Shown here in pieces: positions 1 to 64,000 of a stretch of 64,000 nt of DNA; positions within the stretch are counted from its first letter, which is position 1, and every line of letters begins with the position of its first letter. The stretch covers positions 1,612,001 to 1,676,000 of the forward strand of contig NZ_CP117811.1 in the NCBI RefSeq assembly GCF_028728065.1, in the 5' to 3' direction. The DNA comes from Lentisphaera profundi (GTDB lineage: Bacteria; Verrucomicrobiota; Lentisphaeria; Lentisphaerales; Lentisphaeraceae). A model generated the notes under the pieces. The model had not been told where the DNA came from and made no database searches. It saw only the letters and a list, made by a program, of their open reading frames with translations. A program made the position numbers and the translations under genes.

Positions 1-358
1 AAAACGGGGAAAAATATGAATATAGCATCAAAAATCATCAGCACTTTAATTGTAACACAAGCGAGTCTTCTTGCTGGACAAGTAGCTGAATGGACTTTTA
101 ACAACTCAAAAAATACTCTGGCCGATACTTCTATCAGCCAAGAACACCAAGCAACTATGGTCGGCAAGGCTAACGATTGGTATTTAATAAAACGGGGAAA
201 AATATGAATATAGCATCAAAAATCATCAGCACTTTAATTGTAACACAAGCGAGTCTTCTTGCTGGACAAGTAGCTGAATGGACTTTTAACAACTCAAAAA
301 ATACTCTGGCCGATACTTCTATCAGCCAAGAACACCAAGCAACTATGGTCGGCAAGGC
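1..358 (+). repeat. 188-bp-period tandem duplication of a gene 5' end
   Basis: Bases 1-170 are repeated without a visible mismatch at 189-358, with 18 bases (171-188) between them. Each copy carries the same leader, start codon (16 and 204), signal peptide and first 51 codons. After base 358 the second copy continues into the full gene, while the first copy runs into the spacer. This is the pattern expected of a tandem duplication whose unit is the gene start plus about 18 upstream bases. The first copy begins exactly at window base 1, so the left boundary cannot be seen. Confidence 0.95.
16..207 (+). pseudogene. Truncated first copy of the LamG-like gene start
   Basis: This 63-codon frame is identical to the start of the next gene for 51 codons. 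It then reads 12 unrelated codons through the duplication junction to a TGA. The TGA (205-207) overlaps the start codon of the intact copy (ATG 204-206) as ATGA, so the remnant would be translationally coupled to the real gene if transcribed. It keeps the signal peptide but almost none of the folded domain. It is probably a non-functional scar of the duplication, or an assembly artefact. Confidence 0.8.
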
Positions 359-1181
359 AGCCCGCTTTGGCTTTAAAGGCTACGATAAAAAAACTAAATA
401 CGCTGCTAGATTTGAAGGCACTCTCGATAGCATGATTCTTGTCGACAAACACCAAGATTTCGAAAGTAAATCTTTCTCATGCCTAGTTTACACCAAATCC
501 GCTGTGACGCGTGACGGTAAATACCGGTCTGTACTCTATGCGCGAGACCAAGAAGGATTTTGCCTATACCAAGGCCCCCGAGGCAATTGGCAAATATGGT
601 CAAAAGGTTACGAGCCAAATTGGACTAAGCATATTATTGCACCAGTTATCGAAAAACAATGGGAACAATTCCTTATTTCATACAACGCTAAGGATGTCAA
701 CCCTGACAATAAAAAGCAAGGGCGATTGCTTGTGTGGCTAAACGGTGATCTAAAAGTAGATACTTACAGCGATTATTTACCCTCTATGAGCAAGTTGAGC
801 ATTGGCTCAAACACAGTGGGCACCGCTAACTACAAAGGCTTAATTGATCATATTGAACTTTGGAATGAATCTATCCTAACACTCAAGGAACAGCCGAAAC
901 AACTCTCCCCTCTAATTACAGAAAAAGATATTAAACTTGCAAAAATACGATTATCCGAGCTCAATTTTGATAGTGAGGCTAAAATTTCTTTAACAGGAGA
1001 TGACGCGCAATTTTGTTTTATTAAGGATCAGAGCATCTTCTTACAAAAAGGCACTGACCTCCAAACCAAAACACAGCTTTCAATCAACGTGAACGTGAGC
1101 TCTGGTTTAATTGCTCAGACTTGTTCAATAGAGCTATATGTCCCTATCGCCAATAAAATGGTAAGTAGAATTCAAAAGTAA
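204..1181 (+). CDS. Secreted LamG/concanavalin A-like domain protein
   Basis: This 325-residue protein starts at ATG 204, which matches the start in the duplicated copy and lies just after a GGGGA-rich stretch. An upstream in-frame ATG at 177 falls in the duplication spacer and would put charged residues ahead of the signal peptide, so I reject it. Residues 1-21 form a signal peptide. Residues about 25-235 look like a LamG/concanavalin A-type jelly-roll, beginning AEWTFNN and ending LIDHIELWNE, as in many PVC surface proteins. The last 90 residues are unassigned. It probably binds glycan or another surface ligand, but the ligand cannot be read from the sequence. A hydrophobic frame just past the stop is described separately. 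Confidence 0.7.
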   Translation: MNIASKIISTLIVTQASLLAGQVAEWTFNNSKNTLADTSISQEHQATMVGKAARFGFKGYDKKTKYAARFEGTLDSMILVDKHQDFESKSFSCLVYTKSAVTRDGKYRSVLYARDQEGFCLYQGPRGNWQIWSKGYEPNWTKHIIAPVIEKQWEQFLISYNAKDVNPDNKKQGRLLVWLNGDLKVDTYSDYLPSMSKLSIGSNTVGTANYKGLIDHIELWNESILTLKEQPKQLSPLITEKDIKLAKIRLSELNFDSEAKISLTGDDAQFCFIKDQSIFLQKGTDLQTKTQLSINVNVSSGLIAQTCSIELYVPIANKMVSRIQK

Positions 1182-1246
1182 GAAAAAAACTCGGTATTGC
1201 GACAATTGTTGTGATCATTCTGATTTATGTTTCATTCTGGAAATAG
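1178..1246 (+). other. Frameshifted hydrophobic tail next to the LamG-like gene
   Basis: In the -1 frame relative to the LamG-like gene, codons 1178-1243 encode RKKLGIATIVVIILIYVSFW and end at TAG 1244. This is a basic patch followed by a single hydrophobic span and an aromatic/basic end, the usual shape of a membrane anchor. It has no start codon of its own. One extra A in the CAAAAG run at 1173-1178 would fuse it to the upstream protein. It could be a lost C-terminal anchor, a sequencing indel or chance. Confidence 0.3.
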
Positions 1247-1313
1247 CTATATCGAACTTTGAGTATTGCTACCATTTATAATTGGATGTAATACATCATT
1301 AAACCACTATTTT

Positions 1314-3167
1314 TCAGTCATATAAGTGAGCTATATTATTTAATGAAAGAGCGCGATTATAAATGCGAATATCGCAAATACGCCCTTTTAAAAAATTTCT
1401 GGTCCATCGACCAATCTGAAGTTTTTCTTTCGAGTAGAGCTTACTGTGCTTGTTGGAACTCATTACTAAATCACCATCTACAAAAATGGATTGAGTATTG
1501 CGATCAAATCGAAAAGCTAAGTCATACCATTTCTTTTCTTGCATCACCACACTAGAAATGGAGTCATTTGCTAAATGAGCTAAGTAAGGATGAGCTCGTC
1601 TGATTAACAGCACTAAAGTTGAATTGCCCTCTACAGGAGCTTTAAACTCCGTACTAAAAATAGCATCATCATGTGTATTACTTCTCATTAATTCATTAAA
1701 GTAAATACGACAAGTCACCGTGTAGGAACCATTTAAACCTAGTTCATCAGCTCGAGTATGGACTAAATAATCTTTTGTATTTGATGAATTTAATTCCATC
1801 ACGGTGCCCATTTCATCATCCATCACAAATTGAGGTTCACCAAATACTTCAGCCTCTAAACCAGTACTTTTATCTAAAAAGTCTCCACTTAAGGGCAAGT
1901 CACAAGTCAAAGCTTCTTGAAGTTCTAAATCTGTCAAATCAGCTAAAGCTTCACTTGATGTATAAAAAAGATTTTCCATACTTAAACTCGCATAAGGATT
2001 TTTATCATCCTGTTTTTGGATATTCACTAAAGTCTCACCAGTATCTTTTTCTAAGCCTCCTATGGTTCTTAACTCAATAAGATTTAAACCTTTCTTAAGG
2101 TCTACGCTAATTTCTCCGTTTTCATTAAGTTTATAAAGCTTTTCATTGATACGTAAATTCGTTGCTCTTAAACTGCTGACTCGAAAAATTTGAGGTCCAG
2201 TTAGCTCTGATTTATAGTAAGATTTCAATACCATCAAAAAAGGTTTATGACTGACATAACTATGCGCGGTATGTGATGCCCGCACATAACCATCGTAGGC
2301 TCCTGTTAAATAAGAAAAGTCATTGCGTATGCCATTGGATAATAGATCCATATCTGCATCAAGAGTTAATGTTTCACTAGGATTGGCGTAGTAAAAATAT
2401 TCGACTCCTTGGTGAATTTCGGGAATAATGTGGCTCCCTCTTTTCTCTTCCAGCTTAAATAATTCAGTATCTATTCTCTGACCTGCTCCTACAAAAACCG
2501 AATCCTTTGCGCCGCGATTTAGCTTCACTTTGCCGCTACTCACCCACAATTGAGTTTCGCCCTTGTCGGACAAAGAAAATTCTGTGCCAATAATTTCGGC
2601 TTCTCCCTCATTCGTTTTTATGATAAAGGGAACTTTCTGTTTTTCTAATTTTGCTCGAATTTCGCCTTGCTGAAGATTTATGTAATTACAGTCGCGATTT
2701 ACAAAATTCACACTGCTATTTTCCATTAGGTGAATTTGACTATCTTGTTGCGCTATATCGATGCGGACTTGACCACCTAAGCCCACAAGAATTTGATCAC
2801 CTTTTTTAATACGATTGGCATTTTCAATCATTTCTCCATTGCGAATCAGCTTATAATTCGTACTCACAGAGTGAATACTCAAAACTAGATTTGGTTTATT
2901 AACTATTGGAGTAAATAATACAAAAGCTAAAACGAATAAGGCTGCAACAGCTAAAGCATACTTATAAAATTGAAAAGATTTAACTTTATTCTTTTCTGGT
3001 TTTTGATTCTGAGCCCACTCTTTAAGCTCACTCTGTTGTTCTAATGACTCCAGGTAGAATTCAAAAGCCTCATCAGATTCATCTATGAGTTTTTTAAGTT
3101 CATTTTTGTCTTCTTCATTGGCTTCTCCATGAAGGCATTTATCTATGAGTAGTTCTAGGTCTTTCAT
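1314..3167 (-). CDS. FecR-type anti-sigma protein with C-terminal LamG domain
   Basis: This is a 617-residue inner-membrane protein. Residues 1-60 are a helical cytoplasmic segment of the anti-sigma type (start MKDLELLIDKCLHGEA). Residues about 70-88 form one membrane span. Residues about 105-225 match a FecR domain (RIKKGDQILVGLGGQVRIDI, then EIIGTEFSL). Residues about 440-617 look like a LamG jelly-roll ending in GRICDIRIYNRALS. It overlaps the ECF sigma gene upstream by four bases (ATGA), so the two are translationally coupled. By family, FecR proteins hold or license the cognate sigma factor in response to a periplasmic signal. The LamG domain makes a carbohydrate cue plausible, which is an inference. 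Confidence 0.85.
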   Translation of the reverse strand: MKDLELLIDKCLHGEANEEDKNELKKLIDESDEAFEFYLESLEQQSELKEWAQNQKPEKNKVKSFQFYKYALAVAALFVLAFVLFTPIVNKPNLVLSIHSVSTNYKLIRNGEMIENANRIKKGDQILVGLGGQVRIDIAQQDSQIHLMENSSVNFVNRDCNYINLQQGEIRAKLEKQKVPFIIKTNEGEAEIIGTEFSLSDKGETQLWVSSGKVKLNRGAKDSVFVGAGQRIDTELFKLEEKRGSHIIPEIHQGVEYFYYANPSETLTLDADMDLLSNGIRNDFSYLTGAYDGYVRASHTAHSYVSHKPFLMVLKSYYKSELTGPQIFRVSSLRATNLRINEKLYKLNENGEISVDLKKGLNLIELRTIGGLEKDTGETLVNIQKQDDKNPYASLSMENLFYTSSEALADLTDLELQEALTCDLPLSGDFLDKSTGLEAEVFGEPQFVMDDEMGTVMELNSSNTKDYLVHTRADELGLNGSYTVTCRIYFNELMRSNTHDDAIFSTEFKAPVEGNSTLVLLIRRAHPYLAHLANDSISSVVMQEKKWYDLAFRFDRNTQSIFVDGDLVMSSNKHSKLYSKEKLQIGRWTRNFLKGRICDIRIYNRALSLNNIAHLYD

Positions 3168-3676
3168 TGTTCAACATTCTCCATTACACAGCTCTTTAAT
3201 ACTTTGCGTAGGCGAAATAGTTGGATACGAATTTGCTCTGCACTTCTATTGAGGATCGCTCCCAACTCATAACTTTTTTTCTTTTCATGATAACGAGCAA
3301 TCAAAAGTTGTTTCTGATCATGGGATAGTTTTTCTATACAGCTTTGCAATGCATTTTGACGCTCATCTAAGTCATTGACTTTTCGTGTAGAAAAATGCTC
3401 TTCTGCTTTTTGCATTTGTACTTCATTAAGTAAATTTTGAGCTCGTAAAAACCTTCTTTTGGAATGCATAACTTTATTACGAGCAATACCAAATAACCAA
3501 GATTTAAACTCTCCTTTTGAATTATCAAAACTTTCAAATTTATTCCATGCGGTTGCAGCAACTTCTTGAAGTAAGTCGTCAGCATCACTCAAGTTGGGTA
3601 GTAGTGATCTGATATACATCAGTAATTGTTGCTGAAGCGGCGCAAAGTGGCGAATAAAATCCGTATTCTCTTTCAT
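3164..3676 (-). CDS. ECF RNA polymerase sigma factor
   Basis: This is a 170-residue sigma-70 family protein of ECF size. Region 2 spans residues about 10-80 and includes DADDLLQEV and the promoter-melting/-10 segment KSWLFGIARNKVMHSKRR. Region 4 spans about 105-165, with a helix-turn-helix around SYELGAILNRSAEQIRIQLF. Its stop overlaps the start of the FecR-LamG gene, the usual sigma/anti-sigma arrangement. It is divergent from the DUF1549-type gene at 3849, with 172 bases between starts. Control of the 3849-9945 block is plausible, but I cannot identify a target promoter. Confidence 0.9.
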   Translation of the reverse strand: MKENTDFIRHFAPLQQQLLMYIRSLLPNLSDADDLLQEVAATAWNKFESFDNSKGEFKSWLFGIARNKVMHSKRRFLRAQNLLNEVQMQKAEEHFSTRKVNDLDERQNALQSCIEKLSHDQKQLLIARYHEKKKSYELGAILNRSAEQIRIQLFRLRKVLKSCVMENVEQ

Positions 3677-3724
3677 AAGCTAATTCTCGTTAAGGTCTTT
3701 ACCTACTATTTCCCGTTACTTGCA

Positions 3725-3800
3725 TTTTGTTACCTAAAAAATTGTTTTTTCTGTGATTTTACTTAATTATCATTTTTTTTGAAACAATGATGTAACAAAA
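3725..3800. promoter_or_regulatory. Nested inverted repeats in the divergent intergenic region
   Basis: The 172-base gap between the ECF sigma gene and the DUF1549-type gene holds two nested inverted repeats. TTTTGTTAC (3725-3733) pairs with GTAACAAAA (3792-3800), and ATTGTTT (3741-3747) pairs with AAACAAT (3782-3788). The position between divergent starts suits an operator or a cruciform-forming promoter region. The sequence is very AT-rich, so some symmetry by chance is expected. Confidence 0.4.
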
Positions 3801-3848
3801 AATTTTATTAGGGAAACTGTTATTATAAATTTCATCAAAGGAACCTAT

Positions 3849-6710
3849 ATGAAAAAATTATTACTTAGTTCTCTTATTATTTCAACACTGTCTATTCATG
3901 CCAATGATATCAGCTTTAATAAAGATGTTTTACCCATTTTATCTGACAAATGCTATGCTTGTCACGGTCCCGATGCTCACGATATAAAAGGTAAACTACA
4001 GCTCCATACTTTTGAACATGCGACTACTGAACGTCACTACACAAGTAAAAGCGGAAAAAAGAAAATACTCGAACCCGCTATTATTCCTGGAAAACCTGAA
4101 GAAAGTATTGTCTGGGAACGTATTAGTACTGATGATGAAGACGATATCATGCCTCCTCTTAAGCACCATAAACCCTTAAATAAAAAACAAAAAGAAATTA
4201 TTCGTCAATGGATTGCCAAGGGTGCCGAATATGAACCGCACTGGGCTTATACAAATATTAAAAATCCCGCTAGCAATATCGACCAACTCGTTGAAGAGAA
4301 GCTCAAGCAACACCAACTAAACTTCAATAGCGAAGCTGATAAAAGAACCTTGATCCGTCGCCTTAGTTTTGACCTTCGCGGATTGCCTGCTAGCCCGCAA
4401 GAAGTACAAGTTTTCCTCCAAGACAAATCACCTGATGCTTGGCAAAAACTTATAGATAAATTTTTAGCCTCTCCCTCCTATGGGGAAAAAATGGCTATCA
4501 TGTGGTTGGATCTCGTTCGCTACGCGGACACCGTAGGATACCATGGTGACCAGATCCAACACGTAGAAGCTTACCGCGATTATGTAATCAAAGCCTTTAA
4601 CGATAACAAAGCTTTTGATCAATTCACCAAAGAACAACTCGCTGGCGACCTCCTCCCGAATCCAAGCCAAGAACAATTAGTTGCTTCAGCTTACAATCGT
4701 CTCAATATGATGAGTCGCGAGGGCGGAGCACAAGAACTTGAGTATCTTGCAAAATACGCACAGGATCGCGTTGCAACGACTTCTATTACCTGGATGGGCA
4801 GCACCTTAGCCTGTGCCGAATGTCACGACCACAAATATGATCCATTTACTGCAAAAGACTTTTACTCATTTGCCGCTTTCTTTTCCGACATTCAACAAGT
4901 GGGTGTCTATAATAGGAATCCTTCTGCACCCGGTGGCTTAAGCAACAACGATCCCTTTCCACCTTATATCACACTTAATCAAGCCGAAATTGACACAGTT
5001 TTACGCCCCGTTAAAAGAAGGATTACTGAATCAAAAGCGATAATAAAAAAACATCTTGAGGAAACTCAATTTAATCCTCCCGACACACAAAAACTCGACG
5101 AGCTTTTCACGATTCATGCAAGTACACAAATTGATGCCGCCAAAATCACCATCCCAGTGAAATTTGAAAAAGCAACAGCTCAAGTTGCTTTTGAATTCCC
5201 AAAATCTGATAAGCCACTTCCAAAACTCAAAGCCTTAAGGATCAGCAAAGATGGTAAGGCAATCACTTTTAAAAATGCTGATGCTAGCAAATCCGAACGT
5301 GGTTTTAATCCACGCTTCCTCATTCAGAACAATCCTCGGGGATGGAAAGCTGATCACAAGCAGATGCAAGTTCTTGTCATGACTCCTCACCACCCACTTG
5401 AGGGTGATATTCAAATTGACTTAGAATTTGAAAAAGCTCCCGGAATTAATTTAAAGATCTCTTCATATACCGGCTGTTTCTACGATGCTAAAAAACTCCA
5501 GGCTATTCGCTCAGGTAAAACTGAGGACAAGAAAAAAACATTTGTTCACTTCACAAATGCAGAATACAGAACACATTATGACAAAGTTCTCCAGTTAGAA
5601 AAAAGACTCAACGTAACAGAAAATGAAATGCGTAAAATCTGTCAGATCACCGTTCCGGTTAACCCACGTCCTATACGTATTTTAGCTAAGGGTAATTGGC
5701 AAGATAATAGCGGGGAAATTGTTACACCTGCCATACCCGCTTTTCTTGGTGAAATTAACAAAGAAGGTCCTGCTACACGTCTTGACCTAGCAGAGTGGTT
5801 AACTTCGAAAGATAATCCTCTCACTTCTCGTACACTGGCTAATCGTTTATGGAAACAGTTCTTTGGTCGTGGACTTGCTGCAGATGTCACCGATCTCGGA
5901 GCTCAGGGACAAGCACCAGAAAATCCCCTATTACTTGATCAATTAGCGTCCGAACTCAAAGAAAACTGGGATATAAAATCATTAATAAAAACAATTGTCA
6001 GCTCACGTGCTTACCGCCAAAGTAGCAATATTAAGGATGAGCTAAAAAAACAGGATCCTTTTAATGACCTGCTCGCACGTCAAAACTCTCGTAGATTGGA
6101 AGCTGAATTATTACGTGATAACCTACTCGAAATATCATCATTACTCGTTCACAGCCAAGGTGGAGATGCTGCAAAACCTTACCAACCTGAAGGCTACTAT
6201 AAGGATTTAAATTTCCCTAGAAGAACTTATCAAGCTGATAAAAATGACCAACAATATCGTCGAGGTGTTTATATGCATCGTCAACGTACTTACCTTCATC
6301 CCATGCTCAAAGCTTTTGATGCACCAAGTCGTGAACAATGCGTGGCCTCTCGTTCTGTCTCAAACACACCTTTACAGGCATTAAATTTACTCAACGATCC
6401 AAGCTTTGTAGAAGCGGCAAAAAGCTTTGCACAAAACACCGTAAATCTCTTCAAAAATGAAAACATGAGACTTAATTGGATGTTTGAAAAATCCACTGGT
6501 CGAAACCCTGATGCTCTTGAGCTATCACAGCTGAAAAATATCATCGAAGAGGAAATTAAATACTACTCTGACAAACCTAAAGAAGCATCCGAATTACTCG
6601 GAGCAGGTTTAAAAGTCAGCGATGTGAAAATTGATCAAAAAGAATTAGCGGCATGGACTTCGTTTGCCCGTATCATGCTTAACCTTCACGAAACCATCAC
6701 GGTATATTAG
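3849..6710 (+). CDS. PSCyt1-DUF1549-DUF1553 cytochrome c-like protein
   Basis: This is a 953-residue secreted protein of the Planctomycete type. Residues 1-18 form a signal peptide. Residues about 20-125 form a PSCyt1-type cytochrome domain with CYACH at 35-39 and the later IMPP motif. Residues about 130-345 are DUF1549, with a second CxxCH (CAECH, 322-326) followed by DHKYDPF. Residues about 640-930 are DUF1553 (TRLDLAEWLTSKDNPL, ANRLWKQFFGRG). The two CxxCH motifs suggest c-type heme attachment in the periplasm. The biochemical role of the family is unproven. The next gene, a DUF1501 protein, starts 10 bases on, with its Shine-Dalgarno AGGAGA overlapping this stop region, so the pair is one operon. 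Confidence 0.9.
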   Translation: MKKLLLSSLIISTLSIHANDISFNKDVLPILSDKCYACHGPDAHDIKGKLQLHTFEHATTERHYTSKSGKKKILEPAIIPGKPEESIVWERISTDDEDDIMPPLKHHKPLNKKQKEIIRQWIAKGAEYEPHWAYTNIKNPASNIDQLVEEKLKQHQLNFNSEADKRTLIRRLSFDLRGLPASPQEVQVFLQDKSPDAWQKLIDKFLASPSYGEKMAIMWLDLVRYADTVGYHGDQIQHVEAYRDYVIKAFNDNKAFDQFTKEQLAGDLLPNPSQEQLVASAYNRLNMMSREGGAQELEYLAKYAQDRVATTSITWMGSTLACAECHDHKYDPFTAKDFYSFAAFFSDIQQVGVYNRNPSAPGGLSNNDPFPPYITLNQAEIDTVLRPVKRRITESKAIIKKHLEETQFNPPDTQKLDELFTIHASTQIDAAKITIPVKFEKATAQVAFEFPKSDKPLPKLKALRISKDGKAITFKNADASKSERGFNPRFLIQNNPRGWKADHKQMQVLVMTPHHPLEGDIQIDLEFEKAPGINLKISSYTGCFYDAKKLQAIRSGKTEDKKKTFVHFTNAEYRTHYDKVLQLEKRLNVTENEMRKICQITVPVNPRPIRILAKGNWQDNSGEIVTPAIPAFLGEINKEGPATRLDLAEWLTSKDNPLTSRTLANRLWKQFFGRGLAADVTDLGAQGQAPENPLLLDQLASELKENWDIKSLIKTIVSSRAYRQSSNIKDELKKQDPFNDLLARQNSRRLEAELLRDNLLEISSLLVHSQGGDAAKPYQPEGYYKDLNFPRRTYQADKNDQQYRRGVYMHRQRTYLHPMLKAFDAPSREQCVASRSVSNTPLQALNLLNDPSFVEAAKSFAQNTVNLFKNENMRLNWMFEKSTGRNPDALELSQLKNIIEEEIKYYSDKPKEASELLGAGLKVSDVKIDQKELAAWTSFARIMLNLHETITVY

Positions 6711-6719
6711 GAGATCATT

Positions 6720-8084
6720 ATGAATAGAAGAACTTTTTTTAAAACAACAGGTGCTCTCGGTTTAAGTGCAGGCCTCCCTCTTAGTGCTCACGAAGCCATC
6801 ACTCCAGGATTCCCGAATTATAATCCAAAAATAAAACGAGTTATACATCTCTGTATGGCAGGTGGTATTTCACAATTCGAAAGTTTTGAAAATAAACCTT
6901 TGCTCAAAGAAATGGATGGCAAGGAAATCCCTGCATCCATGACTAAAGGTAAACAACTAGCTCAACTTCAGGGGCAAAAACTAAAAGCTTTTGGTGGACG
7001 TTTTGAATTTAACAAACATGGAAAATCTGGACTAGAGATTAGTGACAAATTTCCAAACATAGCCAAGCATGCCGATAAACTTTGTATTATTAACTCAATG
7101 CATACTGATCAAATTAATCACGACCCCGCTCACACTGTTTTTAATACTGGGACTATTCTTCCTGGACGACCAAGTATGGGCTCTTGGATTAACTATGCTG
7201 TCGGTAGCGAAACTAATGATCTTCCTGGCTATGTGGTTCTTGTTTCTTCTGGTGGAGGTCAAGGACAGCCACTCTCTTCACGTCAGTGGAGCAATGGTTT
7301 CTTACCTGGAAAAACTCAAGGTGTTCAATTTAACTCAAAAGGAGATGCGGTTCACTACGTCAACTCACCGAAAGGAGTTAGTCTGGATCATCAATCGAGA
7401 ATTATCGCGAATATCGCAAAACTCAATCAACATTTGCGAACGAAACGTAATGATCCAGCTATTGAGACCCGTATTGCTCAGTATGAACTCGCACTTAAGA
7501 TGCAAACATCTGTGCCTAAACTTACCGACTTTTCAAAAGAGAGTAAAGCTACTATTGATATGTATGGTTGTAAGCCTGGAGATGGTTCCTATGCGTCTAA
7601 CTGTTTAATGGCGCGAAAACTTGCTGAAAACGGCGTTCGCTTTATACAACTTTATCACCGTGGTTGGGACCACCATAATAATATAAATGGTGCTTTCCCA
7701 AATGCGGCAAAGCTAACTGATCAAGCCACGGCCGCACTAATTTCTGATCTTGATCAACGGGGAATGCTTGAAGATACTTTGATCATCTTTGGTGGCGAAT
7801 TCGGTCGTACCCCAATGGCACAAGGAACGGGCCGAGATCATCACATGTCAGCTTTTTCTCATGTGGTACTCGGTGGAGGTATCAAGGGAGGTATTACTTA
7901 TGGTAAAACTGATGAATTTGGATACGAAGTAGTTGAAAAACCAGTCCATGTCAGAGATATGCATGCAACTATTTTACACCTCTTGGGAATTGATCATCAT
8001 CGACTATCAGTTAAATTCCAAGGTCTCGATAGTAAACTCACCGGTGTGCACAAAGCCAAAGTTATAAAGGAAATCCTTACTTAG
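6720..8084 (+). CDS. DUF1501 protein with Tat signal
   Basis: This 454-residue protein belongs to the DUF1501 family, which is related to the alkaline phosphatase/sulfatase superfamily. The N-terminus MNRRTFFKTTGALGLS carries a twin-arginine motif followed by a hydrophobic stretch, so Tat export is likely. Family landmarks are HLCMAGGISQFESFENKP near the start, RGWDHHNN in the middle, and FGGEFGRTPMAQ with GRDHH towards the end; the Asp/His/Glu residues probably hold metal. It is co-transcribed with the preceding DUF1549/DUF1553 gene. Such pairs recur in PVC genomes near sulfatases, and a sulfatase follows here, beyond a terminator. Confidence 0.9.
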   Translation: MNRRTFFKTTGALGLSAGLPLSAHEAITPGFPNYNPKIKRVIHLCMAGGISQFESFENKPLLKEMDGKEIPASMTKGKQLAQLQGQKLKAFGGRFEFNKHGKSGLEISDKFPNIAKHADKLCIINSMHTDQINHDPAHTVFNTGTILPGRPSMGSWINYAVGSETNDLPGYVVLVSSGGGQGQPLSSRQWSNGFLPGKTQGVQFNSKGDAVHYVNSPKGVSLDHQSRIIANIAKLNQHLRTKRNDPAIETRIAQYELALKMQTSVPKLTDFSKESKATIDMYGCKPGDGSYASNCLMARKLAENGVRFIQLYHRGWDHHNNINGAFPNAAKLTDQATAALISDLDQRGMLEDTLIIFGGEFGRTPMAQGTGRDHHMSAFSHVVLGGGIKGGITYGKTDEFGYEVVEKPVHVRDMHATILHLLGIDHHRLSVKFQGLDSKLTGVHKAKVIKEILT

Positions 8085-8102
8085 CTTTTCTTGACATAAC
8101 TA

Positions 8103-8136
8103 AAAAAAAGAGTCCTTATCGGGGCTCTTTTTTTTA
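8103..8136 (+). terminator. Rho-independent terminator after the DUF1501 gene
   Basis: GAGTCC and GGGCTC form the core of a hairpin whose stem is extended by an A-run pairing with the T-run that follows. It lies about 20 bases past the DUF1501 stop and separates that operon from the sulfatase. The A-run on the left would let it work in both directions. Confidence 0.85.
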
Positions 8137-8186
8137 TTTACAGGCCTATTTTAACTTGTAAGGTAACTTCCAAACTAGCTGTGGTG

Positions 8187-8192
8187 TATAAT
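8187..8192 (+). promoter_or_regulatory. Candidate -10 element for the sulfatase gene
   Basis: A perfect TATAAT lies 46 bases ahead of the sulfatase start and after the upstream terminator. No good -35 hexamer is present at 16-18 bases, so this is a partial promoter prediction in AT-rich DNA. Confidence 0.35.
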
Positions 8193-8238
8193 TATAAATC
8201 CTTAAAACTATTCTTAATAAATATTTTATGGTTCCCTA

Positions 8239-9945
8239 ATGTTTAAAAAAATCATTCTTAGTTCAACTTTATTCATAAGCTCATTCTTACTCGCAGATGA
8301 GCGACCCAATATTGTCGTCATCCTCGCAGATGATATGGGTTATACAGACATTGGCTGTTATGGTGGAGAAATAGAGACACCTAATCTCAACTCTTTGGCT
8401 AATGAAGGTTTGCGCTTCACTCAATTTTATAATACCGGACGTTGCTGCCCTACTCGTGCCTCTTTATTGACAGGACTTTATCCACATCAAGCTGGGATTG
8501 GACACATGATGAGCGATAGAGGAGTCGATGGCTACAGAGGTGATTTAAACAAAACTAGCGTCACTATTGCAGAAGTATTAAAACCCGCTGGATATAGTAC
8601 TTATATGGTAGGGAAATGGCACGTTACTCCAGATCAAAAATCAGATAAAGAAGATATCCAATACAACTGGCCACTCAATCGTGGCTTTGATCGCTTCTAT
8701 GGAACAATTCACGGGGCAGGAAGTTTCTTTGACCCCAATTCATTAACTAGAAACAATCGTTATATCACACCAGAAAATGACCCTGAATACCAGCCCGATA
8801 CTTATTATTATACGGATGCAATTTCTGATAATGCGGTCAAATATATAAAACAACACGATCAGAAGAAGCCCTTTTTTATGTATGTGGCATATACGGCCGC
8901 TCATTGGCCTTTACATGCTTTACCTGAAGATATTGCCAAATATAATGATAAATATGATCAGGGTTATGAGCCCATACGTAAGGCTCGATATGAAAAAGCA
9001 AATGAACTCGGCGTTATTCCCCATACAGAATATACCGAAACTCTCGGCAATTGGAACAGTATTCCCGATAAACAATGGGAATCGGCACAGATGGAAGTTT
9101 ATGCCGCCATGGTGGATCGCATGGATCAAGGAATTGGCAAAATTATCAATACTCTGAAAATGACTAATCAATTAGATAACACTCTCATTTTATTTATGCA
9201 GGATAATGGCGGATGCCAAGAGGCTTATGGCCGCAATCCAAAGGGTCCTCGTGTAGAAAGAAAGTTAAATAGCGGTCCAATGGCGAGAGATGAACATCAA
9301 TACGATATGACCCCAAAAAAGAGTCGTGAAGGTTTCCCAATGCGCCGTGGACATGTCATGCCTGGACCTGCGGACACCGCAATCGGCTATGGACTGAATT
9401 GGGCGAATGTTTCTAATACACCCTTTCGTATGTATAAGCATTATGTTCATGAAGGTGGTATTTCTACTCCGCTTATTGCGCATTGGCCCAAAGGAATCAC
9501 TGCAAAGAATGAACTACGTCATCAACCTAGCCATCTCATTGATATCATGAGTACCTGTGTCGAAGTCGCCAAAGCGGATTACCCGAAAGAATTTAATGAT
9601 GAAAATATTACTCCAATGGAAGGCATGAGCTTAGTTCCCATCTTTGAAGGACAAGGACAAAGACGCCCTTACCTATTCTGGGAACACGAAGGAAATCGCG
9701 CCGTGCGCATAGGCGATTGGAAAATAGTTGCTAAAGGTCGCCATGGCCAAGAAAATGTGCCCTGGGAACTCTATAACTTGGCGAACGATCGCAGTGAAGT
9801 TCACAACCTAGCCAAAGCGAATCCTGAAAAGCTGGAGTCCATGATCAAATCCTGGACTAAACAGGCCGAGCGAACCCTCGTTACACCATGGCCAAAAAAT
9901 CCTAAACAAAAGAAAGCCAAGAAAAAAAGCCAAAAAAAACTTTGA
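8239..9945 (+). CDS. Secreted formylglycine-dependent sulfatase
   Basis: This is a 568-residue type I sulfatase. Residues 1-19 form a signal peptide. RPNIVVILADDMG gives the metal-binding aspartates D31-D32. CCPTRASLLTG holds the CxPxR motif with C69 as the formylglycine site; Thr replaces the usual Ser at 72. QDNGG later supplies more metal ligands. The C-terminus ends in a Lys-rich tail (KQKKAKKKSQKK), possibly for retention on an anionic surface or polysaccharide. It needs a formylglycine-generating enzyme, and none is visible in the window. Hydrolysis of sulfate esters from marine polysaccharides is likely; the exact substrate cannot be told. Confidence 0.92.
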   Translation: MFKKIILSSTLFISSFLLADERPNIVVILADDMGYTDIGCYGGEIETPNLNSLANEGLRFTQFYNTGRCCPTRASLLTGLYPHQAGIGHMMSDRGVDGYRGDLNKTSVTIAEVLKPAGYSTYMVGKWHVTPDQKSDKEDIQYNWPLNRGFDRFYGTIHGAGSFFDPNSLTRNNRYITPENDPEYQPDTYYYTDAISDNAVKYIKQHDQKKPFFMYVAYTAAHWPLHALPEDIAKYNDKYDQGYEPIRKARYEKANELGVIPHTEYTETLGNWNSIPDKQWESAQMEVYAAMVDRMDQGIGKIINTLKMTNQLDNTLILFMQDNGGCQEAYGRNPKGPRVERKLNSGPMARDEHQYDMTPKKSREGFPMRRGHVMPGPADTAIGYGLNWANVSNTPFRMYKHYVHEGGISTPLIAHWPKGITAKNELRHQPSHLIDIMSTCVEVAKADYPKEFNDENITPMEGMSLVPIFEGQGQRRPYLFWEHEGNRAVRIGDWKIVAKGRHGQENVPWELYNLANDRSEVHNLAKANPEKLESMIKSWTKQAERTLVTPWPKNPKQKKAKKKSQKKL

Positions 9946-10081
9946 GCAGCTAAGGCTCGCTCAGTTACTTATCTTCTGTGGATTATATTAATATTATTCC
10001 CAGTGAAAATAGTTAATCATAAGTGATTTTTGATAAAACTTAAGATTGGTATTACCTTTAGGTGAAGTATAGGTTAAATAC

Positions 10082-10531
10082 ATGAAACGAATAATGTGCA
10101 TAATGATGGCAGGCCTTTTTGCCTTGGTATTCTCCCTTGGAGACATACCCCTATACTCTTGTGTGAAGAAAAATTCATTTCATGTAATGAAATCCTGCTG
10201 TGAAGCCAAACAGGAAATCATTAAACCACAAAAAACTTGTTGTGCTGACAAAAATAAAGTAGTCACACAAACAGAAGTAACTTTAAACGGTATTTGCTGT
10301 AAGGTTCTCGAGCACCAAGTCGACTCACCACTACTTTTGGAAGGAGAACTCAAATTAGTTTTTAAATCGCAGCTCATTAGCAGTATGTATTTTGATCTCC
10401 CTAATAAGACTCGCGCCATTATTAGATCTCTCAAAAGTTCTTTAGTAAATAAAGGTCCTCCCAAGCCTGATTTAAATAGAGACACATTTCCATTAGCTAT
10501 ATTCAAATTATATAATTCCTACCGCTGTTAG
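10082..10531 (+). CDS. Small secreted Cys-rich protein ahead of metal efflux genes
   Basis: This is a 149-residue protein with an N-terminal hydrophobic segment (residues about 4-22), probably a signal peptide or anchor. Three Cys-Cys pairs follow (KSCCEA, KTCCAD, GICCKV), with further single Cys residues at the start. I do not recognise a named family. Its place about 110 bases upstream of a CusC/B/A-type operon, with a hairpin between, suggests a metal-binding or metal-sensing accessory. The CC pairs suit soft metal binding such as copper or silver. That role is inferred from context only. Confidence 0.6.
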   Translation: MKRIMCIMMAGLFALVFSLGDIPLYSCVKKNSFHVMKSCCEAKQEIIKPQKTCCADKNKVVTQTEVTLNGICCKVLEHQVDSPLLLEGELKLVFKSQLISSMYFDLPNKTRAIIRSLKSSLVNKGPPKPDLNRDTFPLAIFKLYNSYRC

Positions 10532-10543
10532 TCCTTTCATGAC

Positions 10544-10595
10544 TGCATAAGTTATCGATGCTTAGTTTTCTAAGTACCCAACTTATGCATTTTTT
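10544..10595 (+). terminator. Hairpin plus T-run between the Cys-rich gene and the TolC gene
   Basis: TGCATAAGTT (10544-10553) pairs perfectly with AACTTATGCA (10580-10589) and is followed at once by TTTTTT. The 26-base loop holds a smaller hairpin, CTTAG/CTAAG (10561-10565 with 10570-10574). It fits a factor-independent terminator and could act as an attenuator ahead of the efflux operon. Confidence 0.7.
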
Positions 10596-10642
10596 ATTCC
10601 TTTCCCATAGCTGGGTATTTCTTTAATGAATTTGGATAAATC

Positions 10643-12004
10643 ATGAAAAAACTTCTAAACATATACATTATCACACTTGTTCTATTCGCTATAGTATCTT
10701 GTACTCATCAAGGCGCTGCGAAACCTTGGTCACAACAAAATTATACTCCACACTTTTCCCCACCGTCAGATCAAATCGAATTGAATCAGTCCAAGACTGT
10801 TGCTATTTCGGCAAATATTAGCTTAAATAAATTAAAACAAATTGCTGCACTTAGTAACGCGGGGCTGAAGGCCGCTTACTTGAAATGGCAGTCTGAATTA
10901 TTGAAGGTTTATGCTGCGGGAACACTTCCAGATCCTCAAGTAAGTTTCACTCATTATATAGATGAAGTTGAGACACGTGTTGGCCCTCAAAAGCAGGCAA
11001 TATCAGTGATGCAGAAGTTTCCTTGGTTTGGGAAACTAGATTTAAAAAAGGCTATGCAGACGCATAGTGCACGAGCAGCTAAAGAATCTTATGAAGCGAT
11101 TAAACTGAGCTTATTTAAAGAAATCGAGCTTTTGTATTTTGATTTTTATTACTTGCAGGAATCACTTCGGATTGCAGAGGAAAACAAAGGCCTCTTAGCT
11201 TCTTTCGAGCCCATTGCCCGCAATTTAATAAAAACGGGTAAAAGCAGTGCAGATCTCCTTAAAGTTCAAGTTGAGTTAGGCAAGATTCAAGATCAGATTT
11301 CTGGTTTGAAGTTGCGCTGGACCCCCCTAAAATCCCGCTTAAATGAGATACTTAACCAAGCACAGAGTGAAGCTATTGACCTTATCGCACACTTACCCGA
11401 GCGTTTGCCCTTAAATGAAGAGAAGCTGATGTGGCAAGTCAAAAACAATCCACAAGTCAAAGCCTACGATTATAAATCCGAGGCCTTGAAGAATAAAGTC
11501 ATCTTGGCTAGAAAGAATTCATATCCTGATTTTTCACTAGGCTTTAAATATATTCGCACTGACGATTCAGATATGGATGTCGATGATAATGGCAAAGATC
11601 CCATCATGGCAACATTTGGTTTTACTCTGCCGATCAATCAGCGTAAATATAGAACTCTGGAAGCTTCTGCTAATAAAGAATTAGATAGTGTGCGTTGGAG
11701 CCAGTTACAGCATCAACGTTCACTCGAGCGGCGTCTTAGTATAGCTTTCTTTGAACTGGAAGATAATGAACGTGTTTTAAAGCTCTATCGAGACACCTTG
11801 ATTCCTAAAAATAAACAATCGCTGACAATTACTCAACAAGCCTACCGCAATGGCAAGGCTAGCTTTTTAGACTTGATAGATATACAGCGACAGCTCTTAG
11901 CCTTTCAGCTCATGGAACAAAGATCGCTCAGTAATATTTTCAAGCAAGAAGCACTTATACGTGAACTCACTAGTCCGTCTCTTGATGACAAGGAGCTGAA
12001 CTAA
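10643..12004 (+). CDS. TolC/CusC-type outer-membrane efflux lipoprotein
   Basis: This is a 453-residue outer-membrane factor. The signal peptide ends in the lipobox IVSC, with C20 as the lipidated residue. The two long repeated helical/barrel halves of the TolC family are evident: KLKQIAALSNAGLKAAYLKW with LPDPQVSFTHY in the first half, and SYPDFSLGFKYIRTDD with FLDLIDIQRQLL in the second. It forms the outer channel for the RND pump encoded downstream. The next gene starts 49 bases later after a clear AGGAG, so all belong to one operon exporting a heavy metal. Confidence 0.88.
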   Translation: MKKLLNIYIITLVLFAIVSCTHQGAAKPWSQQNYTPHFSPPSDQIELNQSKTVAISANISLNKLKQIAALSNAGLKAAYLKWQSELLKVYAAGTLPDPQVSFTHYIDEVETRVGPQKQAISVMQKFPWFGKLDLKKAMQTHSARAAKESYEAIKLSLFKEIELLYFDFYYLQESLRIAEENKGLLASFEPIARNLIKTGKSSADLLKVQVELGKIQDQISGLKLRWTPLKSRLNEILNQAQSEAIDLIAHLPERLPLNEEKLMWQVKNNPQVKAYDYKSEALKNKVILARKNSYPDFSLGFKYIRTDDSDMDVDDNGKDPIMATFGFTLPINQRKYRTLEASANKELDSVRWSQLQHQRSLERRLSIAFFELEDNERVLKLYRDTLIPKNKQSLTITQQAYRNGKASFLDLIDIQRQLLAFQLMEQRSLSNIFKQEALIRELTSPSLDDKELN

Positions 12005-12052
12005 TGGCTATTTCAATTTTAAAATCATCCACAGTGTTTTAGGAGTCTTATT

Positions 12053-14487
12053 ATGAATAAACAAAAATTAATCTATTCTGGGATAGCTATTTCAGCCATG
12101 GCAGTCACCGCACTGACAAGTTTTTTTATCGGTCGTATTAGCTCAGCTCAGCATGAAGTTTTAAGAGAACAAAAATCTATAGCTACAACAGCGCCAGCGC
12201 ACGAGACTACTTGGACTTGCTCGATGCACCCACAGATCAAGATGAAAGAAAAAGGCCAATGCCCCCTCTGCGGAATGAACCTTATCCCACTAAAAAACAC
12301 AGCACAAATTGGTGCGCGTGAATTACAGATTAGTAAGTATGCTGAAAAGTTGGCGGAAATTCAGGTTCAAGCTGTTGAGAAACGCGAAGTCTCGATGGAG
12401 ATTAGTATGCTTGGGAAAGTGAATTTTGATGAGTCGCGACTCAAAGTGGTGAGTGCTCGTCTAAATGGGCGCTTAGATAGACTCTTTGTGGATTATACGG
12501 GTGTTCCCGTACAGAAAGGTGATCACCTCTTTGAGATTTATAGTCCTGAACTTATTACCGCACAGGAAGAGCTCATTCAAGCTATTGAGTCTGCTAAACA
12601 AATGCAAAAAAGTGATATTGATCTTGTCCGTGAAAGTTCTAATTTAGCTATTGATGCCTCACGAGATAAGTTGCGTTTATGGGGGCTCAATCCAAGTCAA
12701 ATTAAAGAAATTGAAAAGAGCGGAAAGGTCTTTGAACATCTCACTAAGTATTCTCCGTCGAGTGGTGTCATCATAAAAAATATCTAAAAGAAGGCGCTTA
12801 CGTAAAAGAAGGCACAGCCGTATATACCATAGCTGATTTGAGTCACCTTTGGGTGGAACTAGAGGCTTATGAACGAGATTTATCTTGGCTACACTTCGCA
12901 CAAAAAGTCAGTTTTGAATGCGAAAGTTATCCGGGTGAAATATTTGAAGGACAAATCAGTTTCATTCATCCCGTTTTAAATCCCAAAACACGTACAGTTA
13001 AAGTTCGTATCAATGTAAACAATCAAGACGGTCGTCTCAAGCCAGATATGTTTGTGAGCGCGACGGTAAAAGTGAAACTTGGCAAAAATGGCCAGATGAT
13101 AGATAATTCACTATCAGGAAAATGGGTCAGCCCCATGCACCCAGAAATAATCAGTGATAAGCCGGGTAATTGTACCGTATGTGGTATGGACCTTGTCCCT
13201 GCAGAAGAACTCGGTTTCACTAAAGTTGGTGATACGAAGAGTCCCTTAGTAATTCCGGCCACGGCCGTTTTAATTACGGGTAAGCGCGCCGTAGTTTATC
13301 TCAAATCAAAAACTAAGCCCGGCATCTATGAAGGGCGCACGATCACCTTGGGGGCCCGCGCAGGTGATTTCTACCTTGTCAAAGAAGGTTTACTTGAGGG
13401 TGATTTACTTGTCGTCAACGGCAACTTCAAAATTGATTCAGCTCTACAAATTTTAGCCAAAGCAAGTATGATGAGTCAGGCACCTGAGGATGATTTAATT
13501 ATTTTTAATACACCTCAAGAATTCCAAAAAGACTTAGAAAACTTCCATAAGGCCTACCTAGATATTAGTACTGACCTAAGCAAAGATAAATTTGATAGGC
13601 TCAAACTGCAGCGCGAAGCCATGGAGGCCGCTTTAGCGACAATCGACCCATCGCTACTAGCAGTGGGCGCACGAGATCCCTGGATTAAATCGTCACGCCT
13701 TATTGAATTAAAAATGAAGCACCTAAGCAATAGCGCCTCATTAGATCAAGCTCGAGTGAGGTTTAAAGTTTTATCTCTCTTGATGATTAAGGCCATTGAG
13801 CAATTTGGCAGCCATTTACCCATTAAGCACGCTTACTGCCCCATGGCCTTTGATAATGCAGGCGCTCCTTGGCTTCAGCTTGGGGAAGCAGTAGCTAATC
13901 CTTATTTCGGTAGTGGCATGTATTCCTGCGGCGAGATAAAAAAATCTTATGGTCCAGTATCAAGTCCGACACAAAAAGCGCCCGAGCTAGATCACAGCAA
14001 ACACATGAACCACAAAAAAAATGAATCAACTGTAATAGATCATAGCCAGCATGAGAAACACCAGAGTGTTAATCTCAGTGATAACGCTGAGCTTCTTTTA
14101 CAAGATTATCTCAAAATGCAGCAAGCTTTCAGTCATGATAAAAAACCTGATGGGCCGCTAGTTGAATCACTTTCTAACTCACTGCAAAAGCTGAGTGAAA
14201 ATCATAAATTGATTACAGCAGAACTCATTAAAAGTATTGCGCATATGCATCATAAAGATATCGAGTCTGCACGGAGTGATTTTGAGAAAATATCACTAGT
14301 TATGATTACCATGGCTGAAGCAGGGACTTTTAAAAGTCCCCTTAATCAAGCTTACTGTCCGATGGCCTTTGAAAATAAGGGAGCGTCATGGCTTCAGCTT
14401 GCTAACAAAATCGAGAATCCTTACTTTGGCAGTATGATGTTTCGCTGTGGATCCGTTAAAAAATCATTTAAAGGATCGGAAAAATGA
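12053..14487 (+). CDS. CusB-type periplasmic adaptor, split by a -1 frameshift
   Basis: Two frames encode one adaptor. The first (12053-12787, 244 aa) has a membrane anchor at residues 9-28, a heavy-metal-binding motif (C56 in CSMHP, C70 and C73 in CPLCGM), and the lipoyl/hairpin start. The second frame resumes at TAT 12781, and its first possible independent start is a TTG at 12838. It holds the rest of the lipoyl and barrel domains, a second metal-binding motif (SPMHPEI, CTVCGMDLVP), and two DUF3347-like C-terminal repeats (AYCPMAFDNAGAPWLQ and AYCPMAFENKGASWLQ). A Shine-Dalgarno AGGAG precedes ATG 12053. The break is either an indel, a real disruption, or programmed slippage; see the separate site entry. 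It joins the TolC protein to the RND pump. Confidence 0.88.
12775..12787 (+). other. -1 frameshift site in the CusB-type gene
   Basis: In the upstream frame the codons read ATA AAA AAT ATC TAA. The bases A AAA AAT (12775-12781) fit the X XXY YYZ slippery pattern. Slipping back one base gives AAA AAA TAT CTA AAA GAA and continues directly into the missing half of the adaptor with no lost residues. The zero-frame stop TAA lies at 12785-12787, six bases beyond the heptamer. Equally, a seventh A in the A6 run (12775-12780) would restore one open frame. Confidence 0.75.
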
Positions 14488-17400
14488 AAACGGAAAATCC
14501 CAAGCTCTCAATTATGGATCGCTTGATTAAGTTTTGTCTACTTAATAAGTTACTCATATTTCTTTTGGTGATTGCCTCGCTCCTTTGGGGCCTCATGGTC
14601 GCGCCCTTTGATTGGAAGCTAGATGCTCTTCCTCGTGATCCTGTACCCGTGGATGCAATCCCTGATATTGGTGAGAACCAACAAATTATTTTTACTTCAT
14701 GGCCAGGGCGTTCTCCGCAGGATATGGAAGATCAGGTAACGTATCCTTTGACTACGGCTTTACTTGGTGTTCCCAAGGTGAAAACTGTGAGGAGTTTTTC
14801 CATGTTTGGATTCTCTTCCATTTATATCATCTTCGAAGACGATGCGGAATTCTATTGGTCACGAACTCGAGTACTGGAGAAAATGAACTCCCTGCCCGCT
14901 GGAATGTTACCAGATGGTGTTAAACCCATACTAGGTCCAGATGCCACGGCTCTTGGACAGGTTTTTTGGTATACACTAGAAGGACTCGACAAGCAGGGTT
15001 TACCCACAGGAGGCTGGGACTTACATGAGTTAAGGTCTGTACAAGATTGGTATGTAAGGTACGGCTTGTTAGGAGCATCGGGCGTAAGCGAAGTCGCCTC
15101 CGTTGGTGGTTTCGTTCAAGAGTACCAAATTGATGTTGATCCCGATGCCATGCGGGCAAATAATGTGACCCTAGATATGGTTTTCAAATCAGTGAAGATG
15201 TCGAACCTGGATGTCGGGGCCAGGACGATTGAAATCAATAAAGCTGAGTATGTTATTCGTGGTCTGGGTTTTATTAAAGAGATTAGCGATATTGAGAAAG
15301 CTGTTGTTACATCTAATGAAAATATCCCTATCTTAGTAAAGGATGTGGCTAACGTGACACTCGGACCAGCCTTACGCCGAGGCGCACTCGATAAAGCGGG
15401 TGCTGAAGCTGTTGGTGGAGTTTGTGTTGTACGCTATGGCGATAATCCACTCGCGGCGATTCAAGCAATCAAAGCCAAGATCAAAGAAATCACTCCTGGC
15501 TTACCCTCCAAAGCTGTTATTGATTTTACCAAAGTAAAAATGGCGACAGTGAGATCATTTGCAGAAGAGAATGGTTTTGAAGCTTATGGTGAGGATAATA
15601 AGCTCAATCAAGAGGCTTGGAAATTATTTCTCACGAGTGGTGAAGATCCTCCAGAATGGTTGAAATATAGCCAAATTAATATTGTCCCTTTCTACGATAG
15701 ATCAGCTTTGATTAACGAGACCTTGGGAACCTTAGAAACGGCTTTGACTGAAGAAATTCTGATTACGATTATTGTTATCTTAGTGATGATGATGCACCTG
15801 CGCAGTTCGGGCATCATTTCACTGACCTTGCCTTTTGCGGTTATTCTCTGCTTCATCGCCATGAAAATATTCCATGTTGATGCCAACATCGTGGCGCTCT
15901 CGGGTATTGCTATTGCAATTGGTACGATTGTTGATATGGGGGTGATAATCTGTGAAAATATCTTAACGAATTTAGAAGAAGCGGGTGAGTCAAAATCACT
16001 TTATGAAGTTGTGTTTGATTCAACGAGTGAAGTTGGTGGTGCCGTTTTAACTGCGGTGCTCACCACAATCGTCAGTTTCCTTCCTGTTTTTACCATGGAA
16101 GGAGCAGAAGGTAAACTCTTCAAGCCTCTAGCTTATACCAAGTCTTTTGCCTTACTGGCAGCGGTGATTGTGGCCCTCACCGTCACCCCCGTTTTGGCGC
16201 AGATACTTTATAAAGCACCGGTCAAAATTAAAAATATTTTCCTAGGTAAAGCTTGGAAATTCTCGACAGTCATTCTTAATTTAGTTATTGCAGTCGCTGT
16301 CTGTTGGGTTCTTTCTCAGCATTGGTTGCCTCTCGGTCCTAGTGCGGGAGAGTTTAAGAACTTCGTTGCAGTGGCTATTCCTATTGCGGGATTATTAAGT
16401 TTTTTCATTCTTTGGCAGCAGTGTTATCGTTTTGTATTACGAGCTGTTTTGACCTTCAAAAATTTTTTCTTGATGATCATTATAGTTATTCTTATGGCTG
16501 GTTATTCGGCGTGGTTAGGTTTTGATACCACCTTCTCTTGGCTTCCCAATGATTGGAAAACGTCCGAACTTTATGTGAATCTCAAGCATAAGGTTCCGGG
16601 TCTACAAAAAGAGTTCATGCCTCCTCTCGATGAGGGTTCCTATCTTTATATGCCGACAACTATGGTACACGCCTCAATAGGTGAAGCTTTAGATTCCATG
16701 AGTAAACAAGATATTGGTTTTGATAATATTCCAGAAGTCGACTTGGTTGTTGGTAAACTTGGTCGTGCAGAAACACCTTTGGACCCTGCGCCTATTTCCA
16801 TGTTTGAATCAGTTATTAATTATAAATCTGAATACATTGTGGATGAAGATGGTCATCGCCAACGTTTTAAATTCGAGTTTTCAAAAACAGACTTGATGCG
16901 CGATAGCGAAGGTAAAGCTATCCCCGCCAATGACGGAAAAGACTATGTTGTACAAGGCAAATTTTTTCGGGATGACTTAGGCGCTCTTATTCCTGATGAA
17001 GATGGTATGCCTTTTCCTAACTGGCGTATGCCCCTTGATACCGACCTTAACGAAGGTAGAGAAATTTGGGATGGCATTAATTCACCCGATGATATTTGGG
17101 ATGAAATTATCAAAGCTGGTGAAGTTCTAGGTACGACTTCAGCCCCCAAATTACAACCCATCGCAGCGCGTATCGTCATGTTGCAAAGTGGTATGCGGGC
17201 TCCCATGGGAATCAAAGTTAATGGACCTGATCTTGAAACCATCGAAAACTTTGGTGTTCAACTCGAGAAGTATTTAAAAGACGTGCCTGGGGTCAATCCC
17301 GCAGCGGTTATTGCCGACCGCATTGTCGGTAAGCCCTATCTTGAAATTGAGATTGACCGCGATGCAATTGCCCGTTATGGCTTACATATTAGCAGCGTTC

Positions 17401-18605
17401 AACAAGTTATTGAAGTTGCTATTGGTGGTAAGCCGCTGACTCGTACTGTGGAAGGACGAGAGCGTTACCCCGTGCGTGTACGTTATCAACGCGAATTACG
17501 CGACAGCCTCGAAGAGATAGAGAACATCTTGGTAGCTGCGTCCAATGGACAACAAATTCCATTGAAGCAATTGACCACGATTAACTATGTACGTGGTCCC
17601 CAAGTCATTAAAAATGAAGATACCTTTCTCACTGGTTATGTTTTGTTTGATAAGCTTAAGGGCCACGCCGAAGTTGATGTGGTGGAGAATGCTCAAAAGT
17701 ATCTCAATGAACTACAAGCTAAAGGTGAACTCGTCTTGCCTGATGGTGTAAAGTACAAATTCTCTGGTTCCTATGAGAATCAGCTTCGCGCCGAGAAAAA
17801 ATTGCGGGTGGTTTTACCACTAGCCATGTTTGTGATCTTCATCATCCTCTTTCTGCACTTTAAAAATATTCCTAATACGATGATGGTTTTTAGTGGCATT
17901 GCGGTTGCTTGGGCGGGTGGTTTCATGCTCATATGGCTCTATGGCCAAGCTTGGTTTTTAGATGGCGAGATGTGGGGATTCAACTTCCGTGATTTATTCA
18001 ATATCAAAACCATCAATCTCTCCGTCGCAGTTTGGGTGGGATTCCTAGCACTCTTCGGTATTGCTACCGATGACGGCGTCGTAATGGGCACTTACCTCAA
18101 AGATCAGTTTAAAGATAAAAAAACTGATGATATTGAAAGTATTCGGAACTCCATAATCCTAGGTGCTCAACGTCGTATTCGTCCTTGCTTGATGACTACC
18201 GCAACAACGCTTTTAGCCCTATTGCCCGTACTTAGTTCTACTGGGCGTGGCTCGGATGTCATGATACCCATGGCTATCCCCAGTTTCGGTGGCATGCTCA
18301 TTGTGCAACTCTCTGTCTTTTTGGTTCCCTGCCTTTTTTGCATGATCAAAGAGTTTCAGTTTTATACCAAACTAAAAGATTCTAGTGTGGATGCTATCTT
18401 CATAAGCTTTTTAGTCCTGGGATTAGCTGGAGGTGCTTATGCTGCAGCTACGCTCAATACCATGATCGACCCCATGTTTATTGTCATTGCTGGCGTGCTC
18501 GCTTCCTTAGCCATTCTTTGTCTTCTAATCAGCCTACTAGTCCTACCCATGGATTTTGTTTACATCAAAAGAAATCTCAAAAAATGGATAAGTAAAATGA
18601 AGTGA
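14484..18605 (+). CDS. CusA-type heavy-metal RND efflux pump
   Basis: This is a 1373-residue inner-membrane proton-driven transporter of the heavy-metal (HME) RND class. Features include the N-terminal span with IPDIGENQQIIF, the periplasmic porter segments, and the central membrane block with GIAIAIGTIVDMG, whose Asp suits proton relay. The second membrane block contains FGIATDDGVVMGTYL and RRIRPCLMTTATTLLALLP. It is longer than E. coli CusA (about 1050 residues), mainly through extra periplasmic sequence around residues 765-890 and extra membrane segments. It overlaps the adaptor gene by four bases (ATGA). Copper or silver is the likeliest cargo, judged from the Cys/Met/His-rich partners. 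Confidence 0.92.
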   Translation: MKTENPKLSIMDRLIKFCLLNKLLIFLLVIASLLWGLMVAPFDWKLDALPRDPVPVDAIPDIGENQQIIFTSWPGRSPQDMEDQVTYPLTTALLGVPKVKTVRSFSMFGFSSIYIIFEDDAEFYWSRTRVLEKMNSLPAGMLPDGVKPILGPDATALGQVFWYTLEGLDKQGLPTGGWDLHELRSVQDWYVRYGLLGASGVSEVASVGGFVQEYQIDVDPDAMRANNVTLDMVFKSVKMSNLDVGARTIEINKAEYVIRGLGFIKEISDIEKAVVTSNENIPILVKDVANVTLGPALRRGALDKAGAEAVGGVCVVRYGDNPLAAIQAIKAKIKEITPGLPSKAVIDFTKVKMATVRSFAEENGFEAYGEDNKLNQEAWKLFLTSGEDPPEWLKYSQINIVPFYDRSALINETLGTLETALTEEILITIIVILVMMMHLRSSGIISLTLPFAVILCFIAMKIFHVDANIVALSGIAIAIGTIVDMGVIICENILTNLEEAGESKSLYEVVFDSTSEVGGAVLTAVLTTIVSFLPVFTMEGAEGKLFKPLAYTKSFALLAAVIVALTVTPVLAQILYKAPVKIKNIFLGKAWKFSTVILNLVIAVAVCWVLSQHWLPLGPSAGEFKNFVAVAIPIAGLLSFFILWQQCYRFVLRAVLTFKNFFLMIIIVILMAGYSAWLGFDTTFSWLPNDWKTSELYVNLKHKVPGLQKEFMPPLDEGSYLYMPTTMVHASIGEALDSMSKQDIGFDNIPEVDLVVGKLGRAETPLDPAPISMFESVINYKSEYIVDEDGHRQRFKFEFSKTDLMRDSEGKAIPANDGKDYVVQGKFFRDDLGALIPDEDGMPFPNWRMPLDTDLNEGREIWDGINSPDDIWDEIIKAGEVLGTTSAPKLQPIAARIVMLQSGMRAPMGIKVNGPDLETIENFGVQLEKYLKDVPGVNPAAVIADRIVGKPYLEIEIDRDAIARYGLHISSVQQVIEVAIGGKPLTRTVEGRERYPVRVRYQRELRDSLEEIENILVAASNGQQIPLKQLTTINYVRGPQVIKNEDTFLTGYVLFDKLKGHAEVDVVENAQKYLNELQAKGELVLPDGVKYKFSGSYENQLRAEKKLRVVLPLAMFVIFIILFLHFKNIPNTMMVFSGIAVAWAGGFMLIWLYGQAWFLDGEMWGFNFRDLFNIKTINLSVAVWVGFLALFGIATDDGVVMGTYLKDQFKDKKTDDIESIRNSIILGAQRRIRPCLMTTATTLLALLPVLSSTGRGSDVMIPMAIPSFGGMLIVQLSVFLVPCLFCMIKEFQFYTKLKDSSVDAIFISFLVLGLAGGAYAAATLNTMIDPMFIVIAGVLASLAILCLLISLLVLPMDFVYIKRNLKKWISKMK

Positions 18606-18674
18606 AATTATCCCTGTCCAGATGAAAAATGCATTGCGGTCACTAACTTAAACAAAAACATAAGGAGAAATACC

Positions 18675-19037
18675 ATGATAAAATCACTCATAATAAGCGC
18701 AGTTCTTAGTTCCGTATTATTTTTTACGGGATGTCAAGAAAAACCCGCTGCTACTTCCGTAAAAGCTGTCCCTGCGGAAGCCACACCTGCCATTACGCAA
18801 GTTATTGCTGAGGAAACAATCGTTGATGCTGGCTGTGGTATGTGCACCTATCATATCCCAGGTGTAGAGCATTGCGAAACTTGGGTCAATATCGACAATA
18901 AAAAGCTCAAAGTCACGGGTATTGAGCATAGCGCACACAAATCAGGGCTTTGTAAAGCTGGTAAGCATGAAGTAAAAATCACTGGTTCCATTGCAGGTGA
19001 CACCATCATAACTAAAAGCATTGAAGTGATTAAGTGA
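18675..19037 (+). CDS. DUF6370-like Cys-rich lipoprotein
   Basis: This is a 120-residue lipoprotein with lipobox FTGC (C20) and an Ala/Pro-rich linker to about residue 50. It then has a compact domain with DAGCGMCTYHIPG, two further Cys residues (HCETW, GLCKAGKHEVKI) and a C-terminal beta-rich stretch. The CGMC and CKA pattern resembles DUF6370, a small family I recall from PVC and Bacteroidota genomes. A good AAGGAG precedes the start. It sits 69 bases after the pump gene, so it is probably the last gene of the efflux operon. It may bind the metal in the periplasm. Function inferred. Confidence 0.7.
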   Translation: MIKSLIISAVLSSVLFFTGCQEKPAATSVKAVPAEATPAITQVIAEETIVDAGCGMCTYHIPGVEHCETWVNIDNKKLKVTGIEHSAHKSGLCKAGKHEVKITGSIAGDTIITKSIEVIK

Positions 19038-19057
19038 TCCGCTGCTACTGACGATCA

Positions 19058-19120
19058 TTCAGATCATCTGAACGACAAATACTAAGTTTTATACTTAGGC
19101 TAGACCCCTAGCCTAAGTAT
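19058..19120. terminator. Two perfect hairpins between convergent genes
   Basis: TTCAGAT/ATCTGAA (19058-19064 with 19066-19072) is followed by a 13-bp perfect stem, ATACTTAGGCTAG at 19091-19103 with its complement at 19108-19120 and a four-base loop. No T-run follows on either side. They separate the efflux operon from the convergent RNA methyltransferase gene and may end both transcripts. Confidence 0.6.
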
Positions 19121-19153
19121 TCTAAAAATCCGAAGGTCTAATAAATCAAAACC

Positions 19154-20356
19154 TTAAGCTCGCTCAAATAACACCATGGTTTCTAAATTCGGTGTTCCTG
19201 CAAACATATCTATCGGCTGAATAATTTTAGTTTTGTAACCGTGCTTTTCCCATTCCAAAATTTCTTGAGGAATGACATCCGTACCACAAAAAATTTCTAA
19301 AACTCTTTTGGGCTGACGTTTTGCGATTCCCGCAATGACGCCATACTCACAACCCTGACGTGGGGGATCAAGAAGAATAAGTTCTGCTTGTGCTCTGGGA
19401 GGAAATTTATATTGCACTAAATTGGCATCAATTCTTTCCGCATGAAATTGCATACGACTCTGAGTCTTTAAGCGCTTGGCAATCTCTTTGGCAGAATCTA
19501 TTGAGTCCGAACTCAGTTCATAGGCTAATACTTTTTTGCACGGCGCGCCAAGAGTATGACTAAATAAGCCATAACCACAATAAAGATCTAATAAGATATC
19601 TTCTTTTTCCGGCTTCAGCATTGCCGTGGCTAAATCTACCATTTTTTCTACCATAGATTCATTCACTTGTGAAAAACCTGTTGCGCTATAGCGCATTAAG
19701 GTATCTTTCACTTTTAAGCCTAAGAGTTTTGGACCGAAAAGGTATTTCACCTGTAAGCCCTTAGCGGGACGCTCCGCTTCTAAATAATACTCGGAGCGTG
19801 AGGGATCGTAATAAGCCATCGCCCCTTCGACTAAATTTTCTTTTTTTAATGCGGTACAGATAAGTTTGAGTTTGCGAATAACATCGGCATCCATTTTATA
19901 AATATTAAAAATGAGAAATTGACGATCGTAATTGCCGCGGATGATCAACCAATTGAGTGCTTTTGCTAAGGCGTAATAAGTTTTCTTAGAAAGAGTTTCT
20001 TGCAAGAAGGCATATATTTCTTGGTGTTTCTCAGGTTCGAGCTTGGATTCAACACAAGTGCCCGCTTTAACGGCTTTAGAAAAACCTAAGCCAAGGCCTT
20101 TATTACTAAAAAAAACGCGGCGCTTTGTCGTTGTGCGATATTGTCTAGGCTTAGGTGAAGCAATAATTTTTTTAGGTGATTTTGAAATACCAGAATTTTG
20201 GAGGAATTTCGTAAAAGCTTGGTCTTTGAGCTTGAGTTCTTCTTGATAATCCATTTCGGCCATAGGCTCAGGTGAATCCTCATTCCATTGACAAGAAGTT
20301 CCTACTCGTATTAACTGTTCAAAACTTGTGGCTTGACCGAATTTATTATTAGACAT
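19154..20356 (-). CDS. RumA/TrmA-like class I RNA methyltransferase
   Basis: This is a 400-residue SAM-dependent RNA methyltransferase of the m5U type. The C-terminal half has the Rossmann motif I LDLYCGYGLFS, then LLDPPRQGCE, and a downstream Cys in EIFCGTD where RumA/TrmA proteins carry the catalytic Cys. YSATGFSQVNE matches the family's FFQVN-type motif. The N-terminal part is basic with no obvious TRAM domain or 4Cys iron-sulfur motif, so it resembles TrmA/RlmC variants more than RlmD. The target nucleotide cannot be decided. It lies convergent to the efflux operon. Confidence 0.82.
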   Translation of the reverse strand: MSNNKFGQATSFEQLIRVGTSCQWNEDSPEPMAEMDYQEELKLKDQAFTKFLQNSGISKSPKKIIASPKPRQYRTTTKRRVFFSNKGLGLGFSKAVKAGTCVESKLEPEKHQEIYAFLQETLSKKTYYALAKALNWLIIRGNYDRQFLIFNIYKMDADVIRKLKLICTALKKENLVEGAMAYYDPSRSEYYLEAERPAKGLQVKYLFGPKLLGLKVKDTLMRYSATGFSQVNESMVEKMVDLATAMLKPEKEDILLDLYCGYGLFSHTLGAPCKKVLAYELSSDSIDSAKEIAKRLKTQSRMQFHAERIDANLVQYKFPPRAQAELILLDPPRQGCEYGVIAGIAKRQPKRVLEIFCGTDVIPQEILEWEKHGYKTKIIQPIDMFAGTPNLETMVLFERA

Positions 20357-20427
20357 TTTTACTCCGCTGAAAATTTAAGCCACAGTACTTGCAGAAAAAT
20401 TATTGTCTCCTAATCAAGCTGAGATAC

Positions 20428-20492
20428 TTGCGAATATCGCAAAGACTAGCCATTCAGATAATATCTAGCCCGAAGCCATTCTATGTAGAATG
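20428..20492. repeat. Pair of palindromes upstream of the RNA methyltransferase gene
   Basis: TTGCGA-ATA-TCGCAA (20428-20442) and CATTCTA-TG-TAGAATG (20477-20492) are perfect inverted repeats in the gap between the methyltransferase start and the small membrane protein gene. The first contains GCGAATATCGCAAA, which also occurs at 1365 and 7407, and in a 12-base form at 56842. They could be operators or the terminator of the upstream gene. Confidence 0.5.
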
Positions 20493-20526
20493 ACTTAAAC
20501 GCATCCTTGAACTCAACTATTAATTT

Positions 20527-20757
20527 TTAGTAATAACCATATTGCAGTGGGGACTTAGGCATATATTGAGACTCTATTCCTGAAGGCATGTAAATCCCCA
20601 TCATTATCATAAATGTCACCATGAAAAATAAAATGATAATGGCATTTAAGGCTAAAAATTTATCATCGTGCAACATGTCATGATACTCTTGGGATACTTC
20701 ATGCATATTGTGGGGTACTTCGCAATGGCTTATCCAGTCTTTAGTCGATGCTGTCAT
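20527..20757 (-). CDS. Small hypothetical single-span membrane protein
   Basis: This is a 76-residue protein. Residues about 1-33 are polar and His/Met-rich (PHNMHE, EYHDMLHDD). One hydrophobic span lies at about 36-55 (ALNAIIILFFMVTFMIMMGI), then a short tail ends in PLQYGYY. I recognise no family. It has a Shine-Dalgarno-like AAGGAGTC ahead of ATG on the minus strand. Its stop is 170 bases upstream of the methyltransferase start, so it could be a separate unit. It is called a gene because of its ribosome site, membrane profile and lack of a competing frame. Confidence 0.55.
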   Translation of the reverse strand: MTASTKDWISHCEVPHNMHEVSQEYHDMLHDDKFLALNAIIILFFMVTFMIMMGIYMPSGIESQYMPKSPLQYGYY

Positions 20758-20892
20758 GATTGACTCCTTGTTTTATATTTCGACACAAGAAGGCAGGCTC
20801 AAGATTATGGGTCTGTCTTTCTAATAGTAATATATAACAGCATCTACTCATTATAAAGTCCTAATAATGAGCAAAAAGTATTAAGCACAGCT

Positions 20893-22350
20893 CTATTTCT
20901 TACGTTTCCCGCCACCACCACCAAAATAAGGATGAGTATCAAAACCACTATACAAAGGATCCTGAGCGCGGGGATCTTTACGCTCCAGTAAACCTTGCTG
21001 CATTTGTTTATCAAGTTTATCCATAATTGCCCTATATTCGGGATCTTTGGCTAAGTTATGAATTTGAGCAGAATCTTTTATGAGGTGATAAAGTTCCTGA
21101 GCGGGACGTTTGGCAAAGCAAAGTTCATACGCACGTCGATGTTGCTCGTCTTTGTCTTTATTATCAATAATATAATCTTTTGTGGGACTGCCATCGCAAT
21201 CAGAGAACCATTGACCAGGTTTATTAGTATTGCCATTTCCTGCTCCCATGGGCCAAAGTTCGGGACGGTAATTGCGAATATACAAAAATTCATGCGTTCG
21301 AATTGCCCGAGAAGGATAGCCACCCATATTCGGTTTTTCTTGTGCTGGAGTATGACGTTCACGTCCAAAAATCGCATAAGGACGCGAGTTAAGCTCAAGT
21401 TTTCCAGATGCTTCTGATTTCAATAAAGAAACAAAACTCTTGCCCGTCATATTTGATGGCACGGGAACATCACAAACTTCGAGCAAGGTGGGTGCGATAT
21501 CAGCAAAAGAAATAAAGTCTCTATTTTCAAGTCCTGCTTTAATTCCCTTATTCCAACGTATGGCAAAAGGGACACGCACACCGGAATCATAAAGATTGCC
21601 TTTTCCACGTGGGAAAGGCATGCCATGATCACCGGTCATAATAATGATCGTATTATCCAAAAGATCTTTATCTTCTAATAACTTTATCGCTGAGCCCACA
21701 AGTTCGTCCCAACGCTGAACTTCGTAATAGTAATCAGCAACATCCTTACGAACGGTCAAAGCATCGGGGTAATGGTCAAACAAATGAACTTTACTCGCAT
21801 CGATACCACTATTTACACCAGAATCTTTTTTATATCCACGATGAGGGTCACTTGTGGCTAACCAAAAGAAAAAAGGATTCTCTAGAGCTTTGGTTTTTGT
21901 GAAAAATTCATCCAAATCCTTATAGGTTGACCCCGCTGGATGATTACCATGATGTTTTGCCCAAGTATTAATTTTTCCTGGACCCCAAGTTTTTGCACGG
22001 TTTTGACCAATGACATAACCAGCATCTTCTAATAAATGAATGAAGCTTTCATGCTCAATGGGTAGAGTACTCCAGAGGTTAGCTCCCGGCCCCAATTGCC
22101 AATGATATTTCCCCGTAATCACCGCGTTGCGGCTCGGAGTACATGAAGGACTAGAGACATAAGTGTGATGAAATAAAATACCTTCTTTCGCAGTACGGTC
22201 AAAGTTTGGAGTTTGAATTCCTTGATCACCATAAGCACTTGCGTGGGGCCATCCCCAGTCATCGGCCATACAAAAAAGCACATTGGGGCGCTCATCAGCC
22301 ACTAAAAGTGCAAATGAGAAGAAAAAGATAAGGTAGCGCATATAAGTCAT
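20893..22350 (-). CDS. Secreted formylglycine-dependent sulfatase
   Basis: This is a 485-residue type I sulfatase. Residues 1-18 form a signal peptide, with a second possible start at M4. RPNVLFCMADDWGW gives metal aspartates D30-D31. SCTPSRNAVITGKYHW contains the canonical CxPSR motif with C70 as the formylglycine site. IIIMTGDHGMPFPRGK supplies the second metal-ligand cluster. The protein ends in a Gly-rich and basic tail (GGGGGKRKK). The DDWGWPHASAYG start resembles the heparan N-sulfatase-like branch, but that is only an impression. An IS element is inserted just upstream of its start, at 22411-23465, and may have displaced its promoter. Confidence 0.92.
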   Translation of the reverse strand: MTYMRYLIFFFSFALLVADERPNVLFCMADDWGWPHASAYGDQGIQTPNFDRTAKEGILFHHTYVSSPSCTPSRNAVITGKYHWQLGPGANLWSTLPIEHESFIHLLEDAGYVIGQNRAKTWGPGKINTWAKHHGNHPAGSTYKDLDEFFTKTKALENPFFFWLATSDPHRGYKKDSGVNSGIDASKVHLFDHYPDALTVRKDVADYYYEVQRWDELVGSAIKLLEDKDLLDNTIIIMTGDHGMPFPRGKGNLYDSGVRVPFAIRWNKGIKAGLENRDFISFADIAPTLLEVCDVPVPSNMTGKSFVSLLKSEASGKLELNSRPYAIFGRERHTPAQEKPNMGGYPSRAIRTHEFLYIRNYRPELWPMGAGNGNTNKPGQWFSDCDGSPTKDYIIDNKDKDEQHRRAYELCFAKRPAQELYHLIKDSAQIHNLAKDPEYRAIMDKLDKQMQQGLLERKDPRAQDPLYSGFDTHPYFGGGGGKRKK

Positions 22351-22410
22351 CCCATTATTATTTATTTAGTGATAATACACCACTATGATTCATTAGTGAC
22401 AGGACTTATA

Positions 22411-23465
22411 TAAAAATTCACGATTAACCAGTTAACGATGTATTAAGATATTTAACAGGTTTCTGTGATGTAGCCATAGCTTTAGATATTAAGCCAAAAA
22501 ACATTTTCCTGAGGTCAAATCTTCTATTGAGCCTAAACTGTAAATCCGCAAGGTACCTGAAACCATATTTATCGAATTTTAAAGAGTGGAAAGTCCCCGA
22601 AATTGAGGTTTTGATGTTACTTAAAATTGTATTGACCCATTTAAAAGTACTTTCTATTTCTTCTTTTTTTGCTTTACTAGTAACTAAAACGCTATGATTA
22701 CTTACTTCTTTTAAGGCACTGAAACCTCTAAGTCCATCTGAAATTGTATCACAGTTCTCCTCAAGATTATCTATAGCCCATTGTTTAATAACTTCATAAG
22801 AAAAACCCGATACAGGACTCAGTTTAACAAAAACTGGATTCCGATTTTCGTTAGTTTCTACGGCAGCTATAAATGGAGACTTATTTTCTGAACCTCTACC
22901 TCGTTTACCTTCTTCCAGTCGACCGCCTAGGTAAGCATCGTCTATTTCAACCAAGCCTTTAAGTTTATACTTACTGTCCTGCTCATACATCATCTGCATA
23001 ATTTTCTGCTTTATTAACCAAGCAGTTTTATAGTTCACATCAATGTGACGGTGTAATTCTAATGCTGAAACACTGTTCTTTGATTGACTTATTTGATGGA
23101 GAGCTAAGAACCATTTCTGGAGAGGAACTTTCGTTCGATGAAATAAAGTACCCGCTGTTAAGCGATGGTTTTTACGGCAGGCTTTACATTGAAAGATTGT
23201 GCGGCTTCCTGATTTATAGCGATAATACTTATCACTATCGCATGTGTCACATTTAAAGCCATTAGGCCACTTACAGCTTTCCAGGTAAGCACTACATTGT
23301 TCTTCGGTTCCAAAAGTTTTGATGAATTCTGGAAAGCTAACTCCAACTTGAAACTGAACTTTATTCTTAGGCATAATACATCTCCTTATTAGATGTAATT
23401 AATATGCTACTAAAAAATAGCTATATCAAGTTTTACACTCTTAACTGGTTAATCGTGTAAAAATT
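22411..23465 (-). mobile_element. Complete IS1595-type insertion sequence with target duplication
   Basis: The element spans 22419-23457 (1039 bp). Its ends are perfect 17-bp inverted repeats, CACGATTAACCAGTTAA at 22419-22435 and the complement at 23441-23457. It is flanked by an 8-bp direct repeat, TAAAAATT, at 22411-22418 and 23458-23465. Eight-base duplication and a single ISXO2-like transposase gene fit the IS1595 family. Intact ends, an intact target duplication and an open transposase frame suggest a recent insertion. Confidence 0.95.
22424..23374 (-). CDS. IS1595-family (ISXO2-like) transposase
   Basis: This 316-residue transposase has an N-terminal zinc ribbon (CDTC at about 42-45 and CKAC at about 62-65) and a DDE-type catalytic domain. 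Catalytic landmarks are VEIDDAYLGG (first Asp), DTISDGLRGF (second Asp) and the region HSLKFDKYGFRYLADLQF near the C-terminus. The stop codon lies inside the left terminal repeat (22424-22426), which shows the gene fills the element. The minus orientation points towards the sulfatase gene. The frame is complete, so the element may be active. Confidence 0.93.
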   Translation of the reverse strand: MPKNKVQFQVGVSFPEFIKTFGTEEQCSAYLESCKWPNGFKCDTCDSDKYYRYKSGSRTIFQCKACRKNHRLTAGTLFHRTKVPLQKWFLALHQISQSKNSVSALELHRHIDVNYKTAWLIKQKIMQMMYEQDSKYKLKGLVEIDDAYLGGRLEEGKRGRGSENKSPFIAAVETNENRNPVFVKLSPVSGFSYEVIKQWAIDNLEENCDTISDGLRGFSALKEVSNHSVLVTSKAKKEEIESTFKWVNTILSNIKTSISGTFHSLKFDKYGFRYLADLQFRLNRRFDLRKMFFGLISKAMATSQKPVKYLNTSLTG

Positions 23466-23648
23466 TCAAAAAGAGTTTTAATAAAAAACTTCAAACGTGG
23501 AGACGAGATTAAAGTTTTGAACTGAAATTTTTAAGTACCATAACAATTTTGCTTCTCACTATTTATTATCACTTAAAATCCACAAGGAGATGTAGCACCG
23601 CACTAGTTTTCTTGTTTAGTAATATAAAATCTAACTCAGAGTAAATCC

Positions 23649-25544
23649 ATGACTTCTTTCAATCGTTTCAGCCACGGCATTCTTGTTGCTATTCTTATTA
23701 GCTTCAGTCATCTTGCTTTTTGTGAGAGTCTTCCTTGGGATCTGAGTCAAATACATAAAAACCCTCAATGGCAAAAAACTGATTTAGCACCCGCAGCTGG
23801 AATGACCGCTCTACTCTATAATTCTCTCTCCTACACTGCTAATGATGTTCAGGTTTTTGCTTATTACTCCGCGCCTGAAGGAACTCCTCCAGAAGGCGGT
23901 TGGCCTGCAGTTGTCTGTGTTCACGGTGGCGGTGGAACGGCTTTTCCTCAATGGGTAAAAAAATGGAATGAGCACGGCTATGCCGCAATTTCAATGGATC
24001 TAGAAGGCCACATCCCACTGAATCTTACTGGTAAAAAAGGACGTCAGCCTACTCCAAATCCAGGCCCTAGCCGTATTGGCGTCTTTCACGATTTTGACAA
24101 ACCGATAAAAGAGCAATGGTACTACCATGCCATGGCTCAAATAATGATTGCACATTCACTCATTCGCTCGTTTCCAGAAGTAAATGCCGACAAGACTGGC
24201 TTAACGGGCATTAGCTGGGGCGGAAATCTCACCAGCTCTGTCATGGGAGTCGATACACGATTTAAATTTGCTATCCCTGGCTACGGCTGTGGCTTTTTAC
24301 CTGCTTCTTCTGGTCACCAGGGTCGCGCAATCAGCGATGGAAAACACAGTGATGTTGTGAATACTTACTACGATGGTTCAGCCTACTTTCAAAATGTCAA
24401 TTACCCTACTCTTTGGGTCAATGGAACAAATGATTTTCATTTTGCTATGCCCGCATTTCAAAAATCTGCCCAAGCAACTAAGGCACCTCAAACCATGAGA
24501 ATTGAACTAGAGATGAATCATGGGCATGGTCCCGTTTGGGATACTGAAGAATGTTATGTTTTTGCAGATTCAATTGTAAAAGGTCAAGCTGGGCTTATTC
24601 AATTTGAAGCTCCTCAAGCAGAAGCAGATCAAGCCCGTGTGATTGTTGCGGCTCCCGCAAAACTTAAATCAGCCCAATTGCTCTATACTCTAGATGCTGA
24701 TAATATTTGGCCCGATAAAAAATGGCTTGCGCTTCCCGCAAAAATAGAAGCGAATTCAATCTCTGCAACTTTACCTCCTGGGACTTTTGCTTTTTACTTC
24801 AATGCTAGAGATTCACGGGGGATGATGTCGAGTAGTTTTTTCTTAGAGCATCAAGTCGAAGGCCTAAGATCTGTAGAAACAAGTAATACTCAACTTGATT
24901 TTGACCAATTATTTACTCAAGCAATAAGTTCACAACAAGGAAAAAAAATTCTCCTTGCTGAAAATTTCGAAAATGATTTGTCTCCTAAGATTCATACAAT
25001 GGTGAATGTAAAAGACCCTAGTGGTATTGCAGGCATCCAAGAATGGTACGATGAAAAAGCTTCCGGCGGAAAATCCTTGCTTATTTCAAATTCACCAAAT
25101 GTTCAGCACTCGTTTATGCCCTCACTGAACCAATGGTTTCGTGGTGAACAAAGCCTAAAATCAGGTGCACTTAATTTATCCTTTGATATTTTAGTTCCCC
25201 AAAGTGCTCACATGGCAATTGAAAGCAGAGATTACAGTGTGAAGCCTTCCATCAATCACTTAAGTATTAATTTGATGCCCTCGACTATTTCTCTCGGCAA
25301 AAAAAGTATCCAGTATCAAGCCAATCAATGGCTACATCTAGAGCTTTCCATTCCCGTCAATCAAAATCAGGCAGACATTAGGCTCAAGGTACAAGAGCAA
25401 AACGGCGAGACACACGAGCTCTCTAGTCCTGCTACACAAGTCAAATCCTTATCTTGCTTAGGACTTATGCTACCTGGAAAAAATGATAGCAAAATCTACA
25501 TCGACAACCTCGTTATCAGTCACATTCAAAATGAATCGCATTAA
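23649..25544 (+). CDS. Secreted alpha/beta-hydrolase (acetyl esterase-like) with C-terminal beta domain
   Basis: This is a 631-residue protein. After a signal peptide (about 1-25), residues about 40-310 form an alpha/beta hydrolase of the dienelactone hydrolase/acetyl xylan esterase type. It has an oxyanion loop VCVHGGGG, nucleophile S189 in GISWGG, acid D262 in NGTNDF and His 291 or 293 in MNHGHG. Residues about 420-631 form a separate beta-rich domain that starts KILLAENFEND and ends SKIYIDNLVIS. The next gene, 17 bases on, encodes a free-standing relative of this domain. The enzyme may remove acetyl groups from polysaccharides; the substrate is not evident. Confidence 0.82.
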   Translation: MTSFNRFSHGILVAILISFSHLAFCESLPWDLSQIHKNPQWQKTDLAPAAGMTALLYNSLSYTANDVQVFAYYSAPEGTPPEGGWPAVVCVHGGGGTAFPQWVKKWNEHGYAAISMDLEGHIPLNLTGKKGRQPTPNPGPSRIGVFHDFDKPIKEQWYYHAMAQIMIAHSLIRSFPEVNADKTGLTGISWGGNLTSSVMGVDTRFKFAIPGYGCGFLPASSGHQGRAISDGKHSDVVNTYYDGSAYFQNVNYPTLWVNGTNDFHFAMPAFQKSAQATKAPQTMRIELEMNHGHGPVWDTEECYVFADSIVKGQAGLIQFEAPQAEADQARVIVAAPAKLKSAQLLYTLDADNIWPDKKWLALPAKIEANSISATLPPGTFAFYFNARDSRGMMSSSFFLEHQVEGLRSVETSNTQLDFDQLFTQAISSQQGKKILLAENFENDLSPKIHTMVNVKDPSGIAGIQEWYDEKASGGKSLLISNSPNVQHSFMPSLNQWFRGEQSLKSGALNLSFDILVPQSAHMAIESRDYSVKPSINHLSINLMPSTISLGKKSIQYQANQWLHLELSIPVNQNQADIRLKVQEQNGETHELSSPATQVKSLSCLGLMLPGKNDSKIYIDNLVISHIQNESH

Positions 25545-25561
25545 TTAAAAGGATACTGAAT

Positions 25562-26272
25562 ATGAAACAATATATTTTCACCTCAGTGCTTCTCATGGCA
25601 TCGTCATTGCTCATGGCCAGTACTCATGCTGAAACGCGTTTTAAAAAAGCTAGTCAGACTAGTGATACACGTACGGTTCTACTTGCTGATGACTTTGAAA
25701 ATGGAATTAGCCTACAAGTTCAAAAACTTCTTAATTGTTCTGATCCCTCTAAGCAAGCAGGCATTTCCATTAGTAGTGAAACTAAAGCTTCTGGATCAAA
25801 TTCGCTGAAGATAAGTAATTCTCCAACAGTTCAACATGCCTTCATGCCGGCCCTCAGCCAATGGTTTAAAGGTCCCGAACTGCTCAAGTCGGGGACTTTA
25901 ACGGTCTCTTTTGATATCTATATTCCAAAAGAGAGTCCCACTATTATATCTCTTGAGGCGAGAGATTATTCAGTAAATCCTTCCACCAATCATTTTAAAG
26001 CTGTCATTACTCCCATTGGTTTTCGCTTAGGAGATATAAGTAAAGGTTTCACTCCGGGTAAATGGATTCATTTTGAATATAAAATCCCCATCAATAAGGC
26101 TAATCAAAATATAATTTGTACCGCTACTGAAGAAATTGGGCCCGCAAAAATAATATCTATCCCTACTAAGTCAGGACAAAACTTAAGTTGGTTAGGAATT
26201 ATGCTCCTACAAAAAAATAAAAGTTTTGCTTACATGGATAATTTAGTTATCACTGTTGATAAGACCCTCTAA
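25562..26272 (+). CDS. Secreted stand-alone paralogue of the esterase C-terminal domain
   Basis: This is a 236-residue protein with a signal peptide (about 1-23). Residues about 38-236 align along their length with residues about 420-631 of the preceding esterase. Shared segments include VLLADDFENG/ILLAENFEND, SNSPTVQH/SNSPNVQH, FMPALSQWF/FMPSLNQWF, ARDYSVNPS/SRDYSVKPS and MDNLVI/IDNLVI. The fold is probably a jelly-roll of the carbohydrate-binding or LamG type, ending in the typical DNLVI strand. I do not know a named family. It likely arose by duplication of the domain in place and is co-transcribed with the esterase. Confidence 0.75.
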   Translation: MKQYIFTSVLLMASSLLMASTHAETRFKKASQTSDTRTVLLADDFENGISLQVQKLLNCSDPSKQAGISISSETKASGSNSLKISNSPTVQHAFMPALSQWFKGPELLKSGTLTVSFDIYIPKESPTIISLEARDYSVNPSTNHFKAVITPIGFRLGDISKGFTPGKWIHFEYKIPINKANQNIICTATEEIGPAKIISIPTKSGQNLSWLGIMLLQKNKSFAYMDNLVITVDKTL

Positions 26273-26417
26273 TTAAAGATAATTAAACTCCTGAATCAGC
26301 CCATAAGTTTTTTTGGCTCTTGAAACTCAATAACAATTTATATAAGTTTACATATGATAAATATTCATCATCAATCATTTACATCAGTATTTATAAGAAC
26401 TCAAATAGGAATCTAAC

Positions 26418-27497
26418 ATGAGCGAATCACCTATTAATAAACCTGACGTTTCTGCTGATCTATTAAGACATCAAACGAGTTTAAAACACGTACTCGCCAC
26501 TGAGTTCAAGAAACCAAAGCGAACAACTGCTTATACGGTTAATAAGGAAGTCTCTAATGAGTCCCTTGATCAAGAAGAACTAAGTGATTTAGATGAGAAT
26601 TCACCCGCCACTTACGAGGCCACTATTGTCTGTCCGGGTTGCAAAGTTGAGAATCTCTTTCAATTTCAAACGATGTTTGAAAAAGTCACTTGTTCAAAAT
26701 GCAGGTCTACCTTTCGTATCCCCGTAGAAACGGAAGAATTTATTTTTGATAAACACATTTTAGAAATGCCCTTAATCAATATTTTTCGCGCTCATAACAA
26801 AGAGAATGATTTTTACGGTGATGTCGTTGTTTATGAAAGAACGGAAGAAGATGAAAGTAAGCTTGGAGATTTAATCGAGGTCGTAAAAAAATTCTCTCAA
26901 GTAAGGGTCCAAAACTACCTAAGTCCACTATATTTCCAAGTAGACCCAAGTGCCTATTACATCTCGCGAGAAAAAGCTCACTTCCCTATGAACCTCTATC
27001 TAAAACAGTATGGTGCTCTATCTAAAAGCGATGCCTCTACTATTTTAAATCAAATCACTCATATTATTCTAAGTTTAGCTAAACAGAATATCTACGGTGA
27101 CCTTATCCCATCGGACCTTATGCTCAATGATCAAGGCATTATCCAAGTGAGTGATTATGGTTTACGAAATGCTTTGTTTACTCAAATGAATATACAAGAT
27201 CATTTACCGCTAAGTTATTTAGCTCCCGAAACAGTGCATCAATCAAGTCGAAATGAAGCCTCTGTCGTTTACTCTTTAGGCCTTTTGGCCATCACTCTAC
27301 TTAGTGGTGCTAATCCCTTTCAAGAACTCGACCCCGAGCAAGTTGAAGACGAACGTGAAAACTACCTTGAAAACTTTAAAGACACTAAGCTTCCGAGTTT
27401 CCTAAAGCTCATGATCAAAACAAATCCTGCTGACCGTCCACCACTTATGCAATGCGGTGACTTCTTTATAAGACTCTCACGCCAAAGCAAACGCTAA
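26418..27497 (+). CDS. Zinc-ribbon pseudokinase
   Basis: This is a 359-residue cytoplasmic protein. Residues about 68-100 form a zinc ribbon (C72, C75, C92, C95). Residues about 110-355 keep the outline of a protein kinase: YGDLIPSDLML stands for HRDLKPEN, SDYGLR for DFG, LAPETV for APE and YSLGLLAITLLSG for the F-helix. No glycine-rich loop or VAIK lysine is visible, the catalytic-loop Lys is Ile and the Asn is Asp. It is therefore predicted to be inactive. The CxxC-x16-CxxC spacing is identical to that of the active kinase at 48616-49605, and both have TEF after the ribbon, so the two are probably paralogues. Confidence 0.78.
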   Translation: MSESPINKPDVSADLLRHQTSLKHVLATEFKKPKRTTAYTVNKEVSNESLDQEELSDLDENSPATYEATIVCPGCKVENLFQFQTMFEKVTCSKCRSTFRIPVETEEFIFDKHILEMPLINIFRAHNKENDFYGDVVVYERTEEDESKLGDLIEVVKKFSQVRVQNYLSPLYFQVDPSAYYISREKAHFPMNLYLKQYGALSKSDASTILNQITHIILSLAKQNIYGDLIPSDLMLNDQGIIQVSDYGLRNALFTQMNIQDHLPLSYLAPETVHQSSRNEASVVYSLGLLAITLLSGANPFQELDPEQVEDERENYLENFKDTKLPSFLKLMIKTNPADRPPLMQCGDFFIRLSRQSKR

Positions 27498-27936
27498 GCT
27501 TATAAAACTTTGATTAATCTGTATAATTTCCCCATTCTAATTGAAGGCTACTAGAATCAATCAAACTCTTTTTGCTCATTTAGAGTCAATCAAACTTTTT
27601 TCGCTCATTTAGACTCAAGAACTTTATTCATTTATCGAGAAGATTGATTAACTATGCTCGAGCTTTAGTTGAGCTTATTATTTACCGCTATTTGAGTTAA
27701 ATGTGACTTTCGAATATTTTTGTTAGAAAGTGAGCCAATAAGTTCGAAGTTATATTATAAAAAGACCAAGTTTTGCTAATGTTATTGCCTTTATTAACGA
27801 TGGCTTGCACTTGCTACCAGCAGCGAATAAAAAACTTTCATAGTATTTTACTTACAATATTGTACCTGAGAAAAACTTGCGCCATTTCCCCCTAAGTAAT
27901 AACTTATTTAAATACTAATTAAGCTAAGGAAGGCAA
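27498..27936. other. Intergenic region with a short tandem repeat
   Basis: These 439 bases carry no credible gene. They hold a 29-bp sequence in two tandem copies (27558-27586 and 27587-27615; 26 of 29 bases match, unit beginning CAATCAAACT and ending in CTCATTTAG plus two bases). The rest is AT-rich. The Shine-Dalgarno AAGGAAGG of the next small gene lies at the right end. No RNA gene was recognised. Confidence 0.7.
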
Positions 27937-28137
27937 ATGAATTATTTAAAACTTACCCATGCTGTTGAGGGTACCGAGGTCTATATAAACTTTGATCATG
28001 TTATTTCTTATGAACCTGTAGTTAGTGGGGGCAGTTCTATTTATTTCAAATTAGCCAATGATAAAATGGGCGCCGAGGGCATCGTCGTCAAAGAAGACGT
28101 GAATTATATATGTGCTTTTTTTGCCCCGCTCAACTAA
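27937..28137 (+). CDS. Small FlbD-like hypothetical protein
   Basis: This is a 66-residue protein with a strong AAGGAAGG ribosome site seven or so bases ahead of ATG. The order of strands (MNYLKLTHAVEGTEVYINF, then SSIYFKLAND, then GIVVKEDVNYI) recalls the small FlbD family, where a short beta-barrel ends in VKES-type residues. There are no flagellar genes nearby, so the flagellar role should not be assumed. The match is weak and the function is unknown. Confidence 0.5.
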   Translation: MNYLKLTHAVEGTEVYINFDHVISYEPVVSGGSSIYFKLANDKMGAEGIVVKEDVNYICAFFAPLN

Positions 28138-28230
28138 AGTTAGTTTAATGCCGCACGCGGTCATAGTGGCAAGTGTAAGCCATTGCTAAATAAGCCAAGT
28201 CTAAGTCCACTTTTATGATTCCATAAAAAA

Positions 28231-28260
28231 GGTGAAGATCGTAATGATCTTCACCCTTTT
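28231..28260 (-). terminator. Strong bidirectional terminator after the TonB receptor gene
   Basis: GGTGAAGATC and GATCTTCACC form a perfect 10-bp stem with a five-base loop. It has A6 on the left (T6 on the minus strand) and CTTTT on the right. It ends the minus-strand receptor gene and could also stop the small plus-strand gene. Confidence 0.9.
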
Positions 28261-28283
28261 AAGATGTTTTAGCTAATCTAGGC

Positions 28284-30509
28284 TTAGAATTTGTATTCAA
28301 AACCCGCATAAAATAAGCGTGGTGATCCACCACGGATATCTGTTGGGTGGTGAGCCGCTTCGTACTCTTCGTCAAATAAATTGTAGACATTGAAGAGTAC
28401 ACGAGCATTATTATTCACTTTATAATAAGCTGACCAATCAACAACAACATGTGAATCTGTTTTTGTCGTATTTTCAGCAGAAACAAACATTTCGTCAACA
28501 AAAGTCATATTGACGTCTGTACCCCATTTAGAAAAGTGAAGACCTGTACCGATGTTGTACTGGAACTCAGGAATGTAAGGAGTATCTGAACCATCTTTTA
28601 CACCATCATAGAATGATCCTGTATCTGTAAGGTTATCATTTACATCCGTAACTTCAGATTGTGTCCATGTGAAAGCCGCTGTCCAAGGATTTGAGAAACC
28701 CCAGTTATTAATGCGACCCGCATCAGCATAAGCCGAAAGTTCTAAACCATACGTTTCGCCATCGCCAATAGTACGACTCTCTGTTGCACCAGATGCCTGT
28801 GAATCGGGATCATAAATATCTTCGAGTTCACTGAAGAAAACAACGGCTTCAGCGCCATATTTTCCATCGATTTGGTTATAGCGTAAGCCTAATTCATAAT
28901 TAACTGAAGACTCATATTTTGCACCAATAACTGCGTCAGGAGGCCCAACTACTGAGAAACCTTTGTGAATTCCACCAAAGAGTTGGTACTCTTCGTTAAA
29001 ATCGTAAGCAAAACCAAGGCTTGGTGCCCAAATATCGACATCCGATTTCCCGTCATCTTCTTTACCTACTGTATCGTTATTGTAATCGTAACGAATATGC
29101 TCAAAACGTACGCCAGGAGTCAAAGTTAGTTTATCTGTTAATTTAATGGCATCTTGAACAAATAAAGCCACTGAATCTGTATGGTAATCTTTATTACCAT
29201 CTGAACCTTTTTCATTTTCTCTGTAGCCAATTACATCGTAGTTACCACCAGTTTGGTAGTAGTCAGACCAAGAGTTATCATCGTATTTATCAGTATGTAA
29301 ACGCGTACCCACTTTTAGATCGTGCTCAATTCCAGCAGTATCAAAATTCCAATCTACTTCTGATTGTAAACCGACTTGATAATAATCACGGTTATTATTT
29401 TTAAGACGGATTTCACCTGGTGCAGTACCGCGTAAAACATCTGTACCTGGATCACCCTTAACTTTATGCCAGTTACGCTTAAAGCGGTTGTAGTATAATG
29501 TATTCGTTAAGCTCACATCATTAGAAAGTTCGATATAGTGCTTTAAGTAGGTGCGAACAGCCTCTGTATCCATGTGATCCCACTGAGTACCCCAGTAACG
29601 GTCGTTTGGATTACTATTAAAATCTTCACGTTTTAAACCATTATAAGAAAGATTACCTTCCATATCAGTATAACCAACTTTTAATTCTAAGTATTGATAC
29701 TTAGAAGTCTTAGGCTCGAAGCGCAATTTAAGCATAGGTTCAATCTGATGATTAATCCCAGTGTTACGATCACTATGTTGAATATCTTGAAAACCATCAT
29801 TTTCACGATAATAACCTTCAAATAAAAGACTTAATTTACCAGCTTCTAAATCATACACATCACCATAGTACATATGAGTTTTGATATCGTTATCAGAACC
29901 AAAAAGCTGTTTCCAATAAAAAGTTTCACCTTCAGTAGGTACTGGAGTTGATACATAGTTAATGACACCACCAGTTGTATGTGGGCCATATTGTACAGAA
30001 CCTGAGCCCTTAATCACTTCAATACTATCCATACGGCCAGCATTCGGTGCATAGTAAGCATCTGGAGCTGAGTAAGGTGCTGGAGCAGCTGTAATGCCAT
30101 CTTCCATTAAAGTGATTTTTGCTGAACGGTGAGAGTTCACACCACGCATTGAGATATTTGGGAAAAGACCATAACCATCTTCCTCACGAATATTGACACC
30201 AGGGACTTGATAGAGAATGCGATTAATATCGGAATAACTATGTTTGCGGATATCTTCGTTATCAACTCTTTTACTACTGCCGGTAAGGATTTGACCACCG
30301 TCGGGAATAATTTCTCCTGTAACAATAACTCTTTCACTCTCTATGGGAGCATCAGCCGCGTCTTGAGCATTTTTTACTTCACTTGAAGTATCGGCTTCTT
30401 TTTTCTTATTTTCTTTCGGTGTGGCTTCAGCTTTATTAGCTTCTTGTGCCATCACAGTACCACTTAGTGCACAGCTTAGTGCAAAGTACTTAATGAATTT
30501 TTGGAGCAT
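28284..30509 (-). CDS. TonB-dependent outer-membrane receptor (FecA-like)
   Basis: This is a 741-residue receptor. It has a signal peptide (1-21) and a Lys/Glu-rich linker. The plug domain spans about 55-185, with ERVIVTGEIIP, VPGVNIREEDGYG, NISMRGVN and VIKGSGSVQYGPHTTGGVINYV. A 22-stranded barrel follows and ends in the aromatic signature FYAGFEYKF. The plug wording, including SMRGVNSHRSAKITLMEDG, is typical of FecA-type receptors for ferric citrate-like complexes. No ExbBD/TonB or ABC genes are adjacent, so the cargo is open. A ten-base-pair terminator follows the gene. Confidence 0.9.
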   Translation of the reverse strand: MLQKFIKYFALSCALSGTVMAQEANKAEATPKENKKKEADTSSEVKNAQDAADAPIESERVIVTGEIIPDGGQILTGSSKRVDNEDIRKHSYSDINRILYQVPGVNIREEDGYGLFPNISMRGVNSHRSAKITLMEDGITAAPAPYSAPDAYYAPNAGRMDSIEVIKGSGSVQYGPHTTGGVINYVSTPVPTEGETFYWKQLFGSDNDIKTHMYYGDVYDLEAGKLSLLFEGYYRENDGFQDIQHSDRNTGINHQIEPMLKLRFEPKTSKYQYLELKVGYTDMEGNLSYNGLKREDFNSNPNDRYWGTQWDHMDTEAVRTYLKHYIELSNDVSLTNTLYYNRFKRNWHKVKGDPGTDVLRGTAPGEIRLKNNNRDYYQVGLQSEVDWNFDTAGIEHDLKVGTRLHTDKYDDNSWSDYYQTGGNYDVIGYRENEKGSDGNKDYHTDSVALFVQDAIKLTDKLTLTPGVRFEHIRYDYNNDTVGKEDDGKSDVDIWAPSLGFAYDFNEEYQLFGGIHKGFSVVGPPDAVIGAKYESSVNYELGLRYNQIDGKYGAEAVVFFSELEDIYDPDSQASGATESRTIGDGETYGLELSAYADAGRINNWGFSNPWTAAFTWTQSEVTDVNDNLTDTGSFYDGVKDGSDTPYIPEFQYNIGTGLHFSKWGTDVNMTFVDEMFVSAENTTKTDSHVVVDWSAYYKVNNNARVLFNVYNLFDEEYEAAHHPTDIRGGSPRLFYAGFEYKF

Positions 30510-30682
30510 TTTTATATTATCCTATTAGCTATATTGAGATTCTATCACAATAATAACTTATTGTAATTGATATTCAATCTTAATTAGGATTAAATTAATG
30601 AAGTTTTCATATTAAAGTATTCTTCTTTATGAACTAAGTCTGGAGACAGTCATAAACGACTTAGCAACACAAGTACAGTTCG

Positions 30683-30719
30683 CAAAAAAAACACTACCGT
30701 TATTTACTTATATAGTGTT
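30683..30719 (-). terminator. Terminator after the DUF1080 gene
   Basis: On the minus strand AACACTA (30719-30713) pairs with TAGTGTT (30696-30690) and is followed by a run of T (the A-run at 30684-30690). It lies just past the stop at 30727. Confidence 0.7.
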
Positions 30720-30726
30720 AGAGTAC

Positions 30727-31422
30727 TTACTCATTTGGCTTTTCTTTAGGAGCTGTTTGAGACGGGCTCGTCACACCGCTTTCTAATTCCATAATTCGAA
30801 TCTTGCGAAAATGGATTTCACTTCCTTCTGACTCCAAACAAAGGTAACCCTTTTTGATTTCGCTCATGCTAAGGCCATTAACAAACTTTCCATTGATGGC
30901 AAGTTTCACTGTACCATCAACTGCAACTACTGTGTAACGATTCCATTCACCTACACCTTTGCAGCGCATTTCTACACTCTTACTTCTCGTTCCACGTGGA
31001 TTATCTGGTGTAGTTTTCAAACCCATACTACCGAAAAGTTCACCACTCACATAATCTTCAGTTCTATTGTGAATTTTCGACCATTGAAGTTCAAGCATCT
31101 GTACTTCAACCCCTTTAGGAAGTGTTCTGTTTTTAAAGGCTTTGCCCTCGCTCCAAATAAAAACTCCTGAATTGCCCCCTGCTTTCATGTGACGCCATTC
31201 AATTTCTAAAATGAAATTTTCGTATTGCTTTTCACTCCTCATCACGCCTATTGGCTTGCCGCTACAAATCAGTAAACCATCCTTTACGGACCAAGTGTCT
31301 TTAGCTGTATTTACATTAAGCCAGCCAGAAAGATCCTTGCCATTAAATAAATCTTTAAAGGCTTTTGGATTATCTGAAGCGACTAAAACTGAACTAAACA
31401 ATAAAATAAATAACAATCTCAT
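30727..31422 (-). CDS. DUF1080 (3-keto-disaccharide hydrolase-like) protein
   Basis: This is a 231-residue secreted protein. I place the start at ATG 31422 because AGGTGAG lies just upstream and it gives a clean signal peptide ([16 protein letters not shown]). A longer frame to 31491 would add 23 residues ahead of that peptide. The DUF1080 jelly-roll runs through [35 protein letters not shown] and IHFRKIRI. Members of this family act on 3-keto sugars made from disaccharides, or are LamG-like binders. It lies downstream of an ECF sigma gene in the same direction, 101 bases away. Confidence 0.85.
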
Positions 31423-31523
31423 ACACTCACCTATACAATTAAATAAACTTACTAAGTTCATAACTGTAACCAAAAAACACAATTTATTCAAGGCGTACTT
31501 AGATGATTCTAAAAAAGTATTAA

Positions 31524-32126
31524 CTAGAAGTCGAGTTCTGCTCGCAAGTACTTAATTTCTTCAATCAGTTTAAGTTTTATGCGGCTTACGTATTTGTATA
31601 CTGAGTCTGCACTGACTCCAATCTGGGAAGATATTTCGTTTGGCTTTAAACCTTTCCTCGTTAAAGCAAAGGCACTTAAAGCTTTTTCACTGAAGTGCTC
31701 ACGAATATTATCCATCGCTTTATTAGAGATAAAGAGCTCCCACTCTTTCCGTTCTCTCTCTTCAAGATCGGGACTGATATCGTCTAATCCGCCCTGCTCT
31801 TCATGATTTTTTGCTTTATCTAATTTAGATTCGTAAGATTTTTGCTTGCGTAAAAAATTAATTGCCTGATTACGAGTTACACGAGATAACCAATAACGAA
31901 ATTTTGTTCCTTCACGATTTTTATCAAAGCTAGGTAAATACTTCCATAACTGAAGCAGCACTTGTTGCTGAACGTCATCCGCATCGGCCTGACTTATATT
32001 CATTGATCGTATGATGACATAAATATATTGCTTATAGAGACCTATAAGCTCATCCCATGCGATCGAATCATTGCTTGAGCAAGCGCGATTTAACAAAGTA
32101 TAACTTGTGGAATAATCATCTTTCAT
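31524..32126 (-). CDS. ECF RNA polymerase sigma factor, Planctomycete type
   Basis: This is a 200-residue ECF sigma factor. Region 2 covers residues about 20-95, with [14 protein letters not shown] and [19 protein letters not shown]. Region 4 covers about 135-195, with the helix-turn-helix [25 protein letters not shown]. It has no obvious anti-sigma neighbour. Instead it is divergent from the membrane kinase-like protein at 32154, with only 27 bases between frames. PVC genomes often encode ECF factors next to Ser/Thr kinases, so control by that protein is plausible. Confidence 0.9.
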
Positions 32127-32153
32127 TTTACAAAATAAAGTAACTAGCCTAAT

Positions 32154-34223
32154 TTGAAATGTATTTCCTTATCAATTTCTATTAATTATCTATGGTTAAC
32201 CGTGAACATAAACGATAACAGTGACGAAAGCTTCTTTAGCCACATTGACGAAAGTTTAAGTGATTTCTTTGATATTGAGCTCGATGACAAAGAACTAGAA
32301 GCAGCTTATCCCATTCAAAATGAAATTAAGAAACTCTCTGAGCATTATGAAATTTTGGGTGAAATTGATCAGGGAGGCATGAAAAAGATTTTTCGTGCGA
32401 AAGACTTAAAGGCTGAGCGCATTGTTGCCCTCGCACAATTAAAACGTGAAGCAAAACAAGAAACCATTGAACAATTTTTGCGTGAAGCACGATTAACTGC
32501 TTCTCTTCAGCACCCCAATATCATTACGATTTATGACATCGGCATTGATGAAAATAATTCACCCTTCTTTACAATGGAACTGCTCGAAGGACAAACTTTA
32601 AAAAGCTTTATCGAAAATAAAGCGAGCCAAGAATTTAATATTGATGTATTCCTCAAAATCTGTGATGCCATTGCCTTTGCTCATAGCCACTCAATTTTAC
32701 ATCTTGACCTTAAGCCTGAAAATGTCTATGTCGGGTCATTTGGCCAAGTCACTGTTTGTGACTGGGGCATTGCTCGCATTCTTAAACAAGATGAAGAAGC
32801 TGAAGTATCTCCTCAATTTGATCCTGACATACTCAATCACATGACCCTACAGGGTCAAATAAAAGGAACCCCAGGTTTTATGGCTCCTGAGCAAGCCATG
32901 AGCAATCAACAAAAGGATCAGAGAACTGATATATATGCCCTCGGTGGTATTCTTTATTTCATGTTTTCAAAAAAAGCGCCCATACAGGGCAAAGAAATCA
33001 CCACCTTGATCGAAAAAACTAAGCGTGCAGAAATCCAACCCCTCGATAATTATCTTTCATTGCCACGAGCCTTGAAAGCTATTCTAACAAAATGTTTAAG
33101 TCCTGAGCCACAAGATAGGTATGCTAGTATTATTGATTTAAAATTAGATATTATCAAATACCAAAAAGGTTTTGCGACTCTCGCCGAAGATGCAGGATTG
33201 TTAGTCCACCTCCAACTCCTAATTCGACGACAGTATAAAGCATTAGTCATTATCATGTTCATTCTTGCACTCATTGTACTCATGGGAACTCAATCTCTGC
33301 AAAGAATTCGTCAAGAGCGCAATCTTGCCTTAAAGGCCGAACAAGTAGCACAAGCAGAAAGAATAAAAGCCGAAGAAAACCTGACCAACCTAAAAGAAGC
33401 TCATTTGCAAAATAAATTACTAACTGAAGATATTTTGGAACTTACTAATGAAATTGCAGATAGTGATGACCTGAGTAGTGCTAAACGAAAAATTGCACTA
33501 CTAAACGAAGCTCTGAAGAAGGAAAGCAAAGCGAAAAAAAGAAAAATAATCTTACGAAAGAAAGCCCTCTTACATTTCGTTTTACAAGAATTCACTGCGG
33601 CGGCGAAAACTTTTTCTCAAATGGACTCACAAAACAACCTATCTAGACTTATTAAAATTTCTGATTGGGCCAAGGAACTAAAACACGATTCACAATCTTT
33701 AAGCGATAGTCAATTCGCCGAACTTCTTCTGCATCTTGGTCACAATCAATACGAGCTCATTAAAGCGATGTATTTCAAGCATACTAAATACAGGTCTCAT
33801 CGTATCAAAGATAGTGAAGGTTCCATTTCACTCGCAAAAATTATGGTATTTTACAATAACAAAATTTGGGAAAAAAATAAATTAAATGGCTACTCGGAAT
33901 TCTTTGTCGACGGCAGAATTAGCTTAGCAAACCTGCCAATTAGTCGCTTCATTGTTGAACCCTATAAAATCAATATCCTCAGTGAGATTAACTTTGATTA
34001 TCTCGATATTTCTAACACTTCATTTTTTGAATTTGTTCAAATCAAAGATATCCCTCTGAAAACACTTAATATATCTGCCTGCCGACTTAACGAAATAAAC
34101 CCTATGCGTATACAAATCCTGCAGAGTACTGGACTTAAAACTATTATCTATCAGGATGCTTATCTAAAGCCTGAGGAGATCCAATTACTTTCAAAGTACT
34201 TCATCTTGAAGAAAGTTGATTAA
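32154..34223 (+). CDS. Membrane Ser/Thr kinase-like protein lacking the VAIK lysine
   Basis: This protein has up to 689 residues. The start is uncertain: TTG 32154 or, about as likely, GTG 32202. Numbering is from 32154. The kinase domain is at about 66-340 with a loop GEIDQGGMKKIF, helix-C Glu in REARLTA, HLDLKPEN (D185) and CDWG (D203). The usual VAIK lysine position reads VALA (A94), with K97 three residues on. A membrane span at about 360-380 is followed by a coiled coil rich in Lys/Glu and a C-terminal region with leucine-rich character. It is divergent from the ECF sigma gene. It may be an atypical kinase or a pseudokinase sensor. Confidence 0.82.
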   Translation: MKCISLSISINYLWLTVNINDNSDESFFSHIDESLSDFFDIELDDKELEAAYPIQNEIKKLSEHYEILGEIDQGGMKKIFRAKDLKAERIVALAQLKREAKQETIEQFLREARLTASLQHPNIITIYDIGIDENNSPFFTMELLEGQTLKSFIENKASQEFNIDVFLKICDAIAFAHSHSILHLDLKPENVYVGSFGQVTVCDWGIARILKQDEEAEVSPQFDPDILNHMTLQGQIKGTPGFMAPEQAMSNQQKDQRTDIYALGGILYFMFSKKAPIQGKEITTLIEKTKRAEIQPLDNYLSLPRALKAILTKCLSPEPQDRYASIIDLKLDIIKYQKGFATLAEDAGLLVHLQLLIRRQYKALVIIMFILALIVLMGTQSLQRIRQERNLALKAEQVAQAERIKAEENLTNLKEAHLQNKLLTEDILELTNEIADSDDLSSAKRKIALLNEALKKESKAKKRKIILRKKALLHFVLQEFTAAAKTFSQMDSQNNLSRLIKISDWAKELKHDSQSLSDSQFAELLLHLGHNQYELIKAMYFKHTKYRSHRIKDSEGSISLAKIMVFYNNKIWEKNKLNGYSEFFVDGRISLANLPISRFIVEPYKINILSEINFDYLDISNTSFFEFVQIKDIPLKTLNISACRLNEINPMRIQILQSTGLKTIIYQDAYLKPEEIQLLSKYFILKKVD

Positions 34224-34327
34224 TTCTAATTTAAATGGTTATTCAAGATTTTTTAAAGTGATTTCTCATGAAATAATTCAAACAAGTTGTATCATGTGAG
34301 AATTAAAATTTTAAGCAGGAAATTATT

Positions 34328-36160
34328 ATGTGTGGTATCATTGCATACGCAGGTGAAAACAATCCTTTAAAGATTCTCGTAAACGGCTTAGAGCGATTAG
34401 AATATCGCGGTTATGATTCAGCTGGCGTGAGTGTCCTAAAAGACAATCAGATTTACACGGTAAAAGCAGCTGGTAAAGTTTCCAGTTTAGCTGAGAAAAT
34501 TGATAGTGATGACCAACTCTCTGACACCAGCCTCTTAAATTGCGGCATTGCTCACACTCGTTGGGCTACACATGGTGGACCTACTGAAAACAATGCTCAC
34601 CCACACCTTGGACAAAACTCAAGAATTGCTTTAGTTCACAATGGTATTATTGAAAATTACCAAGATTTAAAAAATGAACTACTCGAACAAGGACATACCT
34701 TTAAGTCCGAAACAGATACCGAAATCCTTGCACATCTAATTGAAGCACATTACACCGATGATTTAAAAAAAGCTGTCTCAGAAGCTTTAGCTAAGGTTGA
34801 AGGCGCCTACGGTATTGCGGTTATCTCCAAAGATGAACCCGACACTATTATCACAGCTCGTTTTGGGAGTCCAATTGTCATTGGCCTCTGTAAAGACGAA
34901 GTCATTATCGCCTCCGATATCAACGCCATTGTACACCATACTGATCGCGTTGTTTACCTCAATGATGGCGACTTAGCTATTGTCAATAAAGATGGCATAA
35001 GCTTCCATGACTTAAGTTTGAAGTCGGTACAAAGAAATGAAGAAAAGATCACGCATTCTGCGGAAGAAGCTCAAAAAGGTGGCTACTCTACTTTCATGAT
35101 GAAAGAAATTCATGATCAGCCACGTGCCGTTAGAAACTCGGTTCGCGGTCATTTAGATTTTGATAATGCAACCACTTCTCTTGGTGGCTTGCACATGAAT
35201 CCCAAAGAACTCGCCTCCATTGACCGCATCCAACTTTTTGCCTGTGGCACTTCGCTTAACGCCGCTCTATTAGGTCAATATTTCTTTGAAGATCTCGCAG
35301 GAATTCCTTGCCAAGTTACTCAAGCAGCCGACTTTAGATACCGCAACCCTATTATTGAAAAAAATACCTTAGCAATTGCCTTGAGTCAATCTGGTGAGAC
35401 TGCTGATACACTAGCGGCAGTCCATGAAGCCAAACGCAAGGGCGCTGACTTAATTGCCATTTGTAATGCTGTTGGTTCTACAATTGCGAGAGAAGCAGGC
35501 CGTGGAGTCTATCTGCATGCTGGACCAGAAATCTCAGTAGCTTCCACTAAAGCCTTTACAACACAGGTCTCGGTCTTACTTCAACTCGCCATTTTACTAG
35601 GAAGAACTAAACGCTTAGATAGAAGTCAATCTATTGAGATCCTCGAGGCTATTGATAAACTACCTGAGCAAATTGAAGAAGTCTTAAAACTTTCTGATTC
35701 GATTCGAGAAATAGCAAAAAAATACACAGATGTTCACAGCATGTTTTTCATTGGTCGTGGCTATCAATACCCTGTTGCTTTAGAGGGCGCTTTAAAGGTT
35801 AAAGAGATTTCCTATATTCACGCAGAAGGCTATCATGCAGCGGAACTTAAACATGGCCCACTGGCCTTACTCGATGAAAAAGTCCCTGTTGTTGCGATCT
35901 GTACCAACAAAGATTCAGCTCAAAAAATAGTTTCTAATATTCGTGAATGCTCTTCGCGCAGCGCACCTGTTATTGCCGTCGTGAGCGAAGGCATAGAAAC
36001 ACCTGCTGATGATTCAATTGTAATCCCTGCTACTCATCCAACAACAGCACCCATTTTATCTGCTGTTGCATTGCAGCTTTTTTCCTTTCACATTGCCGAC
36101 CTACGTGGTTGCCCCATTGATCAACCACGGAACTTAGCTAAATCTGTAACCGTAGAGTAA
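34328..36160 (+). CDS. glmS: Glutamine-fructose-6-phosphate aminotransferase
   Basis: This is a full-length 610-residue enzyme making glucosamine-6-phosphate from fructose-6-phosphate and glutamine, the first step to UDP-GlcNAc for peptidoglycan and lipid A. The N-terminal glutaminase begins MCGIIAY (Cys2 nucleophile after Met removal) and has RWATHGGPTENNAHPH. Two SIS domains follow, with CGTSLNAAL, SQSGETADTLAA and GRGYQYPVALEGALKVKEI. The C-terminus NLAKSVTVE matches the conserved end of GlmS. The gap upstream (104 bases) is too short for a glmS ribozyme. It is convergent with the DinG-type gene, with two bases between. Confidence 0.97.
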   Translation: MCGIIAYAGENNPLKILVNGLERLEYRGYDSAGVSVLKDNQIYTVKAAGKVSSLAEKIDSDDQLSDTSLLNCGIAHTRWATHGGPTENNAHPHLGQNSRIALVHNGIIENYQDLKNELLEQGHTFKSETDTEILAHLIEAHYTDDLKKAVSEALAKVEGAYGIAVISKDEPDTIITARFGSPIVIGLCKDEVIIASDINAIVHHTDRVVYLNDGDLAIVNKDGISFHDLSLKSVQRNEEKITHSAEEAQKGGYSTFMMKEIHDQPRAVRNSVRGHLDFDNATTSLGGLHMNPKELASIDRIQLFACGTSLNAALLGQYFFEDLAGIPCQVTQAADFRYRNPIIEKNTLAIALSQSGETADTLAAVHEAKRKGADLIAICNAVGSTIAREAGRGVYLHAGPEISVASTKAFTTQVSVLLQLAILLGRTKRLDRSQSIEILEAIDKLPEQIEEVLKLSDSIREIAKKYTDVHSMFFIGRGYQYPVALEGALKVKEISYIHAEGYHAAELKHGPLALLDEKVPVVAICTNKDSAQKIVSNIRECSSRSAPVIAVVSEGIETPADDSIVIPATHPTTAPILSAVALQLFSFHIADLRGCPIDQPRNLAKSVTVE

Positions 36161-36162
36161 GC

Positions 36163-38097
36163 TTAAAACTTCTCTATCTCACATCCTTCGGGCATTGCCC
36201 GAAGGAATTTACCGCCGTAATTTGTATTACTGACACGGCTATCCATTAAAACGACTATCCCACGGTCTTTAGCAGTCCGTATAAGTCGTCCTATCCCTTG
36301 CCTGAGCTTAAGTTCAGCTTCTGGTATAGAGAAATCGAAAAAAGGACGCCCCCCACTTTTCTCTAAGTGCTCACATCGGGCTGCAATTAAGGGGTGATCA
36401 GGTACCGAAAAAGGAATACGCATAATAATTACATTGCGCAGCGTCTCTCCAGGAACATCGACTCCCGTCCAGAAGGTATCTGTACCAAAAAGAACTGAAT
36501 TAGTATCCTCTTTAAAGGCCTCTAATAACAAAGCTGAAGAAGCCGCTTCTCCCTGAACGAAGATATTTAAGCCCATTTCAGTCATAAAAGGACGTATGGC
36601 ATCTGCCGTTCGTTTCATCTGAGAGAATGAGGTAAATAAAACAAAGGCACCACCATTCGTCATATGAATAAAATAACGGAGCCAGTTTATCGACTCTTTT
36701 TCATAATCCTTGTCTTTGGGTGATGGTACACTTTGTGCTGCAAAAACTTTCATTTGATTTTTAAAATCGAATGGGCTATCCAAAATCATATCTAGAGCCT
36801 CACTCATCCCTACCCGGCTTCTAAAGTATTTTAATTTTTCACCAACAGCCAAAGTCGCACTCGTTGTAATAACAGGCGTCTTTGATCGAAAGAGTAAATC
36901 ATTGAGAATGGGTGCTACATCTATTGCAGCGGCGTGCATCGATAAATACTGACTACTTTTTTCGAACCAAAAAACATGCTCTTCTGAATTCGCTCGTAGG
37001 AAAAATGATAGGCTATCAGTTAATTTAAGTAAGCGTCTCGAAAGCGACCGCAATTCCGTTTCCTTTTCCACATTCGTTTCTTCTTCATCTGCGTAAACTT
37101 CCAAGAGACCACAGAGCTGCGTCAAGCCTTCTGCCAAAGGATTTTCTGGCACAACCGCTTCATGAATCCGATGAGTCTTAATATCATCAGGTAACCAAGC
37201 ATGGAGACTTTGAAAAAAATCGCGTACTTCATCATGTAGACGGGCGGCTAAAAAACGTCCCCGGTTATCACTAATACCACTGATCGCTCCACGTTTACTA
37301 CGCTTATTATAGATTCTCCGCAATTGATACAAAAAAGTACCCGCCGATAAACGTATACCTAAATGTACCGCTGCCACATCTTCTACTGTGTGACATTCAT
37401 CTACAATAATTGCTGAAGGGGATGGCAGAATACCGGCTTGATCATCTCCAGTTTCTGCCTTAATTGCGAGGTCCGAAAAAAAGAGTGCATGATTGACTAT
37501 TATTATATCAGCTTTAAATAAAGCTCTTCTCGATTTTTGAAAAAAACAGGGCTTAAAGTGCGGGCAGCGCTGATTTAAGCAATTGCCTTCTTCCGCATTA
37601 ACTGTGCCCCATGCTCCATTATCCACAGCAAAAGGCAATTCCGTTTTACAACCATTCTCACTCGTATCTGCCCAAGATTTGATACGAAAAACTTCAGGTA
37701 TCATACTTTCATCAGGTAAGAAATCAGGACTTCCTGCTGCGGCGGCATTCATTCTACGCATACAGATATAATTGCCTCGCCCCATACCAATCACGGCATT
37801 AAAATCATCTCCCAGCATCATTTGCACTGCGGGAACATCTTTTTTCAATAGCTGTTCCTGGAGGTGCTTGGTATGAGTAGTAATGATAATAGGCTTACTT
37901 TGCTCTGTCTGACGATGCCACTTAACTGCCGGTAATAAATACGCAATACTCTTGCCCACTCCCGTGGGAGCCTCTACACATAAATTTAGACCTTCTGACA
38001 AAGAGTAATAAACTTTACTTGCCATTGTTTCCTGCTGTGGGCGACGTTCAAAATCACGCCCATCCAAAAAACTAAATCGCTCTGGGAAAATTGACAA
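36163..38097 (-). CDS. DinG/XPD-type ATP-dependent helicase
   Basis: This is a 644-residue superfamily 2 helicase of the DinG/XPD group. Walker A is APTGVGKSIAYLLP. The iron-sulfur Cys set is spread over CKTELPF, CLNQRCPHFKPC (about 155-200). The Walker B-like box is VDECHTVEDV. The second RecA domain has FVLFTSFSQMK and ends with RQGIGRLIRTAKDRGIVVLMDSRV. It unwinds DNA 5' to 3' by family knowledge and is likely used in repair or R-loop removal. It ends two bases from the convergent glmS gene. Confidence 0.9.
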   Translation of the reverse strand: MSIFPERFSFLDGRDFERRPQQETMASKVYYSLSEGLNLCVEAPTGVGKSIAYLLPAVKWHRQTEQSKPIIITTHTKHLQEQLLKKDVPAVQMMLGDDFNAVIGMGRGNYICMRRMNAAAAGSPDFLPDESMIPEVFRIKSWADTSENGCKTELPFAVDNGAWGTVNAEEGNCLNQRCPHFKPCFFQKSRRALFKADIIIVNHALFFSDLAIKAETGDDQAGILPSPSAIIVDECHTVEDVAAVHLGIRLSAGTFLYQLRRIYNKRSKRGAISGISDNRGRFLAARLHDEVRDFFQSLHAWLPDDIKTHRIHEAVVPENPLAEGLTQLCGLLEVYADEEETNVEKETELRSLSRRLLKLTDSLSFFLRANSEEHVFWFEKSSQYLSMHAAAIDVAPILNDLLFRSKTPVITTSATLAVGEKLKYFRSRVGMSEALDMILDSPFDFKNQMKVFAAQSVPSPKDKDYEKESINWLRYFIHMTNGGAFVLFTSFSQMKRTADAIRPFMTEMGLNIFVQGEAASSALLLEAFKEDTNSVLFGTDTFWTGVDVPGETLRNVIIMRIPFSVPDHPLIAARCEHLEKSGGRPFFDFSIPEAELKLRQGIGRLIRTAKDRGIVVLMDSRVSNTNYGGKFLRAMPEGCEIEKF

Positions 38098-38260
38098 ATC
38101 GATACTCTTCGTTGGTTTAATTAAGGCAACATTAAGCCTATAAAGGCGCTATGCTAGTTTAAGATTTTCTTTTATCGCTTTTAATCTTAAATGAATACAA
38201 TGAAATTCATCAAAATGGGACTATTTTTTGGGAATTAAAAAAATTAGATTAGGACTTAAT

Positions 38261-39313
38261 ATGAGTTTTCAACGATTAAACTTTGAAGAAGGTTTAGACC
38301 TCTTCCAAAATGCAGACCTTTTTGACCTCCAAAAAATGGCTGTCGAACAGCGTAATAAAATTAATCCTGTAAGTGAAGTTACTTATGTGATTGACTCAAA
38401 CCCCAATTACACCAATGCTTGCACTGCAGACTGCCTTTTCTGCGCCTTCTACCGCAAACCAGGTGATGAAGAAGTCTATGTACGCAGTTTAGATGATGTT
38501 CGCAATATGATGAAAGACGCCCAAGCACAAGATGCTACTACCGTTTTACTCCAAGGTGGCCTACATCCGGATCTGAAACTAGATTATTACCTCGACATCA
38601 TAAAAATGACTGTCGCAGAATTTCCTGGTATAATCCCTCACTTTTGGTCAGCTCCTGAAATTGACAATATCGCTGAAGTTGAAAATATCACTGTCCGTGA
38701 AGTTCTTCAAAAAATGTATGACGTGGGACAACTCTCTCTTCCTGGTGGCGGAGCAGAAATCCTCTCTCAAAAAGTGCGCAATCGTATTTCACCCAAGAAG
38801 CATAAAGTCGATCGCTGGCTCCACATCCATGAAGTTGCCCATGAAATCGGCATGAAGTCCACCGCCACGATGATGTATGGCCACAGAGAAGAACCCGAAG
38901 ACATTATTATTCATTTACAGGCTATTCGTGACATCCAAGACCGTACAGGCGGTTTCACGGCCTTCGTTCCATGGACATACAAGAAAGATAATACTCTTTT
39001 AGGAAAAAAAGTTACCAGGGAGACTACACCCGAAGATTACTACCGTATTCTTGCTATCTCTCGCTTATATTTAGATAACTTTGACCATATCCAAGCTTCT
39101 TGGTTCAGCGAAGGAAAAGACACTGGAGTAAAGTCCTTATCCTATGGTGCTGATGACTTTGGCGGAACCTTATTTGAAGAAAATGTCCACGCCGAAACAG
39201 GCTTTATCAACAAGACTAGTGCTGAGGGTTTATGCAGTATGATTCGCAAAGCAGGCTTCACTCCTGTCCAGCGAGACACCCTCTACAATAAAGTTTTAAC
39301 TGTAAAATCTTAA
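38261..39313 (+). CDS. mqnC: Cyclic dehypoxanthinyl futalosine synthase
   Basis: This is a 350-residue radical SAM enzyme of the futalosine route to menaquinone. CTADCLFCAFYR supplies the three iron-sulfur cysteines, and the AFYR ending is typical of MqnC rather than MqnE. Other landmarks are LLQGGLHPDL, LPGGGAEIL, TMMYGH and WSEGKDTG-like ASWFSEGKDTG. I place the start at ATG 38261 after AGGAC; an upstream TTG would add 11 residues. No other mqn gene is in the window. The presence of mqnC implies menaquinone-based respiration. Confidence 0.93.
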   Translation: MSFQRLNFEEGLDLFQNADLFDLQKMAVEQRNKINPVSEVTYVIDSNPNYTNACTADCLFCAFYRKPGDEEVYVRSLDDVRNMMKDAQAQDATTVLLQGGLHPDLKLDYYLDIIKMTVAEFPGIIPHFWSAPEIDNIAEVENITVREVLQKMYDVGQLSLPGGGAEILSQKVRNRISPKKHKVDRWLHIHEVAHEIGMKSTATMMYGHREEPEDIIIHLQAIRDIQDRTGGFTAFVPWTYKKDNTLLGKKVTRETTPEDYYRILAISRLYLDNFDHIQASWFSEGKDTGVKSLSYGADDFGGTLFEENVHAETGFINKTSAEGLCSMIRKAGFTPVQRDTLYNKVLTVKS

Positions 39314-39379
39314 TTTTCCTTCAAAAAGCCTCTTGAAGTCTTTTTATCTCGGAGTATTACTAAGGCCTCTTCATTTGCT

Positions 39380-39395
39380 TGTGATCACAATCACA
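39380..39395. promoter_or_regulatory. CRP-type palindrome upstream of the tRNA array
   Basis: TGTGATCACAATCACA matches the full TGTGA-N6-TCACA consensus of CRP/FNR-family sites and lies 23 bases before the first initiator tRNA gene. A ten-base fixed motif has roughly a 6% chance of appearing somewhere in a random 64-kb window, so this is suggestive only. Confidence 0.35.
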
Positions 39396-39417
39396 GTAAA
39401 CACTCACTTTTTAAGGT

Positions 39418-39494
39418 CGCGGGGTGGAGCAGTCAGGTAGCTTGTCAGGCTCATAACCTGAAGGTCGTAGGTTCGAATCCTGCCCCCGCAACCA
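39418..39494 (+). tRNA. Initiator tRNA-Met (CAT), copy 1
   Basis: This is a 77-base tRNA with encoded CCA. It folds with acceptor CGCGGGG/CCCCGCA, leaving the C1:A72 mismatch that marks initiators. The A11:U24 pair is present, and the anticodon loop is CTCATAA. The anticodon stem TCAGG/CCTGA has A29:U41 in place of the usual third G:C pair. The D stem has a G10:U25 wobble. It is the first of three tandem copies. Confidence 0.96.
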
Positions 39495-39509
39495 TTAATA
39501 TTTTAAGGT

Positions 39510-39586
39510 CGCGGGGTGGAGCAGTCAGGTAGCTTGTCAGGCTCATAACCTGAAGGTCGTAGGTTCGAATCCTGCCCCCGCAACCA
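39510..39586 (+). tRNA. Initiator tRNA-Met (CAT), copy 2
   Basis: This copy is identical in sequence to copy 1 and starts 92 bases after it. The spacer shares TTTTAAGGT just ahead of the tRNA, so the repeat unit includes a few upstream bases. It has the C1:A72 mismatch, CAT anticodon, A29:U41 pair and encoded CCA. Confidence 0.96.
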
Positions 39587-39604
39587 TTTTATATTTTTTA
39601 AGGA

Positions 39605-39681
39605 CGCGGGGTGGAGCAGTCAGGTAGCTCGTCAGGCTCATAACCTGAAGGCCGTAGGTTCGAATCCTGCCCCCGCAACCA
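39605..39681 (+). tRNA. Initiator tRNA-Met (CAT), copy 3
   Basis: This copy starts 95 bases after copy 2. It differs from the others at two positions: C instead of T at D-stem position 25 (restoring G10:C25), and C instead of T in the variable loop (GGCCG against GGTCG). It keeps C1:A72, CAT and A29:U41, and encodes CCA. The CysQ-like gene starts 21 bases later. Confidence 0.96.
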
Positions 39682-39701
39682 TTTACCCCCTTTGGTACAA
39701 T

Positions 39702-40490
39702 ATGAACCCCAGAATTAAGCTATTACAAAGTTTTGCTGAACCCTGTTCTCGGATATGCAAAGACTACTTTTTGAAAGAGGCGAAAACCTGGAGAAAGCAA
39801 GATAAATCTTTCGTTTCTGAAGCAGATATAAAAGTAAATGATTATATCATCTCAAGTATTCAAGAAGATTTTGCGGAAGACGCAATCTTAAGCGAAGAAA
39901 GCCCCGAAGACCCTCGCCGTAAACATAGTGAATACACCTGGGTCATCGATCCCATTGACGGCACCAGCGAGTTCCTCGCAGGCAGCCCAGAATTTTGCAT
40001 CATGATTTGCATCCTTCGCAACAACAAGCCCTTCTACGCCAGTATCAGCATACCACAAGAAAATAAATCTTATGAAGGTGGACCCAGTTTCCCCGCTAAA
40101 GAAAAAGATCTCTTATCAAGGAAATATACGAATCTTGAGAAAAACCTACTAGATAATAATGTATTAATTATGTCGAAATCTAGGGCCACGCAACAACTCA
40201 AAGACTTTGCCAAGCAAGAAAACATCGAATCTTTTTCCTGTGGCTCTGCCGGAGTCAAAGCTTGTCGCATACTGCAGCATAAGGCCAATAACTATATCCA
40301 CATGAGTAAAATAGCTGAGTGGGACACGGCCGCACCAGACTGTATTTTACAATCTTGGGGACAAGGCTTCATCGACATAGATGGCAATGCTCTCATTTAT
40401 AACAAAGAAAAGTTCTATCACAAACACTTTTTTTATATGCCATCGGAGAAACTTTTCTTGAAGGCTCAAAAGTTTTTTCAAAAAAATTAG
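39702..40490 (+). CDS. Inositol monophosphatase-family phosphatase (CysQ-like)
   Basis: This is a 262-residue Mg-dependent, Li-sensitive-type phosphatase. Metal ligands are in SEESPED, the family signature WVIDPIDGTSEFLAG, and EWDTAAPDCIL near the C-terminus. The closest functional class is CysQ, 3'(2'),5'-bisphosphate nucleotidase, which clears PAP made during sulfate assimilation, though inositol monophosphatases share all these motifs. PAP recycling would fit a sulfate-rich diet, but that is inference. It starts 21 bases after the third tRNA. Confidence 0.82.
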   Translation: MNPRIKLLQSFAEPCSRICKDYFLKEAKTWRKQDKSFVSEADIKVNDYIISSIQEDFAEDAILSEESPEDPRRKHSEYTWVIDPIDGTSEFLAGSPEFCIMICILRNNKPFYASISIPQENKSYEGGPSFPAKEKDLLSRKYTNLEKNLLDNNVLIMSKSRATQQLKDFAKQENIESFSCGSAGVKACRILQHKANNYIHMSKIAEWDTAAPDCILQSWGQGFIDIDGNALIYNKEKFYHKHFFYMPSEKLFLKAQKFFQKN

Positions 40491-40546
40491 AGTCTATACT
40501 TGTCCCTTGCTCTTTTATTTTAAATAAAAGAACATTACTTATTAGT

Positions 40547-41074
40547 ATGATACCTCTATACCTTAGTTTGCTCGCTATGAGCCCCGATTCTATGCAAGGC
40601 TACCTTGCTGCCAAAGAACTAAGACTTGAATTACCCTCCTCGTTTTACTCTCAGATATCTAATCAAGATATATGGCTCGATAACCTGTATAGTATTTCAC
40701 TGGTGAAAGAAAAAACGTATCATGAACGCTCTAGCATTGAAAATAACATCTATAACACTTATCTAGATGACTATTACTCTGACGAAGACATACAGACACT
40801 CCACCACATGACGGGTAAAGCACCTTACACACTAACGCTCCATACTCGTTTTTGGGCGGGTGACAGCTCTGGTTATGCACAAGGTTTTTCTTACTCGGAA
40901 AAAGCTGACCATAACCTTACTTGGGGAATGGGAGTTGAAAGAGCAGAAATAAAGAGTGATAAAAGATATAACTGGAATAATAATTCATACTACAATGTGG
41001 ATTCTTGGCTAAACTGGCAACCATCGCCAGAATTAAATATCTTTCTAGGCGTAAATGCTTACGTTCCTGAATAA
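40547..41074 (+). CDS. Hypothetical protein with porin-like beta pattern
   Basis: This is a 175-residue protein of no recognised family. It begins with a short hydrophobic run (MIPLYLSLLAM). The second half alternates aromatic and polar residues (YTLTLHTRFWAGDSSGYAQG, HNLTWGMGVE, SWLNWQPSPELNIFLGV), which suggests outer-membrane beta strands. It is short for a barrel and may be a C-terminally truncated or small one. Its last 16 bases overlap the end of the convergent acyltransferase gene. There is no clear ribosome site. Confidence 0.45.
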   Translation: MIPLYLSLLAMSPDSMQGYLAAKELRLELPSSFYSQISNQDIWLDNLYSISLVKEKTYHERSSIENNIYNTYLDDYYSDEDIQTLHHMTGKAPYTLTLHTRFWAGDSSGYAQGFSYSEKADHNLTWGMGVERAEIKSDKRYNWNNNSYYNVDSWLNWQPSPELNIFLGVNAYVPE

Positions 41075-41964
41075 TCTACTTTTAAGCCTTCGGTCTTCTC
41101 AATTAAAGGACGCGTTTTCCAACGTTTATGCATCCATATCCAATACGCAGGATGATCATACAGAGCTTGACTTAAATAATCTGTAACTTTCTGAGTATTA
41201 ATTTGTACCGACTTTTCATCAGCCTCTTCTTTAGCAAAAGTCATTGAATCATGGAAGTGCACTGTCTGTGTTAACTTATCTTCATTTCTATAGGCTGTTG
41301 TAGGAATAACCACTGCCCCTGTTTTTGCTGCCACGAAAAGTGGAGATGCATAGGTAGAGCAACTTTCTCCCATGAAATCGACAAAGCAGCCTTCTGTTCT
41401 TTTTGAATTCTGATCCATAACCATGCAGACTGTTTCTCCTCGCTTCAATGCTCGAAATATTGACAGTAAAACTTTTCCATCTTTTTCCCAGCAATTAATT
41501 TTATGAGGTTCTCTAAAAGTTGAGGAAAAATACCCTTTCTCCAAACCTTTGACATCTTTAATCACGACGTTAACTTTATTGCCAAGCTCGGCGATCTTAA
41601 GAATACATTTCTCCCAATTAGCATAATGACCCGTCATGATAAGAACTCCTTTGCCTTTTTTAAGAGCCTCTAGATATACCTCATCATTAACACTACTTAC
41701 CTTTTCCATTAACTGCTCAGAGCTTTTCACTGGTTGCTGGAGCAGTTCCACAGCAGTGAGTCCAAAATGGAAATAAATCTCTTTTAGTAAAGAGGCCTCC
41801 CATTTATTTTGACCGTAAACTAAATCTAAGTTATACTGAACTATTTTTCGACGAAAGCGAAAAACATATAAAAGCAGGAAGGCAACACCTTTCGCCACAC
41901 CATAAATCACAAAGTCGGGAAATAAGGAGAAAATATAATAAATTATTCTTAAAAAAAACTTCAT
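41059..41964 (-). CDS. LpxL/HtrB-type lipid A acyltransferase
   Basis: This is a 301-residue inner-membrane acyltransferase. The N-terminal membrane span is at about 5-30 (FFLRIIYYIFSLFPDFVIYG). The catalytic HxxxxE motif is HYANWE in ILIMTGHYANWEK. Later motifs VCMVMDQNSKRT and the basic C-terminus YWIWMHKRWKTRP match the LpxL/LpxM family. It adds the secondary acyl chains of lipid A, which implies an LPS-bearing outer membrane. Which chain it adds cannot be judged. Confidence 0.88.
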   Translation of the reverse strand: MKFFLRIIYYIFSLFPDFVIYGVAKGVAFLLLYVFRFRRKIVQYNLDLVYGQNKWEASLLKEIYFHFGLTAVELLQQPVKSSEQLMEKVSSVNDEVYLEALKKGKGVLIMTGHYANWEKCILKIAELGNKVNVVIKDVKGLEKGYFSSTFREPHKINCWEKDGKVLLSIFRALKRGETVCMVMDQNSKRTEGCFVDFMGESCSTYASPLFVAAKTGAVVIPTTAYRNEDKLTQTVHFHDSMTFAKEEADEKSVQINTQKVTDYLSQALYDHPAYWIWMHKRWKTRPLIEKTEGLKVDYSGT

Positions 41965-42060
41965 CTATGCTCTTGCCAATTGTACTTCCAATATATTAAT
42001 ATAAGATGGTCTTAAGTTTTCGTGGAGAACCTAAGAACAATAAGGGAGAATACTATAATA

Positions 42061-43230
42061 ATGGAATCGTACAACTGTTTTTCATGCGGATTTAGCAATC
42101 CTATCGCTCACACCCACTGTGCCAAATGTAAAAAATCTGCTGCTGCAGCCGCTTTTATTTCTAATGGAACAGGATCCTTCCCAGAAGGTTTCATATGGCC
42201 TCTTTTCCCTAGAGCCCTCGTACTTGGCGCCGCTCCAGCAGACGATATCCTTATTCCTACAAATAAAATACATGACCAACATTGTCGCTTCGATTATGTA
42301 AAAGGCGTGTTTTATATCACTCTCCCAAAGAATAGTCCTACTGCATTTATTGGTGGCCAATCTATCCGTCCTAATATGAAGCAAGCTTTAAATAATGGCT
42401 CCACTCTAAAAATAGGTGACGAAGAACTCACTATCACCTATTTTAATGGAACTGAAACATTTTCAGAAGTACAAAATTTTCAATTAAAGCAATTAGCAGA
42501 AAAATCTGTCAATCCAACCGTTTGTCGTCTTCTTCATATTATTGCTTTCAAACGCGAAGTCATTAATTTGACCAATTCTACAGATATATATTCATTTGCG
42601 GTCGATACTATCCTGCGCATCACAGATCTTGATAGAGCCTACGCCTTTCAAGTTATTACTGAAGGGGATGAACTTAAAGTAAAAGAAGTCATCGCTAAAG
42701 ATTCCGACCTATCCATCATTGAAGAGGAAGAATTTAGCATATCACGCTCGATCATGACGCAGGTTTTAGAAAACCAAGGTGCTGTTTTTATTCAGGATGC
42801 TGACAAGGAAGTTACTTCCACTGTTTCTATGGCGAACTTCAATATCAAAACAGTCATCTGTCTCCCTTTAACCGTAAAGAATGAACAAGGTGAGCGAGAG
42901 CTTATCGGTATTATCTATGCGGACAAAACTTTAAGTACCACTCCCCTACCTTCTGGTATATCCGCTTCTCTGCAGTCTTTGCGTAAAATCACTTCACACC
43001 ACTTAGTGAGAACTATGCAAAATGACGAGGCAAACTCAGATTTAAATAGTTTCAAGCATTACTTTACTAACCTAAAGGATGAGATGGATAAGATTCGAAA
43101 TTACCTAGATGATACTTCTCAGCATATTGTTGTTGGTACAAGTACTGATACCAGTGTTTTCCAAGAACGCATAACAGAATGCAACGAAGCTTTAAAAATG
43201 CTTGCTGAGAATGTAAAACAGAACTTCTAA
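42061..43230 (+). CDS. Zinc-ribbon / FHA / GAF signalling protein
   Basis: This is a 389-residue cytoplasmic protein. I choose ATG 42061 over GTG 42022 because GGGAG lies 12 bases ahead and the zinc ribbon then starts at once (C6, C9, C20, C23). Residues about 45-140 resemble an FHA phosphothreonine-binding domain (ILIPTNKIHDQHCRFDYV, GSTLKIGDEELTI). Residues about 165-330 resemble a GAF sensor domain (TDLDRAYAFQVI, IKTVICLPLTV, ELIGIIYADK). The tail is helical. It probably reads kinase output in the cell. Its stop codon overlaps that of the convergent gene (TAA 43228-43230 against TAG 43227-43229). Confidence 0.75.
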   Translation: MESYNCFSCGFSNPIAHTHCAKCKKSAAAAAFISNGTGSFPEGFIWPLFPRALVLGAAPADDILIPTNKIHDQHCRFDYVKGVFYITLPKNSPTAFIGGQSIRPNMKQALNNGSTLKIGDEELTITYFNGTETFSEVQNFQLKQLAEKSVNPTVCRLLHIIAFKREVINLTNSTDIYSFAVDTILRITDLDRAYAFQVITEGDELKVKEVIAKDSDLSIIEEEEFSISRSIMTQVLENQGAVFIQDADKEVTSTVSMANFNIKTVICLPLTVKNEQGERELIGIIYADKTLSTTPLPSGISASLQSLRKITSHHLVRTMQNDEANSDLNSFKHYFTNLKDEMDKIRNYLDDTSQHIVVGTSTDTSVFQERITECNEALKMLAENVKQNF

Positions 43231-43685
43231 GGATTGAGATAAAAGAATAAAACTTTTGTCTTTGCTAAGATAATATATTTATCACTATAAAGATTTAGAT
43301 CTTCCAACTGCGCTAAAACTTCCTTTAAGGTCAGTTGCATATCTAATTCCAATTCTCTCGCACTAAACTCTTTTACACTACCTGTCAATGCTTCCACATA
43401 GTCTTTCGCCTCTTGAGAATTCAAGGCCCTTAGATATTGCAGTCGCTTCTCCAAGCTTTGTTTTTGTAGAAGCCAAAGTTCTTTGTTTAAGTTGTAATCA
43501 AAAATAAATTCCTCAGCATACTGCCCTTTTATTTTTGATGGTGGAAAGAAAAGCTTAGCATCATTTAGATTTTCTAATTCTATAAAATAAATCCCATGTG
43601 CTTTTGAAAAGACACCTTTTTTTATGTTCACTTGCGCGACACAGTGAAAAGTCAGTAGAAATAAAACTACATATAAATACCTCAT
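43227..43685 (-). CDS. Small secreted hypothetical protein, end of the FHA operon
   Basis: This is a 152-residue protein. The start ATG 43685 overlaps the upstream FHA gene stop as ATGA, so I prefer it to an earlier in-frame start at 43700. Residues 1-17 form a signal peptide (MRYLYVVLFLLTFHCVAQ). The remainder is mixed beta (FSKAHGIYFIELENL) and then helical (residues about 65-135), with LQYLRALNSQEAKDYV and LKEVLAQLEDL. I recognise no family. It is the last gene of a coupled four-gene unit starting at 48366. Confidence 0.65.
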   Translation of the reverse strand: MRYLYVVLFLLTFHCVAQVNIKKGVFSKAHGIYFIELENLNDAKLFFPPSKIKGQYAEEFIFDYNLNKELWLLQKQSLEKRLQYLRALNSQEAKDYVEALTGSVKEFSARELELDMQLTLKEVLAQLEDLNLYSDKYIILAKTKVLFFYLNP

Positions 43686-45484
43686 TGGATTAACTCGCAC
43701 TCACTTAAAACCAGCATATCCAAACCGCGAATCCCCATAGACCAACCTTTAATTTTTACATGCTTACCATGGAGACCTAGATCTTCACTTTCACCCTTAA
43801 AATAACATTCAACAAAACCATCGAGTCGTAGCGTATGCCAATTTTCATCTGTACTAATGGCACTTACCGTACCTGAGATTTCTATGTACGAATCAGCATA
43901 TTTATTAAAGAAGCTCAGTAGATCCATTTGCTTACGATCTTGTAAAACATCCTGAGTTTTCAGAACTTCTATTTCCTTATTTCCTTGTTCACCCCTATAA
44001 ACTTTAGGTATCCAAATATTTTCATTTAAAGGTAATATTTTCTTTGCAATAACTTTTATGCCTTTACTGATTCCGAAACTGGCTGCCTTTGATGAAGGAA
44101 CACAAGATTCAATATCTCTCAATAAAAAATCTTTCTTTTCATCCTCATTAATAAAAAAAATGATATTACTTTTATTTGTTTTTTTCAGCATTCCATAGAA
44201 CTCTTCTCCTGACTTAAGCTTCAAATAATGGCTTATCGTAAAAAATTTACTTTCTACAACTAAGTCTTGACCTTGACTCAAAGTAAGTTCATGATTTTCT
44301 ACAAGATCACTGCCCTTCACGCTGATGGATACAAAGTAACTAGATGGCAATAACTTATCTAATTTTATAAAATGGTTCGATGAATCAATAAACTTACCAT
44401 TCACATTCACTTCACACTCAAGTTCAGGTAAATTAACCCGTAGTGAGCAATACCTCGGATCAAAAATAAATTCCTCATCTAATTCATCCATCTTTAAACT
44501 AATTACCGAATACGATGGCAAACTTAAATTTAAGACTTTATCTACAAGTAATTCTTTTCTAATAAAAGAGGGACTGATACCAAAGACATCGTCCTTAAAT
44601 GACAATTTTGCACCTTCTGGTTTTGTCTGAAAATCAAGATAGGCATCATCTCTCTCAAGCTCAATTTTTATATTCTGAGTAGACGACAAGTTAATAAAGA
44701 TATCTTTTCTATGATATGCCTTTTTGTAACAAGTCACATTATAGAACCCTGGACTTAAGCCTTTTACCTCAAGCGGTACCTTGCCCTTATACTCACCATT
44801 TAATTCGATCCTTACACCAGGAATTTCACTCTCAAAATTAAGACTATACAGCTGTTTTTTAAGTTCTTTTGGTCCTATTTTATCCACAAATGCAACATTA
44901 CCCTTCAATTCTTCACTAGGATCTATAAGTATTAAAACTGGATCGATATCCTCTGCAGGTATAATAGCAAAGATAGCTACACAGAAAAAGATCAACGCTA
45001 GTATTATAAAAATGCTTTCTTTTCGTTTTTTTTCAGGATCATTATTCGCGGAATATTCCGTATCCATTAATTCATTCACATCATTTGGAGTAGACTCACC
45101 ATCGGTCAAGTCATTTGGAGTAGGCTCACCATCGACTAAGTCATCAGCAGGATTAGGATCTAAAACTTTAGGCTCCTCTAAACTCTTAGGCAGCTCTAGA
45201 GACTCCACTAAGCAAAAACTTTCTTTGCCAATACTTATCTTATCACCGATCTGAACTTTACTTGCTTGAAATATTTTTTGTCCATTTAAAAAAACTCCAT
45301 TATGACTCCCCAAATCCTCCAAGAAAATCACGTCATCATGCAGACTCAACTCCATATGACGCCCACTAATTTTAGCATCATTAATAACCAAGGTACAAGT
45401 ATGACTACGCCCTATGGTAATTGAATTTTGTTCAAAATTCAGCTTTTTACCAAGCAAAGAACCTGCAGTAAAAAGAATCCTCAT
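43682..45484 (-). CDS. FHA domain membrane protein with PEGA-like periplasmic part
   Basis: This is a 600-residue protein. Residues 1-95 form a clear FHA domain (SITIGRSHTC, KISGRHMEL, LEDLGSHNGVFLNG). An acidic linker with a 10-residue repeat follows, then one membrane span at about 158-180 (IFIILALIFFCVAIFAII). Outside the membrane are PEGA-like repeats (IPGVRIELNGEYKGKVPLEV, FQTKPEGAKLSF), further beta domains, and an OB-like end (YIEISGTVSAI to HVKIKGWSMG). Its start codon directly follows the stop of the DUF1549/DUF1553 gene. It may carry a phospho-signal across the membrane to that system. Confidence 0.8.
   Translation of the reverse strand: MRILFTAGSLLGKKLNFEQNSITIGRSHTCTLVINDAKISGRHMELSLHDDVIFLEDLGSHNGVFLNGQKIFQASKVQIGDKISIGKESFCLVESLELPKSLEEPKVLDPNPADDLVDGEPTPNDLTDGESTPNDVNELMDTEYSANNDPEKKRKESIFIILALIFFCVAIFAIIPAEDIDPVLILIDPSEELKGNVAFVDKIGPKELKKQLYSLNFESEIPGVRIELNGEYKGKVPLEVKGLSPGFYNVTCYKKAYHRKDIFINLSSTQNIKIELERDDAYLDFQTKPEGAKLSFKDDVFGISPSFIRKELLVDKVLNLSLPSYSVISLKMDELDEEFIFDPRYCSLRVNLPELECEVNVNGKFIDSSNHFIKLDKLLPSSYFVSISVKGSDLVENHELTLSQGQDLVVESKFFTISHYLKLKSGEEFYGMLKKTNKSNIIFFINEDEKKDFLLRDIESCVPSSKAASFGISKGIKVIAKKILPLNENIWIPKVYRGEQGNKEIEVLKTQDVLQDRKQMDLLSFFNKYADSYIEISGTVSAISTDENWHTLRLDGFVECYFKGESEDLGLHGKHVKIKGWSMGIRGLDMLVLSECELIQ
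45081..45140 (-). repeat. 30-bp in-frame tandem repeat in the FHA protein linker
   Basis: Bases 45081-45110 and 45111-45140 are near-identical copies that encode the linker decapeptides LTDGESTPND and LVDGEPTPND. The linker joins the FHA domain to the membrane span, so copy number would change its length. Confidence 0.75.
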
Positions 45485-47155
45485 CTAATACACTCGTATT
45501 TCTGGAGAGTTAAAAATTGCCCAAGTCATTTCAAAAAAACCAGACTCAGGGTAATTAACTTTGGCATCTACTTTATTTTTAAAAAACAGGCGCTCTCGCT
45601 CTGTTGGCAACCTGGTATAATACGTAATAAAGAATTCATTTATAAATAAATTAAAATCTTTTTTCTTCGCTTGCTCGTACCAAAAATTCGCCTTCCCATC
45701 TATAAAATCGAGTGCATCACTATTGCTAGCTAAAAATAAAGCTTGCGATAAACTCCCCCTATAAAAAGCTTCTGAATCTGACAAAGAACTTGGAAAGAGT
45801 TGATCAATATATTTCTCTTTATTTTTCTCTAAGCTATAAAGTGATTGCCAATTTTCATTTTTCGTAAACTTTTTGAATTCATCGTTCATTAAGATGTTTA
45901 GGATTTGCTCTCCTGATAAATGCCGTATTTTCCTACTGGTAAAATAGATAAAACCCTCTTCATCTGACTTCTCCGACGAGGGCAGTTTATAAATATCTGA
46001 TAATAAGAATCGGCGTACTAATACATACAAATCGAACTTATTATCCTCAAACTTTTTAGCAAATATATCAAGTCGTTTTGCATTCTCATGACTCGCACCA
46101 TAAACATCATTTGCGGGCATCACTATTCCACGCCCTATCAACCAATGCGACACCCAATTAGAAGTGGACCTTGAGAAATACTTAGGTTTTTTATATGCCA
46201 TCCACTCAGCTAAGTAATCTCTAGGACTCTTAGTTATATGCAGAGGACGATTTTGACCAAATAGTAAGCGTGGTCTTGCTGTATATTTCTTTTCTTCTAC
46301 TATGTATTCTAGTTTTAAATGCGTGAGTCTTCTCTCTTTTTCAAAGATATATAATTGCGGTGCTACGAGAGATTTTTCTTGACTCATCTCATCCATTTTA
46401 AACTCCATGGATAATTTTTGACCACGACTATCTTCATATGAAATTTCATCATATATATTTTCGCCCTTCTCCTCCATAGAAATCCAATCTAATACATCTT
46501 TATATTCATCTCCTAATGCCTGCTGTGCCTTATAGCTCTTCCCTACTCGTTTCTTAAGATCTTTTAGTTCTTTATCAGTTTTTACATAACGCTTATCCAT
46601 TCCTTCAAAAAAAGTGGCCATGGACCAAAAATTCTTATGAGTTAGTTCTGGATAATATTTATGATCGTGACATTCAGCACAAGCAAGGGTTATGCCCCAA
46701 ATATTTTCCGTAAAGCGCCCTGCCATCATTTTTGAATCTTCTTTACCCGTAAAGAAAAGCACCATCTGGTTTCTAGCTGAAATTCCATCCGCACTTAACA
46801 TATCGCGAATAAATTGGCGAAAGTCCAAATCAGGCTTCACATAAGTTTCTTTTATGTGCTTTTCCAAGCTTCGATAAACTAATGGGTGCTGCTCCCTCTC
46901 TTTTCTTTTGGGTGCGTAGTGATCTACAATTTTTGTCGCCAAATTACTTCTGAATTCATCTGTTTTTAAAAGCTTGTCGACTAAACGCTCATACTGCCCC
47001 TTTCCAATCATATCCTTGGCAGAGTAATACTCACCTAATTCAGGCAAACGATTCTGTGTATCCAAATATAAGCGTCTCACTAAACGATCTGAGCTTTCTA
47101 CTTCTGCTTTTAGACACAAAGTAGTTAACAGCACTAATGTGCAAAATAGCTTCAT
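45485..47155 (-). CDS. DUF1549/DUF1553 protein without PSCyt1 domain
   Basis: This is a 556-residue secreted protein. The start is ATG 47155, which overlaps the DUF1501 stop as ATGA and gives the signal peptide MKLFCTLVLLTTLCLKA; a longer frame to 47191 is rejected. DUF1549 covers residues about 20-200, with RLVRRLYLDTQNRLPELGEY and CxxCH at C159-C162-H163 (CAECHDHKYYPE). The DUF1553-like end starts near DYLAEWMAYKKPKYFSRS and includes SGEQILNIL. It is shorter than the relatives at 3849 and 51154. It is co-transcribed with DUF1501 and FHA genes. Confidence 0.87.
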   Translation of the reverse strand: MKLFCTLVLLTTLCLKAEVESSDRLVRRLYLDTQNRLPELGEYYSAKDMIGKGQYERLVDKLLKTDEFRSNLATKIVDHYAPKRKEREQHPLVYRSLEKHIKETYVKPDLDFRQFIRDMLSADGISARNQMVLFFTGKEDSKMMAGRFTENIWGITLACAECHDHKYYPELTHKNFWSMATFFEGMDKRYVKTDKELKDLKKRVGKSYKAQQALGDEYKDVLDWISMEEKGENIYDEISYEDSRGQKLSMEFKMDEMSQEKSLVAPQLYIFEKERRLTHLKLEYIVEEKKYTARPRLLFGQNRPLHITKSPRDYLAEWMAYKKPKYFSRSTSNWVSHWLIGRGIVMPANDVYGASHENAKRLDIFAKKFEDNKFDLYVLVRRFLLSDIYKLPSSEKSDEEGFIYFTSRKIRHLSGEQILNILMNDEFKKFTKNENWQSLYSLEKNKEKYIDQLFPSSLSDSEAFYRGSLSQALFLASNSDALDFIDGKANFWYEQAKKKDFNLFINEFFITYYTRLPTERERLFFKNKVDAKVNYPESGFFEMTWAIFNSPEIRVY

Positions 47156-48366
47156 GACAAAAGCTCTGCAATTCCTGATTTGGAGGGACATAGATCTAAA
47201 GGCCTTCCACTTTTATGCATATAGGGATCATTTGGGTTAAAACCAAGATACCTAAAAATTGAGTAACTTAATTCTCCCATACTAACAGCTCCTGCTAAAC
47301 TCATTCCATCCTTAGAACTACGGCCTATATGTTGACCCGATAAGCCTCCTCCTATTAATAAAACGGGCGTATTCATTGGATAGTGATCTCTGCCCCCATT
47401 TTCATTAATTCGCGGTGTACGACCAAAATCCCCCGCCACCATAATTAAAGTTGAGTCTAATAAGTCCATCACTTCTAATTCTTTGATCAATTGACACATA
47501 CCCTGATTCATGGGCTCACACAGATTTTGACATCTCTGAGTATTATTTTGGTGGGTATCCCAACCGCCATATGAAATCTCTACTGAAGGCACGCCTGCTT
47601 GTATTAAACGACGGGCCTGTAAAAAACTTTTACCTATTCCCTTCCCGTACATCTCCAAACTTTTAGGACTTTCATTATCTAAATCAAAAACTTTATTTGA
47701 AATGCCTAAATTTAACTGTGTAGCTTTGCGCCCATAGCGTAATTCTTCTTGTATCTGTTCAATTTGCTGACTTGCAGAATGCTTCATATACTCATCTCTC
47801 AAAGATTCAGATCTAAGTAAACGCTCTCTCCAGTCGGCATCCACCTTAAGCTTATTCTGTCCTGGCTTAATACTATAGGGACTATAATCATTATCTAAAA
47901 AACCCGCTGACAAGGCTCCTCCTAAAGAAACTACCTTTGGTAAATCAGATTCTTTATCGGCAGCTAAGGCCCAGGCGGCTGTCGAGCAAATACCTGGCTG
48001 AATTTGTGCGGGATTGGGCAAAAAACCTCCTGTCCCTACATAATACCTTCCTAATTCATGTGCCCCTACTCGAGAACTGGTATGCACCAAAGCCATATGT
48101 TGAGAAAAGTCTGCTAAACCCGCAAAATGATCCGCGAAATAAAGGTCTTTAATTTGTGTTTTAGCCCCTTTCAAGCCTCCACCATTGACATGATTCGGCT
48201 TGGCATCAAAAGTATCCATTTGCGAGGGGCCACCACGTAAATTAATATAAATAAAATGACGAACTTTAGGACGTTTCTTTATAGCTGCATTGCCCCTATT
48301 AGGAAATAACAAGCTAGATAGCGCTAAGCTACCACCTCGTAAGAAGTTTCGTCGATTTGTATACAT
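47152..48366 (-). CDS. DUF1501 protein with Tat signal
   Basis: This is a 404-residue DUF1501 protein. MYTNRRNFLRGGSLALSS is a twin-arginine signal. Family landmarks are FIYINLRGGPSQMDTFDAKP, VEISYGGWDTHQNN, MVAGDFGRTPRIN and GRDHYPMNTPVLL. Unlike the other two loci in the window, here the DUF1501 gene comes first and the DUF1549/DUF1553 gene follows with a four-base overlap. The unit continues into an FHA membrane protein. Confidence 0.9.
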   Translation of the reverse strand: MYTNRRNFLRGGSLALSSLLFPNRGNAAIKKRPKVRHFIYINLRGGPSQMDTFDAKPNHVNGGGLKGAKTQIKDLYFADHFAGLADFSQHMALVHTSSRVGAHELGRYYVGTGGFLPNPAQIQPGICSTAAWALAADKESDLPKVVSLGGALSAGFLDNDYSPYSIKPGQNKLKVDADWRERLLRSESLRDEYMKHSASQQIEQIQEELRYGRKATQLNLGISNKVFDLDNESPKSLEMYGKGIGKSFLQARRLIQAGVPSVEISYGGWDTHQNNTQRCQNLCEPMNQGMCQLIKELEVMDLLDSTLIMVAGDFGRTPRINENGGRDHYPMNTPVLLIGGGLSGQHIGRSSKDGMSLAGAVSMGELSYSIFRYLGFNPNDPYMHKSGRPLDLCPSKSGIAELLS

Positions 48367-48615
48367 GAGTACATCAGCCTTAAGTTAATAATTTGTTTCC
48401 AATTATTAAAACGACAAAAGCTATGAATTATTGTGACTAGATCAGAAGTATTCTGAATCCCGGAGTAACTTTAGAAGAACTAGGTAGAGATTTTGTTAAC
48501 TGAACTCTATAACTTTTCACCAGTATACCTAAAGCTCTTTCGAAAAATCATACGTTAATGAAGGCTAGGTATCAAGATAATTGACAAAAATGTAACTTAC
48601 TCATTCAGGGGTCTA

Positions 48616-49605
48616 TTAAACTTCTTGCTCTTCCTTGGCCTCAGCTGCTAAAGCTTCAGCATGTAGCATTGTTATATCGTTGTATAGCTCATCATAGGTC
48701 TGGTAACGATCTTCCATTTCATGCGCAATCAAGTTATCTATTAGAATACATAAGCTTTCAGGAAGGTAATCATTGAGTTCCTGAATGGGATAACGATAAG
48801 GGTGCATATGCCCTTCTACGATCTCTTCATTCGGACCATCAAAATAGTTCTGTCCATTTACGACATAATAAAAAACCATTCCTAATGCATACATATCTGA
48901 GCGTTCATCTTCAGCTATCCCCTTAATGCGTTCAGGTGGAATATAAGATGGTGATCCAATCAGATTATCATCATCGATCTCTTGCTGCTCTTTATGAATA
49001 GCAAGGCCGAAATCTACTAAAGTAAGGTTTGCACCACGTACAATGACGTTCTGAGGCTTTAAATCTCGATAAATAAATCCCATATTTGCCATATATCGTA
49101 AAGCGTCCACTAACTGCATCATCCACGAATAAAGTTCAACTTCGGAAAATTCAAAACCTTTAGCTATTTGTTCCAAAGTATAGCCAGGTACATAGTCCAT
49201 TAATAAAAATGCACTTCCACTTTTATAGCCAAAGCGATAGGCTTTAGCAATATGTGGATGCTCGAAACTCATTACAACGTCACCTTCATAAAGTAAACTT
49301 TGAAAGCGAAAGTCACATTCATCTGTATATTCAGAAAGTTTTATAGCATATAACTTAGAGTCTTCATACTTCTGGGCCATATACACACGACCCATCCCGC
49401 CTTCACCTGTAACAGAATATAACCAAAATTCAGTGATTCGCATTGGCATGAAAACATTCTCGCCGCAGTTCTGGCATTCATATTCTTGCAAAGGTTCGTA
49501 ACCTTCCATGTCACACCATTCATGACATTTCATGCACTTGGCTAAGCCATCTTCAAAGCGTTTAAGCTCATTATCTGATAGGGCTGTAGTTCTGTAACCT
49601 TCCAT
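48616..49605 (-). CDS. Zinc-ribbon Ser/Thr protein kinase
   Basis: This is a 329-residue cytoplasmic kinase. The zinc ribbon has C24, C27, C44 and C47. The Hanks-type kinase domain is at about 60-315 with all key residues: G-loop GEGGMGRVY (67-75), K89 in YAIKL, D181 in YRDLKPQN, D198 in DFG, IPPERI, and SDMYALGMVFYYVVNG. There is no membrane span. A short Ala/Glu-rich tail ends the protein. It lies 250 bases upstream of, and in the same direction as, the DUF1501-FHA operon, so FHA proteins nearby are natural targets. The ribbon spacing matches the pseudokinase at 26418. Confidence 0.92.
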   Translation of the reverse strand: MEGYRTTALSDNELKRFEDGLAKCMKCHEWCDMEGYEPLQEYECQNCGENVFMPMRITEFWLYSVTGEGGMGRVYMAQKYEDSKLYAIKLSEYTDECDFRFQSLLYEGDVVMSFEHPHIAKAYRFGYKSGSAFLLMDYVPGYTLEQIAKGFEFSEVELYSWMMQLVDALRYMANMGFIYRDLKPQNVIVRGANLTLVDFGLAIHKEQQEIDDDNLIGSPSYIPPERIKGIAEDERSDMYALGMVFYYVVNGQNYFDGPNEEIVEGHMHPYRYPIQELNDYLPESLCILIDNLIAHEMEDRYQTYDELYNDITMLHAEALAAEAKEEQEV

Positions 49606-49951
49606 AAATCACTTCTTTCTTAGTTTATTGAATTTGGGAGCCATTAATCTAAAGGCATATAATTTTATTTCTATAGTCACTCTCACCAAGAGCTAAGTCT
49701 AAATAAGATTTTATTCTGCATTTTAATAAAAAATTCCGACTTTTATCCAAAAACCCTACAGTAATTCACTTTTATCAGGGCTCCTAAATTAAGATAACTC
49801 AAATAAAATACAGCAATGTATATATATGATTGCTCTTTTTTAATCAATAATTCAAATAGTTTACCCTTTTAGGGCTAGTACTTTTATTGTGATTTTAATT
49901 TTGGCGCACTAAATTGATTACATATCTAAACATGAAACCCCAGGTACCGAC
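49606..49951. other. Intergenic region, nothing recognised
   Basis: These 346 AT-rich bases separate the divergent kinase and lipoprotein genes and must hold both promoters. I see no convincing -10/-35 pair, hairpin with T-run, RNA gene or small gene. Confidence 0.6.
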
Positions 49952-50989
49952 GTGAAACTCCAAACATCCTTAGTCCTTATTTTACTTTTATCCTTTTGCA
50001 GCTGTGATTCCGAACAAGTTCAAAAATTAAAAGATAAAGTCAAGCAGACCACTGGATCTGCTACTTCTGAAGCAGTTAATGAAACGACTGAAAAAAACTT
50101 ATTCAATCAAGACGAAGCCATAAAGTATATTTCATCTCAAATGCCCGTCATTGTAAGCCCGGGTAAATTTGAATTCACTTCTGAAGAACTTGAGAATGAA
50201 AAATATGGTAAATATCTTCAGATCCAATACCTCACAGAAGTGAGTTATAATGATGATTACTACAACGTCGATAAATCAGTTTCATTCACCCAAATCCTTA
50301 AAGAAAAAAATTGGACAAATGAATTTGCTCAATTGAAAAAAAGTCCATATACTTTCTACAAAAAAGTAGCGGTGAAAGATGAAACTACCGCTATCCAAGG
50401 ATCTCTAATCTACAGAAAAAGTGGCGAAAAAATGGTTTTCAAAGACCACAAGCTTGAACGAGGACACATCATCCAAGGTAAACTTAAAGAAAAATTTACT
50501 AAGTCCTACCTCTTAGTAGGCTCGCAAGAAGCTGACATTGCCATCGACACATTCATGCAAAACTTTCTCATTGCTAAAAAACAAAAAACCAATGTTCTAG
50601 CGGCAGTAAAACCAAACAAAGTATTCAAAGGAACACTCACCCTGACTCCTGAGCTCAAAAAGAACATCACTCTTACCATGGGCAAGCAGCATGAACTCTT
50701 AAAATCATCTGAAGCTTTAATTACCTTTGACGAAAACCCAAACTTAAAAATAGTACTTAAAGGTACTTATCTAACCGAAATTCGCCCGGCGAATAGAAGC
50801 AATCTCAATTACAAAGTCGATTCAGTAGAACTCTATAGCTCACCCACAGATCCATTCTTTCAAAAGATCCGTCCTTACATACAAAGAGAATACTTTACTA
50901 TATTTTTAGCTGCAAGCGGAAATTTATCCGGCATGTCTAAAAATTTAAAAATAGACATCAGACCTTTTAATAACGTCATCAAAAAATAA
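49952..50989 (+). CDS. Hypothetical lipoprotein
   Basis: This is a 345-residue protein starting at GTG. The signal peptide ends in a lipobox-like LSFCSC, with C16 or C18 lipidated, followed by a Lys/Thr-rich linker (VQKLKDKVKQTTGSATSEAV). The rest is mostly beta-rich with many Lys residues and no Cys; two segments around FKGTLTLTPELKKNIT and LKIVLKGTYLTEIRP stand out. I recognise no family. It lies upstream of the third DUF1549/DUF1501 pair but is set apart by a hairpin. Confidence 0.65.
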   Translation: MKLQTSLVLILLLSFCSCDSEQVQKLKDKVKQTTGSATSEAVNETTEKNLFNQDEAIKYISSQMPVIVSPGKFEFTSEELENEKYGKYLQIQYLTEVSYNDDYYNVDKSVSFTQILKEKNWTNEFAQLKKSPYTFYKKVAVKDETTAIQGSLIYRKSGEKMVFKDHKLERGHIIQGKLKEKFTKSYLLVGSQEADIAIDTFMQNFLIAKKQKTNVLAAVKPNKVFKGTLTLTPELKKNITLTMGKQHELLKSSEALITFDENPNLKIVLKGTYLTEIRPANRSNLNYKVDSVELYSSPTDPFFQKIRPYIQREYFTIFLAASGNLSGMSKNLKIDIRPFNNVIKK

Positions 50990-51007
50990 CTGTCAAAATC
51001 ATTAAGT

Positions 51008-51035
51008 GCGATAGCTTATATACTTAAGCTATCGC
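51008..51035. terminator. 11-bp perfect hairpin after the lipoprotein gene
   Basis: GCGATAGCTTA (51008-51018) pairs perfectly with TAAGCTATCGC (51025-51035) across a six-base loop. It begins about 20 bases past the stop. No T-run follows, so it may be a terminator, a transcript-stabilising hairpin or a binding site. Confidence 0.55.
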
Positions 51036-51153
51036 TAGTGAACTAAAAACTCATTGCATCCAAAGATTTTCCATAAAAAAATCAGCATTTAAGAAACAAC
51101 TGTAAGATGACACATAAGGTCTACGTAAACTCTTCAAACGGAGACTTTGATTT

Positions 51154-53403
51154 ATGAAACTCATTCTAACTTTACTGCTTTTTACTACATATATACATTC
51201 TGCGCCTCATCCCGATGAAGCTGTGGCTAAAATAAATAGTTTGATTAGCTCTCAATTAGAAGGTAGCTTAAATAAAAAATCTAGTGATTCCACTTTTGTA
51301 CGAAGGATCTACCTCGACATAATTGGACGTATTCCTTCTATTGAAGAAAGTTCAGCTTTCATTGCAGATAAAAATACCAATAAGCGCTCATCCCTCATCA
51401 AGAATTTACTGATGTCAGAAGCTTACGTATCTAACAACTTCAACTTCTGGGCCGATATACTGCGCATCACCAAGGATGGCGGAGGCAATTTGACGGTCAT
51501 GACCGCCGCTTATAGTGAATGGATCAAAAAAGCCCTGCGTCAAAATATGCGCTATGACGATATGGTTTATCAATTATTATCAAGTGATGGCCCTGTATGG
51601 GAAAATGGTGCAGCCTCATACTATTTACGTGACTCAGGAATGCCCCTAGATAATACTGCCAATACCATTCGAGTTTTTCTCGGCACACGAATTGAATGTG
51701 CCCAATGCCATGATCACCCTTTTGATGACTGGACACAAATGGACTTTTATCAGACTGCCGCTTTCACATATGGCTATAAAGGTGGCGCTTTTCCAAATCA
51801 AAAATCATCAAATTTGACCAGCCTAAAAAAACATATCAGTCAAATGAATAAAAAGAAGTTCACACAAGCCACTGGCAATAAATTCATACGCTCCGTCACT
51901 AATGAACAACAGTTAGATAAATTCTTAAAAAACCCAAGAAGCGAGAAAGAAATAAAACGCAGTGGCCTCTCTAAAGAGCAATATATTAAACTCGCTCGCA
52001 AAGGTATGGAAGCCGTAAAAGACACGCGCATCATACAGAGCTCAAGTAAAGATACCATAGACTCCTTATTTGGAAAAATGCGTAATACTTCACTACAGTT
52101 TAATGAAAAAACCTTACAACTCCCCCACGATTATAAATATGATGATGCCAAACCCAAAGATGCGGTTCAACCCTCCTCTATGTTTGGCAATAAAATCACT
52201 ATCAAAGAAGGTGAAACCAGAAGAGAAGCTTTTGCTAAATGGTTAACTTCACCAGAAAATCCGACTTTCACCAGAGTCATTGCCAACCGTATGTGGGAAA
52301 AAGCTTTTGGCGTTGCGGTTTTTTCTCCCGTCGACGAAATAAATGATTTTACCAATATACGAAATAAAGAAATGGTCGATTATCTCGAAAAATTAATGCT
52401 TGATTTAGATTATAACCTCAAAGCTTTCCAGTATATCATCTACAATACCGATGCTTACCAAGCTCAGGTAAGTCCCGTTCAAATTAACACCAAAGACCCC
52501 TACGACTTCAAAGGCCCTGTTTTACGCCGAATGAGTGCTGAACAACTTTGGGATTCACTCGTGACTCTCTCAATTGAAAACCCAGACCTTTACAAATATA
52601 GCTCAAAAACTGATGAAGCTTTAGTGAAAAGTATCCGCAATAAGTTTGATCATATATCGAATATGGATACAGATCTTTTTGTTTCAAAAATCATGTCGAT
52701 TGCTGAGTATACAGCTAAGCAACAACCCGAAATAAACCGTCTAAGGAAGCTAGCTCTTCAAGCGCGTAAAGATCAAGATATCACCACCATGAAAAAGTAC
52801 AGTAAAGAACTTAAAGAAATCACCAACAGCATTTCCTTGAAAACTCAAAAAACCTTAAGCGTGACCAGTAGTGGGGCCATGGATATGAATATGATGCAGA
52901 GCATGAATTACAAAGCTAAAAAAGTCGCTAACCAAATACAAATCACCTCCGCTAAAACAGATCCCAACATGAGTAAATCTCAGCAAAAAGAAGAAAAAAA
53001 ACAGTTCTCCACATTTAAAAAAATGGTCAGTAATTTTTATCGTGCCTCTGAATTATCCTCCCCTTCACCTCGTGGACACTTCCTACGTGATTTTGGTCAA
53101 TCTGACCGCCTGAGTATTCAGAATGCCAACTCTTCTCCATCTATTACACAGGCTCTCAATTTAATGAATGGAAAAATGTTTAAAATCCTCAGCAACCCCC
53201 ACTCACTACTAGGCCAAAAATTACACGCTAGTAAAAGTTCCCCGGAAAGCTTCGAAATTATTTACCAAGCCTTCTATAGCCGTAAACCCACAAGTGATGA
53301 ATGGGCAGTTCTAGCTCAAGAAAGTAAAACTAGTAAGAGTAAAGCGACCAGTAATATTCTATGGGCACTCTTAAACTCTAAACAATTCACTTTCATTCAA
53401 TAA
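51154..53403 (+). CDS. DUF1549-DUF1553 protein
   Basis: This is a 749-residue secreted protein with signal peptide 1-16. DUF1549 covers about 20-230, with FVRRIYLDIIGRIPSIEESS and CxxCH at C182-C185-H186 (CAQCHDHPFDDW). DUF1553 covers about 345-740, with RREAFAKWLTSPENPTFTRV, ANRMWEKAFGV and QALNLMNG. Between the two lies a Lys-rich insert, and residues about 500-615 form a helical segment with Met-rich stretches (AMDMNMMQSM). It has no PSCyt1 domain. The next gene, a DUF1501 protein, starts 10 bases on after AAGGAG. Confidence 0.9.
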   Translation: MKLILTLLLFTTYIHSAPHPDEAVAKINSLISSQLEGSLNKKSSDSTFVRRIYLDIIGRIPSIEESSAFIADKNTNKRSSLIKNLLMSEAYVSNNFNFWADILRITKDGGGNLTVMTAAYSEWIKKALRQNMRYDDMVYQLLSSDGPVWENGAASYYLRDSGMPLDNTANTIRVFLGTRIECAQCHDHPFDDWTQMDFYQTAAFTYGYKGGAFPNQKSSNLTSLKKHISQMNKKKFTQATGNKFIRSVTNEQQLDKFLKNPRSEKEIKRSGLSKEQYIKLARKGMEAVKDTRIIQSSSKDTIDSLFGKMRNTSLQFNEKTLQLPHDYKYDDAKPKDAVQPSSMFGNKITIKEGETRREAFAKWLTSPENPTFTRVIANRMWEKAFGVAVFSPVDEINDFTNIRNKEMVDYLEKLMLDLDYNLKAFQYIIYNTDAYQAQVSPVQINTKDPYDFKGPVLRRMSAEQLWDSLVTLSIENPDLYKYSSKTDEALVKSIRNKFDHISNMDTDLFVSKIMSIAEYTAKQQPEINRLRKLALQARKDQDITTMKKYSKELKEITNSISLKTQKTLSVTSSGAMDMNMMQSMNYKAKKVANQIQITSAKTDPNMSKSQQKEEKKQFSTFKKMVSNFYRASELSSPSPRGHFLRDFGQSDRLSIQNANSSPSITQALNLMNGKMFKILSNPHSLLGQKLHASKSSPESFEIIYQAFYSRKPTSDEWAVLAQESKTSKSKATSNILWALLNSKQFTFIQ

Positions 53404-53413
53404 GGAGTCAAAT

Positions 53414-54667
53414 ATGAATAGACGTAAATTTATTAAAACTACTGGGGCAAGTATCCTAGGCTTTAACCTTTCTAACAACTCCTTCGCCTCTTCTCTCGAC
53501 TTTAAACAAACTCCTGGTGCGGCAAAACATCTCATTTATCTCTACATGGGTGGTGGCATGTCGCACATGGATACTTTTGACCATAAAGGTAATCACAAAA
53601 ACCAAGGCCCTGTAAAAGCCATTAAAACTCGCGCAAAAGGCGTGGAACTTTCTGAGTTCCTCCCTCTCCTCGCCGAACACACTGATAAACTTGCCATTGT
53701 AAATTCCATGACCTCAACTGCTGGTGCACACCAACAGGGCAATTATATGATGCATACTAGTTATGAAATGCGTTCAACTATTCAGCATCCGGGCATAGGT
53801 GCTTGGTTTCAAAAATTTCATGGTAAAGTAAACAAAAGCTTACCAGGCTCCATATTTGTTGGTGGCAATAGCCGGACTTTTGGGAATCGCGGCTTCTTTG
53901 AACCTGAGTATGCTCCACTTTCTATCAGCAACCCAAATGAAGGTTTAAAGAATTCCAAAAACCCCTACTTCCAAGATCAAGAATTTCACCGCTTAAGTCA
54001 GTTAAGCGATAAGCTTGATAGTAAGTTCCTCGAAAAATATAATCTCGACACCACGAAATCTGCTAGCTCAACTTACGTCGAAGCCAAAGAACTTATGAAT
54101 AGTCCCGATTTAAAGGCTTTTGATCTTTCTGACGTCAGCGATAACAAGATGGAACTTTATGGAAAAAATAATTTTGGCCAAGGGTGCCTTTTAGCAAAAA
54201 GATTAGTAGATAAAGGCGTTCGTACCGTAGAAGTTTCTCTCGGTGGCTGGGACACTCACAATAACAACTTTGAACGAGTCGCAGTACAAACTCAAAGTCT
54301 AGACCAAGCTATGAGTGCACTACTAAGCGACTTAGCTGAAAGTGGCCAACTAAAAGACACTTTAGTCGTATTAGCGACAGAGTTTGGTCGTACTCCTATC
54401 ATTAATGTTAATGATGGTCGAGATCACTACCCAAAAGCTTTTTCATGTGTCTTAGCTGGTGGACCTGTACGTGGTGGTCAAAAATACGGCATGACTACGC
54501 CTGATGGCACAAGTGTAGCGAAAGATCCTGTGAAGATTCCTGACTTCAATGCGACCATCGCAAAAGCTCTTGGCATGCCTTGGCAACAAAAAGTATTCAG
54601 CCCTTCTAAGCGCCCCTTCCAGGTCGCTCATCGCGGTAAACCCATTGATTCCCTACTCACTATATAA
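53414..54667 (+). CDS. DUF1501 protein with Tat signal
   Basis: This is a 417-residue DUF1501 protein. MNRRKFIKTTGASILGFNL is a twin-arginine signal. Landmarks are LIYLYMGGGMSHMDTFDHKG, VEVSLGGWDTHNNN, LATEFGRTPIIN and GRDHYPKAFSCVLAGG. Ribosome site AAGGAG lies just after the stop of the DUF1549-DUF1553 gene, so both are made from one transcript. It is convergent with the XylR-type regulator gene. Confidence 0.92.
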   Translation: MNRRKFIKTTGASILGFNLSNNSFASSLDFKQTPGAAKHLIYLYMGGGMSHMDTFDHKGNHKNQGPVKAIKTRAKGVELSEFLPLLAEHTDKLAIVNSMTSTAGAHQQGNYMMHTSYEMRSTIQHPGIGAWFQKFHGKVNKSLPGSIFVGGNSRTFGNRGFFEPEYAPLSISNPNEGLKNSKNPYFQDQEFHRLSQLSDKLDSKFLEKYNLDTTKSASSTYVEAKELMNSPDLKAFDLSDVSDNKMELYGKNNFGQGCLLAKRLVDKGVRTVEVSLGGWDTHNNNFERVAVQTQSLDQAMSALLSDLAESGQLKDTLVVLATEFGRTPIINVNDGRDHYPKAFSCVLAGGPVRGGQKYGMTTPDGTSVAKDPVKIPDFNATIAKALGMPWQQKVFSPSKRPFQVAHRGKPIDSLLTI

Positions 54668-54705
54668 ACCTTAGATTAATAAGCAGCCAAAAAAATCAAG
54701 TTAAA

Positions 54706-55845
54706 TTATTGCATTGACCGTATCGCTTTTGCATTTTTTCCATAAAAACGCATGAGGTATTTATTCAGTTGGTTGGATGAAGAAAATCCAAGTTTAAAAG
54801 CGGCTTCAGTGATGCGAATAGATGAATCAGATTGTAATAACTCCATAGCTTTTTCGGCTCTGATGCGAGCTATGAATTCAAGTGGTGTTTGTTTTAACTC
54901 ATCTTTAAAATGGTACTCTAACCAACGTCTAGATCGCCCTATATGACCTGCCGCCGCTTCAACGTTAATTTGTTGTAAAGCATTGAGACGAATGTATTCA
55001 ACAACTTCTGCTATTTCAGGGTTATACAGCGTAATAATAGCTGTGGAATCTCTTTCAAAGACCTCTCCACATGGAACTATAATATCTGTTGTTTCTTGGT
55101 CTTCACCCTTTATTAGACCATCTAATTGCTGCGCAACGATCAAACCTAAATGACGACTATTTCTTTGAATACTACTTAAAGGCGGACTACTCAGTTCACA
55201 CTGAACGGCATCATCATTAATCCCCATAATGGACAAATCCTCAGGAACCTGAATAGCTAATTGAATACAAGCTTGTTGAACTTCTACCGCGCGAGGGTCA
55301 TGCGCTGCTAGTAAAGCTGTTTTCTTTGCTAAGGAAGAGAGAAATTTATGCAGTTTTTCATTTTCTTTAAACCATTCTAAATTCATTCCTGATGGAGCTT
55401 CATAAGTCTTTAAAACATAACCATATTTAGAAAGTGTCTCTTCAAAGCCTCTTTGCGTTTCTTTTGAATACCAAACATTTTGAATACCATAATAAGCAAA
55501 CTCTTTATGTCCCTTCTTTAAAAAATATTCCGCCGCATTCTTTCCCATGCCATAATAATCCGCTCTTACTCGTGGCACAGGACTGTCGCTTAATACTCCA
55601 GAAATATTTATACAGGAAATTCCCAGTTTTAAAATATGCTCAGCTTCTTCTTCGCTATTGATCTGAGCTATGATCCCATCGCCTTTCCAGTTCTTTAGAT
55701 CGCGAATCTCTAAACGGTGCCTTTCTGGATTGGTTAGAAATTGCCAGTTATAACTGGCTACAAAACTCCGAACCCCAAAAGCAACTTGAGCCAAATGATC
55801 CACTCCAAGAGGAAACGCCAAGGCAATATTTTTAATTTGCGACAT
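54706..55845 (-). CDS. XylR-type AraC-family transcription regulator
   Basis: This is a 379-residue regulator. Residues about 5-270 form a periplasmic-binding-protein-like sugar sensor of the LacI/XylR type (IALAFPLGVDHLAQV, VPRVRADYYGMGKNAAEYF, LSIMGINDDAVQCELSSPPL). Residues about 275-379 form an AraC DNA-binding domain with two helix-turn-helix units (INVEAAAGHIGRSRRWLEYHF and IRITEAAFKLGFSSSNQLNKYLM). It is divergent from the cytochrome/DUF6807/isomerase operon, whose promoter has a symmetric element at the -35 position, so it is the likely sugar-responsive controller. Confidence 0.9.
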   Translation of the reverse strand: MSQIKNIALAFPLGVDHLAQVAFGVRSFVASYNWQFLTNPERHRLEIRDLKNWKGDGIIAQINSEEEAEHILKLGISCINISGVLSDSPVPRVRADYYGMGKNAAEYFLKKGHKEFAYYGIQNVWYSKETQRGFEETLSKYGYVLKTYEAPSGMNLEWFKENEKLHKFLSSLAKKTALLAAHDPRAVEVQQACIQLAIQVPEDLSIMGINDDAVQCELSSPPLSSIQRNSRHLGLIVAQQLDGLIKGEDQETTDIIVPCGEVFERDSTAIITLYNPEIAEVVEYIRLNALQQINVEAAAGHIGRSRRWLEYHFKDELKQTPLEFIARIRAEKAMELLQSDSSIRITEAAFKLGFSSSNQLNKYLMRFYGKNAKAIRSMQ

Positions 55846-55906
55846 CAGTAATCCTTTTTTACTTAGTCTAAATAATGCGTAATTACTTTAAAATACAACT
55901 AAATTG

Positions 55907-55934
55907 CGCATTTTTAACTTTTTTTTCGTATAAT
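55907..55934 (+). promoter_or_regulatory. Promoter of the cytochrome/DUF6807 operon with symmetric -35 region
   Basis: A perfect TATAAT lies at 55929-55934. The -35 area is poor (TTGCGC at 55904, spacing 19) but overlaps CGCATT (55907-55912), which is the inverted repeat of AATGCG (55874-55879). A weak -35 with a symmetric element is what an AraC-type activator would need. Confidence 0.45.
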
Positions 55935-55997
55935 GATCCGTGTATTCAATTATTTTATCATCCATAGTTAATCAATCTTAATTCAATGGAAGAAAAA

Positions 55998-56972
55998 ATG
56001 AAAAAACTATCACTGAGCATGCTACTCTTGCTTTCAATCGGTACTTTTGCAGATATCAAAAAGGGCCAACAAGTATTCACACAATTTTGCGCCAACTGCC
56101 ATGGAGATAAAGGTCAAGGACTCGTTGGACCAAACTTAACTGACAAAGAGATTCTTCACGGCAGCTCAAAAGCAGAAATCGAAAAAGTCATCAAAGAAGG
56201 CGTACTTGCTAAAGCTATGCCTGCCTGGGCCACTATCCTTAATGATCAGCAGATTTCTGACGCAGCAGATTATGTAAAATCCATCATGGGCAAAAACCTG
56301 AAGAATGGCTTTGTTGCCGTAAAAACAACCGTGAGCTCCTATCCAAAGGGCACTCTGGAGAAACCTTACCTCATTCGCACTTACATGCCCGTAAACGGCC
56401 TAAGTGATGATATTTTCCCTAACCATGGTAAAGGCGGAGATGTTAATAAATATAGTCCTCGTAGTGGTAAAGAAGATCCCAAAAAAGTACAAAAACCTAT
56501 TCCTGGCCTCCCTTCCACAATTACAGTCAACTTTGGCCCAAAACTTTCCTACACCTTCGATACTTTGGAGTGTCGCTTGCTCTACACTTGGTCAGGTGAT
56601 TTTCTTGATATGACTAACTACTGGGGTAAAGGTACTGGTGGTAATCGTAGTCGTAAAAGTTATATCCCTAATATAATGGGGGACATTAACTTTAAAACTA
56701 GTGGAGCACACCTTTTTCCGGGTAAAGTTCAATTTAAGGGCTACCGCAAAGAAAATGGGATACCTATCATGCTCTATAAGGCTGGAGGTCTAAATATCAG
56801 TCTTAAAATCACACCTGGTAAAAACCTAGGTGAAGCCATTTGCGAATATCGCACAGATTCCAAAGACGCCATTAAGCTTAATCTACCAAAAGGTATGACT
56901 TCAAAATCTGGACAAAGTTTAAGCCCCTCCGAGGCCAAAGCTTTCAGTCTTATTATTAAAGGAGCTAAATAA
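55998..56972 (+). CDS. Periplasmic cytochrome c-domain protein
   Basis: This is a 324-residue protein. ATG 55998 is preferred over 55986 because GGAAG sits between them as ribosome site and the signal peptide then begins MKKLSLSMLLLL. A class I cytochrome c domain covers residues about 20-100, with heme motif C31-x-x-C34-H35 and a Met ligand in KAMPAWATILND. The remaining 220 residues are a beta-rich domain I do not recognise (ITVNFGPKLSYTFDTLECRLLYTWSG). Its stop overlaps the start of the next gene by one base. It could take electrons from the propeller protein encoded next. Confidence 0.83.
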   Translation: MKKLSLSMLLLLSIGTFADIKKGQQVFTQFCANCHGDKGQGLVGPNLTDKEILHGSSKAEIEKVIKEGVLAKAMPAWATILNDQQISDAADYVKSIMGKNLKNGFVAVKTTVSSYPKGTLEKPYLIRTYMPVNGLSDDIFPNHGKGGDVNKYSPRSGKEDPKKVQKPIPGLPSTITVNFGPKLSYTFDTLECRLLYTWSGDFLDMTNYWGKGTGGNRSRKSYIPNIMGDINFKTSGAHLFPGKVQFKGYRKENGIPIMLYKAGGLNISLKITPGKNLGEAICEYRTDSKDAIKLNLPKGMTSKSGQSLSPSEAKAFSLIIKGAK

Positions 56973-59335
56973 TGAAAAAATTCTTACTCTCTGTCTTTGC
57001 TCTTTCCACTAGCCTTCTGGCTGAAAGCTACAAAGTCGACAACATAACAACTCCATTGGAAATAGCTCCGGAGATCGGTGGCCTAGCCTTCAATCCATCA
57101 GGTGAACTCGTCGTCGTCACTCGTCGCTCAGGTATTCAGATTGCGAAAACCGCAAAAGATCCCAATGGCTTCCAATGGCGCAGTTTTTCAGATGATTCAC
57201 TCCACAATCCCTGTGGCGTTCAAGTCATTTCAGATTCAGAAATGTTTGTTTCTCAAATGGCCGAACTCACAAAAGTTTCCGATACCGACAAAGATGGCAT
57301 TGCCGACTCCTACGAAACAATTTCCAATGAATTTGGTCTCAGTGGCAACTATCACGAGACGAACTACATCCTTCCTGATGGTAAAGATGGCTGGTATATT
57401 GCTGTTGGAACAGCCTCACACAATGGACCTACTTTCTACCACACTCAGGGTGAGTATAAACACAATGGCCGACGTGGACGCAATTTCGCCGCAGTAAAAT
57501 GGAAGGGCTGGATCATGCATATTGACGCCAAAGGCAAGATGACTCCCTTTGCCAAAGGGTTTCGTATGCATAATGGTATGGGCATGAGCTCCGACGGTAA
57601 AATATTTGCTGGAGATAATCAGGGTGACTGGCGTGGAACTTCACCCATTTATCACATCCAAAAAGATAAATTTTATGGTCATCCATCTGCTCTTGTTTGG
57701 GATGATAAATTCACTAAAGAAGTATCGAATAATCCCCTCTTCTACTACATCAATGACATGAAGCAATACGAAAAAGATCGCACCCCCGCAGCTATCGAAC
57801 TTCCTCATGGTATGATGTGCAGTTCTCCCGGAGAAATAGTCTTTGATACCAAGGGAGCATTTGGACCCTATAAAGGCCAGGCCTTTGTAAGTGACATCGC
57901 TGGTCCACGCCTCGTTCGTCTCATGTTTGAGGAAGTCGACGGCATCACTCAGGGTGCTTGTATTAAATTTGCTGAAAAGAAACTCAAAACAGGTAACAAC
58001 CGCTTAGTCTTCAATCCAAAAGGCGATGAACTCTATGTTGGCCAAACCCTGCGTGGTTGGGGAAAACCATCCGAGGGTATTCAGCGTATTTCTTTTAATG
58101 GTGAAGCGCCTAACTCTATCCTCAACATGCAACTTACAAAAGAAGGCTTCCTCATTACCTTCACCCAAGAAAAAAGTAAAGGTGAATTAGCCAAACTAGC
58201 AAACTATTCCTTCCAGTCCTATCATTACCCTTCCAGTCATCGATATGGTTCAAAGCCTGCAGATAGGAAAAACTTGAAAGTACTCAAATCCACTCCTAGT
58301 TCTGATAACAAAAGCGTTCTCATTGAAATCGAGGGTTTAAGAACTGGAAGACTTTTCCAATTAGATTTACGTGGTGAACTCGCAGAAGGTCTCGATCAAA
58401 AAACAATCGTTTACACCATCAACAAATTACAGCCCGGAACCATTGTTAATGAAGTGAAAGCTAAAGCTGCACCAGCCCCACTTAAACCCGCCTCAGTTAA
58501 ACTTTCTAAAGCTAATGATAAAGTAACGGTAACAGTTGATGGCAAGCTCTTCACTGAATTTATTCAGGGGCCAAATAAACCTTGCCTCTACCCCATCAAT
58601 GGTATTGACCAAGAAAATATGACACGTCATTATCCCTTTAAAAATGGCGTTAAGGGCGAAAGTTCTGATCACCCTTGGCATACGGGTATTTACTTCACTT
58701 TCGGTAAGATCAATGGGGTGGACTTTTGGAATACCAAACATGGAAAAACTCAGCAAATCAAAACCGTAGATCTACAAACGCAAGGCAATAAAATTCTCGC
58801 ACATAATCAATGGATTCATAAGGATAAAAAGCTCCTGAGCGATATCACAGAAATCACTTTCTCCGCAGATTCTCAAAGTCGTTACATCGATTATAAAGTG
58901 ACTCTCATTGCCGATACCATCGATCTTGATTTTGGTGATACAAAAGAAGGCATGATGGCGATCCGCATGGATCCCTCCTTCCGCGTTAAAGATCAGAAAG
59001 CTACAGTTATTAATAGCAATGCTATCCAAGGAAAAGACGTCTGGGGCAAACAAGCTCTTTGGGTAAGCTATGCCAACACTTCTGGCGCAGTGATTAGCAT
59101 CATGGAAAGTTCCAAAAACTTCCGTTCACCTACTCATTGGCACGCTCGTGATTACGGACTCTGCTCTGCCAATCCTTTTGGGGCAAGATCTTATACAAGA
59201 GATAGGTCCAAGAATGGTGCTCACACACTTAAAAAAGGTCAGCAAATGACGTTTCATTATCGTTTTGCCTTTCATAAAAATCCCAACACAAAAAATGCCA
59301 TTGATAAAATCTATAAGTCATGGGCTCAAAAATGA
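56972..59335 (+). CDS. Beta-propeller (sorbosone dehydrogenase-like) fused to DUF6807
   Basis: This is a 787-residue secreted protein. After a signal peptide (1-17), residues about 25-400 look like a six-bladed propeller of the L-sorbosone/glucose dehydrogenase type (GGLAFNPSGELVVVTRRSG, FRMHNGMGMSSDGKIFAGDNQGDW, GPRLVRLMFEEVDG). A linker follows. Residues about 500-785 are the PmoA-type DUF6807 domain (YPINGIDQENMTRHYPF, SSDHPWHTGIYFTFG, NPFGARSYTRD), rich in conserved His. The operon with a cytochrome c and an isomerase suggests oxidation of a sugar in the periplasm with electrons passed to cytochrome. Substrate unknown. Confidence 0.82.
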   Translation: MKKFLLSVFALSTSLLAESYKVDNITTPLEIAPEIGGLAFNPSGELVVVTRRSGIQIAKTAKDPNGFQWRSFSDDSLHNPCGVQVISDSEMFVSQMAELTKVSDTDKDGIADSYETISNEFGLSGNYHETNYILPDGKDGWYIAVGTASHNGPTFYHTQGEYKHNGRRGRNFAAVKWKGWIMHIDAKGKMTPFAKGFRMHNGMGMSSDGKIFAGDNQGDWRGTSPIYHIQKDKFYGHPSALVWDDKFTKEVSNNPLFYYINDMKQYEKDRTPAAIELPHGMMCSSPGEIVFDTKGAFGPYKGQAFVSDIAGPRLVRLMFEEVDGITQGACIKFAEKKLKTGNNRLVFNPKGDELYVGQTLRGWGKPSEGIQRISFNGEAPNSILNMQLTKEGFLITFTQEKSKGELAKLANYSFQSYHYPSSHRYGSKPADRKNLKVLKSTPSSDNKSVLIEIEGLRTGRLFQLDLRGELAEGLDQKTIVYTINKLQPGTIVNEVKAKAAPAPLKPASVKLSKANDKVTVTVDGKLFTEFIQGPNKPCLYPINGIDQENMTRHYPFKNGVKGESSDHPWHTGIYFTFGKINGVDFWNTKHGKTQQIKTVDLQTQGNKILAHNQWIHKDKKLLSDITEITFSADSQSRYIDYKVTLIADTIDLDFGDTKEGMMAIRMDPSFRVKDQKATVINSNAIQGKDVWGKQALWVSYANTSGAVISIMESSKNFRSPTHWHARDYGLCSANPFGARSYTRDRSKNGAHTLKKGQQMTFHYRFAFHKNPNTKNAIDKIYKSWAQK

Positions 59336-60153
59336 AATACGCTATCTGCAACGAGACTTACCAAAACTGGACTTTTGAAGATACTTGCAAGGATATAGCC
59401 TCTCATGGTTACCAAGGAGTTGAAATAGCTCCTTTTACACTCAAAAACAAGCCGGAAGAACTCACAATTGCAGAGGCTAAGTCTTTTGCCAAGATCGCAA
59501 AAGAGCACGACCTCGAAGTTGTTGGACTTCACTGGTTGCTCACCAAGCCCGTCGGCTTGCACATCTCCACCCCCGATTGCGAAGTTCGCAAACGTACTAC
59601 AGACTTTCTCAAGCACCTCGTTCGACTCAATGCTGCAATGGCAGGCGACGTCCTTGTCTTCGGCTCACCTATGAGTCGCAATATTCCTGAAGGTGAATCC
59701 TATTCAGACTATTGGGACCGTGCTCGTGATAGTATTGCGCTCATGGCTAAAGAAGCAGAGAAAGAAGGCGGAATCATTGCCATTGAACCTCTTGGCCACG
59801 TGGAAACTAACTTTTTTACTTCGGCCGAAGAAACCATCAAAATGATCAAGGAAATCAATTCACCTAATTGCCGCCTTCACCTCGATGTCAAAGCCATGTC
59901 TTATGAAGACAAGGCTATTTCTGACATCATTGTCGACTCCGCAGAATACCTCGAACATTTCCACGCCAACGACCCCAATCTCCGCGGACCTGGAACAGGC
60001 AAAATCGACTATGAGCCCATCTATAAAGCTCTCAAAAAAATAAACTATTCCAAATGGCTTTCCATCGAAGTTTTCAACTATGACGAAGGTCCGCAAAACA
60101 TTGCCCGTAATGGTATCGAATTCTTAAGGAAACAAGAATCTCTAGCTAAATAG
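59332..60153 (+). CDS. Sugar phosphate isomerase/epimerase family (TIM barrel)
   Basis: This is a 273-residue xylose isomerase-like TIM-barrel protein. I start it at ATG 59332, which overlaps the upstream stop as ATGA; ATG 59320 would be a longer overlap. Metal-binding residues of the family are visible: Glu in IAIEPLG, Asp in CRLHLDVKAM, His in LEHFHAND and Glu in LSIEVFNYD. No signal peptide is present, so it acts in the cytoplasm on the product of the periplasmic step or on an imported sugar. It is the third gene of the coupled unit, and a terminator follows at 60185. Confidence 0.85.
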   Translation: MKYAICNETYQNWTFEDTCKDIASHGYQGVEIAPFTLKNKPEELTIAEAKSFAKIAKEHDLEVVGLHWLLTKPVGLHISTPDCEVRKRTTDFLKHLVRLNAAMAGDVLVFGSPMSRNIPEGESYSDYWDRARDSIALMAKEAEKEGGIIAIEPLGHVETNFFTSAEETIKMIKEINSPNCRLHLDVKAMSYEDKAISDIIVDSAEYLEHFHANDPNLRGPGTGKIDYEPIYKALKKINYSKWLSIEVFNYDEGPQNIARNGIEFLRKQESLAK

Positions 60154-60184
60154 AGCCTTTTGCAAAAACACTGAGTAATATCAA

Positions 60185-60213
60185 CCTTGGCCAGATTAGG
60201 GCCAAGGCTTTTT
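60185..60213 (+). terminator. Rho-independent terminator after the isomerase gene
   Basis: CCTTGGCC (60185-60192) pairs with GGCCAAGG (60200-60207) across a seven-base loop and is followed by CTTTTT. It ends the cytochrome/DUF6807/isomerase operon. The remaining gap up to the next promoter at 60422 shows no gene. Confidence 0.9.
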
Positions 60214-60421
60214 AAGGCTCCAAGCATTGGCATGTAGTCCACTCTTTAGAGTGCCGAAAAGCTCGATCCAACATACGCTAAAAACAAGCTAATCTTGGAC
60301 TTGTTATCTTTCACATACCCCCTTTTTTTTCCAAAATTTCTCACAGCAAATCCACCCCCTAATTCCTCAAGGCTCATACTTGCTTGCTTTATCCAAGCCA
60401 TTTATTTTAATGTGCATAGAT

Positions 60422-60450
60422 TTGATATATTAATAAATTAGTACTATACT
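60422..60450 (+). promoter_or_regulatory. Sigma-70-type promoter of the ThuA fusion gene
   Basis: TTGATA (60422-60427) and TATACT (60445-60450) are each one base from consensus and are separated by exactly 17 bases. The predicted start is near 60457, giving a leader of about 23 bases before ATG 60480. Confidence 0.7.
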
Positions 60451-60479
60451 AGTATATTAAATAACAACAGAGGCTTTCT

Positions 60480-63400
60480 ATGTACAGAATTTATATTTCT
60501 CTCTTTTGCTTTCTTCAGTTACTAAGTTTTGCAGAAACCAGCAATAATAAGCTACTCATTTTCACTAAAACGGCAGGCTTTAGGCATGACTCGATTGCGG
60601 ATGGCGTCAAGGCACTGAAGTCGATGACTGAGAACAATTCTTACCTAACAGATCATAGTGAAGACAGCAGTGTTTTTACAGATAAAAACTTAAAGCAATA
60701 TCGCGCTATTATTTTTTTAAGTACGACTGGAGACATACTCAATAATGACCAGCAGTTGGCTTTTCAACGTTTCATTCAAGCTGGCGGTGGCTTTGTCGGT
60801 ATACATGCGGCAAGTGATACTGAATATGATTGGCCTTGGTACATGCGCCTCATTGGTGCACAATTTTCGAGTCATCCTCAGGTTCAAAATGCAACCCAAG
60901 AAAAATGTAATTGCGAACATGAAGCCATTGATTTCCTCCCGCAAAAATGGACTCGCAAAGATGAATGGTATAATTTTAAAAATATCTCTCCTCATATTAC
61001 CGTCCTTCTCACTTTAGACGAATCCACATATACTGGAGGAAAAAATAATAAGTCTCATCCCTCCTCCTGGTGTCAAAAATACGATGGAGGACGCATGTTT
61101 TACACTGCTGGTGGGCACACTAAAGAATCGTACAAAGAGGAACTTTTCCTCCAGCACATTCTCGGAGGCATAAATTACGTTTGCACAGCTTCTAAACCTA
61201 ATTACACAAAAACTCTTCCAGATGATGAAAACTTTGAGGTTTCTGAACTCGCTGTAGGTCTACAAGATCCCATCGCAATAGCAGTAAGTGCCAAAGACGA
61301 AATCTTTATTATCGAACGTAAAGGCGCTATCAAACTACAGCGATCTGGACGTATTGAAAAAATACATCAATTAAATGCCATTCACAAAGATATTGCTCCC
61401 AAAGCAGCTGAATTAATTGCCAAAGAATGTGGTGGGCTCGGCATAAGTTTAGATCCTGATTTTCAGGATAATCATTTTATTTATATCTATTATTCACCTA
61501 AAAATAAATCATGTAATCGCCTCTCACGCTTCACCTTTTCAGACGATAAACTTATTGATGAAGTCGCTATACTCGACGTGGATACCGACCGTACTCATCA
61601 GACTTGCCACGAAGGAGGAAGCTTGGCATTCGCTAATAATCGTGAGCTCTATATTACTACTGGTGATAATACTAATCCCTTTACTTCCCAGGGAGCTTCA
61701 CCCATTAACGAAACGCCTGGAAATAAGTATTACGATGCCCAACGTTCGGCAGGAAATAGCAATGACTTACGTGGATCCATTCTTAGGATTATTGTAAATC
61801 TAGATGGTTCCTATTCTATCCCAAAGGGTAATTTATATACTCCTGGCACCGCTAAAACTAGACCAGAGATCTATATCAAAGGCTGCCGAAACCCCTATAA
61901 AATGTCTGTAGACAAGAAAAATAATCTGATTTATTGGGGAGAAGTGGGCCCTGATGCAAGTAACAAAACTCATCGCGGTCCTATGGGTTACGACGAACTT
62001 AATCAAGCTAGCCAAGCGGCCTATTTTGGTTGGCCCTATTTCGTGGGAGACCAAGCTTATAATGATCTTGATTTTTCTACTGCTAAGAGTGGTCAAAGTT
62101 TTTCAAAGAAACTTATCAATGATTCTCCCAATAACACTGGTTTAAGTTCATTGCCAAAAGTTAATTTTCCCATTCTTCACTACCCATATAAAAAAATGGA
62201 GTCTCATCCTGATTTAGGCAATGGTAGCCGCAACGCTATGGCGGGACCAGTCTATCATCAAGAAGGGCGAATAAATAGCTTTCCCGCGTACTTTGATGAC
62301 ACCCTATTTTTCTATGATTGGTGTCGCTCCAAAATTCTACTTGTTAAATTTAACGAGCACAAAAAAATAAAATCATTAACTCCCTTTATGGAGTCACATA
62401 AATTCATTCATCCCATCGATATCCAACAAGGTCCAAAAGGAGATCTCTATGTATTAACTTACGGTTCAGGCTGGTGGAATAATTCCGATGGAACACTTCA
62501 AAAAATATCCTTTGAAGGATTTAATCGTCGTCCCACCCTTGTCATGCAAGCAGATAAAAATGATGGTAAGATCCCATTAAGAATACATTTCTCTAGCGAA
62601 GGAACCATGGATAAAGATGGCGATAGCTTGAGCTATGCTTGGAGTTTTGGCGACGGTCGCATATCCAAGCAAAAGAACCCACAAATCACCTATACAAAAA
62701 CAGGCCTTTACCAAGCTTCCTTAACCGTTAGCGATACTGCCGGACGCAGTTCGACTCAAAGCATGAAGATAATTGCTGGCAATGAGCGTCCAAAAATTCA
62801 CCTAGATTTCAAATCGAAGCCCAGTGCTTTTATTTGGGGTGAAACTTTTGAGTATACCCTGACCGCAAGCGATGCCGAAGATGGAGTCATTGATCCGGCT
62901 TTGGTAGATGTCACGGCTGAATATAGACCCGATACTTCCATTCCAAAAAAAGCTTCTCAGTCAGATAATACCGACCCACGTTTAAAGGGAATGAACGCCT
63001 TACATCAAGGCACTAAACTCATTGAAAAAAATAATTGTCTCGCCTGTCACCAATCCCAAGCGAAATCCATTGGCCCCTCTTATGCGGACATCGCAAAAAA
63101 ATATGTGGATAATGCAAAAAATCGCGAAACACTACTCAAAAAACTCAAACTGGGAGGCAATGGAGTTTGGGGTCACATGCCCATGCCCCCTCAAAGCCAT
63201 ATTGCTGATATTCAACTCAAATCAATGATTTCTGCTATCATGGCTATGGGTAAACAATCTAAACTCATCAGTAAGGGTGAAAATGGTAAAATCCGCTTCA
63301 TGGCTAAGCCTTCCGAGGCAAAAAATTCTCACGGAATTTACGTTATAAGGGCAAGCTATCGTGACCAAGGTGCCAATGGTCTCCCTGCTCTAGTCGGTGA

Positions 63401-63827
63401 ATCTAAAGCTATCATTCTTGAATCAACGATTGTTGTCGAAGGAGGAAAAGCTATTTTAAATACGGATAGAGCTCTTATTCACGGCATCAACGCCCGAAAA
63501 GAAGGTAGTAGTAACATTGGCTTTTATCGCAATATCGACACATCAGTTACTTGGAATACATACATAAAAGATCCTGGGGTATACGAAGTTTATATTTACC
63601 AAGCTTGTGCTGCCGATAAAGCTGGCAGTAAATTTGAGCTACACCTAGGAAGCCAACAACTCAAAGGTACGATTGTCGCCACAAGTGACTGGACTGATTT
63701 TACTCCCGTAAAACTCGGTTCAGTAAACTTCCCAAATCGTGGCTCACAAAGAGTTCACTTTAAACCAAAGCATATCCCTCATGGCGACTTGGGCAACATC
63801 AAGGGAATTATTCTCAAAAAGATGTAA
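60480..63827 (+). CDS. ThuA / sorbosone dehydrogenase-like / PKD / cytochrome c fusion protein
   Basis: This is a 1115-residue secreted protein with signal peptide 1-19. Domains in order: ThuA-like glutamine-amidotransferase fold, about 23-235 (FTKTAGFRHDSI, GGGFVGIHAASDT, MFYTAGGHT); a glucose/sorbosone dehydrogenase propeller, about 250-680 (GLQDPIAIAVS, CHEGGSLAF, YIKGCRNPYKMSVD); PKD, about 685-775 (SYAWSFGDG); cytochrome c, about 840-930 (C853, C856, H857 and Met-rich HMPMPPQSH); and a C-terminal carbohydrate-binding-like jelly-roll, about 985-1115 (WNTYIKDPGVYEVYIYQAC). This architecture occurs in PVC and Bacteroidota proteins and suggests a polysaccharide-bound sugar oxidase with built-in electron acceptor. 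Confidence 0.88.
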   Translation: MYRIYISLFCFLQLLSFAETSNNKLLIFTKTAGFRHDSIADGVKALKSMTENNSYLTDHSEDSSVFTDKNLKQYRAIIFLSTTGDILNNDQQLAFQRFIQAGGGFVGIHAASDTEYDWPWYMRLIGAQFSSHPQVQNATQEKCNCEHEAIDFLPQKWTRKDEWYNFKNISPHITVLLTLDESTYTGGKNNKSHPSSWCQKYDGGRMFYTAGGHTKESYKEELFLQHILGGINYVCTASKPNYTKTLPDDENFEVSELAVGLQDPIAIAVSAKDEIFIIERKGAIKLQRSGRIEKIHQLNAIHKDIAPKAAELIAKECGGLGISLDPDFQDNHFIYIYYSPKNKSCNRLSRFTFSDDKLIDEVAILDVDTDRTHQTCHEGGSLAFANNRELYITTGDNTNPFTSQGASPINETPGNKYYDAQRSAGNSNDLRGSILRIIVNLDGSYSIPKGNLYTPGTAKTRPEIYIKGCRNPYKMSVDKKNNLIYWGEVGPDASNKTHRGPMGYDELNQASQAAYFGWPYFVGDQAYNDLDFSTAKSGQSFSKKLINDSPNNTGLSSLPKVNFPILHYPYKKMESHPDLGNGSRNAMAGPVYHQEGRINSFPAYFDDTLFFYDWCRSKILLVKFNEHKKIKSLTPFMESHKFIHPIDIQQGPKGDLYVLTYGSGWWNNSDGTLQKISFEGFNRRPTLVMQADKNDGKIPLRIHFSSEGTMDKDGDSLSYAWSFGDGRISKQKNPQITYTKTGLYQASLTVSDTAGRSSTQSMKIIAGNERPKIHLDFKSKPSAFIWGETFEYTLTASDAEDGVIDPALVDVTAEYRPDTSIPKKASQSDNTDPRLKGMNALHQGTKLIEKNNCLACHQSQAKSIGPSYADIAKKYVDNAKNRETLLKKLKLGGNGVWGHMPMPPQSHIADIQLKSMISAIMAMGKQSKLISKGENGKIRFMAKPSEAKNSHGIYVIRASYRDQGANGLPALVGESKAIILESTIVVEGGKAILNTDRALIHGINARKEGSSNIGFYRNIDTSVTWNTYIKDPGVYEVYIYQACAADKAGSKFELHLGSQQLKGTIVATSDWTDFTPVKLGSVNFPNRGSQRVHFKPKHIPHGDLGNIKGIILKKM

Positions 63828-63849
63828 ATCGCGATGTAATAAAAGTTTA

Positions 63850-64000
63850 CACGATTACCCGTTACAAGGAGCAAAGCCCCTAATCGCCTGGTCAAGGGTC
63901 TTGCCAGACAGGCGGATAAAAAGCATTTGCCCATACGGCAGTATCTTGCTGGGGGAGATCGAGCGGGACAGCGTCCCTATCGAACGGGTCGCATCATGCC
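63850..64000 (-). mobile_element. Start of a second IS-like element, cut by the window edge
   Basis: From 63850 the sequence begins CACGATTACCCGTTAC, closely matching the terminal repeat CACGATTAACCAGTTAA of the IS at 22419. Base composition rises visibly in G+C beyond this point. A minus-strand frame stops at 63855-63857, five bases into the repeat, the same register as the transposase stop in the other element. AAAGTTTA (63842-63849) would be the target duplication. The other end is outside the window. Confidence 0.65.
63855..64000 (-). CDS. Partial C-terminus of a presumed IS-encoded protein
   Basis: Forty-seven codons are visible on the minus strand, ending SGKTLDQAIRGFAPCNG and a TAA inside the putative terminal repeat. 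The segment has no clear similarity to the C-terminus of the IS1595-type transposase at 22424. The shared stop position in the repeat is the main reason to think it is element-encoded. A plus-strand frame is also open through most of this stretch, so the coding strand is not certain. Confidence 0.4.
   Translation of the reverse strand, partial: HDATRSIGTLSRSISPSKILPYGQMLFIRLSGKTLDQAIRGFAPCNG

Follow-up and report, generated by a model that had tools for sequence, protein, structure and literature searches.

The gene at positions 26418–27497 (+ strand) of the window, by which we mean the whole 64 000-nucleotide stretch of the Lentisphaera profundi genome analysed here, encodes a zinc-ribbon pseudokinase of 359 residues, read from an ATG-to-stop open reading frame, that matches the Pfam kinase family and has four paralogues in the same genome. 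The window copy is PS1-like, and the five genes belong to a family (PS) that was found in the genus Lentisphaera only. Judging from the residues kept and lost in its 13 members, we favour, with moderate confidence, a reading in which the PS proteins would be soluble, non-catalytic binding modules that serve as five scaffolds or allosteric adaptors in a Ser/Thr-kinase network. Bacterial pseudokinases are little studied, and the PS copies, which have lost nearly everything but the fold and two aspartates, let one ask what selection keeps after catalysis ends.

Domain organization and predicted structure

The protein begins with an N-terminal arm (residues 1–71; 26418–26630, + strand) that is poorly conserved and contains 21 % Ser/Thr, followed by a zinc ribbon of the form CxxC-x16-CxxC (C72-C75...C92-C95; 26631–26702, + strand), whose four cysteines did not vary among the 13 family members. 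The remainder is a kinase-like domain (residues 108–359; 26739–27494, + strand) in which the Pfam match and the predicted model both place the elements in the order of a two-lobed kinase. That the kinase outline is kept, as the preliminary description had stated, was confirmed by the match to Pfam Pkinase (PF00069) over residues 156–346 (3.9e-14, 53.1 bits, against a cut-off of 31.7). All five copies in the window genome scored above the cut-off, and the 13 members all matched at E up to 0.5. With the limit set at E 10, the Pfam matches of the window protein were confined to kinase and zinc-binding families, an NCBIfam search gave no match near a cut-off, and PADLOC returned generic kinase matches only.

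AlphaFold2 gave a pLDDT of 40.7 when the five family members were used alone, and a pLDDT of 73.4 with a pTM of 0.69 when four other kinases from the window and L. marina were added to the alignment, the arm remaining below 50 (residues 1–62). The added sequences were the kinase at 48616, with its motifs intact, and three of an approximately 680-residue HLD type; the one of these that was checked, at 32154, has Ala at the β3 Lys position. Among the matches listed by Foldseek for the pseudokinase model, all 50 were kinases, and by way of the same model a comparison with human MST3 gave a Z score of 23.5 and an r.m.s.d. of 2.7 over 243 residues (model residues 105–356). A two-lobed kinase fold is plausible from this model, which the added kinases steer toward a normal kinase.

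Around the gene, promoter-like sites were as numerous as expected from shuffled sequence, while terminator-like sites were somewhat above it (4 versus a shuffled mean of 2.0, SD 1.3), one of them lying 160 bp past the stop codon.

Loss of the catalytic residues in all family members

The glycine loop, the VAIK Lys and the catalytic-loop Lys and Asn had been described as lost, and none of them was found at the aligned positions of the window protein. Bulky residues take the place of the glycine loop, no Lys is present at the aligned β3 position, and the catalytic loop (27093–27116, + strand) reads Y226-G-D-L-I-P-S-D233 in place of the canonical H-R-D-x-K-x-x-N, with Ile230 for the Lys and Asp233 for the Asn; the changes of Arg to Gly and of Asn to Asp were present in 13 of 13 members. 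The DFG equivalent is D246-Y-G (27153–27161, + strand), its Asp invariant across the family. The window copy thus retains the equivalents of both the HRD-Asp (D228) and the DFG-Asp (D246), on which the preliminary description had been silent.

When all 13 members were scored, in an alignment whose β3 and αC registers are alignment-dependent, the β3 Lys (Val, Leu or Ala instead), the HRD-His, the HRD-Arg (Gly in 13/13), the catalytic Lys, the catalytic Asn (Asp in 13/13) and the αF Asp were each present in 0/13. The HRD region can be written as [Y/F/I]G[D/A/S/E], its Asp being found in two members only (the window copy and the PS1 copy of genome G208) and replaced by Ala in eight, Ser in two and Glu in one. 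Retained in every member were the DFG-Asp, the APE-Glu and the αI Arg; the DFG-Phe was Tyr in 13/13 and the DFG-Gly was kept in 11/13, giving the motif DY[G/A/S]. In total, 42 alignment columns were invariant, K128, R184 and R250 among them. The catalytic-loop Asn and the DFG-Asp are the metal-binding positions of active kinases, and in the PS family both are Asp (D233 and D246 in the window copy) in 13/13.

With the β3 Lys, the catalytic Lys and the Asn missing from all 13 members, the family lacks the residue set of an active Hanks-type Ser/Thr kinase, and we infer that the PS proteins would not carry out phosphotransfer. Since the degenerate signature is common to the 13 copies and these form one clade in the tree described below, catalysis would most simply have been lost once, ahead of the duplications.

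Distribution and maintenance of the PS family

A search of the window genome (G000; 5.46 Mb, two contigs) with the window protein retrieved the protein itself and four paralogues (41–47 % identity, at least 255 bits), after which scores dropped to 59 bits. The 13 members were distributed as five, four and four copies over G000 and the other two Lentisphaera genomes (G208 and G314), and they were assigned to the groups PS1 (window, G208 and G314), PS2, PS3 and PS4 (three genomes each) and PS5 (G000 only). A 13-row family profile, run against six genomes of the taxonomic family, recovered the 13 members at 485–547 bits; the next matches, at 85–98 bits (maximum 98.2, among the matches listed), were one larger protein per Lentisphaera genome, referred to here as BIG, and the rest scored 60 bits or less. 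Among 387 genomes from the phylum, with the best five candidates per genome scored, 12 had any match to the window protein at 1e-10, and matches of family level (at least 40 % identity) were present in three, all Lentisphaera. A pattern-limited scan of 84 980 species, in which records near the window genome were possibly omitted, returned only Lentisphaera marina IMCC 11369, with four loci.

All 13 frames were open (346–389 aa). The window copy is about 50 % identical to its nearest counterparts, and the PS1 and PS3 copies of G000 share 45–50 % identity with their G208 and G314 counterparts. Among orthologue pairs (n=12), dN ranged from 0.07 to 0.51, and dS was undefined owing to saturation in nine pairs and 1.8–3.7 in the other three. 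Low dN set against such dS values indicates purifying selection on the PS genes, which are maintained and not in decay. No membrane-like segment was detected in the 13 members, whose highest 19-residue Kyte–Doolittle mean was 1.52, compared with 3.07–3.25 in four BIG relatives. In the 250 bp upstream of the PS genes, no exact 10-mer was common to more than two of the five PS groups.

Origin of the family

To place the family, we built a tree of the ribbon plus the kinase domain from proteins carrying a ribbon of spacing 12–20 within 90 aa upstream of the domain (69 rows considered, 23 ribbonless rows dropped, 46 retained). The PS members formed a clade (100/100) on a stem of 2.6 changes per column, and they grouped with six BIG-type rows and the sequence L024, which has HGD-L-N together with DFG (98/99), with the warning that the long branches of L024 and PS meet at this point. 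The kinase at 48616 fell into a separate clade (100/98). Holding PS together with 48616 cost 14.9 log-likelihood units, and the AU test did not reject it (p-AU 0.159). Trees of the kinase domain alone differed: in the first one L047 stood beside the PS family, again with a long-branch warning, and in a second quick tree, made after L047, L057 and L059 had been removed as long branches, PS lay next to L009 within the clade of 48616 (SH-aLRT 98, 20-row set, stem of 2.6 changes per column). For the kinase domain alone, holding PS with BIG scored 9.2 log-likelihood units above the free quick search, and a sister relation of PS and 48616 had an AU p of 0.468.

The BIG proteins (L044:8015–10600, on contig C2 of G000 at about 2374014–2376599, with orthologues L068, L069 and L070) have about 860–900 residues, and 784 in genome G387. 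Like PS, they carry the same type of ribbon followed by a kinase-like domain, and the HRD-Asp is lost in six of six BIG-type rows and in 11 of 13 PS members. The six rows have also lost the catalytic Lys, while the β3 Lys, the catalytic Asn and the αF Asp are kept in all of them. A hydrophobic segment was found in the four BIG proteins checked; this membrane segment, the long C-terminal part and the β3 Lys set BIG apart from PS, which has none of them (the window protein ends at 359 residues).

The gene for a pyruvate-phosphate dikinase, for which each genome gave a single match, was located roughly 3 kb or less from BIG in G387 and in G232 (genus g3), directly adjoining PS2 in G208 and G314, and near neither PS2 nor BIG in G000; in the draft genome G086 (370 contigs) it and the BIG-type gene were on different contigs. 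This synteny is a second hint for a BIG origin of PS, from a pattern spotted post hoc. Taken together, these comparisons suggest that the source of PS was probably a larger, BIG-like membrane zinc-ribbon pseudokinase that had already lost the catalytic Asp and still kept the β3 Lys. The transition looks like a stepwise loss from the BIG type to PS, a link that rests on long branches and from which the quick kinase-domain tree differs. A single genus would then hold a graded series, from intact ribbon kinases through BIG, without the catalytic Asp and with the ATP lysine kept, to the soluble PS proteins.

BIG is in its own right a conserved pseudokinase amid translation genes. At four of four loci it adjoins SUI1-domain and release-factor genes, and at the three Lentisphaera loci it is flanked by ileS on its opposite side.

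The kinase at 48616 as a proposed partner

The zinc-ribbon kinase at 48616–49605 (− strand) had been put forward as an active paralogue of the pseudokinase with which it could form a regulatory heteromer. This kinase retains its catalytic residues, with Tyr for His in HRD, and shares with PS, as do the genome's remaining ribbon kinases, the order of a ribbon followed by a kinase domain; it differs from PS in the retained residues and in its clade. It is only distantly related to the pseudokinase, and since the genome holds 105 Pkinase matches (102 of them above the cut-off), a kinase 21 kb away carries little meaning. The paralogy holds only in the sense that both are related Hanks-type kinases, with 21 % identity over 236 aa. 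In a search of G000 with the pseudokinase, 48616 was match 23 of 24 (E 4e-4), and on average the 13 PS members were 13.9 % identical to it, less than to any other of the ten ribbon kinases used as references, compared with 18.7–20.1 % (aligned region) to four BIG-type proteins. The equal ribbon spacing of the two proteins is real, but x16 occurs in 45 of 46 ribbon kinases and in 32 of 33 outside PS, so the shared spacing is generic and without information. The TEF said to follow the ribbon in both did not hold up: after its last ribbon Cys the pseudokinase reads T-E-E-F, and only the Phe is equally spaced (13 residues) from that Cys.

Occurrence speaks partly for such a pairing. Both genes are in the window and in three of three Lentisphaera genomes, and absence of the pair in relatives, set beforehand as its refutation, was not seen within the genus. 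The AU values given above for the ribbon-plus-kinase alignment and the kinase domain do not reject a sister relation, and the second quick kinase-domain tree sets PS in the clade of 48616 beside L009. On the other hand, G387 has a 54 % identical relative of 48616 and no PS member, and the orthologues of 48616 in G208 and G314 are 91 % identical, a divergence unequal to the approximately 50 % identity of the window copy to its counterparts. The 48616 orthologue and the PS1 gene were also on different contigs in both relatives, one of which is a draft of 80 contigs. Weighing genome rank, identity, the trees and AU tests, synteny and co-occurrence together, we judge the pairing unsupported, and we regard it as very improbable that the window pseudokinase serves the active kinase at 48616 as its dedicated regulator in a kinase/pseudokinase heteromer.

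Gene neighbourhoods

Upstream of the pseudokinase, on the same strand, lie a gene for a hydrolase (23649–25544, + strand), similar by Pfam to acetyl xylan esterase and dienelactone hydrolase, and one for a 236-aa protein (25562–26272, + strand), which ends 145 bp before the pseudokinase and is 43 % identical to residues 421–624, the C-terminal part, of the hydrolase. The 236-aa protein had no Pfam match at 0.01; it was found in G314 and not seen in G208. A full-length orthologue of the hydrolase adjoins a PS gene, or lies one gene from it, in three of three Lentisphaera genomes: copies matching over 600 aa occur once each in G208 and G314 (63 and 65 % identity), both preceding a PS gene. The PS gene in this seat is PS3 in G208 and G314 and the PS1-like copy in the window. 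Forcing the window copy to group with those two PS3 genes was rejected (p-AU 1.8e-14), as was grouping it with all three PS3 genes (2.8e-6); its best placement was with PS1, at weak support (92/57), a placement that the AU test did not reject. Two histories could account for this: an exchange of seats among the PS genes, or differential sorting of a tandem pair inherited from the ancestor. Directly upstream of the hydrolase–pseudokinase group, on the opposite strand, is an IS1595/ISXO2-type transposase gene with a zinc ribbon of its own (22424–23374).

No neighbour was common to all PS groups among the loci compared. PS4 and a MacB/HlyD-type exporter operon are divergently oriented in three of three genomes (Pfam run on G000 only), PS3 is near DUF7133-cytochrome genes in all three, with a GH31 gene in addition in G208 and G314, and PS2 adjoins a DUF7133 gene in G000. 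At L062:3810–13496 (G208) and L063:6414–15929 (G314), the dikinase gene and PS2 are followed in the same direction by three further genes, one of 810 aa, one for an ECF-type sigma factor and one for a 674-aa kinase, an arrangement that is split in G000. The 810-aa product had no Pfam match, and the 674-aa kinase is 77 % identical between G208 and G314, its G000 orthologue (72 %, contig C2) lying away from PS2 (contig C1). Besides PS, four kinase genes were counted in the 13 PS neighbourhoods, compared with approximately five expected from 102 per 5.46 Mb. Since kinases of the PS2-linked type number 50–58 per genome and the neighbour count is at the level of chance, we did not read the sigma and kinase genes near PS2 and the window copy as a link.

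The window contains further parts of the kinase complement. At 31524–34223, about 4–7 kb from the pseudokinase, a gene for an ECF-type sigma factor (Sigma70_r2) is divergent from one for a 689-aa kinase (32154–34223), whose family of approximately 680-residue proteins gave 52, 50 and 58 matches at 1e-60 in G000, G208 and G314, respectively. A related sigma gene was present in the 1.5 kb flank of at least five of 34 distinct kinase loci, the window's included. Eight of these kinases (K32154, L014, L058, L092, L093, L094, L099 and L100) have Ala at the aligned β3 Lys column and H[L/M]D for HRD, and the same eight retain the Asp, Lys, Asn and DFG-Asp; a Lys or Arg placed two to three residues later might stand in for the β3 Lys. 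A 600-aa protein combining FHA with PEGA (43682–45484) is a possible phosphothreonine reader of the kinase network. Near PS genes there are also multi-copy related proteins of approximately 250 residues (L041:13272–14078, L042:17132–17869, L043:1598–2356 and 2695–3462, L062:2920–3693 and L067:16118–16867); the first matches DUF1559 and, weakly, the N-methylation motif, and the group is probably pilin-like.

Proposed function and alternatives

In the reading we favour, an ancestral membrane zinc-ribbon pseudokinase without the catalytic Asp would have given rise to the PS ancestor, which would have lost its catalytic apparatus as a single copy and then duplicated. The retained kinase fold, the zinc ribbon and the conserved positions would together make a protein-binding module, and the diverged N-terminal arm, possibly with the surface, would provide every paralogue with a partner or site of its own, and the five proteins could thereby act as scaffolds or allosteric adaptors within the very large Ser/Thr-kinase network of this genome. 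The invariant acidic pair D233 and D246 is not needed by pure scaffolding and counts against the scaffold reading. Given this pair, and D228 (the HRD-Asp) in the window copy, a residual or changed activity is conceivable.

Pseudokinases are well established as allosteric controllers, and it is possible, although we think it distinctly less likely than the general scaffolds proposed above, that the PS proteins regulate other kinases, or the approximately 860-aa BIG, in this allosteric way. In favour of this, the genome has 102 Pkinase matches above the cut-off, and downstream of PS2 in G208 and G314 the same strand carries the 810-aa gene, the ECF-type sigma gene and the 674-aa kinase gene; the window has its sigma/kinase pair about 4–7 kb off (31524–34223). 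Against such regulation, the orthologue of the PS2-linked kinase (72 %) is not near PS2 in G000, that kinase type has 50–58 matches per genome, and the four kinases in 13 PS neighbourhoods compare with about five expected. The acidic pair could instead point to a repurposed pocket that binds a metal or ligand and supports a non-kinase reaction (cf. SelO and SidJ) or sensing, which we consider unlikely. D233, substituting for Asn, and the DFG-Asp are invariant in 13/13 while the β3 and catalytic-loop Lys are lost in 13/13, and K128, R184 and R250 are invariant too; however, bulky residues replace the glycine loop, no Lys stands at the aligned β3 position, D246 and the residues around it could have been retained for the sake of folding, and SelO and SidJ differ in having Lys-containing motifs, as given in Table 1 of PMC12599244. 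If such a lysine-free D233/D246 pocket were real, the five paralogues would be non-kinase sensors or enzymes derived stepwise from a membrane pseudokinase that is still present. Least credible of all is that the genes are decaying pseudogenes without function: divergence is fast, as the 45–50 % identity of the PS1 and PS3 copies of G000 to those of G208 and G314 illustrates, but 13/13 frames are open (346–389 aa), 42 columns are invariant, and dN is far below dS wherever dS could be estimated.

Comparison with known bacterial pseudokinases

No publication dealing with pseudokinases of Lentisphaerae came up in a literature search. A 2025 review describes seven bacterial Ser/Thr pseudokinase families (ActPs1-3, GLW, CP1, DYD and DLHK) among 42 (PMC12599244), and the chlamydial Pkn5 is treated in PMC8242063. 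In the main text of the review, zinc and the stems Lentisphaer-, Planctomycet- and Verrucomicrob- have no occurrences. As far as the review describes them, the seven families resemble PS in combining a kinase fold with degenerate catalytic motifs and in having partners that are mostly undescribed, and they differ from it in their motifs, taxa and attached domains (PMC12599244).

PS was compared with four of these families on selected described features and matched none of the four. DYD is described as membrane-associated, with the β3 Lys changed to Arg and DYD in place of DFG (PMC12599244), whereas PS has Val, Leu or Ala at β3, in an alignment-dependent register, DY[G/A/S], and no membrane-like segment. 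GLW carries GLW in place of HRD and a C-terminal transmembrane segment (PMC12599244), compared with [Y/F/I]G[D/A/S/E] and, again, no such segment in PS. In the ActPs3 or MviN type, as summarized there, the catalytic motifs are completely degraded and the activation loop carries a deletion (PMC12599244), while the DFG-Asp is kept in PS in 13/13. CP1 is linked to a COG3899 ATPase domain (PMC12599244); the window protein has 359 residues and Pfam matches only to kinase and zinc-binding families (E up to 10).

Bacterial pseudokinases were already known, and their descriptions would set PS apart from DYD, GLW, ActPs3 and CP1. A parallel to the proposed role is MviN, where, according to the account in the review, the pseudokinase domain is part of a membrane protein whose C-terminal tail, once phosphorylated by PknB, recruits FhaA (PMC12599244). 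MviN would resemble PS as a bacterial pseudokinase that acts by recruiting a partner (PMC12599244), and it differs, as described there, in that PS is soluble-looking, retains DYG and carries its arm at the N terminus.

Follow-up and report, generated by a model that had tools for sequence, protein, structure and literature searches.

A PSCyt2-DUF1501 gene pair in an operon with an FHA-PEGA membrane protein in Lentisphaeraceae

Introduction

Pairs of PSCyt2 (DUF1549) and DUF1501 genes are present in dozens of copies in genomes of the PVC group, and their function is unknown (PMC5615132). PSCyt2 genes that adjoin a family of unknown kind have also been described, and the function of this arrangement was likewise called unknown (PMC5615132). 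Within the collection of papers searched, none names DUF1501 together with DUF1549, and none names an FHA domain together with a PEGA domain. The locus described here is located in a window of 64,000 nucleotides from Lentisphaera profundi (contig NZ_CP117811.1, positions 1,612,001 to 1,676,000). The pair that it contains is one of about 25 PSCyt2-DUF1501 pairs in a genome with approximately 26 DUF1501 matches, and in the present analysis it was the only conserved example of such a pair with a membrane-spanning partner that bears a signalling domain.

Organization of the operon

As judged from the DNA sequence, the minus-strand genes for the DUF1501, DUF1549/DUF1553, FHA-TM-PEGA and small secreted proteins (Table 1) form a real operon. 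The initial annotation gave the four open reading frames, their strand, coordinates and order correctly, along with the junctions that connect them. Reading the sequence places an ATGA overlap between the DUF1501 and DUF1549 genes at 47152-47155, a TAG followed directly by ATG (0 bp) between the DUF1549 and FHA genes at 45485/45484, and a second ATGA overlap between the FHA and small protein genes at 43682-43685. All three tight junctions are repeated in the two remaining species of this genus. The start of the DUF1549 gene is likely at 47155, inside the ATGA, as a good signal peptide begins there, and the ATG at 47191 given in the list of open reading frames is unlikely; the resulting protein is equally long in each of the three species of this genus.

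The product of the fourth gene contains a signal peptide and matches no family. Comparison of this protein between genera with hhalign returned a probability of 3.9%, and its homology is demonstrable within the genus only. The convergent FHA-GAF gene that meets the end of the operon is syntenic within the genus.

Table 1. Features of the DUF1501-DUF1549-FHA-PEGA locus (window coordinates)
Feature	Coordinates	Strand	Evidence or remark
Convergent zinc-ribbon/FHA/GAF protein	42061..43230	+	Pfam; conserved start MESYNC at 42061; end overlaps operon end by 4 bp
Small secreted protein, 152 aa, without family match	43227..43685	-	Signal peptide; genus-level conservation only
FHA-TM-PEGA-C-terminal beta protein, 600 aa	43682..45484	-	Pfam FHA E 3.4e-17, PEGA E 2.7e-07; homologues
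C-terminal beta region, residues 416-600	43685..44239	-	Weak OB-like match over 504-592 (PF12869 E 0.022, below cut-off)
PEGA domain, residues 214-278	44651..44845	-	Pfam; best-scored part of otherwise poor AF2 model
Single transmembrane helix, residues 157-175	44960..45016	-	Hydropathy scan
FHA domain, residues 8-94	45203..45463	-	Pfam; conserved in homologues, replaced in L040
DUF1549 (PSCyt2) + DUF1553 (PSD1) protein, 556 aa, Sec-type signal peptide	45485..47155	-	Pfam PF07583 E 5.7e-18, PF07587 E 7.9e-13
CxxCH (CAECH) haem c attachment motif, DUF1549 domain	46667..46681	-	C159, C162, H163 invariant
DUF1501 protein, 404 aa	47152..48366	-	Pfam PF07394 E 2.9e-59, 201.6 bits
Ser/Thr kinase, N-terminal Cys-rich zinc-ribbon-like segment	48616..49605	-	Pfam Pkinase E 2.8e-41; outside conserved unit beyond genus

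The DUF1501 and DUF1549/DUF1553 proteins

The N-terminus of the DUF1501 protein contains a twin-arginine motif, NRRNFL, with its RR at 48349-48354. These arginines are invariant in an alignment of DUF1501 proteins, where the motifs WDxH, FGRTPxIN and GRDH are also conserved, and the protein is predicted to be exported by the Tat pathway. In a comparison with alkaline-phosphatase/sulfatase superfamily proteins of known structure, its best profile matches in the PDB are sulfatases, at weak E values of 0.13-0.94.

Both domains of its partner are recognized by Pfam in a single protein (DUF1549, 66.1 bits against a cut-off of 29.8; DUF1553, 48.8 against 28.5). The two Cys and the His of the CxxCH motif are unchanged across 10 members of the DUF1549 subfamily and 20 wider members, and the protein is predicted to be a Sec-exported c-type haem protein that would be loaded with haem. 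The structure model of this protein is good (pLDDT 75, pTM 0.77), and a Foldseek comparison of the model with the PDB gave no significant match. The C-terminal helical domain of the model is similar to the linker domains of phycobilisomes (Z 4.6, rmsd 2.9-3.3, 74 residues), which are also picked up weakly by the sequence profile (E 0.0074). DUF1549/DUF1553 proteins seem to carry helical modules like those of phycobilisome linkers or DUF4214 at both ends (residues 22-80 and 477-556), with the CxxCH motif between them.

The DUF1549 subfamily of the window is divergent, with 33-41% identity to members in other genera of the Lentisphaeraceae and 20-30% to relatives outside the family, and a search of 143 further genomes of the class gave no member at E <= 1e-60. 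A second pair, with the reverse gene order DUF1549>DUF1501, is located in the window at 51154-54667 on the plus strand, past the kinase gene and another that is lipoprotein-like. It is found at the same place in genome G004 (L037) and not in G005 (L036).

The FHA-TM-PEGA protein

The FHA domain scores 63.1 bits against a cut-off of 20.7 and possesses the residues of the phosphothreonine pocket (G25-R26, S40, H43, N62-G63), which are conserved wherever the domain is present. The protein contains one clear transmembrane helix preceded by the basic segment KKRKE, indicating that the N-terminus is inside. Consequently, the FHA domain would face the cytoplasm and the PEGA and beta part the outside, which agrees with the topology proposed initially. 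Judged by the signal peptides and this helix, the DUF1549 protein shares its compartment with the PEGA part. The AF2 model, built from two sequences, is poor (pLDDT 41). Within the genus, the FHA-PEGA protein is about 49% identical between species, compared with 75-78% for DUF1501 and DUF1549; this faster divergence favours a partnership that is loose and not obligate.

Conservation across Lentisphaeraceae

Six Lentisphaeraceae genomes from three genera were compared. The possibility that the gene order is unique to this genome, on which the initial annotation would have given up the link, does not hold, as the order DUF1501>DUF1549>FHA-PEGA is kept in two genera and in five of the six genomes. 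The four-gene order that had been put forward is conserved in its first three genes, homology of the fourth being demonstrable no further than the genus. All three species of the genus of the window (g1) keep the kinase, DUF1501, DUF1549, FHA-PEGA, small protein and convergent FHA-GAF genes, and the syntenic block of this genus covers much of window positions 36-50 kb.

The second genus (G002, with loci L038 and L045, and G003, with L039) retains the three genes in the same order, with intergenic gaps of 16-20 bp and 58-87 bp. The remaining neighbours have no match in the window. Identity to the window proteins is about 46% for DUF1501, 39% for DUF1549 (38-46% for the pair) and 24-25% for FHA-PEGA. 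As the genes surrounding the operon in this genus are unrelated, the gene link goes beyond general synteny. If genes were placed at random, one or more of the 12 FHA matches of the genome would fall within 3.1 kb of one of its approximately 26 DUF1501 genes with P of about 0.37; adjacency in one genome is therefore unremarkable, and it is conservation across genera that makes it non-random. The second-genus operon continues with a 216 aa secreted protein and then an STN-like (secretin/TonB short N-terminal) protein (L038 6442-7676, L039 12531-13787), for which the match in L039 (E 4e-6) is just under the cut-off. Paralogous pairs in the second genus (L042-L044) have the reverse order, DUF1549>DUF1501, and lack an FHA-PEGA gene.

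The third genus (G001, L040) has a different arrangement, wherein a PEGA protein follows DUF1549 and the first 35 residues of this protein form a zinc-ribbon-like CxxC...CxxCG segment. FHA (PF00498) is not found in this protein, and PF09723 matches it under the cut-off (E 0.016). The next gene encodes a secreted protein that resembles a formylglycine-generating (sulfatase-modifying) enzyme by eye, not by profile match. The gene that precedes DUF1549 has an end unlike that of DUF1501; the DUF1501 orthologue is instead on contig C48 among other genes, with 54% identity to the G002 copy and 46% to the window protein. Since DUF1549 and PEGA stay adjacent here even though FHA has been replaced and DUF1501 has moved, the link between DUF1549 and PEGA is the most durable one, and the FHA domain is exchangeable. 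This variant amounts to a natural domain-swap experiment.

FHA-PEGA proteins and DUF1549 genes outside the family

A profile of the six Lentisphaeraceae proteins identifies FHA-TM-PEGA proteins in four other families of Lentisphaeria (f3, f6, f12 and f15), and those of f3 align end to end with the Lentisphaeraceae proteins. Non-circular profiles, built from Lentisphaeraceae sequences only, recover the FHA domain (E 1e-9 to 1e-21) and the PEGA domain (1e-19 to 1e-32) in these families, as well as the C-terminal region, which is weaker and not present in all of them (1e-9 to 2e-3). No CxxCHDH protein was found near the FHA-TM-PEGA genes of other families, with flanks of only 1.5 kb available for f12 and f15. 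Furthermore, DUF1501 is absent from six of the seven f3 genomes checked, and the single copy of the seventh lies at a distance of 250 kb. The existence of homologues where DUF1501 is absent suggests that the periplasmic part has another ancestral role. At five f3 loci (L154, L156, L159, L160 and L161) a gene for a PHP-domain phosphoesterase adjoins the FHA-TM-PEGA gene, divergently in four and as an overlapping tandem in L156. FHA-less PEGA proteins, about 450 aa long, are common throughout the phylum, and several are lipoprotein-like.

The reverse comparison was made with a survey of 80 DUF1549 loci (1.02 Mb). In the 79 loci from outside the family (Planctomycetota, Verrucomicrobiota, Acidobacteriota and others), DUF1549 has no gene for an FHA or PEGA protein within reach; the 80th, Lentisphaeraceae L045, is the sole locus with one. 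The link is therefore specific to the Lentisphaeraceae lineage.

These distributions bear on whether the genes are coupled in function or share no more than a transcript. A general envelope protein, of a kind present across Lentisphaeria, may have landed behind one pair before two or three of the genera separated, and stayed there. Such co-transcription without functional coupling is consistent with the homologues of the same architecture that have no nearby DUF1549 in four families, with the f3 genomes that lack DUF1501, with the fast divergence of FHA-PEGA, and with the other DUF1501 genes of the window genome, which have no FHA neighbour within 3 kb. However, the gene link has outlasted the change of all other neighbours between genera, and DUF1549-PEGA adjacency has outlasted the loss of both FHA and DUF1501 linkage. 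Co-transcription of this kind is rather unlikely, though it is the strongest alternative to the role proposed below.

The neighbouring kinase

The kinase gene is located 249 bp upstream of the operon, and its product looks intact: the K, RD, DFG and P-E motifs are present, with HRD reading YRD. In the model of the initial annotation, the FHA domain would recognize phosphorylation by this kinase, which would govern how the DUF1549/DUF1501 machinery is assembled or exported, as could be suggested by the kinase, the intact FHA pocket and the operon junctions. The wider comparison does not sustain this model. The kinase is 90-91% identical within the genus and adjoins the operon only inside the genus-wide syntenic block; consequently, its position is not evidence for a link to the FHA protein. 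Its relative in G003 is on another contig (54%), and there is no clear orthologue in G001 or G002. The window genome contains 17 matches to the kinase at 1e-20, itself included, and a kinase is near DUF1549 in 2 of the 80 surveyed loci. A dedicated kinase-FHA module was rejected as a conserved unit.

FHA is also missing in the third genus, and FHA-PEGA homologues occur without the pair. Export does not need the FHA protein, as DUF1501 and DUF1549 carry Tat-type and Sec-type signals of their own, and FHA-controlled export was rejected as unnecessary. Kinase-FHA control of assembly or export is consequently very unlikely. What persists of the proposed connection between the FHA protein and the pair is the linkage of FHA/PEGA with DUF1549/DUF1501, conserved in two genera, and not a dedicated phospho-control; control of the pair by phosphorylation is treated here as hypothetical. 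The kinase, the FHA-GAF protein (42061-43230) and the third-genus PEGA protein (L040 9659-11524) have similar Cys-rich, zinc-ribbon-like N-terminal segments (CxxC...CxxC).

Proposed role of the FHA-PEGA protein

The best reading, held tentatively but close to evenly balanced, is that the FHA-PEGA protein is an envelope adaptor of the class as a whole, whose cytoplasmic domain is exchangeable and which was recruited to one PSCyt2-DUF1501 pair, probably to anchor or sense it. From a three-gene operon with a lineage-specific fourth gene, DUF1549/DUF1553 and DUF1501 would be co-expressed with a single-pass inner-membrane protein. Its periplasmic PEGA/beta part may contact the DUF1549 protein or its substrate, anchoring or sensing it at the membrane. 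The cytoplasmic domain could then link the adaptor to a cytoplasmic partner. This partner would be a phosphothreonine protein where the domain is a phospho-binding FHA, and the domain is exchanged for a zinc-ribbon-like one in the third genus. The order kept in two genera amid changed neighbours, the DUF1549-PEGA adjacency retained in the third genus, the compartment shared by PEGA and DUF1549, the conserved FHA pocket and the 79 outside loci without FHA/PEGA suggest such an adaptor, while the faster divergence of FHA-PEGA is unlike that of an obligate complex partner and, with the homologues in genomes lacking DUF1501 and the sample of six family genomes, speaks against it.

The protein could alternatively be an outside-in sensor, in which the PEGA/beta part would sense either a polysaccharide or the condition of the pair, and the FHA domain or zinc ribbon would relay this to regulators in the cytoplasm, such as kinases or the nearby FHA-GAF protein. 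The architecture of the protein, the abundance of kinases and FHA proteins in these genomes, and the convergence of the FHA-GAF gene on the operon in the whole genus are consistent with this relay. FHA-GAF adjacency is, however, also genus synteny. This alternative is improbable.

For the envelope adaptor, a more specific proposal is that interchangeable input domains (FHA or zinc ribbon) connect Ser/Thr phospho-signalling in the cytoplasm with a secreted haem protein of the PSCyt2 type and with DUF1501, its partner exported by Tat; this is unlikely on present indications. If true, it would provide a first handle on the positioning or control of the abundant PSCyt2-DUF1501 pairs. If the gene link is functional, the FHA-PEGA protein could serve as a bait for where and when a pair works; if it is not, the locus warns that co-transcription should not be taken for control.

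Comparison with known systems

The FHA-PEGA protein was compared with membrane components of secretion systems. It shares an FHA-like cytoplasmic domain with YscD of type III and TagH of type VI secretion systems, and the YscD cytoplasmic profile PF16697 scores 64.8 bits against a cut-off of 33.2, overlapping the FHA match. In contrast to YscD, its non-cytoplasmic part is PEGA and not the YscD ring region; membership was rejected as Pfam finds PEGA and no YscD or BON-type domain in the periplasmic part. Membership of the TagH family of type VI secretion systems was also rejected (NCBIfam TIGR03354, 44.4 bits against a cut-off of 120.25).

The FHA-TM-PEGA proteins of other Lentisphaeria (L154:8022-9983, L156:7679-9640, L161:7586-9667) have FHA, TM, PEGA and C-terminal region in the same order and a similar length, but lack a DUF1549/DUF1501 neighbour. 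The pair itself resembles the PSCyt2/PSD1-DUF1501 pairs of Planctomycetes and Verrucomicrobia in that it passes the family cut-offs, has CxxCH in DUF1549 and an adjacent DUF1501, and occurs in a genome with many copies. It differs from them in belonging to a divergent subfamily, in placing DUF1501 before DUF1549, and in having a gene for an FHA-PEGA membrane protein next in line. The window locus is a lineage-specific extension of the known arrangement of PSCyt2 plus a neighbour.
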